DNA of 64,000 nucleotides from Bacteroidia bacterium (lineage in GTDB: Bacteria > Bacteroidota > Bacteroidia > M30B66), in the NCBI GenBank assembly GCA_018401705.1, contig JAGYKL010000013.1, forward strand, positions 1-64,000, read 5' to 3'. Made by a program: the position numbers and the translations under genes. Within the stretch, counting starts at the first letter, position 1. Each line of letters begins with the position of its first letter. The notes beneath the pieces were generated by a model that was not told where the DNA came from, did not search any database, and was given only the letters and a program-made list of their open reading frames with translations. Of this stretch, positions 1 to 64,000 are shown one piece after another.

Positions 1-1
1 T

Positions 2-346
2 ATTGCATTAGGTGTAGATATGTTTGATTGCGTTATGCCAACTAGAAATGCACGAAATGGGATGCTTTTTACTTCAGAAGGCATTATCAATATTAGAAAT
101 GAGAAGTGGAAGAGAGATTTTTCTCCTCTAGATCCTATGAATCATACGTTTGTAGATACTCAATATACCAAAGCCTATGTGCGTCACTTATTCATTGCAG
201 GTGAATATCTTTCGGGAATGGTAGCCAGTGTTCATAATTTAGGTTTTTACCTTTGGTTGGTGGGCGAAGCCCGGAAACATATTTTAAATGGCGATTTTAC
301 TGAGTGGAAGAACGAAATTCTTCCTAAACTTGGCCGACGTTTATGA
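2..346 (+). CDS. tgt: queuine tRNA-ribosyltransferase, C-terminal part
   Basis: Exchanges the anticodon guanine of GUN tRNAs for a queuine-type base. The frame is open to the left edge, so only the last ~114 codons are present. The catalytic-aspartate motif VDMFDCVMPTRNAR is at the start, and the conserved helix with HNLGFYLWL follows. The stop overlaps the next ATG by four bases (ATGA), so the gene is translationally coupled to the permease. The zinc-ligand region, normally C-x-C-x2-C, reads DPMNHTFVDTQYTKAY and has no cysteine, although the partner histidine (VHN) is kept. From memory this is common in Bacteroidota Tgt. Confidence 0.93.
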   Translation: MALGVDMFDCVMPTRNARNGMLFTSEGIINIRNEKWKRDFSPLDPMNHTFVDTQYTKAYVRHLFIAGEYLSGMVASVHNLGFYLWLVGEARKHILNGDFTEWKNEILPKLGRRL

Positions 347-1428
347 AGTTGTACCTATTAGATAAGTATATAATAAAGAAGTTCCTAGGCACATTCTTTT
401 ATGCAGTGCTCATGTTTGGCGTGGTTTTACCCGTGATTTTCGACCTTACTGAAAAGATGGACGATATCATCGAAAAGGAAATTCCTATTTCCGAACTGCT
501 TCTTGATTATTATCTCAACTTCATTCCATATTTCGCCAATCTTTTTACACCCATCTTTGCTTTTATTAGTGTGGTCTTTTTTACTTCAAAAATGGCCAAT
601 CAAACTGAAATTGTAGCTATTCTAAGTGGGGGAGTTAGTTTTAGGCGATTGCTTCGTCCTTTCATGCTAAGCGCTATTGTAGTAGCCATGTTTTCGTTTG
701 TTTTGGGCAGTTTCATAATTCCACCAGCAAATGAGAGGCGCCTCGCTTTTGAATATAAGTACATGAAATTCAACTGGAACAGACACTTCAGTAATCTCCA
801 TCGTCAAATTGTTCCCGGCACATTTGTTTACCTCGAAAGCTACACCCAGAATACCGGAACTGGCTTTAGGTTTACTCAGGAAAAGTTCAAGGGGCAAAAA
901 ATGGAGTATAAAATCAGCGCCGATTACATTCGATGGGACTCTACTGCTCAAACCTGGAGCCTAGATAACATGGTTTACCGAAAATTTAACGGTAAAAAAG
1001 AAACCATTAGAAAAGAAACGAAACTCGATACTATGATGGAGTTTCTTCCAAGAGACTTTGCTTTGGCAGATGACGACGTTGAAATGATGAATTTCGTTGA
1101 ACTCAATGAGTTTATTGAAAAAGAAAAGTCGAAAGGCTCAGAATTTATTGATTACTATATACTTGAGAAGCATCGACGAATGGCCAACCCTGTTTCAAAT
1201 ATTATTTTGGCACTCATTGCTGTTCCTCTTGCTGGGCGGAAGGTAAGAGGAGGTGTAGGCTTGCATATCGGCATTGGAATCGGAATTAGTTTCTCCTATG
1301 TTATGCTTATGCAGGTGTCGTCTGTCTTTGCCACCGAAGGTGGGATTGATGCAGCTATAGCTGCATGGATACCTAATATTATTTATATGGTTCTGGCATT
1401 ATTCCTTCTCGAGAAAGCCCCAAAATAA
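343..1428 (+). CDS. LptF/LptG family permease (YjgP/YjgQ)
   Basis: Inner-membrane subunit of the ABC machine that extracts lipopolysaccharide and passes it to the periplasmic bridge. The 361 residues show the family layout: three N-terminal transmembrane segments (about 12-40, 58-80, 100-122), a periplasmic beta-rich region (about 130-255), and three C-terminal segments (about 280-357). The first segment begins with the typical LDKYIIKKFLGTF. It overlaps the tgt stop by four bases, a gene pair often seen in Bacteroidota. LptF and LptG cannot be told apart from sequence alone here. Confidence 0.92.
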   Translation: MKLYLLDKYIIKKFLGTFFYAVLMFGVVLPVIFDLTEKMDDIIEKEIPISELLLDYYLNFIPYFANLFTPIFAFISVVFFTSKMANQTEIVAILSGGVSFRRLLRPFMLSAIVVAMFSFVLGSFIIPPANERRLAFEYKYMKFNWNRHFSNLHRQIVPGTFVYLESYTQNTGTGFRFTQEKFKGQKMEYKISADYIRWDSTAQTWSLDNMVYRKFNGKKETIRKETKLDTMMEFLPRDFALADDDVEMMNFVELNEFIEKEKSKGSEFIDYYILEKHRRMANPVSNIILALIAVPLAGRKVRGGVGLHIGIGIGISFSYVMLMQVSSVFATEGGIDAAIAAWIPNIIYMVLALFLLEKAPK

Positions 1429-1779
1429 ATTTTCTTCAAGCTGCCTTTTTAATTATATACACTTCAATTCTAGAAGACTACATTTTTGAAGTTATTTCTA
1501 TGAAGAATGAGGAATAAAAGGAAAGGTTTCACGTTTTATAGGAATGTTAAAAACACTTAATATGTAATGAATTCTCCAAATTATGTAATGATAGTGTAAA
1601 TCGAATTTTTACTTTTGTATTCTATTATTATTTAAAACTTATCGCATTATAAATCTTAACCAGGCAGCACAAGATTGTTGTACCATTATTAGTGTTTTAA
1701 TAATCAAGCAGTTAAATTTAAGATTAGTGTTTGCGAAAGGTTTGTTTTTATAACATGACCACCACAAACTATTTATATT
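1429..1779. other. 351-base intergenic region, long leader of the NYN gene
   Basis: No plausible coding frame. It holds a TACTTTTG -7 box at 1610-1617, which would give the NYN/cold-shock gene a leader of about 160 bases. Inside that leader lies a weak AT-only hairpin (ATTATTA...TAATAAT, about 1685-1705). I see no terminator for the upstream permease gene. Confidence 0.5.
1610..1617 (+). promoter_or_regulatory. candidate -7 box TACTTTTG
   Basis: Perfect match to the Bacteroidota -7 consensus TAnnTTTG. The -33 position carries ATG instead of TTG at a 19-base spacing. It would drive the gene that starts at 1780. Confidence 0.5.
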
Positions 1780-2769
1780 ATGTTTAATCCCCAAAATGGC
1801 CTAGTCCGCATAGGCGTTTTCTATGACGGAAACTATTTTCTTCACGTTAGTAATTACTATAACTATTTTCATGAGAAACGAAGAAGAATAAGCATCGCAG
1901 GTTTGCATAGTTTTATTCGCAATCAGGTTGCCAATGAAATGGATGTTGATTCTAAGCTTTGTCAAGTTGTTGATGCCCACTATTTTAGGGGTAGAATGAG
2001 TGCTTATGATGCATCTCAGAGAGGAAATCAATTGTATAATGATAGGCTATTTGATGACGTATTAATGTCTGAAGGAGTTGTAACCCATTATCTTCCACTT
2101 AGAAGCAAGGGCGGTCGAAAAGAAGAAAAAGGCATCGATGTTTGGTTAGCTCTTGAAGCTCTTGAGCTTACAATGATGAAGAAATACGATGTTTTAGTGC
2201 TTATTACTGCTGATGGAGACTTTGTTCCGCTTATTAGGAAAGTTAATACACTCGGCACGCGAGTTATGGCATTAAGCTGGGAATTTGAATATACCGATGA
2301 TACAAATCGGGAAATTATTACCAAAACTTCATCCGATCTTCTTAGAGAAGTTACTTATCCTGTTGCTATGCATAAAGTAATTGATGATGCCAAAAGTGCT
2401 TCATCTGACTTAATTGCTCAATTGTTTGTTTCGCAAGAAAGTGCTCCAAAATCATATAAGAACATCATAGATAAGGGAGATGCCAAAATCTCTAAATCAC
2501 TTAACATGAAGTCAGGTTATGGGTTTGTTGCTTATCCTCCTAATAATTTATTTTTCCATTACCTGGATGTAATTGAAGGTGACTTCAACGAAATCAAAGA
2601 TGGAGATACTGTTGAATTTACAATTGAGGTCAACGATAAAGGCAACGAAGTTGCAAAGAACGTTAGAAAAGTGAGTGATGATCTTTACGTGGAGTTTGAT
2701 GAAGACGAGCAGGAAGAGAATGACCCAAACAGATGGAGTTCAATTGACTTTGATGATATCGGAAACTAA
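1780..2769 (+). CDS. NYN-domain (LabA/DUF88) protein with C-terminal cold-shock domain
   Basis: Predicted RNA-targeting nuclease. Residues ~8-178 form a NYN/PIN-like domain with the expected acidic residues: D16 in VFYDGNY, D120 in KGID, and D145/D147 in ITADGDF. Residues ~244-297 read as a cold-shock/OB fold with SGYGFVAYPPNNLFFH, matching the GFGFI...FFH RNA-binding pattern. The tail is acidic (VEFDEDEQEEND) and ends RWSSIDFDDIGN. It is monocistronic behind a long leader. The domain pair suggests nucleic-acid binding next to a nuclease core; the substrate is unknown. NYN assignment is firm, the cold-shock assignment fairly firm. Confidence 0.85.
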   Translation: MFNPQNGLVRIGVFYDGNYFLHVSNYYNYFHEKRRRISIAGLHSFIRNQVANEMDVDSKLCQVVDAHYFRGRMSAYDASQRGNQLYNDRLFDDVLMSEGVVTHYLPLRSKGGRKEEKGIDVWLALEALELTMMKKYDVLVLITADGDFVPLIRKVNTLGTRVMALSWEFEYTDDTNREIITKTSSDLLREVTYPVAMHKVIDDAKSASSDLIAQLFVSQESAPKSYKNIIDKGDAKISKSLNMKSGYGFVAYPPNNLFFHYLDVIEGDFNEIKDGDTVEFTIEVNDKGNEVAKNVRKVSDDLYVEFDEDEQEENDPNRWSSIDFDDIGN

Positions 2770-2799
2770 GTTTTCACTCTTCTTTTCAAATAACTTCGG

Positions 2800-3870
2800 C
2801 TATACGAGAAAATCCAGATTCACTGTATTTAAGGAAATAGCTTTTTCTCCATCAAGTATTTCTTCATGAACGAGGTGTTTTCCTGCTCCATCTAAGACTT
2901 CATCAATACTCAGGATTGAGCCGTAAGGAACTTTCGCGTTGATTAATTTTCTGCTAATCTCTTCCCGCGTTAAGCGGTGAAATTTTGGTTTTAGGAAATC
3001 ATAAAGCTCAGCTCGGTTTTTTACTCTTGATGCATTGTCATGAAATAATTGACTATCAGAATTCTCTGGAAGTTCAAGAACTTTTAACAATGCTTTGAAT
3101 TGATTGTCATTGCCAATTGCGAGAACAATTTCTTTATTGTCGGCAGTTCTAAAACATTCGCCATAAGGTGAAATATTGGGGTGAAGCGTTCCCATTCTTC
3201 CTGCCAAGTGGTTCATCATCAGGTAATTGCTCGCTTGATTTATGAGAGCCCCAATTGCTGCATCAAGTAGATTAACTCTCACAATTGCACCATCACCCAT
3301 TTGTTGCTTCCTCAATAAGGCCATCAAAATGCCTTCTTTTAGTTGATGCCCAGCCAATAAGTCGATAAAAGCAACTGGCAATCGGGCAGGGGAGTCGCCC
3401 GTTCCACTCATCGACAAATATCCGGCTTCAGCCTGCAAAACAATATCATAAGCAGGTCTGTCATCATCCGCATGAAATGCGTCAATCTGACCAATAATTA
3501 GTTGAGGGTAATTTGCTCTAAGCTGTTCAGGCAAAAGGTTCATTTTAGCTGCCGACGAAGTCTTGAAATTCATCAAAACAATATCAGCATCTACAAAATA
3601 TTCATCTAACTTCACTCTGCAGGTAGCGTCATTGATGTCAAGAAATTCAATAGTCTTACCTGAGTTTACAGAAGCATAGTAGGCCGATATTTTGCCTTTT
3701 TCACCCTTAAGTTTCCAACTGCGTGTAACATCTCCATTTGCAGGCGGTTCAATTTTAATAACCTGTGCTCCGCACTCTGCAAAAAACCTACCTACCGATG
3801 GACCCGCTAAAACTGAAGCCAGCTCAATTACCTTTAGGTTTTTGAAAAATGTTCCGTGGATTGATTCCAT
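2800..3870 (-). CDS. CaiB/BaiF family CoA transferase / racemase
   Basis: Class III CoA transferase or alpha-methylacyl-CoA racemase-type enzyme acting on acyl-CoA thioesters. The N-terminus has the family signature VIELASVLAGPSVGRFFAE, followed by VIKIEPP and, later, the NASNYLMM/GTLHPNISPYG region before the active site. 356 residues is at the short end for the family. The start ATG shares one base with the stop of the upstream tamL-like gene (TAATG), so the two are coupled. The substrate cannot be predicted from the neighbours. Confidence 0.88.
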   Translation of the reverse strand: MESIHGTFFKNLKVIELASVLAGPSVGRFFAECGAQVIKIEPPANGDVTRSWKLKGEKGKISAYYASVNSGKTIEFLDINDATCRVKLDEYFVDADIVLMNFKTSSAAKMNLLPEQLRANYPQLIIGQIDAFHADDDRPAYDIVLQAEAGYLSMSGTGDSPARLPVAFIDLLAGHQLKEGILMALLRKQQMGDGAIVRVNLLDAAIGALINQASNYLMMNHLAGRMGTLHPNISPYGECFRTADNKEIVLAIGNDNQFKALLKVLELPENSDSQLFHDNASRVKNRAELYDFLKPKFHRLTREEISRKLINAKVPYGSILSIDEVLDGAGKHLVHEEILDGEKAISLNTVNLDFLV

Positions 3871-6305
3871 TAGAAAGGATACCCGATTCCTAAATTAAAA
3901 TTAACTCTATTCATTTTTAGACGACCAAAAGACCATCTGTCATTTTCAGCATATGATGGCTCTCTGAAAGGATGAGCAGCATCTAGTCTTATAATGAAGA
4001 AGTCAAAATTAAATCTCAAACCTAGTCCTGCTCCAACAGCAATTTCTTTATAGAATCGATCAAATTGAAATTCAGCCATAGGCCTCGCTTCGTCTTTTTG
4101 TCGAAGCCAAATATTACCTGCATCAACAAACACAGCTCCTTCAAAAAGCTTGTAAAGCTTTGCCCTGTATTCAAAGTTCATTTCAAGTTTGATGTCGCCA
4201 ATCTGATCAAATCGCACGTCTCCGATTGGTGAGTAACCACCCGGACCCAATGATCTGGCTATCCAAGCTCGCATTCCATTAGCTCCACCTCCAAAAAAGC
4301 TCTTCACAAATGGCATGACCTCGCTATTGTTGTATGGAATGCCTAATCCAATGATGCTGCGCATTGCAATTGATGATGTTTTTCCGATATATCTGTAATA
4401 CCTCAAGTCAGTATCAAATCGAACAAATTGTGAATAGGGTACTCCGAAAATTACAAACTTGTCGTCTATCTTACCTGGATTAGCATAAAGGAATCGAGTG
4501 CCATTAAGCAACAATCCCGAACTTTCGAAATTACCTTGGAAGAAGAAGAAATTCTTTGATTCACCAACGCGCTGACTATTGTAGATGTAGGTGTAGCGCA
4601 TAGATGAGATTAACTGGCTTTGAAAGCTGTTTCTAAGAAAAAGGTTATTCGATTGATCTAGCAGCTGCTCAAAGCTTGAACTAAGATTTACATTTACAAA
4701 ATTGACTTCAGCCGGATTAAAAATGTTAGTTATCTTGTTGTTTGGCTTTGCTGTATACCCGTATGATGTATTGAAGATTGATCTTTGATAGTCGGGTCTT
4801 TGCTGGTAATTGTAAGATGAAATGATTTTTGTTTTTGGATTAGAACTCCCTATAAAGTTCATGAATTTTGGAATTTTCGGTAATTGAATTGAAGCCTCTG
4901 GACCAAACAATAATGTATTGAAAGGAAGATATTGTTGAATTGTTTCGTTTTCGTTATTAACGTCATTCACAATTTGTTGTACTTCTAGTGCACCGTTTAA
5001 TCGAACTTCAAAAAGTTCCAGGCCTTTCAAAAGATTATTGTTTTGATAAATAAAATCTAAGGCAACTCCCAGATTTCCTGCAGTATTGGTTCCTTGCGTT
5101 TGCACTGTAAAGCCATGCCTTGGCTTTGGACTAACTTGAATTTCACAATCTAAAAGGTCGGAAGAGTCGGCATCAACAAGCTTATACTGCACATTGATGA
5201 ACTTAAATGCTCGGTAATCTGAGATTCTACGATATGTTAATTCAGCATCTTTTTTACTATACAAATCACCTTTCTTTACAAAAATCGAAGGCTTCAAAGC
5301 TTTAGGTCTAAAACTTAAATGGTCTTCACTTATGTAATGTATATTATCAAAAAACAGGGTGTCTGAACTAAGAGAATCAGTCTTTCTTATACTGTAATCG
5401 CCTGTAACATAGATATCGTTGATTTTATATCTAACGTGTGGATAGCTAATCGTGCTATCAACAAAACCTTTAATCCGTTTAACAGGATTGCTAACTTTCA
5501 TAGTTAAATCAACCTGATGGTTACCAACACTGCTGTCGGCAGTGAAACTGATATAGCTTTTTACAAATGAGTAATATCCTTTGTTTTTGAGAAAAGATGT
5601 TATTCTATCTCGTTCAGCATCTAATTCATCTGTCTGATAGCGCTCTGAATTGCTGAGCAGACTTTGCTTAATATTGCTTTGTATGAGACTCTCAATCGTT
5701 GGATCTTCGATCTGGTAGGCTATTTTTCTATAGCGGTATGGCTCACCAGCATTAACTATGTAACCAGCATTTAACATTTTGGGTCTGTTCTTAACGCTAA
5801 TTACAGTATCGGTAACTACAGCATTAAAATAACCGTTATTTCTCAAGTACAACTCAATTTGTGTTGTAGACCTGTTCATTATAGATTTATCAAACAAAAC
5901 GGGTGGCTCACCAACCGTTAGTCTCCATTTGGCAAGGCTTAAAGGTTCGACATTTCGAGGCCTTTTGCCTTCTGATTTTCTTTGTGCATTAAGCTGTTCG
6001 CGCTTATTTAAACGTTTTTCATAGCGAGGCTCGAACTTCTCCTTATTCACTGTTTGATAAATCCACAAATGAAATCGCCAAAAACCAAAAATCTTCCTGT
6101 TGGGCTTTTGTCTGATATAGGCAGATAAATCAGAATCGCTTAATTCGGTTTTGTTTTCAAGAATGATATTTCGATTTAAAAGATGCTCTCCTTCAGGAAT
6201 CTTTCGGGTAGGTGAACATGACCATACAAGCATTGTAAGCAAGAAAATCGCTGCTTGAACGGATACACCGTGATGAAAGAAAGAGAATTTGTGTCGCGAA
6301 TGCAT
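3870..6305 (-). CDS. TamL-type Omp85 outer-membrane protein (lipidated TamA homologue)
   Basis: Omp85/BamA superfamily translocation or assembly protein. Near the N-terminus is a hydrophobic segment ending LVWSCS, a workable lipoprotein signal, as in Bacteroidota TamL. POTRA-like repeats follow, then a C-terminal 16-strand barrel of the bacterial surface antigen type with GGGANGMRAW and a terminal aromatic residue (NLGIGYPF). I choose the ATG at 6305 over an in-frame codon at 6335 because the latter lies inside a good minus-strand -7 box (6333-6340). It is divergent from a SpoU methyltransferase gene and coupled to the downstream CoA transferase. TamL normally partners a TamB-like protein, which is not in this window. 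Confidence 0.88.
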   Translation of the reverse strand: MHSRHKFSFFHHGVSVQAAIFLLTMLVWSCSPTRKIPEGEHLLNRNIILENKTELSDSDLSAYIRQKPNRKIFGFWRFHLWIYQTVNKEKFEPRYEKRLNKREQLNAQRKSEGKRPRNVEPLSLAKWRLTVGEPPVLFDKSIMNRSTTQIELYLRNNGYFNAVVTDTVISVKNRPKMLNAGYIVNAGEPYRYRKIAYQIEDPTIESLIQSNIKQSLLSNSERYQTDELDAERDRITSFLKNKGYYSFVKSYISFTADSSVGNHQVDLTMKVSNPVKRIKGFVDSTISYPHVRYKINDIYVTGDYSIRKTDSLSSDTLFFDNIHYISEDHLSFRPKALKPSIFVKKGDLYSKKDAELTYRRISDYRAFKFINVQYKLVDADSSDLLDCEIQVSPKPRHGFTVQTQGTNTAGNLGVALDFIYQNNNLLKGLELFEVRLNGALEVQQIVNDVNNENETIQQYLPFNTLLFGPEASIQLPKIPKFMNFIGSSNPKTKIISSYNYQQRPDYQRSIFNTSYGYTAKPNNKITNIFNPAEVNFVNVNLSSSFEQLLDQSNNLFLRNSFQSQLISSMRYTYIYNSQRVGESKNFFFFQGNFESSGLLLNGTRFLYANPGKIDDKFVIFGVPYSQFVRFDTDLRYYRYIGKTSSIAMRSIIGLGIPYNNSEVMPFVKSFFGGGANGMRAWIARSLGPGGYSPIGDVRFDQIGDIKLEMNFEYRAKLYKLFEGAVFVDAGNIWLRQKDEARPMAEFQFDRFYKEIAVGAGLGLRFNFDFFIIRLDAAHPFREPSYAENDRWSFGRLKMNRVNFNLGIGYPF

Positions 6306-6318
6306 CCGTACTTTATGG

Positions 6319-6326
6319 TACCTTTG
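6319..6326 (+). promoter_or_regulatory. -7 box TACCTTTG for the SpoU methyltransferase gene
   Basis: Perfect TAnnTTTG, 25 bases before the ATG at 6352, giving a leader of about 20 bases. It lies on the tamL side of the minus-strand -7 box at 6333-6340, so the two promoters interlock. Confidence 0.5.
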
Positions 6327-6332
6327 AAACGT

Positions 6333-6340
6333 CAAAAATA
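6333..6340 (-). promoter_or_regulatory. -7 box TATTTTTG for the tamL-like gene
   Basis: Perfect TAnnTTTG on the minus strand. Its position rules out translation starting at 6335 and supports the ATG at 6305. Confidence 0.5.
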
Positions 6341-6351
6341 AGTGCTTTTAA

Positions 6352-7113
6352 ATGCTGGGCAAAAAGAGAATCAGCGAACTGCAATCTTTACACCAAAAGA
6401 AGTTCAGAATTCAAAAAAATAAATTCTTCGCCGAAGGTCGAAAGATAGTGCTTGAATTGCTCAATAATAAATATCCTATTGAAGAGCTTTATGCAACAAA
6501 CGATTTTCTTCAAACCCACAAAAAGCTAATCGCTGAAAAGCATATATCAATTGTTGAAATAAATACTATAGAGCTTCAGAAAATTAGTACATTAAAGAAT
6601 CCTGATGATGCCTTTGCTGTTTGTGAAATGCCTTTTAATTCTAGTCCCGAAATAAAGCCAGATGCACTTTATTTATTTCTTGATGCTATTCGTGATCCAG
6701 GGAATTTAGGCAGTTTAATTCGCCTTGCCGATTGGTTTAGTATAGAAAAGGTTTTTCTTTCTTCCGATTGTGTTGAGTGGACTAATCCTAAAGTTATCCA
6801 AGCTACCATGGGCTCTTTCATTAGACAACAACCTCTGGTTGTGGATGACAAATTTTGGGAATCAATTCCTGACAATATTGAGGTAGTCTCTGCTGATTTG
6901 GATGGTCAAAACTTTTATACTGAATTTAAAGGTAGTTCTGGGATCTATATCATTAGTAATGAAGCAAATGGCCTTAGCGAAGAACTGAATCATAGAGTTA
7001 CAAATAAAGTTCACATTCCTTCACCTAAAGCAAGCGCCGAATCTCTAAATGCTGCCATGGCAGCTGGAATCCTGCTAGGAGAACTTAGCCGAAGGAAATT
7101 CTGGTCGAAATAA
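6352..7113 (+). CDS. TrmH/SpoU-family RNA 2'-O-methyltransferase
   Basis: SAM-dependent ribose methyltransferase of the SPOUT class, probably acting on rRNA or tRNA. Residues ~1-95 form the small substrate-binding domain. The catalytic knot then shows all three motifs: LDAIRDPGNLGSLIRLAD (motif 1, with the key Asn and Arg), ISNEANGLS (motif 2) and IPSPKASAESLNAAMAAGI (motif 3). 253 residues matches the RlmB/TsnR-like size. It is transcribed away from tamL. The exact target nucleotide cannot be read from sequence. Confidence 0.92.
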   Translation: MLGKKRISELQSLHQKKFRIQKNKFFAEGRKIVLELLNNKYPIEELYATNDFLQTHKKLIAEKHISIVEINTIELQKISTLKNPDDAFAVCEMPFNSSPEIKPDALYLFLDAIRDPGNLGSLIRLADWFSIEKVFLSSDCVEWTNPKVIQATMGSFIRQQPLVVDDKFWESIPDNIEVVSADLDGQNFYTEFKGSSGIYIISNEANGLSEELNHRVTNKVHIPSPKASAESLNAAMAAGILLGELSRRKFWSK

Positions 7114-7138
7114 TCCGGTAAAACATTAATTTTATCAC

Positions 7139-8176
7139 GTGTATAAATCATTTCTACGTCCACTTTTATTTCTCCTTCCGCCTGAAAAGGCTCACAAAAT
7201 CACCATCTTTCTATTAAAGTCTATCCTTATAATTCCGGGTGTTGATTTACTGTTTCAATGGTATTCTTCGGGTAACAATGCGCATTTGAGATATGATAAG
7301 AAAGGCTTGCGTTTTCCGAATCGAGTTGGCCTGGCGGCAGGTTTCGATAAAGACGCTGTTTCATATAAAGCCCTTCGCCACTTGGGTTTCGGCAGTATTG
7401 AAGTAGGTACTGTTACTCCTAAAGCTCAGCCTGGAAATCCTCAACCAAGATTATTTCGCCTACCAGCTGATGAAGCCATGATTAACAGAATGGGCTTTAA
7501 TAATGAAGGTGTTGTGGCTTTAAGAAAACGACTTGAATCAAGACCCGATTCACTTGTAATTGGAGGAAATATTGGTAAAAATAAAGCTACTCCTAATGAA
7601 GATGCTATTGAAGATTACCTTATTTCATTCAGAGAGTTAAAGGATGTAGTAGATTATTATGCTATAAATGTTAGTTCTCCCAATACACCGGGATTGCGTG
7701 CCTTGCAAGAGAAAGAGCCTTTGCTTGCTCTCATAAAAGCTATTCAGGAAGAAGCCAGACATTTAGAAGCTGATCAACCAATATTGTTGAAAATAGCACC
7801 AGATTTAAGTCCTGAACAATTAGATGATATTATTGATATTGTTTCAACTTGTCAGTTGGATGGCGTCATAGCTACAAATACAACAATAGACAGGAGTAAC
7901 TTGAAAACTCCTGCTCTGCAAATTGATTCAATAGGAGCTGGTGGATTGAGTGGTAAGCCTGTTAAAAATCGTTCTACTGAGGTAATCAGTTATTTGAGAG
8001 AGAATTTAGGTGATGATCCATTGATTATTGGAGTAGGGGGCATTTTTTCTGCAAAAGATGCTATTGAAAAAATCGAGGCTGGAGCAGATATCGTTCAGGT
8101 TTATACTGGTTTTATTTATGAAGGTCCGTCTTTATTAAGACAGATTCACAAGGAAATGCTCAAGGAAAAGCCATGA
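7139..8176 (+). CDS. pyrD: dihydroorotate dehydrogenase, quinone-dependent (class 2)
   Basis: Oxidises dihydroorotate to orotate and passes electrons from FMN to the quinone pool (pyrimidine synthesis, membrane-associated). The N-terminal helix that docks to the membrane (YKSFLRPLLFLLPPEKAHK) is the class 2 hallmark. NVSSPNTPGLR carries the catalytic serine, and later glycine motifs GVGGI and VQVYTGF bind FMN phosphate. The start is a GTG at 7139; no ATG is available before the conserved N-terminus, so GTG is well supported. The stop overlaps the HMG-CoA lyase start by four bases. Confidence 0.96.
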   Translation: MYKSFLRPLLFLLPPEKAHKITIFLLKSILIIPGVDLLFQWYSSGNNAHLRYDKKGLRFPNRVGLAAGFDKDAVSYKALRHLGFGSIEVGTVTPKAQPGNPQPRLFRLPADEAMINRMGFNNEGVVALRKRLESRPDSLVIGGNIGKNKATPNEDAIEDYLISFRELKDVVDYYAINVSSPNTPGLRALQEKEPLLALIKAIQEEARHLEADQPILLKIAPDLSPEQLDDIIDIVSTCQLDGVIATNTTIDRSNLKTPALQIDSIGAGGLSGKPVKNRSTEVISYLRENLGDDPLIIGVGGIFSAKDAIEKIEAGADIVQVYTGFIYEGPSLLRQIHKEMLKEKP

Positions 8177-9030
8177 TACAGATTACTGAATGCCCTAGAG
8201 ATGCCATGCAAGGCATACATGATTTTATCCCAACTGAGCAAAAGATAGATTATATAAAATCCCTTATTGAAGTTGGGTTTCCTGTCATTGATACAGGAAG
8301 TTTTGTTTCTTCAAAGGCAATTCCTCAAATGGCAGATTCAGCCAAAGTGTTTGAAGCCTTAGGAGAAGTAAATAACAATACAAAACTTTTGGCCATCGTA
8401 GCAAATGCCAGAGGTGCTGAAAATGCTTGTGCTTTTGACAACATCACCTATTTAGGCTTCCCTTTTTCCATTTCTGAAACGTTTCAAAAAAGAAATACTA
8501 ATGCAGGAATTGAGGAATCTTTAGCAAGAGTTGAGGAAATATTGTCATTGGCTCAAAAGCATTCAAAAACACTATTGGTTTATCTTTCAATGGCATTCGG
8601 AAATCCATATGGTGATGAATGGTCGCCTGACTTGGTAACTCATTGGGCTGAGAAACTTAACTTATTGGGAATAAAAGATATAGCATTGGCAGATACAACA
8701 GGAGTTTCAGACATTGAAAGAATTGATTCTCTTTTCTCTACGATTATTCCAGAGCTTCAGGATTGTAGAATTGTAGCTCATTTACATTCTTTGCCACACG
8801 AAGTGAAGGCAAAAACGCAGGCAGCATATCAGGCTGGTTGCAGAAATTTTGATTCGGCTCTAAAGGGCTTTGGAGGTTGTCCAATGGCAACCGACGATTT
8901 AACAGGCAATATGGCAACTGAAATAATATCAGCTTGGGCAAGCGAAAATAAAATTGAAACTTCTTTGAACCCGGAAAAGCTTCAAAATGCAATGCGAAAA
9001 GCCGATTTTCTCTTTAATGCCTACCACTAA
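8173..9030 (+). CDS. hydroxymethylglutaryl-CoA lyase
   Basis: Cleaves 3-hydroxy-3-methylglutaryl-CoA to acetoacetate and acetyl-CoA at the end of leucine catabolism. The TIM-barrel HMGL family shows ITECPRDAMQG (substrate and metal Asp/Arg), AHLHSLPHE (metal histidines) and the signature loop ALKGFGGCPMA with the active cysteine, followed by TGNMATE. 285 residues is normal. It is coupled to pyrD by an ATGA overlap, which is an unrelated pathway, so the pairing is probably transcriptional convenience. Confidence 0.93.
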   Translation: MIQITECPRDAMQGIHDFIPTEQKIDYIKSLIEVGFPVIDTGSFVSSKAIPQMADSAKVFEALGEVNNNTKLLAIVANARGAENACAFDNITYLGFPFSISETFQKRNTNAGIEESLARVEEILSLAQKHSKTLLVYLSMAFGNPYGDEWSPDLVTHWAEKLNLLGIKDIALADTTGVSDIERIDSLFSTIIPELQDCRIVAHLHSLPHEVKAKTQAAYQAGCRNFDSALKGFGGCPMATDDLTGNMATEIISAWASENKIETSLNPEKLQNAMRKADFLFNAYH

Positions 9031-9062
9031 TTGTCTAATTTTACATCTTTAGTAGAATATTC

Positions 9063-10601
9063 ATGAGAAACGTTTCTAGTTACTTGATCTTTTTGTTGTT
9101 GTTTATTGTGAATTTGGTTGTTGGTCAAACAGATAACGATAGGTTTTATGTCGGCGAATTGTACGTCCGCTTAGAAAACAGCTTTTCTAAGCCAGAGTCT
9201 ATAAAAGCTCCCGAAGATGTATCAAACTTCTTTCAACAGTTTATTGAGGAATTTCAAATTACCGAGATAAAAGCCGGTTTTTACTTTGCGAAAGATGACT
9301 TAAGAAATACTTACCGTATTTATTTTCAAAATCATCAAGCAACAGAACAGCTTATTAAAATGCTTGAAGATGACAAATCGGTGGTGTATGCAGAGAAAAT
9401 TCCGAGAAATCGTTTTCATGATTTCCCCAATGACTTAGGTCCTAATACCACAGGTAACAACGGACAATATTATCTATACAAAATTCAAGCTCCTGCAGCT
9501 TGGGATATTCTAAATCAGGGCAATTCAAATATTAAAATTGCGGTCGTGGATGATGCTTGTGAAACAACACATCCTGAATTAGCTGGAAATATTATAGCGC
9601 CTTATAATGCTGTTACCGGCACCAGCAATGTAGAACCTACCAACAACAGCTGGGATCATGGAACATTTATCTCGGGTTTGATTACGGCTAACACAAATAA
9701 CGGTATGGGTATGGCATCTCTTGGAAGAGGGTTAAGTGTGTTGCCCATTAGAATTACAGATTCATCCAACCCCAATAATCCTGTTGCTGGTTTCGAAGGC
9801 ATTGCCTATGCAATTTCACAGGGAGTTGATATCATTAGTATTAGCTGGGGCTCTGAAGACCCAAGTCAAACTGGAATTACTACAATGAATTCTGCTTACA
9901 ATGCAGGTATTGTTGCTATTGCTTCTGCAGGAAATGATAATAATAGTAATGTAGTTTACCCTGCTGCTTATCCCAATGTTATTAGTGTAGCCTCTACTAC
10001 TCAAATCGACACTAAATCAACGTTTTCAAGCTATGGTACCTGGATTGATATTTGTGCACCTGGCTCTCAAATTTGGTCACTTTCTCCAAGTAATAGCTAT
10101 ACAGTAAAAGACGGAACTTCATTTGCTGCTCCATTAGTCTCTGCAACTGTAGGTTTGATGCTTTCTATCAATCCCAACTTAACGCCCGACGAGGTAACTT
10201 CTTGTTTGCTATCATCTTGCGATAACATCAACTTATTTAATCCCGATTATATAGGCTTGCTTGGAGCCGGACGTTTAAATGTGCAAAATGCTTTATTATG
10301 CGTTAATTCTGAAGAATCGCTTTACGACGCCTGGCTTTCAGAAATCATCTCTCCTTCTGTGAGTTCTTGTCAAACCAGTTCAGAACAGCAAATTCGTGTT
10401 GTTAATTCTGGTCTTGATACTATTTTTTCAATGGATATCAGATGGCAGATAGATGATGGTTTTGCATTAACTGAACCTTGGAATGACACTCTAGCACCCG
10501 GGCAAGCCATTATTATAAGTCTTCCTCAAATTGATGTAACTCCAGGTGATCATAATCTAAAGGTTACTATTCCCAAATCAATGTTCTGGAGATCAAATTG
10601 A
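9063..10601 (+). CDS. S8 subtilisin-like secreted protease (5' part of a frame-disrupted gene)
   Basis: Residues 1-21 are a signal peptide ending VVG-Q. A propeptide-like region (~25-130) precedes a subtilase domain with the full triad: D163 in AVVDDACE, H199 in SWDHGTF and S353 in DGTSFAAP, plus oxyanion N291 in SAGND. After ~residue 400 a linker begins. The frame ends at a TGA in a place where other frames continue the same protein: frame +2 gives SGDQIDAYP, frame +3 gives SDNVIVFPFEVL, and the original frame resumes with STGLTLPFQESFETG. The gene is therefore probably one unit, 9063-12176, carrying three one-base insertions between 10575 and 10650. The protease domain itself is intact. Confidence 0.88.
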   Translation: MRNVSSYLIFLLLFIVNLVVGQTDNDRFYVGELYVRLENSFSKPESIKAPEDVSNFFQQFIEEFQITEIKAGFYFAKDDLRNTYRIYFQNHQATEQLIKMLEDDKSVVYAEKIPRNRFHDFPNDLGPNTTGNNGQYYLYKIQAPAAWDILNQGNSNIKIAVVDDACETTHPELAGNIIAPYNAVTGTSNVEPTNNSWDHGTFISGLITANTNNGMGMASLGRGLSVLPIRITDSSNPNNPVAGFEGIAYAISQGVDIISISWGSEDPSQTGITTMNSAYNAGIVAIASAGNDNNSNVVYPAAYPNVISVASTTQIDTKSTFSSYGTWIDICAPGSQIWSLSPSNSYTVKDGTSFAAPLVSATVGLMLSINPNLTPDEVTSCLLSSCDNINLFNPDYIGLLGAGRLNVQNALLCVNSEESLYDAWLSEIISPSVSSCQTSSEQQIRVVNSGLDTIFSMDIRWQIDDGFALTEPWNDTLAPGQAIIISLPQIDVTPGDHNLKVTIPKSMFWRSN

Positions 10602-10625
10602 TGCCTATCCTTTCTGATAATGTAA

Positions 10626-12176
10626 TTGTTTTTCCTTTTGAAGTGCTTTTCATCAACAGGCTTAACTTTGCCTTTTCAAGAAAGCTTCGAAACCGGGAAC
10701 TTCAACTCAAATGGATGGACTAACATAAATCAAGAGTCTGATTTCGGTTGGGAGATTGCAATCACATCAGGAACAAGTCCAGGAACGCGAAGTGCAAGAC
10801 TGCCTTACTACATAGATTTTCAGACAGGAACAAGAGATTACCTCATTTCTCCTAGTTTTAACTTAAGTGGATATAGTTCTGTTGAATTGAGCTTTGAATT
10901 TGCTTATCAGCAACGCACGCAAGGATTAACAGATTCGCTAATCTTGTCAATTTCGAGCGACTGCGGAGAAAGCTGGGTCCGCGTTTTTGAAGCAGGTGAA
11001 AACAACTTCCATAGCTTTGCTACAGCACCTCTTTCAGGTTCATTTTTTACACCTCAATTACCAGAAGAATGGTGTGTTGCATCAAGTTTTATTGATTGTA
11101 TTAATCTTGATTTATCCGGCTTCGCCGGGATGACTGGAGTGAGATTTCGTTTCGAAGGATACAATGGCTCTGGAAATAATATTTATATCGATAACATCAA
11201 TTTAACAGGCGAATTAGCCGAAGTGCTTCCTGTTGCTGACTTTAATGCAAATGGCAATCTTCAGGTTTGCCTTGGCGAACCTGTGATTTTTACAAACACG
11301 TCATATAACAATCCCACTGAATATCAGTGGTCTTTTCCTGGTGCTATTGTAGATTCCTCGGAAGTGTTTTCTCCACTTGTTTTATATCCTGATACAGGCA
11401 GCTACGATGTTGAACTAATTGTTTCAAATGCCTTAGGTTCTGATACTTTATTGCTCGAATCCTATATTACAGTTTTACCAATCCCTGAAATATTTATTAC
11501 AATTGAGCCTGATTCTGTTTGTAGAGGAACGGGAGCGCAACTGGAAGCTTCAAACGGGATTGCTTATTTCTGGGCTGCTGCACCCGGGCTAGGAGCTACA
11601 TATGCTCAATCAGTGTCGGCAAGTCCTCAGAACACAACTAATTATGTCGTAACAGGCTTATCTGAATTTGGCTGCACCAATAACGCAAGTGCAACATTAA
11701 CAGTAATTAATCCTCCTCAAACACCTACCATTTCACAGCAGGATACTATTCTTATTTGTAGTCCTGCCGATTCATACCAGTGGTTTGTAAACGGACTTGA
11801 AATTGAAGGTGCAACTTCACAATTGCATGTGCCTCAAGTGAATGGAAATTATAATGTGAGGATTTTCAATGCATTTGGATGTACCTCTATTTCGAATCCG
11901 TTTAACGTAACTGACGTTAGTATTGAGGATTTTCAAGCCAATTCGCTAATTCAGGTTTATCCTAATCCAGCTGATCGTATTCTAAATTTAGAGGCTAAAT
12001 CACCTATTGTAGAATATGTCATTTTTGATTCTACCGGCAGATTGATTAAACAGGCTTCGGCTAACAAAACAAAGACTTTAGCTATTCAAACTGATGAATT
12101 AGTTTCTGGCATTTATACTTTTCGAATTCAAACCCAACAAGGAATTCAAAGTATACCTGTTGCAGTTATTCGTTAG
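10626..12176 (+). CDS. C-terminal part of the S8 protease gene: MAM-like, PKD and T9SS sorting domains
   Basis: Same frame as the protease at 9063, separated by a short out-of-frame stretch. It has no credible start of its own; the only initiator is a TTG followed by a non-signal sequence. In order it holds a MAM/galactose-binding-like domain starting LPFQESFETGN (~15-195), a PKD domain (EYQWSFPGAIVDSSE), an Ig-like region, and a T9SS type A sorting domain beginning IQVYPNPADRILNLEA and ending QSIPVAVIR. Exported through T9SS if the gene is read as one product. It converges on the next gene with a four-base overlap. Confidence 0.8.
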   Translation: MFFLLKCFSSTGLTLPFQESFETGNFNSNGWTNINQESDFGWEIAITSGTSPGTRSARLPYYIDFQTGTRDYLISPSFNLSGYSSVELSFEFAYQQRTQGLTDSLILSISSDCGESWVRVFEAGENNFHSFATAPLSGSFFTPQLPEEWCVASSFIDCINLDLSGFAGMTGVRFRFEGYNGSGNNIYIDNINLTGELAEVLPVADFNANGNLQVCLGEPVIFTNTSYNNPTEYQWSFPGAIVDSSEVFSPLVLYPDTGSYDVELIVSNALGSDTLLLESYITVLPIPEIFITIEPDSVCRGTGAQLEASNGIAYFWAAAPGLGATYAQSVSASPQNTTNYVVTGLSEFGCTNNASATLTVINPPQTPTISQQDTILICSPADSYQWFVNGLEIEGATSQLHVPQVNGNYNVRIFNAFGCTSISNPFNVTDVSIEDFQANSLIQVYPNPADRILNLEAKSPIVEYVIFDSTGRLIKQASANKTKTLAIQTDELVSGIYTFRIQTQQGIQSIPVAVIR

Positions 12177-13321
12177 AAATTTGAACTAATCATCTCACTT
12201 AGCTGGAGTCCAATTCCTGAGCCGATGGCAACACCCATTCCGCCCATACGAACTCCTGCATAAAGACCCGGTTGGATTTCTGAAACAATAGGTTCACGGT
12301 TGGGTCCTAAACCCAAAGTTCCGCTCCAGCGTCTATCTACTTCCCACGAAGTGTTGGGAAGAATAACTGTATTTAAGAGCTCTTCAAGACTTGCTTGAAT
12401 CTTGGTGCTAACTCCTTTGTCAAAGGTTGTTTCAGCTTCCTTATCAATGTTTCTTCCACCCCCAAATAAAACCCGGTTTCCTACATTTCTAAAATAATAA
12501 TATCCCTCTTCGAGGTGAAAGCAACCCCTAAATTTTAAATCAGCAATCTCTTTCGTGATGAGCACCTGAGCTCTTCCTGGAAAGACCTGTAAATTAGGTA
12601 AGAGCTGACTTGCAAACGCATTGGTTGTTACGGCAACATTCTTAGAGTTAATTCTTTCAGAATTATTGAGCAGCAATTCAAATGCATTACCTTTCTCTTG
12701 AATGCTGCTTACTTCGCAATTAAAAAGTACTTCAATCTTTTCTTGTCTTGCTAAGTCAATGAGCGATTGCATCATCTTGCCCGTATTGATTTGTCCTTCT
12801 GCAGAATTGTAGATTAGATGAGAAACTCCCGAAAATCCCAACTCACGAATTTTTCTGTCGCAAGTGGTATAAACATTTTTCTCACCCGAAATAGCCTCCA
12901 ACCAGGAGTTCATCTTATCTACAATGCTCAAGCTATGATTGAATAATTGCTCTTGTTTTGGTGTAAATAATTCATATCCTCCAAAGCTTTCGTAACCTAG
13001 ATTTTTATCGCCAAGAAGTTCTCTTAAAGTGAGTAAACCTTTATATCGCTTTTGAATTAGCTCAAAAACAGCTGTTTCATCAAGATTATTAAGGTCATAG
13101 TGTAGTTCGCTCAAACTTCCGAAACATGCAAAACCAGCGTTTTTAGTGCTTCCGCCGTCAGGCAAATTTCCTTTTTCAAGTACTGTAATCTTTAGATGCT
13201 TTAGCTTTCTCTTTAAAAAAATTGCAGTGCTTAGGCCAACGATACCACTTCCAATAATGGTTACATCATTATCTGAAAACCATGTTTGTTTTTCCCAGTA
13301 ACTAAGGTTTGAAAATTTCAT
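12173..13321 (-). CDS. FAD-dependent oxidoreductase (DAO/DadA family)
   Basis: Flavoprotein of the amine/amino-acid oxidase fold. The Rossmann motif TIIGSGIVGLSTAIFL lies near residue 21 and is followed by the ribose-binding glutamate in TVLEKG. The C-terminus has RWSGTLGLGPNREPIV and GVRMGGMGVAIGSGIG, which close the FAD site. 382 residues. The substrate is unknown; sarcosine/glycine oxidase-like and D-amino-acid dehydrogenase-like roles are both open. The start codon lies only four bases downstream of a terminator T-tract. Confidence 0.88.
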   Translation of the reverse strand: MKFSNLSYWEKQTWFSDNDVTIIGSGIVGLSTAIFLKRKLKHLKITVLEKGNLPDGGSTKNAGFACFGSLSELHYDLNNLDETAVFELIQKRYKGLLTLRELLGDKNLGYESFGGYELFTPKQEQLFNHSLSIVDKMNSWLEAISGEKNVYTTCDRKIRELGFSGVSHLIYNSAEGQINTGKMMQSLIDLARQEKIEVLFNCEVSSIQEKGNAFELLLNNSERINSKNVAVTTNAFASQLLPNLQVFPGRAQVLITKEIADLKFRGCFHLEEGYYYFRNVGNRVLFGGGRNIDKEAETTFDKGVSTKIQASLEELLNTVILPNTSWEVDRRWSGTLGLGPNREPIVSEIQPGLYAGVRMGGMGVAIGSGIGLQLSEMISSNF

Positions 13322-13324
13322 GTC

Positions 13325-13351
13325 AAAAAAAAATCCTGCCTAAGCAGGATT
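13325..13351 (-). terminator. intrinsic terminator of the DUF6580 gene
   Basis: On the minus strand: AAATCCTGC, a four-base loop, GCAGGATT and nine T residues. The eight-pair stem with a strong U-tract lies directly before the next start codon at 13321, occupying the usual ribosome-binding region. Confidence 0.85.
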
Positions 13352-13370
13352 TGGATAAATCAAAAAGTTC

Positions 13371-13937
13371 TTATTTAATATAACTTTTAGCTGTTTTTAA
13401 GTCTACTTGACTTGCCCTCCAAACTATTCCAAACAATAAGAATGTGTAAAATAAATTGCCTGCAAGATTATTAGCAAAGAATGGAATTCCCAATTCATAA
13501 GTAGCTAATAAGCCACTAAAAGTTTTCGGTAACGAATTATTTAACCAAACTCCGAAGTTGCTAATTACAAAGAAAACAACAGCGCTGCTTCCAGCTCCAA
13601 GGGCTAAGGAAGAAACAGATTTCTTATTTCTCAACATATAGCCAATCCCAATCATAGCTAAAATACTCAAGTAAATAAGCAAAGTTCCTGTTGAGCTGAA
13701 GTATTCACCAACGGTGATATATTTATAATTGATTAACATCACAGTTAAAATATCACTCACAATCATTGCTATTACTGGTACTCCAATTGCAACCCATCTG
13801 TTTTTTATGAGTGCTCCTCCCATTAAAGCAATAGCCGCCATGGGAGTGAAGTTAGGCCAGTGGGGAATCAATCTAAAAAATGCTGCTGCAAGAATTATTG
13901 AAATTACAAGACCAATTTTAGGTTGAATGTTTTTCAT
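13371..13937 (-). CDS. DUF6580-family integral membrane protein
   Basis: 188-residue protein with about five hydrophobic helices and the N-terminal pattern RLIPHWPNFTPMAAIALMGGA, typical of this Bacteroidota family. The fold resembles ECF-transporter S components, so vitamin or metal uptake is conceivable but not shown. No transporter ATPase is adjacent. It is followed by a strong terminator and has its own -7 box at 13978-13985. Confidence 0.8.
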   Translation of the reverse strand: MKNIQPKIGLVISIILAAAFFRLIPHWPNFTPMAAIALMGGALIKNRWVAIGVPVIAMIVSDILTVMLINYKYITVGEYFSSTGTLLIYLSILAMIGIGYMLRNKKSVSSLALGAGSSAVVFFVISNFGVWLNNSLPKTFSGLLATYELGIPFFANNLAGNLFYTFLLFGIVWRASQVDLKTAKSYIK

Positions 13938-13977
13938 AGTGTACTCAATCTTTTGTGTGAAAATGTAACAAGATGTG

Positions 13978-13985
13978 CAAATGTA
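13978..13985 (-). promoter_or_regulatory. -7 box TACATTTG with flanking direct repeats
   Basis: Perfect TAnnTTTG upstream of the DUF6580 gene. The ten-base unit CTTGTTACAT (minus strand) occurs twice, at 13981-13990 and 13963-13972, and the first copy overlaps the -7 box. Confidence 0.5.
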
Positions 13986-14013
13986 ACAAGCTTTTTCTAA
14001 TCTTGTTTAACGT

Positions 14014-14901
14014 CTAAAGGTCTTTCTTTGAACGAACAGGCTCAACAGTATAGCCAGCTTCTCTTAGTAAGTTTATTATACCCTCATTACCAGGTAAATG
14101 CAAAGCTCCAACCGCAACAAAACAGGATTTTTGCTGCATGAATTCTTTTAATTGTGGAATCCATTTAAGGTTTCTGTCTTTTAACATCACATCTTTCTCA
14201 ATCTGAGTATAATTAGATGATTCCATTATAGATACCAGGCAATCTAGATTCTGCTCTTTGTAGCAATTCACAATTTTATCATTTTCTTTTTTAGCCGCAT
14301 CTCTGTCAAGCCTCAAATATTCCATCAACATATCCAACTGCCTGTCGAGACTGCTATTGAACAAAACTGCTGCTTGTTCTTCTGCCGTTTCTAAAGAAAA
14401 CACATCCTTCTTTTTACGCTTAGCTTCCTCTTGAAACCAAACATCCATCAAAGCCGATTTATTTTTGATGTCTACAGACACGTCTTTTGCAGCTTCCGAA
14501 GAAGCAAGCATGATGTATACACCCATCGGCTTGAGCTTATTCAGCATCATTACAGGCATGCCCATTCTTTCCTTTATAGCTTCAGAAAGAGTATCATATT
14601 GTAATGGACTTAGCAGTGAATCTAAACTGTTGTTTTCCATAACCATAAAATTCATCAATTTTCCGGCTGCATTTTCGTCCATTTCAAGCTCTCCTACAAC
14701 AGCTTCAGATTTCTTAAATGCCTTTTCAGCACCAACAACTTCTTTAACGAAATCAGCACTTAGCAGATGGTATGTTCCAAATAGATAAGAAGGTTTCTCA
14801 AGGTTATTTCCGCTTACTTTCCACAATAAAACATCTTGTTGTGCACTCACACCTTGAGCTTGCAGAAATAAAAAGCCAATAATTAAACGTAATAATTTCA
14901 T
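14014..14901 (-). CDS. TraB/GumN (PrgY-like) family protein, secreted
   Basis: Has a signal peptide (to ~residue 20, ...GVSA-Q) and the two family-defining motifs: LFGTYHLL near residue 42 and VAVGALHLPGNEG near the C-terminus, the paired GxxH motifs of the Tiki/TraB fold. Members of the wider fold include metal-dependent peptidases, but activity in GumN-type bacterial proteins is not established. 295 residues is normal. Monocistronic, with its own -7 box. Confidence 0.86.
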   Translation of the reverse strand: MKLLRLIIGFLFLQAQGVSAQQDVLLWKVSGNNLEKPSYLFGTYHLLSADFVKEVVGAEKAFKKSEAVVGELEMDENAAGKLMNFMVMENNSLDSLLSPLQYDTLSEAIKERMGMPVMMLNKLKPMGVYIMLASSEAAKDVSVDIKNKSALMDVWFQEEAKRKKKDVFSLETAEEQAAVLFNSSLDRQLDMLMEYLRLDRDAAKKENDKIVNCYKEQNLDCLVSIMESSNYTQIEKDVMLKDRNLKWIPQLKEFMQQKSCFVAVGALHLPGNEGIINLLREAGYTVEPVRSKKDL

Positions 14902-14921
14902 TTTTTATCAATTTCGTTGGG

Positions 14922-14929
14922 CAAAGTTA
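14922..14929 (-). promoter_or_regulatory. -7 box TAACTTTG
   Basis: Perfect TAnnTTTG, about 20 bases before the ATG of the TraB/GumN gene. No TTG at -33. Confidence 0.5.
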
Positions 14930-14965
14930 GTCTGTTGACTTTCACTAAAGCCGTTTATTTAAAAT

Positions 14966-17323
14966 ATGTTCAAGCGTTTTAAAGATTTTCTTAAAAGATT
15001 TCGATGGTGGCTTTTGTTATTTGTCACTATATGCTTGATTCTGTTTTATTTGATACTTCCAGAACCTCTCTTTAATGACCCTTTATCAACTTTAGTAACC
15101 TCTGAAAATGGCGAGATGTTGGCAGCAAAAATTGCATCCGACGGACAATGGAGGTTTCCCTCCAAAGGAAAAGTTCCCTATAAATTCGAGAAATCTATCT
15201 TACAATTCGAAGATCAGTATTTCTTTAGGCATCCTGGAATTAACCCAGTATCACTCTATAAAGCTTTAGCTAGAAATATAAGCAACAAAAGGGTTGTCAA
15301 CGGCGGAAGCACTATCACCATGCAGGTAATTAGGCTGGCTCGAAAAGGCAAAAGCCGCACATATAAAGAAAAGCTCATTGAAATTACTCTTGCACTTCGA
15401 TTAGAATGCTCTTTTTCTAAAGATGAGATTCTATCATTATATGCTGCCAATGCGCCTTTCGGCGGAAATGTGGTTGGCTTAGAAGCAGCTGCCAGAAGAT
15501 ATTTTGGTCGTGCTCCTGACCAACTTTCCTGGGCCGAAGCTTCAACATTAGCCGTTCTTCCGAATGCTCCATCTCTTATTTATCCTGGAAAAAACAGTCA
15601 GGCACTTCTCAAAAAAAGAAATCGTTTGCTTAAGTCATTATATGAGGAAGGCTTAATAGCAGTAGAAGATTATCACCTCAGTTTAAAGGAGCCATTGCCA
15701 GGAAAGCCAGTAAACCTGCCATTGCAGAATACTCATCTAATGCAAGAGCTATGCTCAGATCACGGTCAGGGGCAGTACTTTGTTACTTCAATTATTCCCG
15801 AATTGCAGAATCAAGTGGTAGAAGCTGCTGCTCGTTATCTTGAGAACTGGCAAGCGAACGGTGTTTACAATGCTGGACTAATGATTACTGAAGTTGAAAC
15901 AGGCAAAGTGATTGCATACATGGGTAATGTTGGCAACAATTATCAAGAACATGCCAGATCAAACAACATGATTTTAACTCCACGAAGTTCGGGTTCCATT
16001 CTAAAACCTTTGCTTTATGGTGGAATGATGCAGCAAGGACAGTTCTTTCCAATGAGCCTACAGGCTGACGTTCCCACCGATTTAGGTGGTTATTCTCCCA
16101 AGAATTACAATCTCAATTATTCGGGTGCAGTTCCAGCTAGAAATGCAATATCTCGTTCGTTGAATGTTCCTGCAGTGAGAATGCTGAGCAGATTTGGCGT
16201 TGCGAACTTTCACTCATTACTTAAGAAGTTAGGAATGAGCACTTTGTCAAATAAACCCTCACATTACGGTTTGTCCTTGATTTTAGGGGGAGCTGAAACT
16301 ACACTTTGGGATCTTTCTGAAATTTACGCAGGACTTGCAGTGAAGCTGAACCACGCTAATAGGCCTGATTCAAATGCATTTGTCTGGAATCATTTAAAAT
16401 TACTCCCAAGTTCCTCGCAAGTGAAAGTTACAAATAGAGAAACTGTTTTTGATGCTGCAGTAATTTATGAAATGTTTGAAGCTATGTCTGATGTAAACCG
16501 TCCTGATGCTCAGGCCGGTTGGAAGGATTTCCTATCTCAACAAAAAGTAGCTTGGAAAACAGGAACCAGCTTTGGACACAGAGATGCTTGGGCGGTTGGT
16601 GTTACCCCTTCGCATGTTGTTTCTGTTTGGGTTGGCAATGCAAGTGGTGAAGGAAAACCTCTATTAACGGGAGTGGGAGCTGCAGGTCCATTATTATTTG
16701 ATGTTCTGGCTTTACTGCCTTCGGCAGGATGGTTTCAGCAGCCTATTGAGCAAATGGCTCAGATAGATATTTGCGCTCAGAGCGGCGACAGGGCTGGGCT
16801 TTGGTGTGAAAATAAAGCTCTAAAATATGTTCCTAAATCTTGCTTAAATGCATCACTATGTCGATTTCACAAAATTGTTCATGTTGATAAAGCATCAGGT
16901 GAAAGGTCAAATTTATCGTGCTCAAACCAGGACGATTTGATCACTATGCCTTTCTTTATTCTTCCGCCACTGATCGAATACTATTATAAGCAGGAGCATC
17001 CAGAGTATGTTGATTTGCCCCCTTGGAAATCAGGATGCTCTGAATTGTCTTCAGAATCTCCGATGCAATTTGTTTATCCGCCCTCAGGCGCTAAACTAAT
17101 AATCCCTAAAAGTTACGATGGTAATGCGAATAACATCATCGCACAAATCGCTCATAGAAATGCCGACTCCAGAGTATTCTGGTTTCTGAATGGAAAACAA
17201 ATGCAAGTAACCAGAACCTTTCACCAACAAGCTATTCAAAGCGTACCAGGTGATTACGAATTATTGGCTGTGGATGAAGAAGGCAATAGAATCACAAGAA
17301 AATTTAGAATTGTTACGAAATGA
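14966..17323 (+). CDS. pbpC: penicillin-binding protein 1C
   Basis: Bifunctional peptidoglycan synthase. After an N-terminal membrane anchor (~17-32) comes the glycosyltransferase domain with ILQFEDQYFFRHPGINP and NGGSTITMQVIRLA. The transpeptidase domain has the active-site SxxK in SSGSILKP (~residue 343), SRSLN and KTGTS. The C-terminal ~90 residues match the PBP1C-specific extra domain (BiPBP_C). Its usual partner, an alpha-2-macroglobulin-like protein, is not next to it. 785 residues is normal for the family. Confidence 0.95.
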   Translation: MFKRFKDFLKRFRWWLLLFVTICLILFYLILPEPLFNDPLSTLVTSENGEMLAAKIASDGQWRFPSKGKVPYKFEKSILQFEDQYFFRHPGINPVSLYKALARNISNKRVVNGGSTITMQVIRLARKGKSRTYKEKLIEITLALRLECSFSKDEILSLYAANAPFGGNVVGLEAAARRYFGRAPDQLSWAEASTLAVLPNAPSLIYPGKNSQALLKKRNRLLKSLYEEGLIAVEDYHLSLKEPLPGKPVNLPLQNTHLMQELCSDHGQGQYFVTSIIPELQNQVVEAAARYLENWQANGVYNAGLMITEVETGKVIAYMGNVGNNYQEHARSNNMILTPRSSGSILKPLLYGGMMQQGQFFPMSLQADVPTDLGGYSPKNYNLNYSGAVPARNAISRSLNVPAVRMLSRFGVANFHSLLKKLGMSTLSNKPSHYGLSLILGGAETTLWDLSEIYAGLAVKLNHANRPDSNAFVWNHLKLLPSSSQVKVTNRETVFDAAVIYEMFEAMSDVNRPDAQAGWKDFLSQQKVAWKTGTSFGHRDAWAVGVTPSHVVSVWVGNASGEGKPLLTGVGAAGPLLFDVLALLPSAGWFQQPIEQMAQIDICAQSGDRAGLWCENKALKYVPKSCLNASLCRFHKIVHVDKASGERSNLSCSNQDDLITMPFFILPPLIEYYYKQEHPEYVDLPPWKSGCSELSSESPMQFVYPPSGAKLIIPKSYDGNANNIIAQIAHRNADSRVFWFLNGKQMQVTRTFHQQAIQSVPGDYELLAVDEEGNRITRKFRIVTK

Positions 17324-17366
17324 TAACTCAACTAAATTACATTTGACACTTTAAAACTACTTAATT

Positions 17367-17807
17367 ATGGATTCAAGCCTTATTCTCATTCATAACCTTC
17401 TTAGATGGATTCTTTTACCAATAATGCTTTTTGTTTTATATAGAAGTTATTCTGGTTGGTTGGGTAATAAATCATACGAAAAGGTTGATAAAGCTACAGG
17501 CGGCGCCTTAGTTGGTTTAGCTCATCTGCAATTGTTGCTTGGCTTAGTAATTTACTTTGCGGTTTCTCCTTGGTTTGATCTGTTGAAGTCTGATTTTGGT
17601 GCAGTTATGTCTGATTCTGTTTCTAGAATGAGAGCAATTGAGCATCCACTAACAATGATTATTGCAATTGTTCTAATTCAAATTGGAAGGAGTTTCTCTA
17701 AGAAAAAGGACAATGATCAAGCTAAGTTTAAGACTGTCGCTATTTATACTACTATAGCACTTTTGCTAATTCTAAGCAGACAAATTAACTGGGGTCTTCC
17801 TACTTAA
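17367..17807 (+). CDS. conserved four-helix membrane protein
   Basis: 146 residues with four hydrophobic segments (about 8-25, 45-68, 90-108, 124-140). Histidines at residues 9, 53 and 92 fall at helix ends (LIHNLLRW, LAHLQLL, EHPLTMI), resembling small cytochrome-b-like heme binders. I recognise it only as a widespread Bacteroidota membrane protein without assigned function. It lies 43 bases after pbpC and ends 4 bases from a convergent gene. Confidence 0.72.
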   Translation: MDSSLILIHNLLRWILLPIMLFVLYRSYSGWLGNKSYEKVDKATGGALVGLAHLQLLLGLVIYFAVSPWFDLLKSDFGAVMSDSVSRMRAIEHPLTMIIAIVLIQIGRSFSKKKDNDQAKFKTVAIYTTIALLLILSRQINWGLPT

Positions 17808-17810
17808 ACA

Positions 17811-18629
17811 CTACATTAAGAAGGTTACTCCCACATTTGCAAATATCATGTGAGTGCGAGAGCTTTTTGGAAAAGCTTCAACATCCACATCATCTTCGTT
17901 GAAAGATTGTTCACTTTGGTTTGGAACAAATGCTGATGAATTCAACTCGATATTCCACTGCTCAATCTGGTCTCTATCGTAATAATTAACTTTACCCCCT
18001 AACATATAGTTAGCTCCTAAGTTCAGATATACAGAACTACCAAGTTTTGCCATAAATCCAACTCCTGCACCTAAACTCCATGTAATATCATTAGACTGTG
18101 TCTTTCTGAATATCCTGTTGTTTTCATCAGTATCAAAATAGCTTTCGGGAGATCTGTCATATAAAGTTGTGGAAGTCCAAAAATAATTGAAGCCTGCCAG
18201 CAAGTCCAAATAAGGTTTGAAATATTTGCTAGGACCTTGAACCCTCATCATTGCATGGCCATTTACAATTTGGTTGCTTATTTTAAATTCAAGAGGTATA
18301 ACTAATTGATCAATTAAGGTGTTTCCAACAGTAATATCTGCTGTCAAATTTCTGTTTACACTTCTCGAACCTGCCGATAGGTAAGTCAATCCGCCTCCAA
18401 ACGCAAATGGGTTTCTGGTGTAAGGCTGATGTAAGTAATTGAATGTAAGTCCAAAAGGAAGTGAAGATGTTGTTTCTGCAAAAGATTCCATTGGAATTCC
18501 CATGGTTAGTCCCAAATCAATAAAACTTTGTTGTTTGGGAGCAGGTGGCTTTTGGATTTGCGGTCTGGGCTGAGAAAACAGGGTAAATGGAACAGTTACA
18601 CTTAGGAGGGAAAGAAGTATTTTGCTCAT
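17811..18629 (-). CDS. outer-membrane beta-barrel protein
   Basis: 272 residues with a signal peptide (…FTLFS-Q), a proline-rich linker, then alternating amphipathic strands ending NVGVTFLM, the terminal-strand pattern of small Bacteroidota barrels. An acidic stretch (SFNEDDVDVEAF) sits in a likely loop near the end. No enzyme motif is visible. It is transcribed toward the membrane gene at 17367 and has its own -7 box. Confidence 0.78.
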   Translation of the reverse strand: MSKILLSLLSVTVPFTLFSQPRPQIQKPPAPKQQSFIDLGLTMGIPMESFAETTSSLPFGLTFNYLHQPYTRNPFAFGGGLTYLSAGSRSVNRNLTADITVGNTLIDQLVIPLEFKISNQIVNGHAMMRVQGPSKYFKPYLDLLAGFNYFWTSTTLYDRSPESYFDTDENNRIFRKTQSNDITWSLGAGVGFMAKLGSSVYLNLGANYMLGGKVNYYDRDQIEQWNIELNSSAFVPNQSEQSFNEDDVDVEAFPKSSRTHMIFANVGVTFLM

Positions 18630-18651
18630 GAAAATATGCTTATAGAATTTC

Positions 18652-18659
18652 CAAAATTA
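18652..18659 (-). promoter_or_regulatory. -7 box TAATTTTG
   Basis: Perfect TAnnTTTG giving a leader of about 17 bases for the outer-membrane protein gene. Confidence 0.45.
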
Positions 18660-18742
18660 AATTCAAAATCCATACCTTCTTTATTTTAATTGCAAGAGTT
18701 TCAAAAAGTTCTCTCTTTAGCTGATTATAATGCAAAATAAAT

Positions 18743-18773
18743 TTGGTTGTGAATATGATACTAAGTACTTTTG
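18743..18773 (+). promoter_or_regulatory. promoter of tRNA-Leu
   Basis: TTG at 18743-18745, a 20-base spacer, and a perfect TACTTTTG -7 box at 18766-18773, a complete Bacteroidota housekeeping promoter. The predicted start is ~15 bases before the mature tRNA. Confidence 0.7.
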
Positions 18774-18795
18774 CATCCCTTTAATTAAGGTCCAT

Positions 18796-18877
18796 GCGGA
18801 TGTGGCGTAATTGGTAGCCGCACCAGACTTAGGATCTGGCGCCGCGAGGCGTGTGGGTTCGAGTCCCTCCATCCGCA
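18796..18877 (+). tRNA. tRNA-Leu (anticodon UAG)
   Basis: 82 bases. The acceptor GCGGATG pairs perfectly with CATCCGC, with discriminator A. Anticodon stem CCAGA/TCTGG encloses loop CTTAGGA, so the anticodon (18830-18832) is UAG. The long variable arm (CGCC GCGA GGCG) is the class II feature expected of tRNA-Leu. The T stem has one T-T mismatch around the normal TTCGAGT loop. CCA is not encoded. It is followed at once by its own terminator. Confidence 0.97.
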
Positions 18878-18880
18878 CTA

Positions 18881-18906
18881 GCTTCTCCTTCGGGAGAAGC
18901 TTTTTT
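18881..18906 (+). terminator. intrinsic terminator after tRNA-Leu
   Basis: Perfect eight-pair stem GCTTCTCC/GGAGAAGC closed by a UUCG tetraloop and followed by six T residues. It separates the tRNA from the trigger factor gene. Confidence 0.92.
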
Positions 18907-18926
18907 ACTTAAAAATAAGTTCTGAT

Positions 18927-20294
18927 ATGAACGTTACTAAAGAGAATGTTGACGAGCTCAACGCAGTAGTCCGGATAGAATTTTCACCGGCAGATTACCA
19001 ACCGAAAATTAATGAACAACTTAAGGACTACGGTCGCAAAGTACAAATGCCCGGTTTTAGACCTGGAAAAGTGCCTGCGAGCATGGTTAAAAAAATGTAT
19101 GGTAAGTCAATTTTAGTTGACGAACTTAATAAGTTGACATCTGATACTCTTTTTAACTATATCAGAGAAAATCAATTAAATGTATTAGGTAATCCACTAC
19201 CTAAACCTGAAAATGATAATGCATTTGATTTGGATAATCCCGGTGAGATAAAATTAGCATTTGAACTAGGACTTGCACCAGAATTCGAACTTGATATTTC
19301 GACAAATCACAGATTCAATCTTTACACTCTAAAACTAGATGATGCTTATGTAAATGACATCATAGAGGATTATAAGTTAAGATTAGGTGAGCAAGAAGAA
19401 GTTGATAAAGCTGATGAAGAAAACGACTCGATTCATGGTGTTCTTACTGAATTAACTGAAGATGGCACTCCCAAAGAAGAAGGTCTGATTAAGCATGCTA
19501 CTTTCAGCATGAAAGATTTTAAAGAAGGTAATGGAGCAACTATTTTTAGTGGCATTGCTAAAGATGCAGTTATCGATCTTAACCTCAAGGAAGCAATTGT
19601 AAACCCTACTGTAATTGCTGCAATTCTTGGAGTTTCTAAAGATGAAGTAGATGGGATTTCTGATAAGTTTAGCTTTAAGGTAGAAAACATTAAAAGAACT
19701 ATTCCTTCTGAAGTTAACCAGGAATTCTTTGATAAATTATTAGGACCAGGTGCAATTTCATCTGAAGATGAGCTTCGCGAAAGGATTATTGAAGATGGTC
19801 AAAAGAGATATCGTAAAGACTCTGAGAATCGCCTCTTTAATGAAGTAGTAGAGCATTTGGTAAATAATACACGATTCGAATTACCTGACGAATTTCTTAA
19901 AAGATGGTTAGTTTCTCAGAATGAAGGAAAAGTTCAAGCTGACGATATTGAGCAGAATTATACTAACTACGCAAGGGGAATCAGATGGCAACTAATCGAA
20001 GGTAAAGTGATTCGCGATAACAATATCGCAATAACTAATGAGCAAGTTGTTGACTCTTTAACTGAAGATTTCCTTGCCTATATGGGAGCTCCTGGTACTC
20101 AGGATGAGGACTTGAGAGCTAGAGCTAAAGAGATTGCTCAAGGCATGCTCAAAAATGAGCAGGAAGTGAATAAAGTTTATGACAGACTTTATAATGAAGC
20201 AATGACAACTTTATTCCTTGCATCTTATGATGTTCAAACGGTTGAATTACCATTTGATAAGTGGGTTGAGCAACTAAATAAACCTATTAACTAG
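18927..20294 (+). CDS. tig: trigger factor, ribosome-associated chaperone
   Basis: Binds nascent chains at the ribosome exit tunnel. The N-terminal ribosome-docking signature is present as MPGFRPGKVPASMVKK (~35-50). The middle region, where other bacteria have an FKBP-type isomerase domain, is diverged, as is usual in Bacteroidota. The C-terminal helical arms run from about residue 260. 455 residues. Own terminator at 20318-20353. Confidence 0.95.
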   Translation: MNVTKENVDELNAVVRIEFSPADYQPKINEQLKDYGRKVQMPGFRPGKVPASMVKKMYGKSILVDELNKLTSDTLFNYIRENQLNVLGNPLPKPENDNAFDLDNPGEIKLAFELGLAPEFELDISTNHRFNLYTLKLDDAYVNDIIEDYKLRLGEQEEVDKADEENDSIHGVLTELTEDGTPKEEGLIKHATFSMKDFKEGNGATIFSGIAKDAVIDLNLKEAIVNPTVIAAILGVSKDEVDGISDKFSFKVENIKRTIPSEVNQEFFDKLLGPGAISSEDELRERIIEDGQKRYRKDSENRLFNEVVEHLVNNTRFELPDEFLKRWLVSQNEGKVQADDIEQNYTNYARGIRWQLIEGKVIRDNNIAITNEQVVDSLTEDFLAYMGAPGTQDEDLRARAKEIAQGMLKNEQEVNKVYDRLYNEAMTTLFLASYDVQTVELPFDKWVEQLNKPIN

Positions 20295-20317
20295 GTTTCA
20301 GGATAATTGAGTGTGTG

Positions 20318-20353
20318 AAGCGGTTTCGGTTTTTCCGGAGCCGCTTTCTTTTT
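20318..20353 (+). terminator. intrinsic terminator of tig
   Basis: AAGCGG.TTTCGG pairs with CCGGAG.CCGCTT around a T-rich loop, then CTTTTTG. It lies inside the upstream extension of the mscS-like frame, arguing against a start before 20392. Confidence 0.85.
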
Positions 20354-20391
20354 GTTGTTCGTATTATTGTGAGATATTAAATGTATTGAAG

Positions 20392-21258
20392 ATGAAAGAT
20401 GTAAATGAATTTCTGAATTATAAATTTTTTAGCATCGGAAAATTCACTTTAGATGTTTCCGATTTAGTGAAGGTCTTCATCATAATCTTCATAGTTAAAT
20501 TAATTCTTTGGATTGTTGCCGCTTATTTCAGAAGAAGAGTTAAGCATGATAAGATTGACAAAGGAAGTGCTTTTGCAATTCGACAAATTATTTCCTATTT
20601 CCTTTGGATTGCAGCTCTTCTATTATCACTTCAGGCTATCGGCCTAAATATTTCCCTTCTCTTGGCTGGATCAGCTGCCTTACTTGTGGGAGTTGGCTTA
20701 GGTGTACAGCAAACATTTAATGACTTTTTTTCAGGAATAATTCTGCTAATGGAAGGTTCAATTAAAGTTGATGACATTCTTGAATTTGACAATATGGTTT
20801 GTCGTGTACAAAGAATTGGAATAAGAACTTCACAAGTAGAAACAAGAGATCAAATTTCTGTAATAGTGCCTAATTCTAAATTTACTGGAGATAGCGTAAT
20901 TAATTGGACACATTCAAAAAAGGCGGCTAGATTTAATGTACAAGTCGGTGTGGATTATACTTCAGATGTAGATTTAGTAACTGAGATTTTAATCAAAGTA
21001 GCCGCAGAACATCCGCTTTTAATGAAGTATCCGCAACCTTTCGTAAGGTTGGAAGCTTTTGCAGATTCGTCTATTAATTTTGGGTTGTACTTCTGGACTG
21101 AATCTGTTTTCCAAGTTGAAATAACCAAGAGCGAATTAAGATATTCACTTATTAGGGCATTCAGAGAAAAGGGTATTAAAATTCCTTTTCCACAAAGAGA
21201 TTTACATATTCTTGATGTTCCTGCAAAATTTAATAGTTCAGGTTCTGAACTTTCTTGA
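20392..21258 (+). CDS. MscS-family mechanosensitive ion channel
   Basis: Small-conductance osmotic release channel in the inner membrane. The first helix lies near residues 18-45, and the pore helix reads LLAGSAALLVGVGLGVQQTF with its glycine/alanine packing. The conserved beta domain follows (VDDILEF, VIVPNSKF) and then the cytoplasmic alpha/beta domain. The ATG at 20392 is chosen because any earlier start would sit in the tig terminator. 288 residues, close to E. coli MscS. Confidence 0.92.
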   Translation: MKDVNEFLNYKFFSIGKFTLDVSDLVKVFIIIFIVKLILWIVAAYFRRRVKHDKIDKGSAFAIRQIISYFLWIAALLLSLQAIGLNISLLLAGSAALLVGVGLGVQQTFNDFFSGIILLMEGSIKVDDILEFDNMVCRVQRIGIRTSQVETRDQISVIVPNSKFTGDSVINWTHSKKAARFNVQVGVDYTSDVDLVTEILIKVAAEHPLLMKYPQPFVRLEAFADSSINFGLYFWTESVFQVEITKSELRYSLIRAFREKGIKIPFPQRDLHILDVPAKFNSSGSELS

Positions 21259-21293
21259 TTAAACTGAATAGCGTAAATCTGATAACTTACATC

Positions 21294-23228
21294 ATGAAAA
21301 AAATCTACCTCTTTGTATTGGTTTTGCTGCAGCTCAATTCGGTAAAAGCCCAAAATTTCGAATGGGCTTCCTCAGGAAGTAATATTTCTTCAGGCTATAT
21401 GCATAGCTGTGTCACAGTGGATGGTCGATTGATCGCTGGTGGTCAATACGAAGAGCCTAGTTTTTACCGTGGTGATGAAAATCCGGTTTTCTATTCCGCA
21501 TCCGGAAAAGAAGCAAAGCTCCCTTCGAGAAACGCTCAGTTGTTCGTGAATTGTTATGGTTCAGCAGGAGAAATTGAGTGGTCCATCAATTCACAATCGA
21601 TGATTGGATACGGTCGTTTAACCGGCGTTGCTTCCTGGCCTGACGGGACGGTAGTCATTGGTTTCAGAGCTCAATCATATCGAGGAAGTTTAACCATCGT
21701 TAATGATACCAGTTTCAAATATGAAAAACAGCAGTATGGTTGGAATGATTGTTCTGATTATGACTTGTTTGCAACTATAGACAAAATGGGGCAGGTGAAG
21801 CACGTGTATGCGGTCAAAGGCATTCCGCAGGATGATTATATTTCTATGGTTGGAACGCCCGATGGAGGCATTGCGATATGCCTGTCGGCCGTGAGTAAAG
21901 AAAAGGATAAAGACGGGCGGAGTAAATCAGTTGGCTACAACTACACATTTAAACTCAAACAGGATTTTTCAATTGCATGGTTGCACAAGACAGAAATGGT
22001 GAGTAAGAGTTGCTGCTCATTTCATATACCTTCCTGTAAATTGGCTGTAGGACAAGATGGAGACATTTATATTGGAGGAACAATTATAAACGCCATGCAC
22101 CTGGAAGGTACAAAATTGCGGAAGGCTCCGATTTTAGATGTTGTAACTCAATACAATCAGCCTTACGAGTGTTATGTTGCAAGGCTTTCATCAAAAGGAG
22201 TCCTAAAATGGGTGCGTTACTCTGAGGGCAAAAGCATCCTTCATGATATTAGTGTAGATAATGAACAGGTCATTATTGGTGGACGTATTCAACTTCAAAA
22301 AAAACTGTTCGGAACAGCAATAGATACTACCGACAAGAAGCAATCTTTTTTAGGCAGTTTTGATTTGTCGGGCAATACGAGGTGGATGAAAACCTTTAAT
22401 GGCGAGTATGTTAGCGCGGTTTCGCAGGATTCTGATGGAAACGTGTTTGCTGCATTCCGCAGTAAGCAAAGCAAAGGCATGAAGCCACTGAAGATAGATC
22501 GTGATACAATTCCGGATACTTATGAACGCGTTGTAGTGGCCAGTTTCGACGCTTCAGGCAAGTATCGATGGTATAAATACAGCGGAGCGATGCTTGCGGG
22601 TAGTGAACCTGTTGAGATTCATAATGACTTATGTGGAAACTTATATTTTACAGGTGAAATGTGGTATGCGTTACCTGTAAATATGGCTTTATTCGATGGC
22701 GCCATCGTAAAAGGAAAGGGCTATGGAGGAGCGCCAATTGCAGCAAGAATAAGGACTACTATTCCAGAACAATTAGTAGCGTTGAATTTAAGTTTATCAC
22801 AGTCAATTAAAATTCGATCTAAGGATAAGTCTGAGGAAAAAAATGAGAAAAAAAGAAAGGGTGAGAGCTCAACAAACTTTAATCAAGCATCAAGCAGCGC
22901 GGCTGCTGATACACTAAAAGGAAATATCCGAACCCCGGAGGGAAGTTGTTACCCGATTCCTTATCCATGGAAAATTAAAGTTTTTCCAAACCCAAGTAAA
23001 GGACCAATAACAATACAAGTTGATATTTCTTATACAGATCCGTCTGTTTCTTTAGAACTTTGGAGTGCTAAGGGGGACTTTCTACAGAATTTGATGCCAG
23101 CTTCTTATAAAGAATCAGGGAAATTTGAGCATGCTGTAGATCTTTCAAATTTGGCTGCAGGCCTCTATTTAATAGTGCTTAAGGGAAGTGTTTCTGCTGC
23201 AACTGAAAGACTTTTAATAACGAAGTAA
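21294..23228 (+). CDS. secreted T9SS protein with propeller-like repeats
   Basis: Starts with signal peptide MKKIYLFVLVLLQLNSVKA-Q. The earlier in-frame TTG at 21255 is not used, since the signal would be buried. The body repeats short beta units with G-[GN]-x-Y/F ends (VIGGRIQL, YIGGTII, YFTGEMW), as in SBBP-type propellers. A charged low-complexity linker (KSEEKNEKKRKGESS) precedes the T9SS type A sorting domain, IKVFPNPSKGPITIQ ... ERLLITK. Exported to the cell surface or medium. Function unknown. Confidence 0.8.
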   Translation: MKKIYLFVLVLLQLNSVKAQNFEWASSGSNISSGYMHSCVTVDGRLIAGGQYEEPSFYRGDENPVFYSASGKEAKLPSRNAQLFVNCYGSAGEIEWSINSQSMIGYGRLTGVASWPDGTVVIGFRAQSYRGSLTIVNDTSFKYEKQQYGWNDCSDYDLFATIDKMGQVKHVYAVKGIPQDDYISMVGTPDGGIAICLSAVSKEKDKDGRSKSVGYNYTFKLKQDFSIAWLHKTEMVSKSCCSFHIPSCKLAVGQDGDIYIGGTIINAMHLEGTKLRKAPILDVVTQYNQPYECYVARLSSKGVLKWVRYSEGKSILHDISVDNEQVIIGGRIQLQKKLFGTAIDTTDKKQSFLGSFDLSGNTRWMKTFNGEYVSAVSQDSDGNVFAAFRSKQSKGMKPLKIDRDTIPDTYERVVVASFDASGKYRWYKYSGAMLAGSEPVEIHNDLCGNLYFTGEMWYALPVNMALFDGAIVKGKGYGGAPIAARIRTTIPEQLVALNLSLSQSIKIRSKDKSEEKNEKKRKGESSTNFNQASSSAAADTLKGNIRTPEGSCYPIPYPWKIKVFPNPSKGPITIQVDISYTDPSVSLELWSAKGDFLQNLMPASYKESGKFEHAVDLSNLAAGLYLIVLKGSVSAATERLLITK

Positions 23229-23303
23229 TTCTTCGTTAATTAACATTGTCAAAGAACAGAAGTGTATTTCTTGCATTTGAATGACTAGTGCTATGGTGTA
23301 AAA

Positions 23304-24233
23304 CTAAGATTTATTGAATCGCAGATTTGATAAACTACTTAGAATATGGTTGTTGTCTATTATTAAGCCAGATGCACTCATTCCGATAAAAACCATGCTG
23401 CTCAGCATTTGAATAATTAATAATTCAACAGCGATATTCTGAAAGCATAAATTCTGCCAGGCAGGAATTAATAAAATGCTAAGATTAAATAATGAAATTA
23501 TTGTGAATTGAGCATTAATTATGGATTTAGACAGCTTAATTTTTGAAGCTGAATTGATCTTGATTTGTTCATTAAAATTCTTGATACTTTGCATTTCAAC
23601 ATTTGTAACGTACATTCTCTCTAATGCGATGTTAAATAGTAATGTGAAGCTTAATATTATAAAAAGTAAAATAAAACTCGTGCTTAAATGTGGTATTGAT
23701 TCATTAACAACTGAAATAGCCAATAAAGTTCCAGCATTAAAATAAATAAAGGCAAAATATATAATTCTGGAAATTGAGAATTCGCTAATCCCAACATGAG
23801 AAAGTTTCTCACTTTTTCTAAATACCTTAGTATTAAAAAGAGCTAAAGTGATAAATATTAATAGAATAAAAGTAAATATTGCCGAGAATCTTAGCTTTTC
23901 AGCTCTCTTATATTCCTCATAGGTAATGTCATCATTTACTGTTAAAGGCATTGGTAATGCCAACACAAGGGTGTCATCGTAAATTTCTTGCATTATTTCA
24001 GTTTCTCTTTTGTAAGAGTCTCTCATTATTTCTGAAATTGCCGGCAAAGTGCTATTTGCTTTCTCTGACTTTGAAGGATCAACAGATCCTAAAGCAACCA
24101 GGTCAATTGTGATTTTCTTGCCTTTAGAATTTGCTTGATTGTTTAATTCATCAAATGTCATTGAATTAGCTGAAACGCTAAATAGTGAAAATAATACATT
24201 CAATAAAACGATGGTAGTGAGGCTGGTTTTCAT
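23304..24233 (-). CDS. unknown membrane protein, paralogue A (IDLVALG family)
   Basis: I do not recognise the family. It has a signal-like N-terminus (1-22) and an extracytoplasmic stretch with IDLVALG (43-49), SEIMRDSYKR (67-76) and DITYEEY (102-108). About five transmembrane helices follow (116-134, 147-176, 184-203, 239-258, 266-291). The same three motifs and layout occur in the protein at 25911-26819, so the two are clear paralogues. Both have the same promoter architecture and an upstream ACGTG-type site. With signal peptide plus helices it should sit in the inner membrane. The nearby kinase/regulator pair suggests a signalling or stress role, which is inference only. Confidence 0.75.
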   Translation of the reverse strand: MKTSLTTIVLLNVLFSLFSVSANSMTFDELNNQANSKGKKITIDLVALGSVDPSKSEKANSTLPAISEIMRDSYKRETEIMQEIYDDTLVLALPMPLTVNDDITYEEYKRAEKLRFSAIFTFILLIFITLALFNTKVFRKSEKLSHVGISEFSISRIIYFAFIYFNAGTLLAISVVNESIPHLSTSFILLFIILSFTLLFNIALERMYVTNVEMQSIKNFNEQIKINSASKIKLSKSIINAQFTIISLFNLSILLIPAWQNLCFQNIAVELLIIQMLSSMVFIGMSASGLIIDNNHILSSLSNLRFNKS

Positions 24234-24273
24234 AATGGCTGATTTATTTAGCTGTTATATTAATTTCTTATGC

Positions 24274-24306
24274 CAAAGGTGCCATAAAGCAAAGAGCCAA
24301 AACAGG
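24274..24306 (-). promoter_or_regulatory. promoter of paralogue A
   Basis: Minus strand: CCTGTT (24301-24306), 19-base spacer, CACCTTTG (24274-24281, seven of eight to TAnnTTTG). Paralogue B has exactly the same two elements at the same spacing. Confidence 0.6.
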
Positions 24307-24349
24307 TTGTAAAGTGCAGTTAGATTCAGTATTAAGCCCATTTTACTAA

Positions 24350-24366
24350 GGGTGTTTTACACGTAA
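24350..24366 (-). promoter_or_regulatory. ACGTG-type operator candidate upstream of paralogue A
   Basis: Minus strand TTACGTGTAAAACACCC: half-site ACGTG, five bases, CACCC. The core TACGTGTAAAACACCC recurs exactly at 44055-44070. It lies 52 bases upstream of the CCTGTT element, one base different from paralogue B. Confidence 0.5.
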
Positions 24367-24472
24367 TAGAAAATGGTAATTATGCATTTATTAAATAACA
24401 GGCTTACGCACAGTGCTCTACAATGCCTTTTCGGGATAGACTTACTCAATCTTGTATCGTTTTTAGAATAGT

Positions 24473-24525
24473 TAAAAACAAGAAACCCCGGAAAGATGAG
24501 GAGGTCATTCATCTTATCCAGGGTT
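24473..24525 (-). terminator. intrinsic terminator, probably of paralogue B
   Basis: Minus strand: AACCCTGGATAAGATGA pairs, with small bulges, with TCATCTTTCCGGGGTT, followed by TCTTGTTTTT. If the IS at 24559-25894 is removed, this hairpin falls ~50 bases after the stop of the gene at 25911-26819, the usual place for its terminator. Confidence 0.65.
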
Positions 24526-24558
24526 AGCCTACTACAACTTCATCATTTATTCACACCT

Positions 24559-24579
24559 TCACACCTATTCAAGACGTTT
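24559..24579 (+). repeat. left terminal inverted repeat of the IS
   Basis: TCACACCTATTCAAGACGTT(T): matches the complement of the right end except at two positions. Confidence 0.85.
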
Positions 24580-24679
24580 AGATATTGAAAATAGTTTTAT
24601 TTGATGGTGTTTGCTCATCAAAATAACAGTTATTAAAATTAACTTTGTTGAAAAGCGAGAGCTGAGTTTCAGTTTTTAA

Positions 24680-25825
24680 TTTCTTTATCATCTAAAAAGG
24701 GTTCATTTGTTTCATTTTGAGGTCAATTTCACGAAATAGATTCAACTGGAATGTTACAACAGTTTGAGAGGTGCCATTTGTGTTCTGCCACTCTTTGAAG
24801 CGTCTTTAAAAGCAGTATGTGATTAGTGCTGGTCCAAATCTGTATCATCACCGCATTGATGCTTGTTCCTATGTAGAATGACTTGATTTTTAGGTGAGTT
24901 TGATTTCTTTAAAGAATGAATCTATATGTTCCATCGGCGTTTGTATAGTTCTGATATCGTTACGCGTCCAAGTGCAAAACGGTTTGTTAGTAGTTCAAGG
25001 TAATTTGCTGTTGTTCATCCCGTCCTGAACTATCTGAGCTTATTTGATATTTTGCCTTTGATGGACGCTAAACTTAAACCCTACAGTCATATTGCAGATC
25101 TGGATTTGGTTATATCGGATGGCTTCTTTTAGTTCTTCATCAAGGTCAAGTTTAATGTTCTCCTTGCCTCGTATAACGAAGAAAAACACCGCTCCATCTG
25201 TAAAGATCCGTTCAATTAAAATCAACGTAAGCCTCGGTCAGCTTAACGACAATAATGCTTCCGCTGGAAATTCAATATCATGAGCAGCAACTACATCATG
25301 CTTTTGCCATCGCTTAAATCAGCAAAACAGTGCATCCACAAAATCAAGTACTGTATGAAGTTTTATTGCTCCTTCTTTTCCGAAATAAAGCCCAATCGAA
25401 CACTCTAAGACATAGGTCAATCGTAGTTGAATCAAGAAGATGATTTTACGTTTAGGTGAAAGCTTCCGTTTGTTTTAAGGTTTCAAAATTGTCTGTACAA
25501 ACTAAAATACACGTTTGAAAGATTCCAGCTATGATGCTGATGGCTGGTATACAATGACATCGTCACATTAGAGACTTCTGTGTGATTAACGCCAGTAGCT
25601 GAGCATACCACATTACAAACATCATTGAGACTATTGGACTTTTTAAAACTGACAAAACACCATGGTCACAAAGTGAGACCAAGCATCATTGCCCTTGCTA
25701 TGCTTATTGGACTCAAACTTTTCTGCAAGTTTATTAAAAGAATTTCTATTGATTTTTTGGAATATCTGAGCAAATAATGTGATCTTCATGCCGGAGTTGG
25801 TTTTTGTTTTTGTGTGGTAACTCAA
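24680..25825 (-). pseudogene. IS4-family transposase remnant
   Basis: Many stops and frameshifts, but the family is readable in pieces. From ~25780 down there is a DUF4372-like N-terminus (LFAQIFQKINRNSFNKLAE, then DAWSHFVTMVFCQF). Around 25420 comes TTIDLC with the first catalytic Asp, at ~25240 the remnant of VVDRGY, and at ~25100 FFVIRGKENIKLDL. At ~24930 ELYKRRWNI is followed, one frame away, by SFFKEIK, the Y-(2)-R-(3)-E-(6)-K signature of IS4 transposases. It cannot be functional. Confidence 0.85.
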
Positions 25826-25873
25826 ACATACCAGATTTAATCTGGACCAACTCTTATTTTTTACTCTAATTTA

Positions 25874-25894
25874 AAACGTCTTGGACAGGTGTGA
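25874..25894 (-). repeat. right terminal inverted repeat of the IS
   Basis: Reads TCACACCTGTCCAAGACGTT(T) on the minus strand, 19 of 21 identical to the left end. Confidence 0.85.
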
Positions 25895-25910
25895 TATAAT
25901 TTAGATTTAA

Positions 25911-26819
25911 TTAATAATTGTTTTGATGTTTAAACTCTTGTCTTGAGAAAAATGCGGGTAAGAGATTTATCTCTAGTGAATAAGTAAGTAGGAGTATTAA
26001 ACTGCTAATCAATTGAATTGCAATTTGTTCATCAAATACCTTAAGCATTTGCATTTCACTCCAAGTAGGTACCATGAATACAGTCATATTGATTAATGAG
26101 ACTATTGGATATTGAATGTATTTGAGAATTTTATTATTTGAGATATTGGTTTGACTCAAGTGCATTCCTTCCTTTTTAGATTTGATGGAAATAAAATGGT
26201 TATCACCGTTATCATGCTTCTCAAGAAAGACATTAATCATGTATGTTAAAATGATGATTCCTAGTAGAACTATAGAGTTTAATGATAAACCAGGGAGATT
26301 ATGATTAACAATTAGACTGGAAATCAATGTTCCTATGAATAGGAAAACGGACACATATAGCACAATTCGTGAGATTGATAATTTAGCTGAATTATCGCTT
26401 TGTACTTTATTCGATTTCTTGAATAGGCTGCTATCATAAAGAGCAAGTAAACTGAAGATTAGTAGCAAGAGACAAAAAATTCCACAGAATTTTTTTCTTT
26501 GATTTGCTTGATATTCCTCATAAGTGATATCATTTGATGTTGTATTGACAGAAGCATTGCTCTCTTCGATTGATTCTGAAGTATTATCTGTAATTCTAAC
26601 ATATGTATCTCTCATCAGTTCAGAAACTGAAGGGCTGTTTGCTGCACTTTTGTCTAAGGAAAGGGGCAAAGCTCCAAGCGCAACTAAATCGATTGCAATA
26701 TTATGAGAATCGCTATCCAGGTTTTGCTTTAGTTGCGTGATACCTTTAACATTTAAACTGCTTATCGTCAGACTTAGTAGAATAACTAAAATGATGTTGT
26801 TGGTTAGATATGTTTTCAT
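25911..26819 (-). CDS. unknown membrane protein, paralogue B (IDLVALG family)
   Basis: 302 residues, unrecognised family. It shares with the 23304-24233 product the signal-like N-terminus, IDLVALG, SELMRDTYVR, NDITYEEY, an LFKKSNK loop after the first helix, and SISRI before the second. About five transmembrane helices. The extracytoplasmic part is Ser/Asn-rich between the MRDTY and DITYEEY motifs. It lies just downstream of the kinase/regulator operon and has its own promoter and ACGTG-type palindrome. Its natural 3' flank was interrupted by the IS. Confidence 0.75.
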   Translation of the reverse strand: MKTYLTNNIILVILLSLTISSLNVKGITQLKQNLDSDSHNIAIDLVALGALPLSLDKSAANSPSVSELMRDTYVRITDNTSESIEESNASVNTTSNDITYEEYQANQRKKFCGIFCLLLLIFSLLALYDSSLFKKSNKVQSDNSAKLSISRIVLYVSVFLFIGTLISSLIVNHNLPGLSLNSIVLLGIIILTYMINVFLEKHDNGDNHFISIKSKKEGMHLSQTNISNNKILKYIQYPIVSLINMTVFMVPTWSEMQMLKVFDEQIAIQLISSLILLLTYSLEINLLPAFFSRQEFKHQNNY

Positions 26820-26858
26820 GGCTATTTATTTGAAGATTATGTTTTGAATTTCTTTCTT

Positions 26859-26891
26859 CAAAGGTGAGCCATGTGGACTACCTACAACAGG
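26859..26891 (-). promoter_or_regulatory. promoter of paralogue B
   Basis: Minus strand CCTGTT (26886-26891), 19-base spacer, CACCTTTG (26859-26866). Identical elements and spacing to paralogue A. Confidence 0.6.
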
Positions 26892-26933
26892 TTATAAAAT
26901 GTAATTGGGGGGTATGAAAAGAATCAAATTGAA

Positions 26934-26952
26934 TACGTGCATTTACACGTAA
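26934..26952 (-). promoter_or_regulatory. ACGTG-N6-CACGT palindrome upstream of paralogue B
   Basis: Minus strand TTACGTGTAAATGCACGTA. It shares TTACGTGTAAA with the paralogue A site, at the same distance from the promoter within one base. Centred roughly 90 bases upstream of the predicted start, a plausible distal activator site. Confidence 0.55.
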
Positions 26953-27026
26953 AGTTGAATGTGAATTTGAACATATGATTATGTTCATGATTGATAATCA
27001 GCTGGTTGAAACGTTTTTTGTGAAGC

Positions 27027-27692
27027 TTACAACATGTCAAGAAGGTCGTTTCTTACAAGGAAAAGAACCAATCCGGTCTTTGATTTAATTTCAAACTTGT
27101 CAAATACAGATTCTCTATAGCCATCAACAGTTCTTCTGTGCACTCCCATCATAGAAGCTATTTGTTCATAGGTATATTCATCTTGATGGCAAACTAGTTT
27201 TAAGAATTCTCTCTCTCTATCAGTAAGCTGGCTTAAAATTGTTGCTCTTGGGTCTTTAGGTTGATTTTTATATACAGAGGTCAAAGCATCTGCAAGTAAG
27301 TCATTGTGATAGTAGCCTGTTTTAAAAATAGAGTCAAGGGCTTCTCGCAACACAGTGGCGGGAGAATTTTTTTGGATATAGCCGCGTGCCCCCAAACGAA
27401 ATAGTTGCACATGCTTTCCAGTTTCACTATTAAGCGTGAGAATTAAAACAGGGATTTCAATCTCCTTTTTATTCATTTCTTCAAGAACAACATCGCCATT
27501 CATTCCTGGCATTGAGAGATCTAGAATTATCAAGTCTGCTGAAACTCCTTTTTGCAGTGCGGCTAAAAGGTCAATGCCAGAATCAAATTCATATGTTACA
27601 GTGTATGGACCAAGTTTATCAATGAGTTCTCTTAAGCCGTTTCTTACGATTACGTGATCATCAACAAGTATTATAGATTTTTTATCTTTCAT
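27027..27692 (-). CDS. NarL/LuxR-type response regulator
   Basis: 221 residues. The receiver has the acidic pocket VDDH, phospho-acceptor D58 in LDLSMPG and K108 in YIQKNS. The C-terminal LuxR helix-turn-helix reads LTDREREFLKL...YTYEQIASMMGVHRRTVDGY. The ATG at 27692 is preferred to an upstream in-frame TTG. It lies seven bases after the kinase stop, so the two form one operon and surely one phosphorelay. Its targets may be the ACGTG-type palindromes nearby; that is inference. Confidence 0.93.
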   Translation of the reverse strand: MKDKKSIILVDDHVIVRNGLRELIDKLGPYTVTYEFDSGIDLLAALQKGVSADLIILDLSMPGMNGDVVLEEMNKKEIEIPVLILTLNSETGKHVQLFRLGARGYIQKNSPATVLREALDSIFKTGYYHNDLLADALTSVYKNQPKDPRATILSQLTDREREFLKLVCHQDEYTYEQIASMMGVHRRTVDGYRESVFDKFEIKSKTGLVLFLVRNDLLDML

Positions 27693-27699
27693 GTTAGGT

Positions 27700-28470
27700 T
27701 TATGCAAGGTGTAAAGTTACTGTAGTGCCTTTGTTTTCTTCTGATTTAATTGTTAGGTTTAGTTTTGCCAGGGCTGCTCTCTTCTTCATATTTTTTAAAC
27801 CATTTGCCTTTCCTGAATTAATCGTATCATCTAACGAGAACCCTTTCCCATTATCGGTAACTTGAAGCAGAAAATCAGGAGAATTACTTTTCACTGTTAA
27901 TTTAGTTGCTTCAGCATGCTTTATTGTATTATTTATGAGTTCCTGAAAGATTCTAAAACTCATTAGCATTTGATCCTTATCCATATTAGGATACTTAAAG
28001 GTGCCAGGTCTGTATTCTACATCCATGGTAGTAAATCCTGATAATCTATCTACTTCTTCGTTAATTGCATCCTGAAAGGTAAGACCACTCAAATAGTCCA
28101 TATTCATAGATCTACTCAATAACCTTAATTGTCCAGATGCCTGATCAAGTAACTCCTCAAAAGGCTTAAATGATGCAGCAACCTCTGGAGAATCAAGTTT
28201 TCGATTCTCGATTATTAACCGCATGTACGTAAGAGTATGACCAACATGATCGTGCAATTCACGAGATACGTGTGACATAAGTTGTTCTCGAACTTCAAGT
28301 TCTGCATTTCTCAATTCTTTCTCATATATAAGCTCTAATTGTGACATCTTCATTTCCTGACGAAGCCTTTGTCTGTTGGAGATAAAAATTGAAATAATAA
28401 CACTTGCAACCAGTAATAGAATTACTAGTGTTATTACAATTATACCAATATAGAGAGACTCATCATTCAT
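27700..28470 (-). CDS. NarX-type sensor histidine kinase (HisKA_3)
   Basis: 256 residues: one N-terminal transmembrane helix (~7-31), coiled coil, dimerisation/phosphoacceptor domain with H73 in SRELHDHVGHTL, then HATPase with FQELINNTIKHAE (N box), DNGKGF and GLKNMKKRA. There is no sensory domain of its own, so signal input probably comes from the membrane protein encoded just upstream, whose stop overlaps this start by eight bases (ATGAATGA). Confidence 0.93.
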   Translation of the reverse strand: MNDESLYIGIIVITLVILLLVASVIISIFISNRQRLRQEMKMSQLELIYEKELRNAELEVREQLMSHVSRELHDHVGHTLTYMRLIIENRKLDSPEVAASFKPFEELLDQASGQLRLLSRSMNMDYLSGLTFQDAINEEVDRLSGFTTMDVEYRPGTFKYPNMDKDQMLMSFRIFQELINNTIKHAEATKLTVKSNSPDFLLQVTDNGKGFSLDDTINSGKANGLKNMKKRAALAKLNLTIKSEENKGTTVTLHLA

Positions 28471-29098
28471 GGGCTATTGGCGAAAGTTTGTTCTTCCAAA
28501 CAACGATGAAAGCAATTGCTATTAATCCGTATCTAACATACATAAGCGATTTGATAATGTAGTCAAATAGTTCATTGGCCATATCTGTATTTTGTTCAAT
28601 TATCATTTCTCTTCCGATGAAGTATGGTGTTATACCTAAACAATAAATAACATGAGCCATAGCAATAATCATCAATGGATTTTTAGAGAATGATTTATTT
28701 ACTTCAGGATGTATAATATAAATAAGATTCAAACTGGAAATAAATATGAAGCTAACAATGATTAATTTATAATCAAGTTTAAATAAGTTATGTGTGCTTA
28801 AACTTATGATTGTGAATAAAGCATAAATAAGAATTGAGATTCTTATTCCCTTCTTTATTTTCTCTGATTGAAATGAAAAATATACAAGTCCGGATAATAA
28901 TAAGGTTTCAATGATATCATATATATTGTAAATAACCTCATTAGAGGTTCCCTGCTTTGAAAATTGATAGGCTATATAATCAGTAATTAAAGAAATAAAA
29001 ACTTGAAAAATCAGCAATCTATAAGCCCAATTAAGCCTTCCAAACATTGGAAGGCTTAATATTAAGACTATTAGCTGAGCGTATAGTTCTACAGGCAT
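28463..29098 (-). CDS. polytopic membrane protein, likely sensor partner of the kinase
   Basis: 211 residues from the ATG at 29098, with six or seven hydrophobic helices and no long loops. I know this only as a type often found before NarX-like kinases in Bacteroidota. The frame is open further upstream to 29248 and there encodes a cysteine motif (SQLCPTKCG), but that part resembles the tail of a neighbouring secreted protein, so I place the start at 29098. Eight-base overlap with the kinase implies tight co-translation. Confidence 0.75.
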   Translation of the reverse strand: MPVELYAQLIVLILSLPMFGRLNWAYRLLIFQVFISLITDYIAYQFSKQGTSNEVIYNIYDIIETLLLSGLVYFSFQSEKIKKGIRISILIYALFTIISLSTHNLFKLDYKLIIVSFIFISSLNLIYIIHPEVNKSFSKNPLMIIAMAHVIYCLGITPYFIGREMIIEQNTDMANELFDYIIKSLMYVRYGLIAIAFIVVWKNKLSPIAHE

Positions 29099-29168
29099 TA
29101 TATACTCTATAGAATTAATATTTATTGATAGTATATTTATCCATTCGTTTCTCTTAGCTTCTATTTTA

Positions 29169-29248
29169 CCGCATTTTGTTGGACAAAGCTGACTGAAATT
29201 GGCAGATAGAGATGGAAGTCCTCGGCAATTAATTATCTTTATTATCAT
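29169..29248 (-). pseudogene. fragment resembling the C-terminus of the 30189 gene
   Basis: Encodes LSANFSQLCPTKCGKI, against AANMSQLCPTKCGSI at the end of the protein at 30189-31085. The DNA is also alike (CCGCATTTTGTTGG at both places on the plus strand). Either a leftover 3' end of a duplicated gene or a shared short module; no start of its own is convincing. Confidence 0.4.
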
Positions 29249-29299
29249 AATTCATTTTTGGGTGATAGCGTGCTGAAAATAACGTGAGAATAATCAGGA

Positions 29300-30098
29300 T
29301 TATTTTTCAGTTTTTATTAATGCCGATGTCATATAAATATCATTTTCAATATGTGTTTTTATAAATGACTCTAATATATTAATTGGATACATTATTTTGA
29401 GTAGGAGGTATTTTATAAGGATCTTTATAATTTAATTTTTTTTTTTTACCGTTAATGGTAATGGAGCTCAAATAATCTTCCAATTGATTAAAAATATTTG
29501 GCTTTCCTTCATCGGTTTTTCAAATACATTTCAGTTCTGTCAAATTTATATAGTGGTTTGGTGAAATCTCTAACATTTAGACTAAAGTCAATAGCTTCAA
29601 ATATAACTGGAGAACTTTGAAGAATTGGATTTGATTTCAAAATAGTTGGTGCAAATAATATTCTATTTTTGGATCAAGTCGATTGGATTTATTTAGACCA
29701 AAATAGATAACTGAAGCAGAAATTCGTCTGTGGAATTGCATGAAAGGTTTCCATAAATATTTAAAAGACTTTGATTATTTATTTTTTAAAATGACCCATA
29801 ACAAAACTCTCACCATTACACTCAACATCATTCGAATTTAATAATCCCATCGACTTATGGCCTTGGATTCAGAATAAACTGGTATAATTAAATTCTATGC
29901 ATTCAATATCCTGATTGGAATCTGTGTCCAACTTTCACAAATAGCCTTCTCCTTCTTTAGAACTATTTTTTTCTTTAGATGGATTAGATTCCTGATTTTT
30001 AGTATCAATCTTTTCTCACTTCCATTGCAGTTTGTTGCAGAGCTTAATATTAATGAAATTAACATTACTGAAACTGTTTTAAGAACAATGTTTGTCAT
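29300..30098 (-). pseudogene. decayed gene for a probable exported protein
   Basis: Begins with a good signal-like start (MTNIVLKTVSVMLISLILSS, then ATNCNGSEK) and then breaks repeatedly. Continuous, protein-like pieces can be followed through at least five frame changes and two stops: KIDTKNQESNPSKEKN, YLWKPFMQFHRRISASVIYF, NRILFAPTILKSNPILQSS, FEAIDFSLNVRDFTKPLY, TDEGKPNIFNQLEDYLSS, and the end YPINILESFIKTHIEND ... LIKTEK with a stop at 29300. The original length was ~260 residues. I recognise no family. It is flanked by unknown genes of the same strand and looks like a once-functional part of this block. Confidence 0.7.
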
Positions 30099-30102
30099 AT
30101 TT

Positions 30103-30129
30103 ATTGGGTTTATTGGGTTTATTGGGTTT
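30103..30129. repeat. three tandem copies of ATTGGGTTT
   Basis: Exact nine-base tandem repeat, ending five bases before the start codon of the decayed gene, so it lies in that gene's leader. Confidence 0.85.
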
Positions 30130-30188
30130 AAAATTTAAAGTAAGTTTTTGATTTTCAAATATTTTACTCAATCAAGATTAATTTATTC

Positions 30189-31085
30189 TTAATTCTTTAT
30201 CCTGCATTTATCTTCAACAATGTTTACAATTATACTTCCGCATTTTGTTGGGCATAATTGTGACATGTTGGCTGCATTGCCCGAGAAGATTCCTTGTCCG
30301 GGAGGAGGCGGTTCTGATAGTGGAGGGAAAGTAGATATTGTGATGCAATGACGTAATGATCCTGTCTCAGTGCGTACGCCTGAGTTAAAATATAAAAAGG
30401 AGGCATTTCCATTATCTTTTACCAGGCTATGCACTACATTGGTTGGAAATAGAACCGAACCCGGATCACATCTTCCTTTATTTCTGCAATCAAGATCAAA
30501 GTTCCTTTCCCCAACTAATCTTCTGTCAATTTTAATATAAGACACGTAATTCATCCAGAATTGCATCGCTTCCAGTCTTTTGCTTTCATTTCCAATTATG
30601 TTAACAAGGTCTCCCTGATCATTAACTTCGTACAATGCTGTAGTGTTTCTGCCCATGAACGACTTAACATCCATTTCCGTCGGACTAACATCCATGTAAT
30701 AGTCACCACCACCAATTGCGATAGGTTCGCCAAGTGAGGCTTTCGTGAAGTAAAGTTTTATCTGTTTTTTGTCAATATCTAAACCATAAAATACTTTAAG
30801 TGCCGGCACATAACCTCCATCACAATCCTCAGTGAAAGTTGTTAAAATTTGAGATGAACGAACTTTGGTGTATTGAGTGCCGTTAAATTTTGACTCAACT
30901 TTGTCCTTTTCAATAGTAATATCTTTTGTGAATTTTGTCGACTGCGAATTCATATCTCTAACCAAAAGAAAGTGGTTGGATTGTTCGATTTGATATGGGC
31001 AATCCTCCTTGCTTTGTGCAAAGAGTCTGTTTTTACCAAGATTGGGTAAAAGAATAATAGAGATTAGAAGTAGTAGATTTTTCAT
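30189..31085 (-). CDS. secreted protein of unknown family with C-terminal CPTKCG motif
   Basis: About 298 residues from the ATG at 31085, which starts the signal peptide MKNLLLLISIILLPNLGKN. The alternative ATG at 31109 lies inside the likely -7 box (31107-31114). Paired cysteines (EDCPYQ, EDCDGG, LDCRNKGRCDPG) suggest a disulfide-containing exported domain. A proline-rich linker (PPLSEPPPPGQG) leads to SQLCPTKCG and a short tail. No T9SS sorting domain and no known enzyme motif. Upstream is a TTCACGTG...CACGTGAA palindrome, tying it to the membrane paralogues. Confidence 0.72.
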   Translation of the reverse strand: MKNLLLLISIILLPNLGKNRLFAQSKEDCPYQIEQSNHFLLVRDMNSQSTKFTKDITIEKDKVESKFNGTQYTKVRSSQILTTFTEDCDGGYVPALKVFYGLDIDKKQIKLYFTKASLGEPIAIGGGDYYMDVSPTEMDVKSFMGRNTTALYEVNDQGDLVNIIGNESKRLEAMQFWMNYVSYIKIDRRLVGERNFDLDCRNKGRCDPGSVLFPTNVVHSLVKDNGNASFLYFNSGVRTETGSLRHCITISTFPPLSEPPPPGQGIFSGNAANMSQLCPTKCGSIIVNIVEDKCRIKN

Positions 31086-31106
31086 AATAAAGGTTAGATT
31101 TATACG

Positions 31107-31114
31107 CAAAGATT
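31107..31114 (-). promoter_or_regulatory. candidate -7 box AATCTTTG
   Basis: Seven of eight to TAnnTTTG, giving a leader of about 15 bases for the gene starting at 31085. Confidence 0.4.
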
Positions 31115-31145
31115 GGTGTAATATATAAATTATTTCAGCAGTTTA

Positions 31146-31168
31146 TTCACGTGGCATCAACACGTGAA
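31146..31168 (-). promoter_or_regulatory. TTCACGTG-N7-CACGTGAA inverted repeat
   Basis: Perfect eight-base arms with a seven-base spacer. The right arm continues on the minus strand as GGGGGTGTTTTTCACGTG, matching the GGGTGTTTTACACGT form found at 24350 and 44055. Sits about 30 bases upstream of the -7 box. Confidence 0.55.
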
Positions 31169-31280
31169 AAACACCCCCTTTGCAAATCATCGAAATAGTT
31201 ATGAAAAACTCGAAGTATACACTTTAAGCCGCAATTGTCATCAAATCAATTGTTTGTTTTGGCAAATGAAAGGCTCGAAG

Positions 31281-32657
31281 TTATATTTTAGGCATCTCAA
31301 TGCCTCGTAAGTTTCTATATAGCTTCAAAGCGTATATATCCGTCATGCCTGACGCAAAATCTATAATATTCATTACTTTTTCATAAGCACTTGCATCTTC
31401 CGAAAAATGATATTGAGATGGAAGAATGGCCAAAATATTATTATGCCTCAGGTTTCTGTCACTGGCATTTGTTAAAGCAGCATCCACAAAATCTTCTAAC
31501 AAGCCGCCCATTATTCTGTATCCAGCAAGCTCAATTTTAATCACGCTTGAATAATTATAAATATGCTTTACTGATTCAGCAGATATTTCTTTCATTACAT
31601 CTTTAACCTCTTTTTTGAATGAGATAAGATCAGAATTGAAAGTTCCATTAAGGATTTCTTGAGCATTGTCCTCAAAAACCTGAACACAGATTAAAGCTAA
31701 GGCATTAATTGATTTTGCTCTCAGATAGGCAATTTTTTCATTCTCATCTTGCACTAAATTTAAGAGCTTATCTATTCGAGCTTCACTTTCGCTTGGATTT
31801 AGGAGTATAATTTGCTTTAATAGATGAACAACCTTCTCTGTAGAAAAAATCCCTAATCTGTGCGCATCTTCAAGGTCTATAATAGAGTAGCAAATATCAT
31901 CAGCTGCTTCAACCAGATAAACGAAGGGATGCCTTTTGAAAATTAGATAAGATTCATTCTTATCCTCATGCATGTTTAATTTAGACGTAACTTCCTTAAA
32001 AACGCTTTCATCAGACTGGAAAAATCCATATTTAGCTCTGTGTTTTGGACCTTTCTTCCCTTGCTTAGCAAGACTCTCACAAGGATACTTAATAATCGCA
32101 CCTAAAGTAGAATAGGTAAGTCGAAAGCCTCCATCAAATCTCCCTGAAAATTGTTTTGTAAGCAAACGAAGTGCATTTGCATTCCCTTCAAAATTGACTA
32201 AATCAGCCCATTGGGCATCAGTAAATTGCGACTTGAACCCGAGTTCATTTTGCCTGTCTTTAAAGAATTGAGAAATAGCTTCCTCTCCAGAATGGCCGAA
32301 TGCAGGATTCCCTAAATCATGAGCTAAACAAGCCGAAGAGATCACATGCTTAAGATGATATTTGTAAAATTCAACTGAAGTGATGTTTTGAGAAACCTCA
32401 GGTAATTCAGCTACTTTTCTACCAACCATTTCTCCTAAAGACCTTCCAACACTAGCAACTTCAAGAGAGTGAGTTAATCTATTATGAACAAATTTTTCTT
32501 CGGGCAATGGAAATACCTGTGTTTTGTTTTGTAGCCTCCTAAATGCACTTGAAAATATTATTCTATCCCAATCTCTCTCATATTCAGTTCTTGAAGTATG
32601 TTCTGAACTCACAATCCCAAACCTTTCCCCTGAGAAACAATTATTCCAAGTCATCAT
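31281..32657 (-). CDS. dgt: deoxyguanosinetriphosphate triphosphohydrolase (dGTPase)
   Basis: HD-domain enzyme hydrolysing dNTPs to nucleoside and triphosphate. The N-terminus has the family motif RDRxRI...FRRLQNKTQV in the form WDRIIFSSAFRRLQNKTQVF. Metal ligands follow in HNRLTHSLEVA, AHDLGNPAFGHSGEEA and VEAADDICYSIIDLEDA. 458 residues matches the dGTPase type. Monocistronic. Confidence 0.94.
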   Translation of the reverse strand: MMTWNNCFSGERFGIVSSEHTSRTEYERDWDRIIFSSAFRRLQNKTQVFPLPEEKFVHNRLTHSLEVASVGRSLGEMVGRKVAELPEVSQNITSVEFYKYHLKHVISSACLAHDLGNPAFGHSGEEAISQFFKDRQNELGFKSQFTDAQWADLVNFEGNANALRLLTKQFSGRFDGGFRLTYSTLGAIIKYPCESLAKQGKKGPKHRAKYGFFQSDESVFKEVTSKLNMHEDKNESYLIFKRHPFVYLVEAADDICYSIIDLEDAHRLGIFSTEKVVHLLKQIILLNPSESEARIDKLLNLVQDENEKIAYLRAKSINALALICVQVFEDNAQEILNGTFNSDLISFKKEVKDVMKEISAESVKHIYNYSSVIKIELAGYRIMGGLLEDFVDAALTNASDRNLRHNNILAILPSQYHFSEDASAYEKVMNIIDFASGMTDIYALKLYRNLRGIEMPKI

Positions 32658-32744
32658 GATTCTTAAGCATTAATATACTTGCGAAAATAGACAAATGAAT
32701 ATTATGTCTATTGCCTAACTGTTCATTCAAGAGTGGGTTTTATG

Positions 32745-32752
32745 TACTTTTG
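32745..32752 (+). promoter_or_regulatory. -7 box TACTTTTG directly before the start codon
   Basis: Perfect TAnnTTTG ending four bases before the ATG at 32757, which would give a leaderless or nearly leaderless mRNA. Confidence 0.45.
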
Positions 32753-32756
32753 AAAT

Positions 32757-35700
32757 ATGCCAAAGAGTATTGCCCTCTTATTAGCTTTTATTTTATCTAT
32801 TGCTTCGCTTTTCTCTCAGCAGATAAACTGGATTGAAATAGATAGAGAAGGAGGACCTTTGAATCAGCCTGTTTACTCAATTAAACAAGATTCAAATGAT
32901 TTTATTTGGCTTGGTACAGGCTCTGGCTTGTATAGATTTGATGGAAAGAGCTATAAACGCTGGAAGGGTAATTTGAACTCTAGAAAATTTCCTGGTATTA
33001 CTGTGAGTAAAATGGAAATTGTGGGGGATTTTCTTTGGATGCTAGTCGACAGATATTTACTCGTTAAATTCAATACCAAAACTTTTGATTATTCTATTGT
33101 TTACAAAACAGATTTAAATATTGAGGGTCGATTTGAGCAAATGTGTTTGGATGATAGGGGAAATATCATCGTTTCAACAAAACTGAATCGAATAATATGG
33201 CTTAATACTATCTCAGATCAAGTTATAAGAAGGCATGACTTTATTAAAAATAGATATTTAATACAAAGTATGCATTGGCAAAACAATTTATTGGTGCTAG
33301 GTACAAGAAGTAAAAGCATTTGCCTTATAAATGAAAGTGGTAAAATCTGGATGATGGAATCAAGTAAGGTGTTTCCGTATCCAGGATATAGTGTTGAACA
33401 TATTATTAGATATAATGATTCTACTGCATTATTCTGCTCTTGGGATAATGCAATACATCTCTTCCATTTAAATAATTACAGAACAACTTCGTTTGTTTTT
33501 GACAGTCATCAAGAAATAAAATTTGATGCTGAAGAGGGCACGTATTTGTGCAGAATAAGCGATACTGAATTTTGGCTAGGTACTAAAAGCTCAGGGATAT
33601 ACTCCTTCGATTCTAAGTTTAGTGCTTTCAATAAGATATATGGTGGGAATTTTATCGGAAATAAAGTTTTTTGCATTTTTAAGGACAATCAAGGAAGAGT
33701 TTGGGTTGGAACTGATGAAGGAGTAAATCTATTTGATCCAAATTACAATTACTTTAAAACATCATACCTCAAATCTGATATTGGTGCAGGAGAAATTGAT
33801 ATTTACGATCTAAAGTATAGGGGCGATACTTTTCTTTTAGGGACCAATTTAGGGTTACTATTAACCGAAGAAAACGGGACTATATTAAAGAATTACTCAA
33901 CTAATATGAGTGAAGGAGATCCATCAGTCTATTCTTTAATCTGGGATTCAATCAATAATGTGTATTTTGGAAATTCAAAATCATTATATAAAGTTAATCT
34001 TAAAACAGATGGAATTAGTTCGGCATTTCCTAAATACAAACACAATATAGAAAGTACTGCTTATAATCCTTTGAATCTTCTTTCTACCAAAGTATCTTTA
34101 GCTATCAAAACATCTTTTAATGATTATGAGAAGATTTTCATTGCTTGCCCAGGCTACGGCGTATTTTCATATTCAATTTCTGATGGAGATTATTTTGCTG
34201 GTGCTGCTTTTCATGAATCAGAATATGGAGCTTTTGTAAAGTCTATTTATTTTGATAAGAATCATAAAATGTGGATTGCAGATGAAGAAAAAGGTATTTA
34301 TGAAGATTTAGAAGCAAAAATAGACTCCCAATCATATGCGGAATTAAACAGACTTGGCGATACTATTGGATACGCAAAGGGAGAAGTTAGGTTCTTTGGT
34401 GCAAAACGAAGATGGCATAATGATGGAATATCAGGCCTTACAAGTAATTTCATTAGTTTTATTTTTCCAAGAGATGATGGCACATTTTGGGTTGGTACAA
34501 AAGGAAGTGGTTTGTTTTATTTTAATCCGAGACTTAAAAAGGCATTTTTTAATATAACAAGCAAAATCGAAAACCCCGTCTCCGTTTACGAAGATAAGAA
34601 GCATAGACTTTGGGTTATTGATGATGGTCAGCTGTTTATGTTAAATTTAAAAAAGGGCTTATATCATTCTTTTGGCAAAGAATATGGATTACCCGCCTTT
34701 GATATTCATTCTCAGTTTTATGTAATCGATTCAACATCTGTTGCAATAACTGCCGGAAATAAAATTATACGATTTAATCCTTGGGAAACCGAAGTAAATA
34801 AGAGTAAATATAAATTTCATTTAGTAGGTCTAAATACAATTGATAATAATTATGACTCCTTAATACTAAAGTCGCAAATTGAATTTAATGAATCTGAGAA
34901 TGGGATTTCTTTTACTTGTGCTGTTTTGGACTATTCGGATGTAGGCGAAATTGTTTATTCTTATCTTTTAGATGGATATAATAACCAATGGATTAATAAT
35001 GGATCAAACAGCACAATTACGTTTTCTAAATTGCCACCAGGGAACTATAATCTAAAAATCAAAGCTCAAACTGAATTTGGATTCTATTTATCCGATATCT
35101 TCGAGTTTCCTGTTGTTGTAAAGCCAAATTGGTATAATACATTGGTTTTTAAAATCTCATTGCTGCTATTGCTCTTTGTTATTTTATTTGTAGGTTATCG
35201 AATTAGACTAATGCAGATATTAAGATTACAAAAGATACGGGACAAAATTGCAAGAGATTTGCATGATGATATAGGAAGTGCCTTAGGTGCAATTAATTTA
35301 TATACAAATGCGGCACAAGCAAACCTAAAGAAGGGCAATGGTATTAAAGCTTCTGAAATTCTTGAAAAGATAGGTTCTAATTCAAGAGAAATGTCTCAGC
35401 ACATGAGCGATATTATCTGGGCTGTGAATCCTAATAATGATGAATTGGATCATCTTATAAATAGAATTGAAAAATATTTTAAGGAAGTATTAGCTGATTC
35501 TCATATTAATTTCAAAATGACCTTTGATTCAAAAGTCGCAGCTATTACTTTGGAAATGGCCGAGCGCAGAAATATTTATCTCATTCTTAAAGAATGTCTG
35601 CATAACTCAATTAAATACTCAGAATGTGAAGAAATACAAATTGATTTTAAATTTCAAGATAATAAATTGCATTTGCGATTTCATGATAATGGAAGAGGAT

Positions 35701-35834
35701 TTAATCAAGATATTATAAATCCTTTTAATGGCAATGGCTTCAGAAATATGAAAATAAGAGCCGAAGAAATAAATGGTAAACTAATACTCAATTCTGTAAT
35801 AAATCAAGGAACAACAATTGAGTTAATTCTATAG
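32757..35834 (+). CDS. two-component sensor kinase with extracytoplasmic propeller (Reg_prop/Y_Y_Y)
   Basis: 1025 residues. Signal peptide (~1-20), then ligand-sensing beta-propellers with repeated LGTGSGLYRFDG, VWVGTDEGVNLFDP and FWVGTKGSGLFYFNP units, a Y_Y_Y-like Ig domain (ending ~residue 785), one transmembrane helix (~798-815), then HisKA_3 with IARDLHDDIGSALGA and an HATPase with LKECLHNSIKYSE and HDNGRGF. Topology resembles the one-protein sensors of hybrid systems but lacks the fused receiver and AraC domain. Its partner regulator starts six bases downstream. The signal is unknown. Confidence 0.9.
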   Translation: MPKSIALLLAFILSIASLFSQQINWIEIDREGGPLNQPVYSIKQDSNDFIWLGTGSGLYRFDGKSYKRWKGNLNSRKFPGITVSKMEIVGDFLWMLVDRYLLVKFNTKTFDYSIVYKTDLNIEGRFEQMCLDDRGNIIVSTKLNRIIWLNTISDQVIRRHDFIKNRYLIQSMHWQNNLLVLGTRSKSICLINESGKIWMMESSKVFPYPGYSVEHIIRYNDSTALFCSWDNAIHLFHLNNYRTTSFVFDSHQEIKFDAEEGTYLCRISDTEFWLGTKSSGIYSFDSKFSAFNKIYGGNFIGNKVFCIFKDNQGRVWVGTDEGVNLFDPNYNYFKTSYLKSDIGAGEIDIYDLKYRGDTFLLGTNLGLLLTEENGTILKNYSTNMSEGDPSVYSLIWDSINNVYFGNSKSLYKVNLKTDGISSAFPKYKHNIESTAYNPLNLLSTKVSLAIKTSFNDYEKIFIACPGYGVFSYSISDGDYFAGAAFHESEYGAFVKSIYFDKNHKMWIADEEKGIYEDLEAKIDSQSYAELNRLGDTIGYAKGEVRFFGAKRRWHNDGISGLTSNFISFIFPRDDGTFWVGTKGSGLFYFNPRLKKAFFNITSKIENPVSVYEDKKHRLWVIDDGQLFMLNLKKGLYHSFGKEYGLPAFDIHSQFYVIDSTSVAITAGNKIIRFNPWETEVNKSKYKFHLVGLNTIDNNYDSLILKSQIEFNESENGISFTCAVLDYSDVGEIVYSYLLDGYNNQWINNGSNSTITFSKLPPGNYNLKIKAQTEFGFYLSDIFEFPVVVKPNWYNTLVFKISLLLLLFVILFVGYRIRLMQILRLQKIRDKIARDLHDDIGSALGAINLYTNAAQANLKKGNGIKASEILEKIGSNSREMSQHMSDIIWAVNPNNDELDHLINRIEKYFKEVLADSHINFKMTFDSKVAAITLEMAERRNIYLILKECLHNSIKYSECEEIQIDFKFQDNKLHLRFHDNGRGFNQDIINPFNGNGFRNMKIRAEEINGKLILNSVINQGTTIELIL

Positions 35835-35839
35835 ATATT

Positions 35840-36478
35840 ATGAATACAATTAAAGTTATGCTTTTTGATGATAATTCAAAAATTCTTGATTCAATGAGTA
35901 TGCTATTAGATACTCATGAAGGCTTTGATGTTTGTGGAGCCTATTCTAATGTCTTGAATTGCCTAGAAGAGGTGAAAATAAAAAAACCTGATATTGTTTT
36001 AATGGATATTGATATGCCAGGACTTAATGGTCTTGAAGGTTTAAAGCTCCTCACAAAGAAATACCCTGATCTTCCTGTATTAATGCTCACTTCATTTGAT
36101 GATGAGCAAAAAGTATATTCTGCCTTAAGAAATGGTGCCAGAGGATATTTACTTAAAAGTATGCCTCCAGATACTATTGTGAATTCTATAAAAGAAGCGT
36201 ATGCCGGAGGGGTTCCAATGTCAGATAGAGTCGCAAACAAGGTCCTTGATTATTTTCGAAAAGCAAGTAGAGGAAATGTTGATTATCATCTCACAGAGAG
36301 AGAATTAGATGTTTTAAGACTACTTGTTAATGGATTGAGTTATCAGCAAGTTGCAGATGAATTATCAATAAGTTATGAAACGGTGAGAACTCACATCAAG
36401 CACTTATACGCAAAACTGGGAGTAGCAACCTTAGCTGAAGCGGTCGTTAAAGCAGTGAAGGAAGATCTTATTGATTAG
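35840..36478 (+). CDS. NarL/LuxR-type response regulator
   Basis: 212 residues: receiver with FDDN pocket, phospho-acceptor Asp in LMDIDMPG, Lys in YLLKSM, then LuxR helix-turn-helix (LTERELDVLRLLVNG, then YQQVADELSISYETVRTHI). Six bases after the sensor kinase, so one operon. A TATCCCC/GGGGATA inverted repeat lies ten bases after its stop, before the next gene's promoter, and is a good candidate for its binding site. Confidence 0.94.
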   Translation: MNTIKVMLFDDNSKILDSMSMLLDTHEGFDVCGAYSNVLNCLEEVKIKKPDIVLMDIDMPGLNGLEGLKLLTKKYPDLPVLMLTSFDDEQKVYSALRNGARGYLLKSMPPDTIVNSIKEAYAGGVPMSDRVANKVLDYFRKASRGNVDYHLTERELDVLRLLVNGLSYQQVADELSISYETVRTHIKHLYAKLGVATLAEAVVKAVKEDLID

Positions 36479-36487
36479 TCTGTTTAA

Positions 36488-36536
36488 TATCCCCGAAACT
36501 GGGGATAGCTTTGGATTGATTCATTTTTCAACTTTG
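36488..36536 (+). promoter_or_regulatory. inverted repeat TATCCCC-N6-GGGGATA and -7 box of the lipoprotein gene
   Basis: Perfect seven-base arms at 36488-36494 and 36501-36507. CAACTTTG (36529-36536) is seven of eight to the -7 consensus. The repeat is centred ~45 bases before the predicted start, where an activator touching RNA polymerase would sit. No T-tract follows, so it is not a terminator. Confidence 0.5.
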
Positions 36537-36556
36537 ACAAACAAAATCTTGAAGTC

Positions 36557-37744
36557 ATGAAAAATCAACTCAATCCAATTTTCTGCTTATTTATTTTCGC
36601 TGTTCTTTTGTCTTCTTGCAGTTCGAATAAATCAAACGTCGATGAGCAATTCTCCGATAATTCTTCCAGTGAAGGATTCTTTGGGGGCATTTTCTCTGAT
36701 AATGATATTAGTTTCGTTACAGTTAGCGACCCAAAAGAAAATGCTTTTAAAGTGAATCTTCCTAAAGGATGGAATTCTGAAGTTTCTTTGGTTAGAAGGG
36801 GGACTCAATATAGAAATGTTGGTGTATCAAATAGTCCAGATGGCAAAACGAGTTTGTTTTTTGGCGATCCTTCTTTGCCTTATTTCAGTTTGCCTATTTC
36901 TGAATATGGTATGCGCGAAGGCATGCAAACAGGGGATCCTTTACTTCAAGTGAGTCGATTTATTTCTCCCGACAAATTTTTCTCCAATTATGTAAAAAAG
37001 AAGCATTCAAATAAACCGGGCTTTAGGATAACTAATGTTCAGCCAAACAATAACATAAAACAATCTTGGGAAAGTGAAATCCAAAAGGCGGGCGTTCAAG
37101 CCCAAATATCTACAGCAGATATCAGTTTCGAGTTTGTGAATGGCAATGAAAAAATTGCTGGAAAGGTTCAGGGAGTTTGTTTCCTTTTACAACAAGGATG
37201 GGGGGTAAGCCTTAATGGTTATACTACACAAGCCTCAAATATAGATGTAGCAGAGAAATGTTTGGCAGAAATGACAAGTTCATTTAAATCAAATGAGGAA
37301 TGGATGACAAGAGAGAATAAAATGGCTGCTCAAAGAATGAATGCACAGCATCAACAAAATATGCAAGCGAGTCAGGCAAGCTTTAATGCTCATCAACAAA
37401 GAATGGCCGCGAACCAAGCAAGTTTTAATGCACACCAAAATAAGATGAAGGGCATATATGCAGCTTCTGACGCACAGTTTAATAATTACATGAGTCAACA
37501 ACAAACCAACGATCAAAGTCATCAGAACTATATGAATCAACAATATAGTAATGATCGCTCACATGAGAATTTTGTTGATTATATTAGAGATGAGCAGCGT
37601 GTTTCTAATGGAGAGCAATATGGTAAAGTTGAGTCAGGATATAATAACTATTATGTAAATGAGTCAACGGGTGAATATTTTGGAACTCAAAGTGAAATGG
37701 ACGTAGTTCCTGATAACTATGAACAGTGGCAGCCAGAGTATTAA
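36557..37744 (+). CDS. lipoprotein with Q/N/H-rich C-terminal half
   Basis: 395 residues. Lipoprotein signal ending LLSSC at Cys21, and a globular domain (~50-250) with VSDPKENAFKVNLPKGWN that I do not recognise. Then a low-complexity helical stretch repeats QASFNAHQ(Q/N)(R/K)M twice and goes on with Q/N/H-rich units (SQQQTNDQSHQNYMNQQYS). The last ~50 residues are acidic and tyrosine-rich. A role in surface binding is possible. Own promoter downstream of the two-component operon. Confidence 0.78.
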   Translation: MKNQLNPIFCLFIFAVLLSSCSSNKSNVDEQFSDNSSSEGFFGGIFSDNDISFVTVSDPKENAFKVNLPKGWNSEVSLVRRGTQYRNVGVSNSPDGKTSLFFGDPSLPYFSLPISEYGMREGMQTGDPLLQVSRFISPDKFFSNYVKKKHSNKPGFRITNVQPNNNIKQSWESEIQKAGVQAQISTADISFEFVNGNEKIAGKVQGVCFLLQQGWGVSLNGYTTQASNIDVAEKCLAEMTSSFKSNEEWMTRENKMAAQRMNAQHQQNMQASQASFNAHQQRMAANQASFNAHQNKMKGIYAASDAQFNNYMSQQQTNDQSHQNYMNQQYSNDRSHENFVDYIRDEQRVSNGEQYGKVESGYNNYYVNESTGEYFGTQSEMDVVPDNYEQWQPEY

Positions 37745-37765
37745 TTCTGAATAATTATTTTTGGA

Positions 37766-37804
37766 TAAGCCGGAATAAGCAATTAGCTTTTTTCGGCTTT
37801 TTTC
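37766..37804 (+). terminator. intrinsic terminator of the lipoprotein gene
   Basis: AAGCCGGAA pairs with TTCGGCTT around an inner AAGC...GCTT stem and runs into TTTTTC. Confidence 0.75.
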
Positions 37805-37857
37805 TTTCAAGAGAAGTAAATAAGGTAATATTGTATTACATCTTAAAATTCAACTAA

Positions 37858-39516
37858 ATGCGATTTGAGCTAATACTTTTTGCCATTTTTGTAACACTTA
37901 ATTCATTTTCTCAAGCATTAAGTGGAACATATACTGTTGGAGGAGCTTCTCCTGATTTTCCTTCGCTTGCTAATGCAGTAAACAATCTAAATAGTGCGGG
38001 AGTAGGAGATGGAGGTGCTGAATTTCTGATAAGGGAGGGAACTTATGAGCTTGCATTTACTATCACAGCTGTTGGTTCTCTTGACAGACCTATTGTTTTT
38101 AGATCTGAAAATAATGACGCGTCACTAGTAAATATAACAACTGTTGTTAATGATGATGTTATTACCATTGATGGAGCTGCATATGTTACATTCGAATATC
38201 TAAGTATTTCTGTTGTGGGTTCTAGTGCTTACAGTGCATTTGAAATACAGGATGGGGCAAATCATATAAATATTAATAACTGCCTGATAAATGGTAGTTC
38301 AGGAAATTTAACTGCTTACGCAGGATCTTGCATTTATGCTTCGGAAAATGTCTTAGCCACAAATTGCAGTGATATCGTTATCTCAGATAATACATTTATA
38401 GGAGGAGCTTATGCCATGAGTTTTGATATGGTTAATGCTGTTTCAGATTCAATTGTTTTTATGAATAATTTCTGCATTAACCAATATGCAGGAGGGTTAT
38501 TCATGAGAGATTTATATGCTCCTGAAGTGATTGGCAACTCTATAAGTACTAATCAAGATGGAAATGTAGGTTATACCGGTATTGGTTGGAATAATTGTGA
38601 TGGACCTGGGAAAATTATTGGCAACTACGTTTTTGCAACGGATAATGGGCGATTGAATTATGGAATTGAGCTAAACAGTAGCGCCGGAGAAACTGGAAAT
38701 CCAATTACAATCGCCAATAATTCAATTCAAGTACAAAATGAAAATAGCATTTGTTATGGTTTAGCTCAATCGAATAATTGTAATAACTATAGAATTTTTC
38801 AGAATACACTATTTATTTCTGGAGGATCATCAAATGGCAATGCTGCATATCAAACATTTACATTTGAGCCAGATACTGATTTCTTTAATAACATATTGAT
38901 TACATCAAGTGAAGGAGGTACTAATAGATGCGTTTATATTGCCAATTCTTCAGGTATCAATTTCATCGACTATAATGTCTACTGGACAAGTAATGCCGGT
39001 TCTAATTTTACTGGTTATTTTGGAGGGTCAGCATACAATGACCTTAATTCATTTGTAGCTGAAACAGGTGAAACATATTCATTATCTATGGATCCAATGA
39101 TGGAATTTGTAATAGGTGTAGGATGGAAAGCTAGTAATGAATTGTTGATGAATACAGGATTGTTTATCGCAGACTATTCCTTAGATATTGACGGAAATAC
39201 AAGAACAGATCCTCCAAGCATTGGAGCGCATGAGGTCGGACAAATTAGCACATCTTTAATTCAAAAAAACACCTCAGAGATTAAATCCTATGTTTCTGAA
39301 AATGAATTAATCGTATTTCTTTCTAATGAAATTAGCCATATCAAAAGTCTGCGATTGTATGATATGAGCGGGAAGCTCATTGATGTTACTGTAAATGGTA
39401 ACAATCATAATTCAATTAATCTTTCAGTTTCAAATATTGCAAGAGGCTGCTATGTTCTCATCATCAATGATGAGGATGATATGGTTTATGCAGGAAAGGT
39501 TGTTTTGTTAAATTAA
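37858..39516 (+). CDS. secreted T9SS protein with right-handed beta-helix
   Basis: 552 residues. Signal peptide (to ~19, ...NSFSQA), then SGTYTVGGASPDFPSLANAV, the typical opening of Bacteroidota parallel beta-helix surface proteins. Repeated short N/I-rich coils (INNCLING, VISDNTFIGG, TIANNSIQV) fill ~90-430. The last ~85 residues form a T9SS-type sorting domain (LRLYDMSGKLIDV ... RGCYVLIIN ... VVLLN). Such helices often bind or cleave polysaccharides, but no catalytic motif stands out. Confidence 0.8.
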   Translation: MRFELILFAIFVTLNSFSQALSGTYTVGGASPDFPSLANAVNNLNSAGVGDGGAEFLIREGTYELAFTITAVGSLDRPIVFRSENNDASLVNITTVVNDDVITIDGAAYVTFEYLSISVVGSSAYSAFEIQDGANHININNCLINGSSGNLTAYAGSCIYASENVLATNCSDIVISDNTFIGGAYAMSFDMVNAVSDSIVFMNNFCINQYAGGLFMRDLYAPEVIGNSISTNQDGNVGYTGIGWNNCDGPGKIIGNYVFATDNGRLNYGIELNSSAGETGNPITIANNSIQVQNENSICYGLAQSNNCNNYRIFQNTLFISGGSSNGNAAYQTFTFEPDTDFFNNILITSSEGGTNRCVYIANSSGINFIDYNVYWTSNAGSNFTGYFGGSAYNDLNSFVAETGETYSLSMDPMMEFVIGVGWKASNELLMNTGLFIADYSLDIDGNTRTDPPSIGAHEVGQISTSLIQKNTSEIKSYVSENELIVFLSNEISHIKSLRLYDMSGKLIDVTVNGNNHNSINLSVSNIARGCYVLIINDEDDMVYAGKVVLLN

Positions 39517-39542
39517 CGTATCTACTTTAATTTATAAAACAC

Positions 39543-39575
39543 AAAAAAGCCTGCTTCACGAATGAAGCAGGCTTT
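39543..39575. terminator. bidirectional intrinsic terminator
   Basis: Thirteen-pair stem AAAGCCTGCTTCA/TGAAGCAGGCTTT with a CGAA loop, between convergent genes. The minus side has the better U-tract (TTTTTTGTGTTTT), so it mainly serves the vWA gene. Confidence 0.88.
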
Positions 39576-39593
39576 ACTTGGTTGTTGAACTGA

Positions 39594-42500
39594 TTATTTA
39601 ACTAGTCTTTGAACTAAACGTTCAGTTGATGTTGATACAGAAATAGTATAAACTCCTAGTGCGTAATCATTAACATTTAAGCGGATGTTAGTTTGATTAT
39701 TCAGAGATGTTACTTGCTCAGCATAAACTAATCTGCCAGCAGTATCAAATACTTCTAAAATCATCTTCTCATCAGCTTTAGTTCCGTCAATTCTAATCAC
39801 AGTGAAATCATCAGCCGGATTTGGATAAAGACCTATTGTTTTTACCTCATCAGGAGTACTGTTGTTATCACCAGCCATTCTAGCTCCAGCATTGTAACAT
39901 GGACCTAATGCAATTACAGCATCAATATCAAATCCATCAGCTGATCCACCGAAGCGGCTGCTATTGATATCAGAAATATCAGTAATTCTAATAAACTGTA
40001 CGAAAGTCATTGAACCAAGGTCAATTGAACCATCTAAGCAGATCTCACCTAAATCAGTCCAGCTTACATTGTCAAAAGAACCTTCAACCTTAGCATGTTC
40101 AGGATAGTTAAGACAAGATGGGTTACCAAAACTTGTTTCTACAATCTGAATATCATCGCCATCATTGTTGAATACAACGTAGTCAAATGCTAATTCAAGT
40201 GAACCTCCGAAACCAAGAGAAACAAAGTTGTAATTGTCTCCATACTGAGGTCCGTCTAAAGCTTTAGCTGGATCATTTCTCATTCCGCTAATAGCATCTC
40301 CGTTTTTCTGAGCACCAGGGACGTAGTTCGAGAATCCTTGCGCAGTGCATGGAACTAATCCATCATCACCTGGGTTATCAGCAGAACCGTTTAGACACTC
40401 AATACCATTTAAGTCATATCCATCTGCATCTGCAGGGAATAATGAAGCATCAGAAGCATCCATGATTTTGATATACTGAGCCCAGCTAAGTACTCCCAAA
40501 TCAAATTCGCCAGAATGAACAGTACTGCCTAAGAATACGAAGTTAACACCATCCTGCGAAGCAAATACATTTGCAGTTTCAGGATAATCTTCAGCAGTAT
40601 AATTCCAAGTAGTTTCTACTACACGTACATCGGCACCCGGACCGTTAGCAATTGGACCATCAAAAGCAAGTGTAATGTGCCCGCCAAATCCTAGTGCGTA
40701 GAAATCAACAGTACCTACAGGTGCAGCAACTGGTAAATCAAGTGCGTTGTCTACAACACTTCTTTCAGCAACTACATCTTCGCCGTTTGCTTGCTTACCT
40801 TGATTAATGTTGAATGCTTCTACACCAACACAATTAGGCTGAACATAGCGACCATGGATACACTCAACAGCATCAACATCATATCCATCTGTAGTAATTG
40901 AGTTACCAAATTCAGCTGGATTACTGATATCTACAATTCTTACGAATCTGATATAGTCAGCGAAAGCACCACCAAAATCAACTTCACCACCTTGAGCTAC
41001 TTCACCAACAGGAACATAGCCTAAACCATCCTGGGAAACCTCAATTCTAGCTTTCTCAGCATTTGGAGATGCAGAAGATTCCCAAATCTTGATGTCATTT
41101 CCAGGGCCATTTGCAATTCCATAACCGAAGTCGATTTCAATCGAACCTCCGAAACCTAGTGAGAAGAAGAATTGCTCTGGAGCCATTACGCTTGGGTTTT
41201 GAGCATCAGGTGCACCTAATACACGACCTGGAATTGAACGTTCAGGAAGGACTGCATTGCCGTCTTTTCTCAATCCTTGGTTAAATGCATAAACTTCAGC
41301 ACCAAGACATCCATCTTGATTAGGTATTACCGTTAATGTTAAGATAACTGTTGAGTCACACTGAGCTGCATTTTGGAAATATGCTGTGTATTCACCCTCA
41401 GCAGTAAGTAAGTTACCATCAAATTCATATGAATCACCTTCATTGATAGTTGCTGAGATGTTTGTAATAGCAGAGCTTTCATTAATTGTAAGGTTCAATT
41501 CATAATTCTGGCAATCTTGAGAGTATGTGTAAACACCTGTTGAAGTATAAGTTTCACCATTAACACTCCAAGTGTAGCTATCACATTCTGTGATTTCAGA
41601 AGCTATTACTTCATTTGGCTCTCCAGTAACATCCCAAGAACAAGAAGTTGTATTGAAAGATGCAACTTCATAACACTCTACCTGAGGTTCAACTGGCATA
41701 TCACCAGTTACATCCCAAGCACAAGTAGTTGTGTTGAAGTTAGCAGTTTCGTAGCAAGCCGTTTGAGGTTCAGCTGGCATATCACCAGTTACATCCCAAG
41801 CACAAGTAGTTGTGTTGAAGTTAGCAGTTTCGTAACAAGCAGTTTGAGGTTCAGCTGGCATATCACCAGTTACATCCCAAGAGCAAGTAGTTGTATTGAA
41901 ATCTGCAGTCTCATAACAAGCAAGTGTAGGCTGAGCCGGTTGTTCACCCGAAACATCCCAAGAACAAGTAGTAGAATTGAATTCAGCGTTTTGCCAGCAT
42001 TCAAGAACCGGTTGTTGAGGCTGAGGAATAATTGTAAGGTTTAAAGTTACCAAAGAATCGCAACCTGCAGCGCTAGCTCCTGGAAATAAAAAAGTAGGTG
42101 TGTTTGTTGATTCAGTGTAAGTAACACCATCAATCCATGTATAAGAAGCGCAAGCTGCTTGCTGATCTATTCCTGTAGAGAATCCTGAACTAACAGTGGC
42201 GTTATCTGAAACTTCATTAGCATTATCTGCAATAGCAGTAGCTAAATTATCGAAGTTTGCAGGAGGAACTCCAACAGTTGCTGTAACCTGAATTGAAACA
42301 GTTTGATCAGCAGTTAGGTTTCCTGCATTATAAGTTAAAGTGTTTCCTGAAATAGAAGAACCATTTGGAGCAGGAGCAACAATTTGAAGATTAGAGAATC
42401 CACTAGGAAATTCATCTTCAATGCGAACATTAATTGCTTGATAATCATATAAACCTCCAGTATTTGTAACTGATATAGTAAAGGTTACTTGTTCGCCAGC

Positions 42501-43517
42501 GCAAACACCAGATTGACTCACCGATTTTTCAATTTCAAGTTCAGTACCGCAGATTACGTTCACAACGGCAGCTAATTGAGAAGCCAGATCTTCAAAATCT
42601 CCAATTGAATAGTCATCTGTAAAGATGTCGCCATTAATTGCAAAATTATCATCACCAGAAATAGCTTTTATATTATCAATATTTAAGTCAGAGCCAATTC
42701 CAATACCAAACATGTGTTTTCCTTGTGCTTTGATTAGATTAGCTTCAGCGATGGCTCTATTCAAAGCCTCACTTGCACTGTAATTTCCATCATTCGGTGT
42801 TCTAACACCACATTCTCCACTTCTGTTATATGCAGTTGGATTTCCATCAGTGAAGAAAATCACAAGATCTCCTTCCAGGCCAATAACCTCTTCCAGAGCA
42901 TCTTCCCAATTAGTCCATCCGGTGCAGTTTCCTGATGAAACAGGATTATAGCTTTGCGAATTATAAGATGAAGTTAAGTAATTGGTGAACCTATTTACAA
43001 ACGTATTATTAACGGTGGTTACACCTAAATTTACCACACTCGCAGTGGTAGCAAATTCAACAATTCGAAGGCTTGCTCCTGAATTGTTAAGTGCGTTGGC
43101 TAATGCCAATGCCCCATTTTCAACATTGGCGGCTTCAGTGCTGTTTATTGAACCAGACTCATCTAAAACAAAAATTACATCCAAATTTGTGCATGAGGTA
43201 TTTGGAGGTAAATCTGGATTTGAATCCGAATCAGTTCTGAGTGCTCCAACTGCTGAATTGTAAAGTGACGCAGCAAAAGACTTAGCTGTCATGCCGTCAG
43301 GCACAATTAATTGATCTGGAGCAGAATAAATAGAGCGAGTTTCTCTGATTCGTTCGACTTTTTGTTTTTCAAGACTATGATTCATAGTCTTTACTTGAGC
43401 GTTAAGGTCAGTTGTTTGCCAGAGAGACAAAAACAAACCTAACAAGAAAACGGCGATTGACGAACTCGTTCGCCAGGCTTTTCTCTTGTTTGAATTTAGA
43501 GAGTAGGTTGTTCTCAT
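39594..43517 (-). CDS. giant T9SS surface protein with vWA domain and internal repeats
   Basis: 1307 residues. Signal-anchor-like N-terminus (~18-40). A von Willebrand A domain begins at ~110 with DVIFVLDESGSI, the MIDAS DxSxS. Next a DUF11-type adhesin domain, five 27-residue repeats of form CYETANFNTTTCAWDVTGDM (residues ~507-641), a short Ig-like region, and three ~125-residue repeats, each with a GFGGS core and DGYD(V/L)(D/N)(A/G)(V/I)EC end. Last is the T9SS type A domain IGLYPNPADDFTVIRID ... LVQRLVK. A likely adhesin or matrix protein at the cell surface. Monocistronic, own terminator. Confidence 0.88.
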   Translation of the reverse strand: MRTTYSLNSNKRKAWRTSSSIAVFLLGLFLSLWQTTDLNAQVKTMNHSLEKQKVERIRETRSIYSAPDQLIVPDGMTAKSFAASLYNSAVGALRTDSDSNPDLPPNTSCTNLDVIFVLDESGSINSTEAANVENGALALANALNNSGASLRIVEFATTASVVNLGVTTVNNTFVNRFTNYLTSSYNSQSYNPVSSGNCTGWTNWEDALEEVIGLEGDLVIFFTDGNPTAYNRSGECGVRTPNDGNYSASEALNRAIAEANLIKAQGKHMFGIGIGSDLNIDNIKAISGDDNFAINGDIFTDDYSIGDFEDLASQLAAVVNVICGTELEIEKSVSQSGVCAGEQVTFTISVTNTGGLYDYQAINVRIEDEFPSGFSNLQIVAPAPNGSSISGNTLTYNAGNLTADQTVSIQVTATVGVPPANFDNLATAIADNANEVSDNATVSSGFSTGIDQQAACASYTWIDGVTYTESTNTPTFLFPGASAAGCDSLVTLNLTIIPQPQQPVLECWQNAEFNSTTCSWDVSGEQPAQPTLACYETADFNTTTCSWDVTGDMPAEPQTACYETANFNTTTCAWDVTGDMPAEPQTACYETANFNTTTCAWDVTGDMPVEPQVECYEVASFNTTSCSWDVTGEPNEVIASEITECDSYTWSVNGETYTSTGVYTYSQDCQNYELNLTINESSAITNISATINEGDSYEFDGNLLTAEGEYTAYFQNAAQCDSTVILTLTVIPNQDGCLGAEVYAFNQGLRKDGNAVLPERSIPGRVLGAPDAQNPSVMAPEQFFFSLGFGGSIEIDFGYGIANGPGNDIKIWESSASPNAEKARIEVSQDGLGYVPVGEVAQGGEVDFGGAFADYIRFVRIVDISNPAEFGNSITTDGYDVDAVECIHGRYVQPNCVGVEAFNINQGKQANGEDVVAERSVVDNALDLPVAAPVGTVDFYALGFGGHITLAFDGPIANGPGADVRVVETTWNYTAEDYPETANVFASQDGVNFVFLGSTVHSGEFDLGVLSWAQYIKIMDASDASLFPADADGYDLNGIECLNGSADNPGDDGLVPCTAQGFSNYVPGAQKNGDAISGMRNDPAKALDGPQYGDNYNFVSLGFGGSLELAFDYVVFNNDGDDIQIVETSFGNPSCLNYPEHAKVEGSFDNVSWTDLGEICLDGSIDLGSMTFVQFIRITDISDINSSRFGGSADGFDIDAVIALGPCYNAGARMAGDNNSTPDEVKTIGLYPNPADDFTVIRIDGTKADEKMILEVFDTAGRLVYAEQVTSLNNQTNIRLNVNDYALGVYTISVSTSTERLVQRLVK
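41595..41999 (-). repeat. five 81-base tandem repeats inside the vWA surface-protein gene
   Basis: In-frame units encoding 27 residues with pattern C-Y-E-x(3)-F-N-T-T-x-C-x-W-D-V-x-G. Units 3 and 4 (41676-41837) are nearly identical in DNA, showing recent duplication; the outer units have diverged. Confidence 0.88.
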
Positions 43518-43712
43518 AGATTAAGTATTTAAGGTTAGGGATTAATTCAAATTATTAGACAATAGGTTTCCATTATGAGCATGAAATGCCCAATTGAAAA
43601 CATCTATGAATAAATAGGCATTTATTCTTCAGATGCTCAAAACAGAAAAATGAGATTAAAAGAGAGTGATGTTTAGAGTATTCACTTTGAAGTTAGGTTA
43701 AGGTTAGTGACA

Positions 43713-43745
43713 CAAATATACTTCATCGATGTAAGAAATGTTACA
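43713..43745 (-). promoter_or_regulatory. promoter and operator-like palindrome of the vWA gene
   Basis: Perfect -7 box TATATTTG (43713-43720, minus strand). TGTAAGAAATGTTACA (43730-43745) is an inverted repeat (TGTAA-N6-TTACA) covering the -33 region. The leader would be ~190 bases. Confidence 0.5.
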
Positions 43746-43861
43746 TAAATTGATGAAAAAAAATCATTTATGCAGCTGCGAATTGCATAAGTACCATATA
43801 ATCAAATATATACAATTGTATTTAAATTGCAAATGGATTAGAGTTTAATGATAGAATTAAA

Positions 43862-44023
43862 CAAAAACCGGGATTTTACACTGTAAAATCCCGGTTGAAG
43901 TTTATCCGAAAAGGGTATCGGATAAAATGGTCCGTATTGAGCAGCCGGACCGTCTTAATTGTGTACACAACCACCTCTTAAGACATGTCATTGATAGAGT
44001 TAGGCGCTTTTTTACAATGACAT
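43862..44023 (-). ncRNA. candidate small structured RNA ending in an intrinsic terminator
   Basis: Read 5' to 3' on the minus strand, five consecutive perfect stems: ATGTCATTG/CAATGACAT (44023-43985), GTCTTAA/TTAAGAC (43984-43952), GGTCCG/CGGACC (43951-43929), TTTATCCGA/TCGGATAAA (43926-43901), and AACCGGGATTTTA/TAAAATCCCGGTT (43896-43866). The last stem runs into TTTTTGTTT, a strong terminator. A near-consensus -7 box (GATATTTG, 44034-44027) ends just before the first stem. Length ~160 nt. I could not match it to tmRNA, RNase P, SRP or 6S RNA. A leader or attenuator for the vWA gene is an alternative. Confidence 0.55.
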
Positions 44024-44026
44024 GAA

Positions 44027-44034
44027 CAAATATC
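44027..44034 (-). promoter_or_regulatory. candidate -7 box of the small RNA
   Basis: GATATTTG, seven of eight to TAnnTTTG, with the first hairpin starting about four bases later. Confidence 0.45.
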
Positions 44035-44054
44035 TTTAAGCATTTTTATTTCTC

Positions 44055-44070
44055 TACGTGTAAAACACCC
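44055..44070 (+). promoter_or_regulatory. ACGTG-type site upstream of the candidate small RNA
   Basis: TACGTGTAAAACACCC: 16 bases identical to the minus strand at 24350-24365, 19 kb away. It overlaps the expected -33 region of the small-RNA promoter. Confidence 0.5.
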
Positions 44071-44270
44071 TCCCGGGGGAGGTGAAAATTCCCATAAAAG
44101 TAATTTTCGTATCTAATGACCTGACATGTAGTTGTTTGCAATTGTTGTCAAATCAAAGACTCATTATGCCAAATGAATATTGGGGATTCAACTCATAATT
44201 TAGTTGCAACACAATCACCGTTAAAGAAAACGACAAATTCATGAAGCAACATTATAAATGAATAGTAGGA

Positions 44271-45527
44271 CTATGTTTTTTGTTTTTTCTTTTTCGCGGC
44301 AGGAAAAAGGATATTGTTCAAAATTAACCTGTATCCAGGTGAATTAGGATGCAGGTTTAAATCCGTTGGCGGATCGCCAACTTTATGCTCATAATCTTCT
44401 GGATCATGACCTCCATAAAAAGTCCAAGTTCCTTTACCGAACTCGCCATGAATATATCTTACTTCTGAAGCAGCTTTATTTTCACCTAAGACCAAAGCAC
44501 TACTTTTAACTTGATTCTTATTAAATGCGGTGGTCTGACCCATAAATCCTTTAATTATTTTCTCATGATTTTGGCATAACATGGTAGGTACCGGATCCCA
44601 TTTTGCTGAAAATTCAAACAATGCAAAATAGTCCTCTTTTTCAGGAATTCTTCTTGTTCTTGTTGCATCAATACTAGAGAATTCATATTCCATTGGATTG
44701 GTGCTCAGCGTAAAATCCTGAAAAGCAAAACAATTATCAAAATTGAGCTTTTGTTGAGCAGTTGGGTCGGCCGGATCTCCGTCGAACATACTTTCACAAA
44801 TATCCAGTCCATCCGCTGAAAGCGAAATATCATAACTATCAGTTGCAGAGCACATAGCAAAGAGAAATCCTCCACCAACGGTGAAATCTCTAATTTTTTT
44901 AGCAACCGCTAATTTTAATTCTGATACTTTATTAAAGCCTAATTTATTGGCCAAAGCTTCAGCATTCTTTTGATTCTCCTGATACCAAGATTGGTTTCTG
45001 TATGCATACCAGAATCTCCCGTATTGTCCAGTAAAATCCTCATGGTGGAGATGCAGCCAGTCGTAAAGGGGAAGTTTATCGGTAATTATTTCTTCATCAT
45101 AAACAACATCATATGGTATCTCTGCATAAGTTAAGGCTAGCGTTACAGCATCATCCCATGGTTGTTTATCCTTTGGTGAATAAACTGCAACTCGCGGTGG
45201 CTTTTCTAATTTAACTGCATCCATATTTACTTCAGGAGAAGCAATTTCCTGAAGTATAGCATTTGATTGCGCATTTGCAATTATCTGGTAAGATACTCCT
45301 CGTATTAAACATTCATTTTCAATATCCTTAATATTATCGATTAAAAAGCTCCCGCCACGGTAGTTAAGCAACCAATACAATTCAACATCATTTTGAAGAA
45401 TCCAATAAGCAATACCATAAGCTTTTAGGTGGTTCTGTTGCTTTTCATCCATATGGATGAGGATAGAAGCAGATTTTACAGGAATTAAAATCAAGCTTAG
45501 CAGACAAATAAGGACAATTCTTTTCAT
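44271..45527 (-). CDS. exported protein often labelled asparagine synthetase B in Bacteroidota
   Basis: 418 residues from the ATG at 45527, which opens a signal peptide (MKRIVLICLLSLILIPVKSA). An upstream TTG at 45551 is not credible. The sequence matches a conserved Bacteroidota family (LKAYGIAYWIL, WLLNYRGGSFL) that databases often call asparagine synthetase B, yet no glutaminase Cys2 or PP-loop synthase motif is present, and the protein is exported. Motifs GGGFLFAMCSATDSYDI and WTFYGGHDPEDYEH recall class I amidotransferase-like or ThuA-like folds. I would treat it as an exported protein of unknown function. The basic tail is KKKKQK. Confidence 0.78.
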   Translation of the reverse strand: MKRIVLICLLSLILIPVKSASILIHMDEKQQNHLKAYGIAYWILQNDVELYWLLNYRGGSFLIDNIKDIENECLIRGVSYQIIANAQSNAILQEIASPEVNMDAVKLEKPPRVAVYSPKDKQPWDDAVTLALTYAEIPYDVVYDEEIITDKLPLYDWLHLHHEDFTGQYGRFWYAYRNQSWYQENQKNAEALANKLGFNKVSELKLAVAKKIRDFTVGGGFLFAMCSATDSYDISLSADGLDICESMFDGDPADPTAQQKLNFDNCFAFQDFTLSTNPMEYEFSSIDATRTRRIPEKEDYFALFEFSAKWDPVPTMLCQNHEKIIKGFMGQTTAFNKNQVKSSALVLGENKAASEVRYIHGEFGKGTWTFYGGHDPEDYEHKVGDPPTDLNLHPNSPGYRLILNNILFPAAKKKKQKT

Positions 45528-45587
45528 GCTTTTGTAACGTTTTGTATTCAACGATATTTTAGATGAACAGTTTCGAAGCTTAATCGT

Positions 45588-47138
45588 TTAGAATTCAACA
45601 TCATCGGGATTCCAATTGTCTTTCGATGGCTCATTCATTTTTGACCCAACTGTCATCGTAGGCATTTCATCAAAAGAAGAGTTCGGTTTTAATCCAGAGC
45701 TTGTTCCCATCGACATGTGTTCATCTAAATCAGTGAACTTAGCCAAATGGTTTATATATTTTAATGGAGCCATTCCTAAAGCACCATTTCTGTGCTTAGC
45801 AATATGAATTTCTGCTTTACCATGAGTTGATTGTCCAGCCTCGTCTTCTGTAATATTGTAATATTCGGGACGATAAATGAAAAGCACCATATCAGCATCT
45901 TGCTCAATAGCGCCGGATTCTCTCAAGTCACTAAGTTGAGGCACTTTGGAGGTTCCTCTTTGTTCAACATTTCGACTAAGTTGAGAAAGCGCTATAACAG
46001 GTATTTCAAGTTCTTTTGCAATCCCTTTTAATGAGCGGGATATTTGACTAATTTCTTGTTCCCGATTTCCACCTCCTCTGTTATCTCCTCCTGCGGTCAT
46101 CAACTGAAGGTAGTCAATGATAATCATTTGGATATCGTGGTTGGCTTTAAGTCTCCTGGCTTTAGCTCTTAATTCAAAAATAGATAGAGCAGGAGTATCA
46201 TCAATGAAAAGAGGGGCTTCGGTAAGTTCTCTGATTTTTGAATCTAATTGATGCCATTCATGCTGTTCGAGGTTCCCTTTCTTTAGCTTATCTCCTGAAA
46301 GTTCAGCTTCTCCGGAAATAAGACGCATAACCAACTGGATACTTGACATCTCAAGTGAAAACACAGCAACTGGTCTTTTAAAACCTACAGCCGCATTTCT
46401 TGCTAATGACAGTACAAAAGCGGTTTTACCCATACCAGGACGAGCTGCAAGAATAACAAGATCAGATTTTTGCCATCCTGAAGTAAATCTATCCAAGGTG
46501 GTGAAACCCGAAGGGATTCCGCTTAATCCATCGGCCTGCTGGCCAGCTTTTTCAATTTGTTTTTTAGCTTCAGAAATGAGTTCACTCATTTTTGAGAAGT
46601 TCCTTTTAATGTTTCCTTCCGCAACAGCGAAAAGATTCTTCTCTGCGTTATCAAGTAATTCTAAAGCATCGGTGCTTTCGTCGTAAGCATCTTTTATGAT
46701 ATTACTAGAAACGGTAATTAGCTCTCGTTGGATTTGTTTCTGATTTAATATTCTAGTATGAAATTCAACGTTTGCAGTTGATGCAATTCTGTTGGTTAAT
46801 GATGTAATATATGCTGGCCCTCCAACCAAATCTAGTTCTCCACGTTTTTTTAATTCCTGAACTACTGTAAGTATGTCTACAGGTCTTGAAGAGGAAAATA
46901 GTTCACGAATCGCATCAAAAATACGCTGGTGAGCATCTTTGTAGAAAGTTTCAGGCCTTAGTGAATCAATCACATTTGAAAGAGCATCCCGGTCAAGCAT
47001 CAATGCACCTAATACAGCTTCTTCAACATCAATAGCCTGAGGAGGTAGTTTACCCATGCCCTCAAAATTTGCAGGATTTGTGCTGGGATAAAGTCGTTTT
47101 TTTCTGTCTGCCTGAGCTTTGCTTTGATTTGTTTCCAT
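45588..47138 (-). CDS. dnaB: replicative DNA helicase DnaB
   Basis: Hexameric helicase at the replication fork. N-terminal domain (~30-135) opens with PPQAIDVEEAVLGALMLD. The RecA-like domain has Walker A ARPGMGKTAF (~residue 235), Walker B MIIIDYLQLM and the DnaB signatures SLEMSSIQLVMR and LSQLSRNVEQR. No intein. The acidic tail ends NWNPDDVEF. 516 residues is normal. A perfect -7 box lies seven bases before the ATG. Confidence 0.96.
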   Translation of the reverse strand: METNQSKAQADRKKRLYPSTNPANFEGMGKLPPQAIDVEEAVLGALMLDRDALSNVIDSLRPETFYKDAHQRIFDAIRELFSSSRPVDILTVVQELKKRGELDLVGGPAYITSLTNRIASTANVEFHTRILNQKQIQRELITVSSNIIKDAYDESTDALELLDNAEKNLFAVAEGNIKRNFSKMSELISEAKKQIEKAGQQADGLSGIPSGFTTLDRFTSGWQKSDLVILAARPGMGKTAFVLSLARNAAVGFKRPVAVFSLEMSSIQLVMRLISGEAELSGDKLKKGNLEQHEWHQLDSKIRELTEAPLFIDDTPALSIFELRAKARRLKANHDIQMIIIDYLQLMTAGGDNRGGGNREQEISQISRSLKGIAKELEIPVIALSQLSRNVEQRGTSKVPQLSDLRESGAIEQDADMVLFIYRPEYYNITEDEAGQSTHGKAEIHIAKHRNGALGMAPLKYINHLAKFTDLDEHMSMGTSSGLKPNSSFDEMPTMTVGSKMNEPSKDNWNPDDVEF

Positions 47139-47145
47139 CGGACTA

Positions 47146-47153
47146 CAAATATA
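47146..47153 (-). promoter_or_regulatory. -7 box TATATTTG directly before dnaB
   Basis: Perfect TAnnTTTG; only seven bases separate it from the start codon, so the mRNA may be leaderless. Confidence 0.45.
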
Positions 47154-47252
47154 CCTAAGCTGACTGCGATTTGGGGAATTGTTTATAAATAAAAAGCAGA
47201 CTTCCAGCTTGGCTTTCTTCTTTGCTAATATTCAGGCATAAAGGCAGGCTTA

Positions 47253-48509
47253 TTAAATATTGGGGTCTAAAACATGGTCACGCAAATTCATTTTCTTTAG
47301 GCTTGGGGCAAGCTTGTATACAAGACCAGTGCAGACTAAAGTCATACACCCTCCAAAAACAACAGAGGGAACTAATCCTAAAAATTTCGCGGCAAGGCCT
47401 GATTCAAAAGCTCCAATTTCATTTGAGGAACCAATAAAAATACTATTCACAGAGGCAACCCTTCCACGCATATCATCTGGGGTAAATAATTGCATGATAG
47501 TAGAACGGATTAAAACACTAATTCCATCAAATGCACCTGAAAGCAGCAATAAAATAAACGAAAGCACTAAGCTGGTTGAGAGAGCGAAACCAATCATGGA
47601 CAATCCAAAAAGGGCAACAAATAGAAGCAAAATTTTTCCTGAATTAACCATTGGCGAATGCCTGGTTACAATCAAAGCCGTTAAAACAGCGCCAACAGAA
47701 GGCGCCGCTCGCAGAATACCCAAGCCTTCAGGCCCAACATGCAAAATTTCATCTGCAAAAACAGGAAGTAAAGCCACTGCGCCACCAAACAAAACGGCAA
47801 ATAAATCTAATGAAATAGCCCCTAAAACAACAGGCTGATTAAAAACAAAACGTAAACCTGCCTTTAGGCTACTGCTAATTGGCTCTTTTCCTAATCGGGC
47901 AGGAGGGAAGACAGGCAAACGAAAGAAGAAAAAAAGTGAAATTAAAACTAAGATAAAAGCAATTAAATAAGTAGTTTCCTTCCCGGCGAAGCCGTATAGA
48001 AGTCCACCAATAGCTGGTCCACCTACAGAAGCGATTTGCCAAAACGAACTATTCCAGGCTGCGCCATTTGCATAAAGTTCACGCTTTAACATTTGAGGTA
48101 GCAAAGCACTTACAGCTGGACCTGCTATAGCACGAGCAACTCCTGTAACTGAAATAATTGCATAAAACAGATATTCAGGATGATGTTCAGGCAATGTATC
48201 TGGATAAATAGCTATTAAAAATAAGCTCATTGCACATAGAGCAAATAAAGAGACTGCGGTTATAGCAAGTTTTCTTCTTTGATACATATCAGCCCAATGC
48301 CCAGCAAATAAAACTAATGATAAGAAAGGTATTGCTTCTGCAAGTCCAATAATACCCAAAGCAAAAGGGTCATGTGTAATTTGATAAACTTGCCAGCCTA
48401 CAGCTACAGCCTGCATTTGAATAGCCAACGTTAAGAAGAATCTTGCTGAAAGAAAGTTTCTGAATGATGGTATTTTTAAGGAAGCAAAGCCCTTTATCTC
48501 TGAAGTCAT
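47253..48509 (-). CDS. MFS transporter (EntS/MFS_3-like exporter)
   Basis: 418 residues, about twelve transmembrane helices. N-terminal signature RNFLSARFFLTLAIQMQAVAV..QVYQIT and the loop motif GHWADMYQRRKL are those of the siderophore-exporter-like MFS_3 group. A second conserved loop has DDMRGRVASVNSIFIGSSNE. Substrate unknown; no siderophore genes nearby. Downstream of dnaB's promoter region, but separately transcribed. Confidence 0.88.
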   Translation of the reverse strand: MTSEIKGFASLKIPSFRNFLSARFFLTLAIQMQAVAVGWQVYQITHDPFALGIIGLAEAIPFLSLVLFAGHWADMYQRRKLAITAVSLFALCAMSLFLIAIYPDTLPEHHPEYLFYAIISVTGVARAIAGPAVSALLPQMLKRELYANGAAWNSSFWQIASVGGPAIGGLLYGFAGKETTYLIAFILVLISLFFFFRLPVFPPARLGKEPISSSLKAGLRFVFNQPVVLGAISLDLFAVLFGGAVALLPVFADEILHVGPEGLGILRAAPSVGAVLTALIVTRHSPMVNSGKILLLFVALFGLSMIGFALSTSLVLSFILLLLSGAFDGISVLIRSTIMQLFTPDDMRGRVASVNSIFIGSSNEIGAFESGLAAKFLGLVPSVVFGGCMTLVCTGLVYKLAPSLKKMNLRDHVLDPNI

Positions 48510-48514
48510 CGCAT

Positions 48515-48522
48515 CAAATATG
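48515..48522 (-). promoter_or_regulatory. candidate -7 box CATATTTG before the MFS gene
   Basis: Seven of eight to consensus; ends five bases before the start codon at 48509, another short-leader case. Confidence 0.35.
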
Positions 48523-48565
48523 TTTCAAAATTCCGTACTTCGGTCAAGATCTCAAACACATTATT

Positions 48566-48982
48566 ATGAAAGTTGTTATGTTTTTATTGTTTCTGGCTCA
48601 GGGTCTCTATGCTCAAACCCCGGAAAGTGAAATTATTGCAGTTCTTGAGAAGCAACAAATTGCTTGGAACAAGGCTGATATAGAAGGGTTTATGGATGGT
48701 TATTGGAAAAGTGACAGTTTAAGGTTTATTGGCAAAAATGGGCTGACCTTTGGATGGAATCAGGTTCTTGAAAATTATAAAAGAAGTTATCTTGGCAAGG
48801 CCGGTATGGGCGATCTCACTTTTGATAATGTAAATGTTGATATTCTTTGCATTGATTTTGCTTTTGTGACAGGTTCTTGGAATTTGTCATATCCAGACAA
48901 AGAGCCAATAGGTGGATGGTTTAGCCTGATTTTTAAGAAAATTAAAGGAAGTTGGTACATTTCAGCCGATCATTCAAGCTAG
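48566..48982 (+). CDS. exported DUF4440/SnoaL-like protein
   Basis: 138 residues from the ATG at 48566, which begins signal peptide MKVVMFLLFLAQGLYA-Q. An upstream ATG (48464) would bury it and overlap the divergent MFS gene. The NTF2-like fold is seen in IAVLEKQQIAWNKADIEGFMDGYW, SDSLRFIGKNGLTFGW and the closing FKKIKGSWYISADHSS. This fold binds small molecules or acts as an isomerase; the ligand is unknown. Confidence 0.85.
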   Translation: MKVVMFLLFLAQGLYAQTPESEIIAVLEKQQIAWNKADIEGFMDGYWKSDSLRFIGKNGLTFGWNQVLENYKRSYLGKAGMGDLTFDNVNVDILCIDFAFVTGSWNLSYPDKEPIGGWFSLIFKKIKGSWYISADHSS

Positions 48983-49093
48983 GTTTTAACAAAATAGCTT
49001 CAATAGCCTGCAAATAAAGAGATTTTTAGATATTTTGATGAAACATTTTTGTTGATAATGAGTATTGTTGCTTGTTTTTAATATCATTAAAGT

Positions 49094-50214
49094 ATGAAAA
49101 AAGTCTTTTCAAGTGTTGTGGTTGCCCTTTTTGTTTGGTTTCAGATGCCCAATTATTGCAATCTTTTACTCAGGAAAATTGGATGAATTCTAACTGGCAA
49201 AATGCGAATAGGAGCCTCTATTTTCATGATGCTTCAGAGAACCTATCTGGTTCAGAATATTACAGCTGGAATGCTAATAATCAAGAGTTTGTTCTTTCTG
49301 TAATTGAAAACAATTACAGAAACGAAGAAGGTAGATTGGATAGTGTTATATTAACTACGATGACTTTTCCAACCATGGAATTTATTCCTTCAACTAAGAT
49401 TAATTATGGTTACAACGCTGAAGGCTTGCTCGATACTTTATTGTATTCGTCATACTCCAATGATATTTTTGTTCCTTCATCATTGACAACTTATGTGTAT
49501 GATGAAAATAACTCCGTTATTGAGCGTTATTCAAGTTTTTGGGATATTGAGAGTGAAATTTGGGTTCCTTCATCTAAATTAGAATCTACACCAAATTCTG
49601 AAGGACAATCGGAAGTTGATATCAATTATTTATTTTCTGAAGATAATCAGCAATGGATAGAAAATACCCGAGTAACATACACATATAATCAATCAGGAAA
49701 AGTTTCATCACTAATAACAGAAGGATTTATTGGCGGAAGCTGGAGAAACTCATCCAGGGTGCTAAATGAATACGATAATTCCAATAATTTAATCATGGAA
49801 ACTCGTGATATCTGGAACAATGCTGATAATGAGTGGCGAAACAATACTAGAACTAACTATACCAATACAAGCTTTAACAAAATTGCTCAATTTGTGTCAG
49901 AGTTCTGGAATAATACTGAATGGATAAATGGGCAACGAGGCACTTATATTTATTCAGAACCTTCAGGTTTGAAGAAAGTTTCGGAATTGAATCCTGTTGT
50001 ATATCCAAATCCTTCAGGTGCAGAGATTCGTCTCAATATTGAAGAAAATTCCGACTTACATATTTTTGATGCACTTGGAAAACTTGTGTACGCATCAATT
50101 AATTACGTTCCAAATGAAGCCTTATCAACAAAACATTTGAATCAGGGGCTATACCTGATTACGGTAAAAAATAGCAGTGGCGTAAAGGCAATTCGTTTTG
50201 TTAAGGCTGAATAA
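49094..50214 (+). CDS. T9SS secreted protein, frame broken in the signal peptide
   Basis: A signal peptide MKKVFSSVVVALFVWF starts at 49094, but the mature part (DAQLLQSFTQENWMNSNWQN onward) is in the next frame. One missing T in the TTT at 49139-49141 explains the shift. Downstream, ~330 residues carry repeated YTYN.SGK / W..N.R..Y.Y units (YD-repeat-like, found in extracellular Bacteroidota proteins), ending in T9SS sorting domain VVYPNPSGAEIRLNIEE ... AIRFVKAE. As written the product would lack an export signal. Either a sequencing error or a recent null mutation. Confidence 0.7.
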
Positions 50215-50232
50215 TCAGCATAATTTGAAAAC

Positions 50233-50276
50233 AAATCCCTGTGTAAAGACTATTTACACAGGGATTTCATTTTTTT
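50233..50276 (+). terminator. intrinsic terminator after the T9SS gene
   Basis: Fifteen-pair stem AAATCCCTGTGTAAA/TTTACACAGGGATTT, loop GACTA, then CATTTTTTT. Also usable by the convergent peptidase gene (TTTGTTTT on the other side). Confidence 0.92.
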
Positions 50277-50279
50277 AAA

Positions 50280-51506
50280 TCAAAAGGTGACTTTGAGTTC
50301 CACCAAGTTACCATTACGATTTACAGTAACGATAGCTGACTGGCCTTTTTCAAATTTCCCAAGTGCTTTCATGTAATCTTGGATATCGTGTATTTCGTTA
50401 TCTCCAATTTTTGTGATGATGTCACCGTCTTTCATCCCCGCTTTAAAAGCGGGCTTATCATCAATAACAGCTTCTACTTTAAGACCATCCGTTCCGCCGG
50501 TGTAAGACGGCATTATTCCTAAAGTAACTTTAAAACTTTTAGATGAATTCATTGATGGATTCCTCGTTTTAAGGAATTCCAATTTCCTATCCACAGGCAA
50601 CTGTGCAATTATCCCTGAAATTATCATTAATACGGCTTCTTCACCTTCAGCATTTATTTTATCCACATCATCAGAAGGCTTGTGATAATCACTGTGAGTT
50701 CCTGTAAAAAAGTGAAGCACTGGAATATCTTTATTGTAGAAAGAAGTATGGTCGGAAGGACCAACACCAGCCGAATCCATTTGTATTTTCAGGGCTTTCG
50801 ACTGGAATTTTTCGAGGATACTTTTCCATTCTGGAGCAGTACCGATGCCACTAACTTCTAAAACAGGTTCGTCTTGTTTAAGTCGACCTACCATGTCCAT
50901 GTTAATCATACATGTTACATTCTTTAAGTCAATCCCTGGGTGTTCTGAATAATAAGCCGAGCCAAGTAAACCAAGCTCTTCACCCGAAAAGCAAACGAAT
51001 AAGAAATTAAATGGTTCTTTTTCTGTATTGGTAGAAAAGTAGCGCGCCAATTCAAGCACACCAGCTGTCCCCGAAGCATTGTCATCAGCACCATTGTGCA
51101 CTTTGCCCTCTGAGTGCGGATCAAGTGAATGTCCGTCGATACCTGTTCCAAGATGATCATAGTGAGCTCCTATAACGACTGTGAATTTAGAGCCATTATC
51201 GAGATATCCAGCAACATTATTAGCTTTTCCTTTTCTTCCGCCTTGGCCATGAACTCCAGCTTCAAAGTCAAACTCTTGCAAGTAATCATTGTTCTCACCT
51301 GCCGGTTTTAGTTTCCAGTTCTTGAAATAAGAAACTATATAATCTGAAGCCAACTTTTCGCCTTCAGTACCAGTTCCTCTTCCCTGCAGCTCTTCAGATG
51401 CGAGGTAATTAATGTGTTTCATGATGGTATCGGCATGAAACCATGTTTGAGCAGATAATCCACTCATTAAAAAACTTCCAAAAATTATCAGGAATAACTG
51501 TTTCAT
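50280..51506 (-). CDS. M28-family zinc aminopeptidase with C-terminal PDZ domain, exported
   Basis: 408 residues, signal peptide to ~19 (…GLSA-Q). Zinc ligands and catalytic residues are all visible: H in IGAHYDHLG, D in NGADDNASG, EE in FSGEELGLLGS, D in MINMDMVGR and H in HSDYHKPSDD. Residues ~330-405 form a PDZ domain (KAGMKDGDIITKIGD) for binding peptide ends or regulation. It likely trims peptides in the periplasm or outside. It lies 11 bases after the next gene, a TolB-like propeller, suggesting an operon. Confidence 0.93.
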   Translation of the reverse strand: MKQLFLIIFGSFLMSGLSAQTWFHADTIMKHINYLASEELQGRGTGTEGEKLASDYIVSYFKNWKLKPAGENNDYLQEFDFEAGVHGQGGRKGKANNVAGYLDNGSKFTVVIGAHYDHLGTGIDGHSLDPHSEGKVHNGADDNASGTAGVLELARYFSTNTEKEPFNFLFVCFSGEELGLLGSAYYSEHPGIDLKNVTCMINMDMVGRLKQDEPVLEVSGIGTAPEWKSILEKFQSKALKIQMDSAGVGPSDHTSFYNKDIPVLHFFTGTHSDYHKPSDDVDKINAEGEEAVLMIISGIIAQLPVDRKLEFLKTRNPSMNSSKSFKVTLGIMPSYTGGTDGLKVEAVIDDKPAFKAGMKDGDIITKIGDNEIHDIQDYMKALGKFEKGQSAIVTVNRNGNLVELKVTF

Positions 51507-51516
51507 AAAAAGAATT

Positions 51517-52551
51517 TTAATCGTTCCAATCAGCTATGAAAACGTTGGTATCTCTGGTTCCTCCATTATTTCTATTGGAAGAGAATACTAGCTTTTTACC
51601 ATCGTAAGAAAACATTGGGAATGCATTAAAGTTGCTTTCGAAGGTAATTTGCTCAAGTCCGCTTCCATCAAGATTAATCATATATAGATTAAAATCATAT
51701 CCACGCTCAGACGCGTGATTAGAAGAAAAGATAATTTTCTTACCAGAAGGATGGAAGTAAGGAGCCCAATTTGCTTTACCTAGATTCGTAACCTGTCTTA
51801 AATCAGAACCATCTACATTGCATGTGTAAATTTCCATATTTGTTGGAGCAACCAATCCCTGCGTAAGCAGTTCTTTATATTCTTTAACATCTTCATTTGA
51901 TGTTGGCCGCGATGCTCTAAAAACAAGCTTTTTGCTATCAGGAGAAAAGAACGCCCCACCATCGTAACCTAAGCCACTGGTAATTTGCTTTACATCGCTA
52001 CCATCAATTTTCATGGTGTATAATTCCAAATCGCCAGATCTGTCGGAAGTAAAAACAATCATTTTCCCATCAGGAGAAATAGTTGCTTCAGCATCATATC
52101 CGGGAGCATCTGTTAGCTTTTTTGTGATGTTGCCATCTAAATCAGCTACATATATATCAAAGGTGTTATAGATAGGCCAAAGGTATTTTCCATCTGTTCT
52201 TCTTTCAGGATTTGGTGGACAAGCCTCATTATTTTCATGGGTTGAAGCATAAAGAATTGAATTATTGTCGGGCATGAAAAACGAGCATGTTGTTCTGCCT
52301 TTTCCGGTTGAGATGAGTTTACGCTTAACTTCTCCTGCTTCATTTAGATCTAAGCTATAAATCTGATCGCAAGGAATTCCTTCTTTCGGATTAGTAATTT
52401 GTAAAGTCAGGTGAGTGTTATCGAAACTGAAGTAAGCTTCAGCATTATCGCCTCCAAACGTAAGTTGTTTGATATTACTAAGATGCTTTTCCTGAGCTTG
52501 TATATATGTAAAAGCAAAACAAGCAGCACTGAGAATTATGTGTTTTTTCAT
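51517..52551 (-). CDS. exported TolB-like WD40/PD40 beta-propeller protein
   Basis: 344 residues from the ATG at 52551 (a GTG three bases earlier is possible). Signal peptide MKKHIILSAACFAFTYIQA-Q. PD40 repeats with the SPDGKxIVFxSxRxG pattern recur: SPDGKMIVFTSDRSG, SPDSKKLVFRASR, HPSGKKIIFSSNH, YDGKKLVFSSNRN. It lies 11 bases before the M28 peptidase, and propellers of this kind often accompany exported peptidases. No catalytic motif. Confidence 0.88.
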   Translation of the reverse strand: MKKHIILSAACFAFTYIQAQEKHLSNIKQLTFGGDNAEAYFSFDNTHLTLQITNPKEGIPCDQIYSLDLNEAGEVKRKLISTGKGRTTCSFFMPDNNSILYASTHENNEACPPNPERRTDGKYLWPIYNTFDIYVADLDGNITKKLTDAPGYDAEATISPDGKMIVFTSDRSGDLELYTMKIDGSDVKQITSGLGYDGGAFFSPDSKKLVFRASRPTSNEDVKEYKELLTQGLVAPTNMEIYTCNVDGSDLRQVTNLGKANWAPYFHPSGKKIIFSSNHASERGYDFNLYMINLDGSGLEQITFESNFNAFPMFSYDGKKLVFSSNRNNGGTRDTNVFIADWND

Positions 52552-52556
52552 CACTG

Positions 52557-52564
52557 CAAATGTA
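52557..52564 (-). promoter_or_regulatory. -7 box TACATTTG directly before the TolB-like gene
   Basis: Perfect TAnnTTTG, five bases before the ATG at 52551. Confidence 0.45.
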
Positions 52565-52571
52565 ATATGAT

Positions 52572-53465
52572 TCAGCTAAGTACTTTTGATGAAAATAGTG
52601 TTTGGAGTAAATAAACTATTCCAATAGCGAGGATCCCTGATATTCCAACTACCGACGACAAAAGTTCGTTCCCTGTAATTACAAAAAGCATCATTCCAGC
52701 TGCAGTGCCGTTAATCATTCCATGAAACATTCCTGGACCTAAAACGCTGTTTGAGGTTCTTCTCAACCAATCCATTGGATAGGAGAGTGCTATACAAAGT
52801 AAAACCATCATGAAAATTCCTGCGCTGGGATTCTCTGGATAATTATGTCCCATAGCAATTAGTGGAGCATGCCATAAGCCCCAAACAATACCAGTGAATA
52901 AAACTCTAGAATGCAAAGGCGTATCTTTAAGTTGATTGTAAAGAAAACCTCTCCAGCCAATTTCTTCACCAAGAGTAAAGACAAGGTTTATTGTAGCTCC
53001 GGCAATTATTCCCCCAAGAATAACAATGCTCAAGACAACTGGAATTGAAGGTATATTTAAGGTTTCGGGGTCTAATTGACCTTCCGTCATATCTTCAATT
53101 TTCATTAGTAATCCTTCGCGACTAAAGTCTAAGGCTCCAAACAATTCTGTTCCAAACAAGCTGCCTGATATGTAAGTGATAAAGTAATAAGCAATTACCC
53201 AAACTAAAAGCCAGATGGGCATTATAGCAAGTGCTTTTTTATCTGCGAGTTTCCAATTTACTCCTAATTCACTCAAGGGTCTCTTGAGAACAAATTTCAT
53301 CATAATCCAAGCAGAAAGTGCTGGAGCTGGCATGCATAAAAAGGCTACAATGATTGAGGAAGTTGATGAACCGTAAGGTATTTCAAGAAAATATATAGCA
53401 CCTGCAGCCAGCCAGCAGAACAGAAATGCCATAACAAGAAACTGAACTACGGGCGTTTTTATCAT
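52572..53465 (-). CDS. CPBP-family intramembrane metalloprotease
   Basis: 297 residues, seven or eight transmembrane helices. The family motifs are in order: GEEIGWRGFLYNQL (EExxxR), GIVWGLWHAPLI (FxxxH type) and GMFHGMIN (HxxxN). Members process CAAX proteins in eukaryotes and bacteriocins or unknown substrates in bacteria. It lies 10 bases after the TonB-dependent receptor, with which it may be co-transcribed. Confidence 0.9.
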   Translation of the reverse strand: MIKTPVVQFLVMAFLFCWLAAGAIYFLEIPYGSSTSSIIVAFLCMPAPALSAWIMMKFVLKRPLSELGVNWKLADKKALAIMPIWLLVWVIAYYFITYISGSLFGTELFGALDFSREGLLMKIEDMTEGQLDPETLNIPSIPVVLSIVILGGIIAGATINLVFTLGEEIGWRGFLYNQLKDTPLHSRVLFTGIVWGLWHAPLIAMGHNYPENPSAGIFMMVLLCIALSYPMDWLRRTSNSVLGPGMFHGMINGTAAGMMLFVITGNELLSSVVGISGILAIGIVYLLQTLFSSKVLS

Positions 53466-53475
53466 AAATTGAGAT

Positions 53476-55974
53476 TTAGAAAGTCATCTGCAATCGCAGA
53501 TTTATAAGCCTGTTGGTTAGATAATTAGGCACTCCGTAAAGACGGTTGGTTACGTCCTTAATCCATAAATACGAAACGGTATTATTAATTCCCAGAAGAT
53601 TGAAAATCTCTAAACTCAAGGAAAATGTTTCCAGGTTTCTAAGCGGAGAGGTAGGTTTAACAGGTCTGTCGGGACTTATAAAATGTTTGGTTACACCGAT
53701 GTCAACTCGTCTGTAGGCTGGTATTCTAAGAGTATCGCGATAACGGTTAAAATCTGGTGGACCAACTGGAAGACGCGAGCCAAATACAAGTGTGATTTGC
53801 ATGGCAATGCTCTCGTTTTTAGGAAGATAATCCTGAAAAAATAGGCTGAAGTTAAATCTTTGGTCAGTAGGTCTTGGCACAAACCCCGGTTCTTGACGAA
53901 TAGAGTCAACAGCTACGCTGTTAAAGGTGTAACCCGGTCTGATTAATTCACCATCACTATTATAATAGTCGTAAAAAAAGTCATTACGGATATCTTCTCT
54001 GGTTTGCATGATACTCATACTTGCCCAACTTTGAACTCCTTTCACGAATTCTCCGTTCACTTTCATGTCTAACCCAGTTGCATAGCCATCGCTGATATTG
54101 TCAGCATAATATCTAATTCTAACGTTGTCGATCTCATAAGGAACCAAGTTTCTGAGGATTTTATAATATCCTTCAGCATAAAAGCTGAAGGGACGATTCC
54201 AGGCTTTGAAAGTAAAATCAGCTCCAGTTATGAAATGCCAACTTTCTTGTGCTTTTAAGTTTGTGTTAACGGTTCCATCAAAACCTCTTAACTCGCGATA
54301 AAATGGAGGTTGAGCATAATGTCCAGCAGCTGCTCTGAAAGTAATGTCTCTTTCCCACGAAAGTGGGGATAATGAAAACACAAGTCTCGGACTGACAATC
54401 GTTTGTCCGTTAAGTGTCCAATGGTTTGCTCTAATTCCGCCACTTATGGAGAAATCTATAGAGTCTCTTCTCCAATTATAATTGTTTTGAAAATAGCCTT
54501 GATATCTCATGCTTGAAAAAGCAGTATCAGCGCGAATAACGTTGTCGAGGAAGATTGAATCAGAAGGAGCCAAAGGCAAGTTAAATCCAGCCGAATCAAC
54601 TTGTCTCCATTCTTTAAGTTCATCTTGTATTCTTTCTTGCTGAGCCCTTATTCCCCATTGCATAAAATTATTTCCTTTCTCAAGGTACGCTTTATGTTCA
54701 ACGTTAAAAACTTGATAATTGAGGCTGTTTCGTAAGAACGTTTGGTAACGTCCAATTCCTCGATTAAATGCTACATCACCAAAATTATCACTTCCAAGGT
54801 CTCTTTCCAGTTCGTCTATAAAATATTCGCCGGCAACATCAGAGCGTTCTGTTTCAGATGAATTAAAGCCTGAAGCAATTAGTTTAAGTTTAAACTTGTT
54901 ATTTGGTCGCCATGTTGATGTAACCGCGCCCATTCCGGTTGCAAATCTGCTTTGATCTCTACCATCAAAGTAGATTCTTAATTGCAAAGCTTGATTTATA
55001 GTACCAAACTCGGTTGTTTGAGTTTGCGGAAATACCCGGTAATTATTTACAGCATAATTTCCCAGAAAATCAATATCCCAGGCATCTGTGATATTATATA
55101 AAACATATCCTTGAATATCGGTAAATGCAGGTCGGTATTGCCCTTGAACATCTAAGCTGTTAAGAAGGTATTGAGTAGTTCTGTATCGTGCTCCAATCAT
55201 TCCCGAAAGACGATAGTTCTTTGTAGCTCCTTCTAATTGAAGGTTTCCTCCCAAAACGCTAGCTTGAGCTGAGCCGGCAAACTCTTTGGGTCGTTTATAT
55301 GTGATGTCAAGAACCGATGACATTTTATCGCCATATTTTGCTTCAAAACCACCTGCCGAGAACTTTAGTTCTTGAACCATCGAAGGATTTGCAAAACTTA
55401 AACCTTCTTGTTGTCCAGCTCTAACCAAAAAGGGACGATAAATCTCTACATCGTTGACATAAACAAGATTTTCATCATAATTTCCTCCTCTTACAGAGTA
55501 CTGAGAACTTAATTCATTATTTGAATAAACACCGGGTAATGTCTTGAGTGTCATTTCAATACCTCCTCCAGGGCCGACAATAGAATTAACAATTTTTGGA
55601 TCAAGTCGGGTAATGCCTAATTGACGATCTCCTTTGTCTACTACTTCAAATTCAGAGATATCTGTGATTTTCTTTGATAGAAAACGAGTTATTTTGCGTT
55701 GTTCAGACTTGTTAAGTCTAATTGAAAGAGTGTCAGGTTTAAATCCGAAAAGTTGAAATATAATTGTCTTTTGAACTTCAGCCTCAAGTTCAATTTTAAA
55801 CAAGCCGTCTGCATCTGTTGAAACAGCTTTTTGCATATCGTCTATCGGATAAATAACAACACCTGATAATAGGTTTCCTTGTTCACCTGTAATTTTTCCA
55901 CTTAAGGAAGCATTCTGCCCAAAGCCTAAAGCACTAATGCCAATAAACAAGCAAATTGAAATTAATATCTTCAT
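53476..55974 (-). CDS. TonB-dependent outer-membrane receptor with carboxypeptidase-like N-domain
   Basis: 832 residues from the ATG at 55974 (signal peptide MKILISICLFIGISALGFG-Q). An earlier start would run into the preceding gene. Residues ~25-110 form a CarboxypepD_reg-like domain, ~115-225 the plug with LKTLPGVYSNNELSSQYSVRGGNYDENLVYV, and the rest a 22-strand barrel ending LRLQMTF with the terminal aromatic residue. No SusD partner follows, so it is not a classic polysaccharide locus. Ligand unknown. Confidence 0.9.
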   Translation of the reverse strand: MKILISICLFIGISALGFGQNASLSGKITGEQGNLLSGVVIYPIDDMQKAVSTDADGLFKIELEAEVQKTIIFQLFGFKPDTLSIRLNKSEQRKITRFLSKKITDISEFEVVDKGDRQLGITRLDPKIVNSIVGPGGGIEMTLKTLPGVYSNNELSSQYSVRGGNYDENLVYVNDVEIYRPFLVRAGQQEGLSFANPSMVQELKFSAGGFEAKYGDKMSSVLDITYKRPKEFAGSAQASVLGGNLQLEGATKNYRLSGMIGARYRTTQYLLNSLDVQGQYRPAFTDIQGYVLYNITDAWDIDFLGNYAVNNYRVFPQTQTTEFGTINQALQLRIYFDGRDQSRFATGMGAVTSTWRPNNKFKLKLIASGFNSSETERSDVAGEYFIDELERDLGSDNFGDVAFNRGIGRYQTFLRNSLNYQVFNVEHKAYLEKGNNFMQWGIRAQQERIQDELKEWRQVDSAGFNLPLAPSDSIFLDNVIRADTAFSSMRYQGYFQNNYNWRRDSIDFSISGGIRANHWTLNGQTIVSPRLVFSLSPLSWERDITFRAAAGHYAQPPFYRELRGFDGTVNTNLKAQESWHFITGADFTFKAWNRPFSFYAEGYYKILRNLVPYEIDNVRIRYYADNISDGYATGLDMKVNGEFVKGVQSWASMSIMQTREDIRNDFFYDYYNSDGELIRPGYTFNSVAVDSIRQEPGFVPRPTDQRFNFSLFFQDYLPKNESIAMQITLVFGSRLPVGPPDFNRYRDTLRIPAYRRVDIGVTKHFISPDRPVKPTSPLRNLETFSLSLEIFNLLGINNTVSYLWIKDVTNRLYGVPNYLTNRLINLRLQMTF

Positions 55975-55990
55975 TCCTGAACTAAACCAC

Positions 55991-56617
55991 TTATTTGGAT
56001 TTAAAATCGCCTCTTTTCCAGGCTTCAACAAATTTTGCCCATGCAACCGGATTTAACAGATTATTCATCGGTATTTGTCCTGCATTATACAATCGGGTAT
56101 TGTAATTAGTCATTGTGTTTCTGTAGTTCATTGAGGCGTCCATTGGCATTTTCATAGCCATATTAACAAGCGTTTCTTGTTCTAGATTTTTCCTAGCCCT
56201 TTCTAAATCATCATCAGGTACAGGAGCACTTAAGAAGTATTCATAAATCTGCTCTCTTGTTGGCCAAGCATAAATAACAGTTGTAGCCAACTCTATAGTA
56301 TCTCTATTTAAGACTTGAATGATCGAATATCTGTTTTCCTCTAAATCGTCGGGTATAACATAACTGGCCTTTTGGTAGCCAATGCTACTGAAGTTTATGG
56401 TGTCTCCAGTTTGAGCAACGAAGGAGAAGAAGCCGTAATAGTCACCAATTGTTCCGTAGTAAGAATTGCGCACACTCACGTTTGTGTAAGGAACAGGGAC
56501 CAAGCTATCGCTGCTTACTACAACCCCAGAAAATTGAATTACTTGACGTTTTGTAGTTTGCGCTTCAGTCGAAAAAGCAGTTAATAGAATGCAAATGGTT
56601 ATGCAGATGTGTTTCAT
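55991..56617 (-). CDS. exported protein with carboxypeptidase-like regulatory domain
   Basis: 208 residues from the ATG at 56617 (MKHICITICILLTAFSTEA-Q). A CarboxypepD_reg-like beta-sandwich follows with VQFSGVVVSSDSLVPVPYTN-type opening (about residues 26-45) and FSFVAQTGDTINFSSIGYQ. The C-terminal half is helical with NMAMKMPMDASMNYRNTM. It ends 16 bases before the TonB-dependent receptor and is probably part of the same operon. Confidence 0.82.
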   Translation of the reverse strand: MKHICITICILLTAFSTEAQTTKRQVIQFSGVVVSSDSLVPVPYTNVSVRNSYYGTIGDYYGFFSFVAQTGDTINFSSIGYQKASYVIPDDLEENRYSIIQVLNRDTIELATTVIYAWPTREQIYEYFLSAPVPDDDLERARKNLEQETLVNMAMKMPMDASMNYRNTMTNYNTRLYNAGQIPMNNLLNPVAWAKFVEAWKRGDFKSK

Positions 56618-56734
56618 AGTCATTAATGAAGGCAAATTACGACAATCTACAAGGAATGCTTTTGAATTTTAATTTTATCATGAACAGCGTTCTTAACATT
56701 CTATTTTTTATAACGAATTACGTACGTTAGCACC

Positions 56735-57364
56735 ATGCAAACGAAAAAAATCCTCCGTTGGTGTTTAGTAAGGCTATCAATTTTGATAGTTTTTATCATA
56801 GTGCTTATTTTATTTAGGCATCCACTCATGCGCACTGCCGGAAATTATCTTATTCATGAAGATGATTTAGCCAAGGCTGAAGCAATTTTTGTGCTCAGTG
56901 GAAGTCCCGCAGATAGGGCAAATGAAGCAGCTAAATTATTAAAAGCCCAATGGGCAGATAGAATTGTTGTCACAGGAGAACAGGTTCCGCGGTTATTTGA
57001 AGTTATTGATGTTTCAATGGATGAAGCTGATTTAAGCAAAATTGCTTTGAACAGAGCCGGAGTTTCAGATAAAAACATAGAGGTTTTGCACATTGGCTCA
57101 TCCACAAGGGAGGAGAGTAATGCAATTTTGGCTTATTGTCGAAGTAAGCAGATTAAGAAAATCATTGTAGTGTCGGATAAATTTCACACACATCGGATTA
57201 ACTACGCTTTCCGCGATCTTTTCGAAGATGCCAAAATAGAATTGATCTTAAGAGGAGCACCAAGTTCTGCGTACAAAGAAGATTTATGGTGGGCAGAGGA
57301 AGCTGGATTGCTGATGGTTAATAATGAATATGTGAAACTGTTCTATTATTTTCTCAAATATTAA
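56735..57364 (+). CDS. YdcF/ElyC-like DUF218 protein
   Basis: 209 residues with an N-terminal membrane anchor (~10-27). DUF218 motifs: AIFVLSGSPADRANEAAKLL, DRIVVTGEQ, SSTREESNA and IIVVSDKFHTHR. Related E. coli proteins (ElyC, SanA, YdcF) act in envelope or cell-wall biogenesis; the reaction is unclear. It overlaps the convergent hydrolase gene by 11 bases. Confidence 0.88.
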   Translation: MQTKKILRWCLVRLSILIVFIIVLILFRHPLMRTAGNYLIHEDDLAKAEAIFVLSGSPADRANEAAKLLKAQWADRIVVTGEQVPRLFEVIDVSMDEADLSKIALNRAGVSDKNIEVLHIGSSTREESNAILAYCRSKQIKKIIVVSDKFHTHRINYAFRDLFEDAKIELILRGAPSSAYKEDLWWAEEAGLLMVNNEYVKLFYYFLKY

Positions 57365-58034
57365 TGCCAGAGCCTATATCCATCAAGATTAATTCTATTC
57401 CTCGCTTATTAAAAGCCTCTAGAGCTTCTTCCATATCAATTTTAATATACGGAAATGTGTTATAATGCATACCAATAACCTTTGATGTACCTAGTATTTC
57501 AGCAGCTTCTGCCGCTGAGTAAATATCCATCGTGAAATTATCGCCAATAGGAAGGAAAGCTACCTTGGGATTGTATTTTTCCTTTATCAATCTCATGTCA
57601 CTAAAAAGATCTGTGTCACCTGCAAAATATACGTTTATATCAGAGAATTGAATGTGAATTCCGTTTGCACTTCCTCCGTAAGAACCGTCGGGTAAGCTAC
57701 TTGAATGTAAGGCAGGAGTGAGGCTTATTTTCCCCCAATCCAGCTTAACGCTTCCACCTGTATTCATAGGATGTCCGTTATCTAATCCTTTACCGCTTAA
57801 CCAAGAATATATTTCAAAATTCGTAAAGAATTTAGCGCCTGAACGGCGGATAATTTCCTCAGCATCAGCAATATGATCGCTATGGCCATGTGATATAGCC
57901 ACAACATCTGGATTTATTTTCTCAACATCTATATGTGATGCCAAGGTATTTGGTCGTATGAAAGGATCAAAGAGTATTTTTGTACCATCATTTTCAATTT
58001 GAAAACAAGAATGGCCGAAATAGGTTATATGCAT
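57354..58034 (-). CDS. UPF0173 metal-dependent hydrolase (metallo-beta-lactamase fold)
   Basis: 226 residues from the ATG at 58034. The fold shows ITYFGHSCFQIE, ILFDPF, SHGHSDHIAD (HxHxDH zinc ligands), FAGDTDLFSDM and HYNTFP. This is the conserved UPF0173 family of unknown substrate. A TTG at 58040 lies in the -7 box and is not a start. Confidence 0.92.
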   Translation of the reverse strand: MHITYFGHSCFQIENDGTKILFDPFIRPNTLASHIDVEKINPDVVAISHGHSDHIADAEEIIRRSGAKFFTNFEIYSWLSGKGLDNGHPMNTGGSVKLDWGKISLTPALHSSSLPDGSYGGSANGIHIQFSDINVYFAGDTDLFSDMRLIKEKYNPKVAFLPIGDNFTMDIYSAAEAAEILGTSKVIGMHYNTFPYIKIDMEEALEAFNKRGIELILMDIGSGINI

Positions 58035-58037
58035 AGT

Positions 58038-58045
58038 CAAATATA
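58038..58045 (-). promoter_or_regulatory. -7 box TATATTTG abutting the UPF0173 start codon
   Basis: Perfect TAnnTTTG; only three bases lie between it and the ATG at 58034. Confidence 0.45.
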
Positions 58046-58070
58046 CTGGCTTAAATTTTAATCAAAAATT

Positions 58071-58604
58071 ATGATAACAATCTTATCTGCTACCAATCGT
58101 CAAAACAGCATGACGCGAAAGGTATCTGAGAAATACAAAGAATTGCTTGAAGAGTTAGGTTTTGAAACCGCATTATTTAATTTGGAGGATGTTCCCGGGC
58201 ATTTATTGAATGATGGTATGTATCGTAGACCTGAGCACGGCCTGAGAGATTTTGGGCATCAGATTTTTGACTCTGCTCAATCTTTTGTAGTGGTAATGCC
58301 TGAGTATAATGGAAGTTTTCCGGGTATATTAAAAGTGGTAATAGATGCTTGTAATCCGCAGATTTTTGAAGGTAAAAGATTTGCCTTGGTCGGCGTGGCA
58401 ACGGGCCGAGCTGGCAACCTGAGAGGAATGGATCATTTGACAGACATTTTAAATTATCTAAAAGCTGAAGTGTATTCACAAAAGCTACCAATTTCACAAA
58501 TCAAGAGTCTTGTAAATGAGGAATATAAATTAGTAAACGAAGGTACTTTAAGTGCTCTCCATCTGCATACACAAGGCTATTTGAAATATCTTGGTTTGAG
58601 CTAA
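58071..58604 (+). CDS. NADPH-dependent FMN reductase-like flavoprotein
   Basis: 177 residues with flavodoxin-like fold: ITILSATNRQNSMTRKVS binds the FMN phosphate, VVVMPEYNGSFPGILKVVID is the family hallmark, and ALVGVATGRAGNLRGMDHL follows. Likely an NAD(P)H:quinone or azo-type reductase in the cytoplasm. Monocistronic. Confidence 0.9.
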   Translation: MITILSATNRQNSMTRKVSEKYKELLEELGFETALFNLEDVPGHLLNDGMYRRPEHGLRDFGHQIFDSAQSFVVVMPEYNGSFPGILKVVIDACNPQIFEGKRFALVGVATGRAGNLRGMDHLTDILNYLKAEVYSQKLPISQIKSLVNEEYKLVNEGTLSALHLHTQGYLKYLGLS

Positions 58605-58815
58605 TCTTTTCGGAATTTGGATGCTACTTGCAAATAGTCTCCTTTAAGATTGACTATCAAAGCAGGAAATTATTATTGAAGTTCTGTTATATGAAATTGA
58701 CAGAATGCATTTTAACATTATTGTTAATAAGCACTAGACTAAATAACTTTAAGTCCATCACTTGTTAGTGGTTGGCCTGATTTTGAGATATTGAATAAAT
58801 AAAAATAAAGTGCAT

Positions 58816-58844
58816 TTGAGATTTCAGTTAAGCCCTTATATTTG
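58816..58844 (+). promoter_or_regulatory. promoter of the DoxX-like gene
   Basis: TTG (58816-58818), 18-base spacer, perfect TATATTTG (58837-58844); leader of about 18 bases. Confidence 0.6.
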
Positions 58845-58867
58845 GTTTATACTCAACAATAGAACAT

Positions 58868-59281
58868 ATGGATCTATTTTTCTCAACATCTCCTTCAGCT
58901 TTAATGCTAGTTAGAATAGGCTTTGCAGCATTTTTTTCTATTCTTTTTCTTCAGTCAGGTTTGGATAAACTATTTAGTTTTAGAGAGAATTTGAGCTCCA
59001 TATCCACTCACTTTTCTCACACCTTTCTTAGTGCATTAGCTCCTCTACTATTACTTCTTTTAACTATTTCCGAAATGCTGGCAGGCTTCCTTTCCGCATA
59101 CGGAATTGTAGAAATATTAATTCATAATAATGCAAAAATAGCCATGTACGGCGCCATTTTTTCAATGGCTTCGTTGCTGTTTATTTTCTTTGGTCAAAGA
59201 ATAGCTAAAGACTACGGAGGAGCAACAGGATTGTCTTCCTATTTTATTGTGAGTGCTTTAGCAGTGATTGTGCTATCGTAA
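58868..59281 (+). CDS. DoxX-like integral membrane protein
   Basis: 137 residues, four transmembrane helices. LMLVRIGFAAFFSILFLQSGLDKL and the helix-2 SEMLAGFLSAYG match the DoxX/SURF4-type fold. Roles in the family are mostly unproven (redox or thiosulfate-related in archaea). One base separates its stop from the convergent DUF3276 gene. Confidence 0.82.
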   Translation: MDLFFSTSPSALMLVRIGFAAFFSILFLQSGLDKLFSFRENLSSISTHFSHTFLSALAPLLLLLLTISEMLAGFLSAYGIVEILIHNNAKIAMYGAIFSMASLLFIFFGQRIAKDYGGATGLSSYFIVSALAVIVLS

Positions 59282-59282
59282 A

Positions 59283-59645
59283 TTAACTATTACCATCAAG
59301 GTCTTCGAAGTCAACATTTGACCATTCAGAAGCGCTCTGATTAGATTCTACAGTATTAACTTCATTGCCCGAAATCGGCTCAGCGCCTTCATTTTTAGAT
59401 ACAATGAAATTTACAGAATCATTTAAACCTTCAGCAAATTTCTCGAAATCTTCTTTATAAAGAAAAATCTTATGTTTTTCGTAAAAGAAAGTTCCGTCAT
59501 CTCTAAAGCGTTTCTTACTTTCTGTTATTGTAAGATACAAATCATCTCCTTTTGTGCTTTTAACATCAAAAAAATATGTTCTTTTTCCTGCTCTTACTGG
59601 CTTTGAGTAAATCTCCTCGCGATCTGTCTGCTCGTTAAAATCCAT
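59283..59645 (-). CDS. PUR-alpha-like DUF3276 nucleic-acid-binding protein
   Basis: 120 residues from the ATG at 59645. EIYSKPVRAGKRTYFFDVK and DLYLTITESKKR belong to the single PUR repeat of Bacteroidota DUF3276, known from a Bacteroidota homologue to dimerise and bind RNA/DNA. The acidic tail ends EWSNVDFEDLDGNS, similar to the tail of the NYN/cold-shock protein in this window. An upstream in-frame start at 59678 is excluded by the promoter. Confidence 0.92.
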   Translation of the reverse strand: MDFNEQTDREEIYSKPVRAGKRTYFFDVKSTKGDDLYLTITESKKRFRDDGTFFYEKHKIFLYKEDFEKFAEGLNDSVNFIVSKNEGAEPISGNEVNTVESNQSASEWSNVDFEDLDGNS

Positions 59646-59679
59646 GTAACGTATGTCTAAGTTTGAATTAGGTAGCACA

Positions 59680-59708
59680 CAAATTTATTTATTTTTCCTT
59701 CGGTACAA
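59680..59708 (-). promoter_or_regulatory. promoter of the DUF3276 gene
   Basis: Minus strand TTG (59708-59706), 18-base spacer, perfect TAAATTTG (59687-59680). It decides the start at 59645. Confidence 0.6.
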
Positions 59709-59810
59709 AATAATTTAAGAAAAAGAATAGCTACGAGTAGCATTTTGGAACATATCTTCAAGTTAGGCAGCTTAGAATTTTTACCTTTACAAGGAGAATT
59801 TGAATAGAGA

Positions 59811-60689
59811 ATGATAGTTGATCCTAAAGAAGTATCTACCGGAAGATTACATGCAATTATGCTAGGAGCTATAGCACCTAGGCCAATTGCTTTTGCAAGC
59901 ACAATTGATAAAGAAGGGAATGTAAACCTGAGTCCATACAGCTTTTTCAACGCTTTTGGCTCCAACCCTCCCACACTAATATTTTCACCTGCAAGAAGAG
60001 TTAGAGATAATACTATTAAGCATACGCTTGAGAATGTAATGGAAGTGCCTGAAGTTGTTATTAATGTAGTTAATTTCAACATGGTACAGCAAATGTCTTT
60101 GTCAAGCACAGAATATCCTAAAGAGCAAAATGAATTTATAAAAGCAGGATTTACAGAAGTGCCTTCTTCTAAAATCAAACCACCAAGGGTTAAAGAGTCT
60201 CCGGTGCAGTTCGAATGTAAAGTGAAGGATATTATTCACCTCGGGAATGAGGGAGGTGCGGGAAATCTAATCGTTTGTGAAATTGTAATGGTACATATTC
60301 ATGATGATGTACTAGACATTAATAAGGGTATTGATCAGAAAAAAATAGACTTGGTGTCACGAATGGGAGGTAATTGGTATTGCAGAGCACATGGCGATGC
60401 ATTGTTTGAAGTTGAAAAACCAATCAGCACGTTAGGAATTGGAGTTGATTCTATTCCCCAAGGAATAAGGCTTTCGCCAATTTTAACTGGCAATAATCTA
60501 GGTCAATTGGGTAATGTAGAATCTTTACCTTCTGAAGCAGAAATCAATGAATTTAAACATTCAGGAGAAAGAGATTTATTAATAAATGCTTCACTTTCGG
60601 CGGATTTTGCCTCTCACCGTGCTGCCGCAAAGCTGCTCGAGGAAGGTGATATTCAAAAAGCCTGGCTTTTGCTATTATCAGATAATTAA
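59811..60689 (+). CDS. flavin reductase-like FMN-binding protein
   Basis: 292 residues. APRPIAFASTIDKEGNVNLSPYSFFNAFG is the flavin-binding core of the DIM6/NTAB family, seen here in two blocks; VPEVVINVV and PPRVKESPVQFECKV follow. The C-terminal ~90 residues are an extra domain typical of the larger Bacteroidota members. It probably reduces free FMN or acts as a small oxidoreductase. It converges on the ketoacyl synthase with a four-base overlap. Confidence 0.88.
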   Translation: MIVDPKEVSTGRLHAIMLGAIAPRPIAFASTIDKEGNVNLSPYSFFNAFGSNPPTLIFSPARRVRDNTIKHTLENVMEVPEVVINVVNFNMVQQMSLSSTEYPKEQNEFIKAGFTEVPSSKIKPPRVKESPVQFECKVKDIIHLGNEGGAGNLIVCEIVMVHIHDDVLDINKGIDQKKIDLVSRMGGNWYCRAHGDALFEVEKPISTLGIGVDSIPQGIRLSPILTGNNLGQLGNVESLPSEAEINEFKHSGERDLLINASLSADFASHRAAAKLLEEGDIQKAWLLLLSDN

Positions 60690-61933
60690 ATAGCAGAAAA
60701 AATAGTTGTAGCGTGCTGACCACCAAAACCGCTGGCATGGTTTAAAACATTTCTAATTTCCATTTCTGTTCCTTTTTCAAATAGAAAAAGGGATGGATTT
60801 AACATGTTTCCGTCAGGCAAATAATTTGCATTTATAGGTAGAATTGTTTTTTGAGAAATCATTTCCACACTCAAAACGGCTTCCAGCGAAGCTGAGGCAC
60901 CTAGTAAATGACCTGTCATTCCCTTGCTGGCAACAATAGGGAGATATTTAAGAGACTCACCAAAAACACAATTGTAAGCATTGTATTCAGAAGCATCACC
61001 TAAAATTGTTGATGTTCCGTGAGCGTATACTGCGTCAATGTCATCTGGCACAAGTCCCGACAATTGAATTGCTTGTGAAATGCAAGTACTAGCACCTTTT
61101 CCTTCTTTATCAGGACTCGTTATGTGACCTCCATCATTCGAGTTTACTCCACCTTTAAAATAAGCTTTAGCCTTAGCATGCCGACTTTGCGCAAATGATT
61201 CTTTTTCAAGTATCATGGCAGCAGCGCCTTCACCAATAACAAATCCATCTCTCGAAGAGGAAAAAGGAATTCCAGCAAGGTGAGGATCATTGTTTCTTGT
61301 TGAAAGCACTTTCATGCTTGAAAATCCCCCAACTACCGATGGTGAAATCGCAGCCTCAGAACCTCCAACTAAAGCTACATCGCACCATCCCGCTAACATA
61401 TAAGCTTGTGCAGTAATTAGCGCAGTGTTACCAGATGCACAAGCAGAAACCGTGGTTATGTTAGGACCTTTAAGTCCAAACTTTTGTGCAATTCTAGAAG
61501 CAGCTGTATCAATGAGAACATTCGACTGAAAAAAGGGGTTAAATGCATTTTGATTTTTACTCATACCAAAATTCATAGTCCCAGCATCAGCAGTGGTTAT
61601 TCCCCCATTGCCACTAGCCCAAAATATTCCAATTCTAGATGAATCATTTATATGAGAGAGCAATCCGGAATTTTCAATGGCCTCTTCAGCAACTGCCAAG
61701 GCGAACATAGCCGAACGGTCAAGTCGTTTTCTTTGTTTAAAGTCGCCTGCTCTCTCTAAATCGAAGTCAATTATTTCTGCTGCAATATTGCAGGAAAAAT
61801 TGCTTGCATCGAAAGCAGAGATATTTCGAATTCCACTTTTCTTATTGAGTAAAGAGTTCCAAGTTGCATTTAAAGAATCCCCAACAGCACATAAAGCTCC
61901 AGTTCCGGTTATAACTATTTTCTCAGCATTCAC
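60686..61933 (-). CDS. beta-ketoacyl-ACP synthase, FabF-like
   Basis: Condensing enzyme of fatty-acid or polyketide-type chains. 415 residues with the Cys-His-His triad: VSACASGNTAL, YAHGTSTILGDASE and KGMTGHLLGASAS. The start is a GTG at 61933, the first codon of conserved NAEKIVITGTGALCAVG; no ATG is available. No acyl carrier protein or other fab gene is adjacent. It follows UbiB by 21 bases on the same strand. Divergence from typical FabF (acidic loops, solitary setting) suggests a specialised paralogue. Confidence 0.9.
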   Translation of the reverse strand: MNAEKIVITGTGALCAVGDSLNATWNSLLNKKSGIRNISAFDASNFSCNIAAEIIDFDLERAGDFKQRKRLDRSAMFALAVAEEAIENSGLLSHINDSSRIGIFWASGNGGITTADAGTMNFGMSKNQNAFNPFFQSNVLIDTAASRIAQKFGLKGPNITTVSACASGNTALITAQAYMLAGWCDVALVGGSEAAISPSVVGGFSSMKVLSTRNNDPHLAGIPFSSSRDGFVIGEGAAAMILEKESFAQSRHAKAKAYFKGGVNSNDGGHITSPDKEGKGASTCISQAIQLSGLVPDDIDAVYAHGTSTILGDASEYNAYNCVFGESLKYLPIVASKGMTGHLLGASASLEAVLSVEMISQKTILPINANYLPDGNMLNPSLFLFEKGTEMEIRNVLNHASGFGGQHATTIFSAI

Positions 61934-61954
61934 TCAACAAAGATATCTGAAGTT

Positions 61955-63610
61955 TTATCTGTTTTTTCTAGAATTTGATTTTAAAATTCCTACAATAGAG
62001 ATTACGAAGGCAATGATAGAAAGTAGAGTAGGTAGGTTAATTCCTACAACAAATATTGGGAAATCTTGTATTGAAAAGAAACATATACCCGCAAAGAATG
62101 CAGATGCCATTATTGAATTTCCAATTCGATTTGAGCCATTTTGTATTGACTTGGAAATATTTTCAAATGATTTATTTTCAATCTGAACTTTAAATTTATC
62201 GTTGCTTAGTTTTGATAATATTTTCCGCATGTCGCCCGGCAGGGCTGAAGCTAAAGAAAGTAAATCTCCAAAACCTGCAATAAGCCCTTTGCTATTGATT
62301 AAGTTTTTTGGATTTAATTGTTTTCTTATGAGTTTAAATGCATAGGGTTTAATAACATCGAGAGATTTAAATTCAGAATCAAGGGTAGTTCCAATTCCTT
62401 CAAGCATTGAAACTGTTCTAAGCAGAAGAAATAAATCTGGATTTAATTTTAATTTATGTTTATTAATTAGTTCCCTTCCTCTAGCAAGAGCTGCATTTAA
62501 ATCAATATCTTTTACTGCTTGATTGCCAAATTCTTCAATAAAGGCTGACATGTCTTTCTCCAGAGCTGCCTTATCTTCCACTTCAGAACCCTGAAGTTTC
62601 TCAACATTTTCTACAATTCTTGAAGCATCGTCTCTTCCAAGCCCAATAATAAATTCAATAAGTGCTTTCCTATCTTTCTCACTTATGCGGCCTACCATTC
62701 CGAAATCAAGAATCCCAATCCGTTGATCTGGCAGAATAATCAGATTACCCGGGTGTGGGTCGGCATGAAAGTATCCCCATTCGAATATTTGTTTGAAATA
62801 TGCATCAAAGCCATTTCTTGCCAGGGCTTTTAAATCGTGTCCTTCTGATTTAAGCTCATCTAGTTTTGAGATTTTGGTTCCTTCCAAAAACTCCATGGTT
62901 AGGATATTCTTACTGCAAAGATTGAGAAATGGCTTAGGAGTAACGACCAATTTATCCTCTTTGAATAATTCTTCGAAGCGACTTAAATGTCTGGCCTCTT
63001 CATTGAAATTTAATTCAGATAAAATAGACCTCTCAAAAGCTGCAACTAGCTCTTTGGGACGTAGAGAAGATAATTCTTCAGAGCGCATCATTAAAGCAGC
63101 AATGTCCTTTAGAACTTCAATGTCAGCTCTAATTATATCATTAATTTCAGGCCTTTGAACTTTAACAGCAACTTTTTCGCCGCTTTTGAGATATGCAACA
63201 TGAACCTGAGCAATAGATGCTGAAGCAATAGGAGTGGAGTCGAAGGATTTAAAAACATCCTCTGGCTTTTTGCCATAATCTTCAATAAATGCTTGTTCTA
63301 CCTGTAAATAAACAAAAGGAGGGACGGCATCTTGAAGTTTAGAAAGTTCCTCAACTAACTCATCTGGAATTAATCCTGGTCTATTACTGAGTACTTGACC
63401 AAGTTTAATATAGGTTGGTCCTAACTCTTCAAGTACTAGCCTTAACCTTTTCCACCGATCGTTTAATCGCTGCTGTTCCTGTTCTTTTGAGCGGACTGCT
63501 TTAAAAAAGCGGCTAAATTTTCTGCCTGAAAGTTGATCAACGATATCAGCAAAGCCATGCTTAATAAGCACAGCAAAAACTTTGCGGTAACGTTTGCCTC
63601 TAGAAATCAC
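61955..63610 (-). CDS. UbiB/ABC1/AarF atypical kinase-like protein
   Basis: 551 residues. Family motifs: LGPTYIKLGQVLSNRPGLIP (KxGQ), PIASASIAQVHVA (A-rich loop replacing the P-loop), VAVKVQRP with the kinase lysine, HADPHPGNL and LDFGMVG. Two C-terminal transmembrane helices anchor it. UbiB proteins support quinone biosynthesis or lipid homeostasis through an ATPase activity. GTG start two bases after the phasin-like gene's stop; same operon. Confidence 0.93.
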   Translation of the reverse strand: MISRGKRYRKVFAVLIKHGFADIVDQLSGRKFSRFFKAVRSKEQEQQRLNDRWKRLRLVLEELGPTYIKLGQVLSNRPGLIPDELVEELSKLQDAVPPFVYLQVEQAFIEDYGKKPEDVFKSFDSTPIASASIAQVHVAYLKSGEKVAVKVQRPEINDIIRADIEVLKDIAALMMRSEELSSLRPKELVAAFERSILSELNFNEEARHLSRFEELFKEDKLVVTPKPFLNLCSKNILTMEFLEGTKISKLDELKSEGHDLKALARNGFDAYFKQIFEWGYFHADPHPGNLIILPDQRIGILDFGMVGRISEKDRKALIEFIIGLGRDDASRIVENVEKLQGSEVEDKAALEKDMSAFIEEFGNQAVKDIDLNAALARGRELINKHKLKLNPDLFLLLRTVSMLEGIGTTLDSEFKSLDVIKPYAFKLIRKQLNPKNLINSKGLIAGFGDLLSLASALPGDMRKILSKLSNDKFKVQIENKSFENISKSIQNGSNRIGNSIMASAFFAGICFFSIQDFPIFVVGINLPTLLSIIAFVISIVGILKSNSRKNR

Positions 63611-63612
63611 TT

Positions 63613-63915
63613 TTAATCTTGTGAAGGGCTATTGTTTTCTAAGGCTTCAACTCTTGATTTTAGAGCTTCGAATTCTTCGCGAGAAGGAATTCCAGATTTT
63701 TCAATCCATTCACGAATAGTTTCTTTGCTATTTTCTTTAAGTTCTTCGCCTGCTTTTCGTGTTTCAGAACTGATTTCTTCAGCAAACTTTTTACCTTCTT
63801 CACGAGTTAATTTGCCCTTTTCTACAAGTTCGGCTACAGCTTTTTCAACTTTATCACGTGTAATTGCTATTACACCTAATCCCTGGTAAAGGATATTTTT
63901 TAACGTATCTTCCAT
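63613..63915 (-). CDS. phasin/PhaF-like coiled-coil protein
   Basis: 100 residues, all helical: KNILYQGLGVIAITRDKVEK, LVEKGKLTREEGKKFAEE, then a leucine-rich heptad near the end (FEALKSRVEALEN). This is the polyhydroxyalkanoate granule-protein-like family found next to UbiB in many bacteria. No PHA synthase is in view, so the role is more likely linked to UbiB or membranes. First gene of the operon. Confidence 0.85.
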   Translation of the reverse strand: MEDTLKNILYQGLGVIAITRDKVEKAVAELVEKGKLTREEGKKFAEEISSETRKAGEELKENSKETIREWIEKSGIPSREEFEALKSRVEALENNSPSQD

Positions 63916-63940
63916 AAATTGTATTATTTCAAAACAAACG

Positions 63941-63948
63941 CAAAGTTA
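63941..63948 (-). promoter_or_regulatory. -7 box TAACTTTG of the phasin/ubiB operon
   Basis: Perfect TAnnTTTG, about 20 bases of leader to the ATG at 63915. Confidence 0.5.
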
Positions 63949-64000
63949 CGAGGTTTGTTTTTGCATTGAAGTATTTCAATGCTTTGATTCTGCGATTAAT

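Follow-up and report, generated by a model that had tools for sequence, protein, structure and literature searches.

A Bacteroidota two-component module with a conserved upstream site and lineage-restricted membrane paralogues

Coordinates are positions in the window, that is, the whole 64-kb stretch of DNA analysed, from a genome of 3.74 Mb. The features of the block are collected in Table 1, and its open reading frames were all found on the minus strand, as the preliminary description had reported. On this strand a CPxxC-family protein gene is followed by the genes for a seven-helix membrane protein, a HisKA_3 sensor kinase and a NarL-type response regulator, and the first gene is split from the remaining three by another CPxxC gene that has decayed.

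Table 1. Features of the block and of the predicted sites in the window
Feature	Position	Strand	Description
IDLVALG membrane paralogue 2	23304..24233	-	Homologous to paralogue 1
-7-like box CACCTTTG, paralogue 2	24274..24281	-	Spacing 83 bp
Operator 2, AGGGTGTTTTACACGT, ahead of paralogue 2	24349..24364	+	Predicted; score 20.1; orientation opposite to gene
Decayed insertion sequence between paralogues	24559..25894		Inverted ends, 20/25 matching
IDLVALG membrane paralogue 1	25911..26819	-	Signal-like helix, segment of about 85 residues with IDLVALG, about 4-5 TM helices
-7-like box CACCTTTG, paralogue 1	26859..26866	-	84 bp from ACGTG start
Palindrome ACGTGCATTTACACGT, ahead of paralogue 1	26935..26950		Partial match to operator consensus
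NarL/LuxR-type response regulator	27027..27707	-	Response_reg E 3e-22, GerE E 8e-8; probable ATG 27692
Sensor kinase	27700..28470	-	One TM helix; HisKA_3 (RELHDHVGHTL) E 1.8e-6, HATPase_c E 1.2e-10
Seven-helix membrane protein, 211 aa	28463..29098	-	Start by alignment; AlphaFold2 pLDDT 91.4, seven helices
Decayed second CPxxC copy	29153..30117 (about 29150-30117)	-	Frameshifts and stops, three-frame reading
CPxxC-family secreted protein, first gene of the module	30189..31085	-	298 aa, signal peptide, C-terminal AANMSQLCPTKCG
Operator 1, GGGGTGTTTTTCACGT, ahead of CPxxC gene	31162..31177	-	Predicted; best window score 26.7, matrix from other genomes
Orphan operator 3, AGGGTGTTTTACACGT	44056..44071	-	Predicted; score 20.1

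The kinase and regulator motifs were intact. The kinase matched HisKA_3 (PF07730) with 28.8 bits (cut-off 24) and HATPase_c (PF02518) with 42.2 bits (cut-off 26.4), while the regulator matched Response_reg (PF00072) with 79 bits and GerE (PF00196) with 32 bits (cut-off 23.5), giving a receiver and a helix-turn-helix domain. The ELHD motif was retained in all five aligned kinases. The phospho-acceptor Asp and most helix-turn-helix positions were invariant in five regulator homologues, and the regulator was 81% identical to the copy in locus L012.

The open reading frame of the membrane protein (28463-29248) was too long: within its first 50 residues lies SQLCPTKCG, the CPxxC tail belonging to the decayed gene, and the true gene begins near 29098, as in the L012 homologue. 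The protein had no Pfam or NCBIfam match above cut-off. Its model was best matched in VIA by a designed GPCR-like fold (Z 13.0, 3.9 A over 193 residues), a Z value that is common among helical bundles, and the best Foldseek hit was not significant (E 0.19). GPCR and rhodopsin-like receptors share with it the seven helices and the overall arrangement, but no sequence relation, and it has no established retinal-lysine position.

The CPxxC gene was called at 30189-31109, with a likely ATG at 31085. Its product had been described as a secreted cysteine-motif protein without a family, and indeed no Pfam or NCBIfam match above cut-off was obtained. Several members are exported lipoproteins, and in about half an export signal is not obvious, so that a simple role as extracytoplasmic ligand is less well supported. 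The decayed gene noticed previously was confirmed and could be named as a second CPxxC gene by a profile match at 29153-29392 (E 1.3e-4, 3 stops), with a putative lipoprotein start MTNIVLKTVSVMLISLILSSATNC near 30117. In the structural model the CPxxC protein consists of two similar alpha/beta repeats. No Foldseek match was found at E 0.001, and the six best VIA rows were all sliding clamps (Z 4.2-5.6). The model resembles DNA sliding clamps (PCNA, 9-1-1) in arrangement, but Z was below 8 with an rmsd of 3.7-5.4 A, Foldseek gave no support and several CPxxC members are exported lipoproteins; the likeness is most likely one of shared arrangement only. The VIA clamp rows are too weak to assign a fold to the protein.

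The two IDLVALG membrane proteins are paralogous, as proposed (mutual E 2e-39, 33% identity), and neither matched Pfam or NCBIfam above cut-off. The insertion sequence reported in the block is present as a decayed remnant only, with no open frame longer than 75 residues and no intact transposase frame. Strong homologues of the paralogues were found in only two of 395 sampled genomes, the own genome (G000) and G003. In both (2/2) they adjoin the same operon and hence the two-component system, which was the outcome of the co-occurrence test set beforehand. The sites, the second point of that test, are conserved. Remote versions with the site were seen in G006 and L125. Weak matches in G124, G140, G177, G191, G232, G326 and G368 were short or low-scoring and were not counted as relatives; the surroundings of those in G177 and G232 held no module.

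With the regulator, 80 loci were located. The membrane protein gene precedes the kinase gene in about 70 of these, and the CPxxC gene was detected in 37 by script and in 5 more by eye. CPxxC homologues stand first in the same operon in L012, L014, L015, L016, L085, L086, L088 and L090; the gene order is identical in all of these and others, with the exception of L016, where the CPxxC domain is fused to the membrane protein. The first gene of the Chitinophaga and Flavobacterium members had no detectable relation to CPxxC (hhalign probability <1%). An 817-residue frame ahead of the kinase in L141 reads as peptidase-like and not as a fusion of module parts. Cultured carriers among the matches include Chitinophaga, Fluviicola chungangensis, Flavipsychrobacter stenotrophus and Taibaiella soli. 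As judged from these comparisons, the block represents a two-component module that is widespread in Bacteroidota, and lineage restriction applies to the two membrane paralogues only. The earlier picture of a purely local accessory block was wrong or incomplete, and the secreted gene, which it placed outside the operon as a target, is the first gene of the operon in relatives.

The module is preceded by a conserved site with the consensus GGGT(G/A)TTTTTC(A/C)CG, of which the ACGTG palindrome noted previously is a partial view. The GGGTRTTTTTCMCG site ahead of the first gene of the module is present in the window (26.7 at 31162), where operator 1 overlaps the palindrome ACGTGGCATCAACACGT (31149-31165). 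ACGTG-N(5-7)-CACGT occurs twice in the genome, both times in the block (26935 and 31149; window expectation 0.01). Full palindromes therefore lie upstream of two of the three genes said to share one; paralogue 2 (24233) has one ACGTG half only, within AGGGTGTTTTACACGT. The palindrome at 26935 was not among the eight best matrix matches in the window. As such the palindrome was not found in G003 and was given up as the conserved element, while the longer asymmetric site recurs before the same operon across the phylum. The statement that the operon lacks a site was misleading, since the CPxxC gene heads the operon in relatives and its site is thus that of the operon.

Two matrices were used. The forward matrix, built solely from the window and G003 sites, was run on 69 other loci, and for 44 of them its best match fell where the operon begins, with 8.1 expected; the naive binomial probability of 2e-24 is too small, because related loci are not independent. 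The reciprocal matrix, built solely from other genomes, scored the window sites at 26.7, 20.1 and 20.1, followed by 6.9, with a mean null maximum of 10.1. Exact GGGTRTTTTTCACG was found 15 times in 1.02 Mb of module loci and never in the reversed control, and 14 of the 15 sit 2.1-3.3 kb ahead of the regulator, which places them where the operon begins. About a third of the loci had no recognisable site at the expected place. Genome-wide this 14-mer was not enriched (38 matches in 395 genomes, control counts of the same order). Exact GGTGTTTTWCACGT occurs three times in the own genome, always within the window, and two-mismatch matches (45) did not exceed the reversed control (59), so that a broad regulon was rejected. 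The third of these sites lies 540 bp upstream of a gene for a 1307-aa surface protein (43517), with a hairpin and a T-run in between.

These results point to an autoregulated two-component module, which likely controls a very small local regulon. We propose that the seven-helix protein, with CPxxC as partner, would sense a signal and switch the sensor-less kinase, which would phosphorylate the regulator. The regulator would then bind the predicted GGGTGTTTTTCACG site and control its own operon and, in the lineage of the window, also the adjacent IDLVALG membrane proteins as putative envelope output or feedback proteins. With so few exact sites, all close by, the regulon would be tiny. As a whole, a Bacteroidota module whose regulator acts on the conserved site to control its own operon and IDLVALG outputs is the best explanation, to which we give a probability of about 0.75. 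The earlier suggestion that the regulator controls the unplaced genes by way of a common site gains strong comparative support, as the site stands before the operon across the phylum and before the membrane paralogues in G000, G003, G006 and L125; binding itself is still an inference.

That the membrane paralogues are chance neighbours and not outputs of the system is improbable, though it deserves some weight given how few genomes hold strong homologues and that the site of paralogue 1 is imperfect (a palindrome with partial consensus). Against it, the paralogues directly follow the regulator in both genomes despite differing flanks, and remote versions follow it with the site in L125; the same is probable for G006, whose contig is broken here. 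The spacing between site and -7-like box is also fixed, at 83-85 bp for paralogues in two genera (L012: 85 bp).

Somewhat less probable still is that the site is that of a different regulator, either a global factor or an ECF sigma factor, which controls the operon from outside while the own regulator acts elsewhere. This would fit the site at 44.06 kb and one in G003 (L101), both of them intergenic and far from module genes. However, exact sites stay at background genome-wide and are confined to the window in the own genome, unlike those of a global regulator, and the module regulator is the one DNA-binding protein common to the site-carrying loci. Regulator residue and site base also correlate: the residue just before RTVDGYR was basic in 13 of 19 regulators with CACG sites and in 0 of 16 with CCCG, a correlation for which common ancestry is a confounder, with 5 changes on the tree. 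It is very improbable that the site is an RNA element, of leader or riboswitch-like type, in place of a DNA operator. In many members it does lie 60-120 bp ahead of the first start codon of the operon, but it is upstream of the -7-like box and therefore probably untranscribed, and it points the opposite way in front of paralogue 2 and of the paralogue in G003, a reversal that is tolerated by operators in DNA but not by RNA elements.

With the DNA site named, what had been an unknown signalling block becomes a circuit open to testing, its predicted targets and component genes also being defined, and the one-residue/one-base correlation offers a direct specificity test of regulator against site. 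A search of the open-access literature found neither the site nor the module described, and the four-gene signalling system across Bacteroidota appears to be undescribed and unnamed. More speculatively, it might form an undescribed, phylum-wide receptor class, in which a small GPCR-like seven-helix protein and CPxxC jointly detect a ligand or redox state on behalf of the sensor-less kinase, a dedicated operator co-evolves with the putative DNA-contacting residue of the regulator and the membrane outputs are lineage-specific; we regard this wider proposal as tentative and rather doubtful.

The module is a variant of well-known two-component signalling which recurs over much of Bacteroidota, with two of its four proteins having no Pfam match above cut-off. 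In systems of the NarX/NarL and UhpB/UhpA types, the same kinase and regulator domains occur in the same order with a gene for a membrane partner of the kinase, which in the Uhp system is UhpC. The scores were far below all equivalog cut-offs, among them those for UhpB (78 of 408 bits), NarX (41.6 of 578) and, in the case of the regulator, NarL (91.9 of 250). The periplasmic nitrate sensor domain of NarX with its HAMP is absent from the window kinase, a protein of 256 residues that has a single TM helix at its N terminus and lacks a sensor region. Unlike in those systems, the membrane partner here is a small seven-helix protein without a Pfam match, and an extra CPxxC protein and a distinct DNA site are present.

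The draft genome that contains the window (G000, 3.74 Mb) has Bacteroidota metagenome genomes as its relatives. G003, from another genus of the same family, matched JAIXYK010000037.1, a pond Bacteroidetes MAG. The gene list of the preliminary description was correct in outline, with two boundaries shifted: 31085 is the probable start of the secreted-protein gene, and about 29098 that of the membrane protein gene, inside its called ORF, whose upstream 50 residues contain the tail of the decayed gene. A profile match with three stops identified this decayed gene as a further copy of the secreted-protein gene. The propeller-type kinase and LuxR-type regulator directly adjoining the block are separate from it, and no operator copy was found at this pair.

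Features of the block and its surroundings in the window
Feature	Position	Strand	Remark
Secreted (CPxxC) protein gene	30189-31109	minus	as called; first in block order
Decayed gene		minus	second in block order
Membrane protein gene	28463-29248	minus	called ORF
HisKA_3 kinase gene		minus	follows membrane protein
NarL-type regulator gene		minus	follows kinase
IDLVALG paralogue 1	25911-26819	minus	follows regulator
Decayed insertion sequence		minus	beyond paralogue 1
IDLVALG paralogue 2	23304-24233	minus	beyond insertion sequence
Putative operator	31162
Putative operator	24349
Putative operator	44056-44071		orphan, long intergenic region
Propeller-type sensor kinase (1025 aa) and LuxR-type regulator	32757-36478		divergent from block

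As read from sequence, the putative operon begins with the secreted gene. In G003 the order was secreted-type protein, membrane protein, kinase, regulator and IDLVALG protein, without the decayed copy found in the window. The identical four-gene order was read in G006, G008, G049, G121, G354, G196 and G213, and in G227 once overlaps were resolved. A GTDB genome scan with the regulator alignment yielded 80 regulator loci. In about 70 of them the kinase was preceded by a membrane protein of about 220 residues, and in 37 an automatic rule placed a CPxxC gene ahead of that membrane protein; five further CPxxC genes were recognised by eye from LCPP or CPxxC tails. In L012, the module locus of G003, the CPxxC gene is preceded by a very short ORF that resembles a lipoprotein gene and has an operator of its own (5425-5680); it seems to be a remnant or a small paralogue, comparable to the decayed copy in the window. 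One module member (L140) was present in CP034120.1, a record labelled Glaciecola amylolytica, a gammaproteobacterium; its regulator nests among Bacteroidota regulators in the tree, and either horizontal transfer or a mislabelled record would account for it.

The first proteins were weakly conserved, sharing 13-30% identity with the window copy, and the family was named CPxxC because Cys-Pro-x-x-Cys near the C-terminus was kept in all 19 aligned members. Read by eye, some N-termini carry a lipoprotein signal and some a plain signal peptide, while about half have no clear export signal; in G049 the membrane protein and one CPxxC domain form a single fused protein. The first-position gene of the Chitinophaga and Flavobacterium loci showed no detectable relation to CPxxC. 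At L208 (G083:C1:787056) an exact site lies about 196 bp upstream of a 140-residue protein ending in FDIGNLWP; first-gene proteins of Chitinophaga modules have the similar ending YDFGGLQP, and L208 is probably another module member.

ACGTG-N(5-7)-CACGT, previously proposed as the shared site, occurred twice in the whole of G000, both times within the block, and is therefore not a chance palindrome, but it gave an incomplete view of a longer site with the consensus (A/G)GGGT(G/A)TTTTTC(A/C)CG(G/T). In G003 the shared piece GGGTGTTTTTCACG stands in two copies ahead of the CPxxC gene, and GGGGGTTTTACACGT on the opposite strand precedes the IDLVALG gene. Exact GGGTGTTTTWCACG occurred seven times among 14 genomes, five times before module or paralogue genes and once each as an orphan in the window and in G003. 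Within 1.02 Mb of the 80 regulator loci, exact GGGTRTTTTTCACG was found 15 times, while the reversed control gave 0 hits; 14 of the 15 copies lay 2.1-3.3 kb before the regulator, the operon start. Over 395 genomes of the class this 14-mer occurred 38 times, about the control level and mostly inside unrelated genes, so the site is enriched at the module and not in genomes at large. Some Chitinophaga members (L193) have a perfect inverted repeat, ACGGG-N7-CCCGT.

A matrix made only from six window and G003 sites was applied to 69 other loci, and in 44 of them (8.1 expected) its top match fell at the operon start. With the reciprocal matrix, made only from sites of other genomes, the three window copies, in table order, scored 26.7, 20.1 and 20.1 and the fourth match 6.9; simulated windows gave a mean top score of 10.1 and a highest of 20.6 (60 trials).

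The sequence preceding the orphan operator in the window (TTGATTTGAYRACAATTGC) is similar to the one preceding the CPxxC gene. The adjoining region (about 43870-44050) holds a possible 21-codon ORF (MLKDICSCHCKKAPNSINDMS), then a terminator-like hairpin and T-run near 43890, and may encode a small RNA or a small protein. The G003 orphan (L101, G003:C35:106044) is likewise located in a long stretch of intergenic DNA, and the gene of a TPR-like secreted protein follows after about 460 bp.

Both orientations of the site relative to the gene were seen, which favours recognition as DNA and argues against RNA. Since the regulator is the sole DNA-binding protein common to the loci, autoregulation, with the putative site bound by the module's own regulator, is the simplest reading. 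The residue directly before the invariant RTVDGYR was Arg or Lys in 13/19 CACG-site members versus 0/16 CCCG-site members (Fisher 1.8e-5, a figure inflated by descent). The CACG/CCCG label changed at least five times on the regulator tree and so does not reflect a single split; a link between this residue and the site base is suggestive.

The expected co-occurrence of the paralogues with the two-component system was borne out: strong homologues were present in 2 of 395 genomes, G000 and G003, directly after the regulator in both, and the outer flanks of module plus paralogue differ between the two. In L125, two remote relatives in tandem follow the regulator, each with a site before it. In G006 the same pair begins a contig and probably adjoins the module, because the contig's other end fits the G008 neighbour order. 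At the IDLVALG genes, a CAnnTTTG box resembling the Bacteroidota -7 element stands well downstream of the site or half-site; the spacing was 83, 84 and 85 bp in the three strong homologues and about 75 bp (our count) in G006, roughly one helical turn shorter. By hydrophobicity, each paralogue starts with a hydrophobic segment, continues with a polar stretch that contains IDLVALG, and has 4-5 further transmembrane helices; our best guess is that they are an envelope output of the pathway.

Gene order, domain content, the conserved site and the small number of its copies were observed directly. In the mechanism we infer, the membrane protein, with its seven predicted helices, and the CPxxC protein as its partner would together serve as an envelope sensor that controls the kinase, which itself lacks a sensor domain; phosphate would pass from the kinase to the regulator, and the regulator would control its own operon and, in the window, the adjacent membrane genes. 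What the preliminary description had observed was partly confirmed, and its proposal of regulator control was partly supported and broadened.

The membrane protein model, seven helices predicted with high confidence (pLDDT 91.4), had no significant Foldseek match; its similarity to GPCR-like bundles (best VIA Z 13.0) is at a level that unrelated helical bundles can reach. For the CPxxC model (pLDDT 81.4) Foldseek gave nothing at E 0.001, and the few VIA rows above Z 4, to DNA clamps (Z ≤5.6), are too weak to interpret. Two-component systems are known; the block is a variant of them, with a phylum-wide footprint and a testable putative operator.

Follow-up and report, generated by a model that had tools for sequence, protein, structure and literature searches.

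A terminated chain of five hairpins as a candidate intergenic small RNA in an uncultured Bacteroidia bacterium

In an uncultured Bacteroidia bacterium, a 164-base intergenic stretch folds into five hairpins, the last of which is a transcription stop signal. The chain lies on the minus strand at 44025-43862 of the window, i.e., the whole 64,000-nucleotide stretch of DNA that was analysed; its structure is non-random, it ends in a terminator, it is present in a single copy, and it has no detectable relatives. The preferred reading is an independent, lineage-specific intergenic sRNA of ~165 nt encoded on the minus strand, the chances of which we put at about even. This interpretation is partly supported by the structure, the strand, the terminator and the lack of an Rfam match, while the promoter claim is weak.

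Anatomy and genomic setting of the hairpin chain

The five perfect stems stand back to back and comprise 10, 6 (or 7), 6, 9 and 14 pairs, i.e., 45 pairs in 164 nt. The original prediction had counted the stems correctly but had given their lengths as 9, 7, 6, 9 and 13 pairs; it had also described about 160 bases with almost no gaps, and indeed the stems span 44024-43866 with inter-hairpin gaps of 0, 1, 2 and 4 nt. HP1 (43984-44024, -10.4 kcal/mol) is formed by 10 pairs between CATGTCATTG and CAATGACATG, closing a 21-nt loop (TAAAAAAGCGCCTAACTCTAT). HP2 (43953-43983, -6.7 kcal/mol) pairs TCTTAA with TTAAGA over 6 pairs, or 7 if G43984 is taken from HP1 (G43984-C43952), and its 19-nt loop contains a 12-nt palindrome, TTGTGTACACAA. 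HP3 (43929-43951, -9.5 kcal/mol) consists of GGTCCG/CGGACC, 6 pairs, with an 11-nt loop (GCTGCTCAATA), and HP4 (43901-43926, -10.0 kcal/mol) of TTTATCCGA/TCGGATAAA, 9 pairs, with an 8-nt loop (TACCCTTT). HP5 and its U-rich tail TTTGTTT occupy 43859-43896 (stem 43866-43896, 14 pairs, 3-nt loop, -19.2 kcal/mol); a terminator scan called the 14 pairs and the T-run, so that the 3′ end is an intrinsic terminator on the minus strand, as had been proposed. A stem with a U-tract at its end is found on the minus strand only. HP1 to HP4 carry no U-tracts and have large loops, and their stems are perfect and not decayed.

The chain is located between two minus-strand genes, in an interval (43518-44270) that holds no ORF of at least 60 aa. 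The upstream gene (44271-45551) encodes a conserved Bacteroidia protein that was found in 38 of the 40 Bacteroidia genomes searched, mostly at 63-83% identity, and for which neither Pfam nor NCBIfam gave a match at E 0.001. The downstream gene (39594-43517) encodes a VWA/DUF11 protein with a T9SS type A sorting domain, which also contains ~27-residue tandem repeats (CYETANFNTTTCAWDVTGDMPAEPQTA). In relatives, including the sole genome of the same genus, a different gene mostly follows the upstream gene directly and the hairpin chain is absent, which means that this genome has a different arrangement here. Conservation of the upstream gene does not extend to its neighbour, so that the search yielded no intergenic region orthologous to this one.

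Two further pairs of minus-strand genes were observed elsewhere in the window. The predicted proteins of 28463-29248 and 30189-31109, otherwise different, share SQLCPTKCG followed by x-I, near the start in one and near the end in the other. Those of 23304-24233 and 25911-26819 are related predicted membrane proteins, with IDLVALG followed by SELMRDTY or SEIMRDSY, which flank a stretch without long ORFs.

Structure and hairpin density compared with chance

The MFE of a 201-nt minus-strand stretch is -62.3 kcal/mol, as against -36.9 +/- 4.2 for its shuffles (z -6.1), and none of 200 shuffles was as good. The plus strand of the same stretch gives a similar value (z -6.4), since the stems are perfect. 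Hairpin density was scored in each 500-nt tile by adding up the pairs of non-overlapping perfect hairpins that fit within 165 nt, the background being 444 kb of the 3.7-Mb genome. The locus ranks first in this background with 43 pairs, a score that omits HP1, one base of which is already taken by the 7-pair form of HP2, and counts in its place a stem of 7 pairs past the terminator (43843-43862). Among 1000 dinucleotide-shuffled versions of the 753-nt intergenic region, the maximum was 35 pairs and none matched the density of the chain, and no tile in 1.16 Mb of related genomes attains 43 pairs. The second and third ranks in the same genome are taken by a double terminator and by a tRNA with a terminator, respectively, which indicates that high density marks real RNA features. 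The earlier assertion that such density is not expected by chance is therefore sustained, and the five-hairpin structure is non-random, intergenic, terminated and on the proposed minus strand.

Searches for related elements

The Rfam scan that had been called for returned no known family: the element has no match at the gathering score, where the only hit was a tRNA elsewhere, and raising E up to 10 gave chance matches only. BLAST against the element's own genome found the element itself only, and BLAST in 60 relatives found no homologue. With a covariance model built from the single sequence, searches of 10 family, 295 class and 396 phylum genomes, as well as 80 loci around the upstream gene, yielded chance-level matches only; the best match at phylum level (L201) is a terminator of similar appearance, located where a coding gene ends. 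Nothing like the element was seen in phage and plasmid records or in one viral pattern scan. A dispersed repeat (REP, MITE or attC array) was ruled out by the single copy in the genome. An attC site had been considered for the GTTAGGC-like motif that the HP1 loop carries on the plus strand, and was dropped for the same reason.

Among the 295 class genomes, the covariance model gave its best match (E 0.0026 per genome) to a genuine tracrRNA next to cas9 (L071), in which the stretch corresponding to HP2-HP3 is similar. This raises the question whether the element is a tracrRNA-like guide scaffold, i.e., an off-locus tracrRNA serving a type II CRISPR system, a reading to which we attach next to no credence. 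The core AGCAAATCACAATAAGGATTATTCCGTTGTGAAAACAT, present in nearly all tracrRNAs inspected at class cas9 loci, is absent from the element, only 4 of 23 class cas9 loci match the element's model at E < 0.1, and cas9 was not found in the element's own genome. The conserved type II-C anti-repeat and core AATCACAATAAGGATTATTCCGTTGTGAAAACAT are likewise not found in the element. The likeness to L071 is therefore best read as chance together with a shared hairpin-chain anatomy, and a tracrRNA identity was rejected on the missing core and the missing cas9. Bacteroidia type II-C tracrRNAs resemble the element in forming a hairpin chain that ends in a terminator and in their local similarity around HP2-HP3, but they possess a conserved core, whereas the element has none and its genome has no cas9. 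Among Bacteroidia type II tracrRNAs (cas9 loci L098-L120; e.g., L071 1501-1682), the core AGCAAATCACAATAAGGATTATTCCGTTGTGAAAACAT is near-invariant in many families, while the later hairpins are variable.

Possible transcription of the chain and competing interpretations

The candidate sRNA would have its own promoter, with transcription starting near 44025 on the minus strand and ending at the intrinsic terminator at 43866-43859. A putative -7 box, GATATTTG (44027-44034, -), would start the transcript at HP1; it has one mismatch to TAnnTTTG, a consensus documented for flavobacteria (PMC9723704). No TTTG or TTG is found ~19-21 nt upstream as a -33 partner. Moreover, the same intergenic region holds 11 further minus-strand boxes that deviate from the consensus at no more than one position, so that the GATATTTG box by itself carries little weight. 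The -7 box noted before the first hairpin is thus present, but as a promoter it is weak.

Since this promoter is poor and the hairpin between the upstream gene and the candidate RNA is weak, the main rival is a structured 3′ UTR, a possible though rather doubtful reading. In this case, the upstream gene (44271-45551) would give rise to an mRNA that reads through the terminator-like hairpin at 44082-44069 and carries the chain as its 3′ end, with HP5 as the real terminator; the hairpins of the chain would stabilise the message or be released as a 3′ UTR-derived sRNA. The chain does lie on the strand of the upstream gene, 246 nt past its stop codon, the intervening hairpin detected by the terminator scan (44069-44082, -) is limited to 5 pairs and followed by a short T-run (tail GTGTTTTACA), a good promoter was not found just before HP1, and UTR-derived sRNAs exist in B. 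thetaiotaomicron (PMC7366714). Yet a 3′ UTR of ~400 nt would be long, and in relatives, where the upstream gene mostly abuts another gene, no such tail is seen. The change of neighbour bears on another interpretation, which we regard as unlikely: an insulator or relic, made of stacked stop signals or inverted-repeat DNA that remained after rearrangement had brought the T9SS gene here, and whose RNA would serve only to end transcription. The order of genes after the upstream gene differs even within the genus, which implies that the spot has been rearranged, and two terminators stand back to back at another site of the genome (L089 15571-15660). Against such an origin, the element occurs only once and thus does not form a repeat family in this genome, and HP1 to HP4 combine large loops and undecayed, perfect stems with a lack of U-tracts. 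The double terminator at L089 (G000:C34) lies between converging genes, and its two strong terminator-like hairpins have 15 and 17 pairs.

An attenuator or riboswitch-like leader of the downstream T9SS-protein gene (39594-43517) would place the function of the chain on the other side, and appears very unlikely. The element shares the strand of this gene, with its terminator ~350 nt before the start codon, and the HP2 loop is able to pair with the leader at 43716-43694. However, a separate promoter of this gene, TTTG-N19-TATATTTG (43803-43833, -), close to the Bacteroidetes consensus, is located beyond the terminator, and a second perfect -7 box (43720-43713) also lies between the terminator and the gene; no competing anti-terminator fold is evident, and there is no Rfam match. 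As for the HP2 loop-leader pairing, its -17.8 kcal/mol was equalled by 41 of 1000 shuffled leaders, with four loops tried, and is not significant. It is highly improbable that the chain represents a novel class of strongly structured regulatory RNA, limited to an uncultured Bacteroidia lineage, in which the palindromic HP2 loop would allow dimerisation or kissing with another RNA and thereby control of the neighbouring gene for the T9SS-secreted protein. That the chain is the leader mRNA of a 29-aa peptide (MTCLKRWLCTQLRRSGCSIRTILSDTLFG, 43991-43902, -) deserves scarcely any belief: the frame is open over HP2-HP4, but a frame of 29 codons easily arises by chance, the stems constrain the sequence independently, and there is no homologue on which to test coding.

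The independent sRNA is favoured by the folding energy (z -6.1), the top density, the asymmetry of the U-tract, the absence of an ORF and the separate promoter of the next gene beyond the terminator, and by a length and anatomy like those of known Bacteroidetes sRNAs. Against it stand the poor promoter (one -7 mismatch and no -33), the failure to find a homologue and target screens at chance level; a screen of the loops against 301 gene starts gave nothing above chance. Such an sRNA would probably act through antisense pairing of its unpaired bases with mRNA, by analogy with GibS (PMC7366714), the most exposed of these being the large loops of HP1 and HP2, while the rigid stems and the terminator would guard it from decay. 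Its range would be this species or a narrow surrounding lineage.

Comparison with known Bacteroidetes small RNAs

The view that no known RNA class fits holds at the level of families but not of kind, since a terminated, taxon-restricted intergenic RNA of ~165 nt is ordinary in Bacteroidetes (PMC7366714, PMC9723704). The intergenic sRNAs of B. thetaiotaomicron include 49 high-confidence cases with both a TSS and a terminator, of which 27 are strain-specific (PMC7366714). The element resembles these sRNAs, which are often strain-specific as a class, in length, intergenic place and Rho-independent terminator, as illustrated by GibS (145 nt; PMC7366714). GibS, however, has a single-stranded 5′ seed and only two metastable hairpins before its terminator and is conserved across Bacteroides (PMC7366714), whereas the element is almost wholly paired and no relative of it was found.

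In Flavobacterium psychrophilum, independent transcripts of similar length have been mapped, and strong structure is predicted in 40% of the non-antisense ones (PMC9723704). Rfp18, one of these independent transcribed regions or sRNAs, is conserved in its genus and has an experimental transcript (PMC9723704), whereas the element has neither attribute; the two are alike in length, Rfp18 being near 176 nt, and in lying outside annotation and Rfam (PMC9723704). If transcribed, the chain would be another orphan sRNA, here adjoining a secreted-protein gene, in a phylum in which small RNAs have received little attention; it would inform how fast such RNAs arise and by itself opens no new mechanism. 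Although no known family fits, the kind is already known: such orphan sRNAs are routine in Bacteroidetes, and the candidate would be an unproven addition to them.
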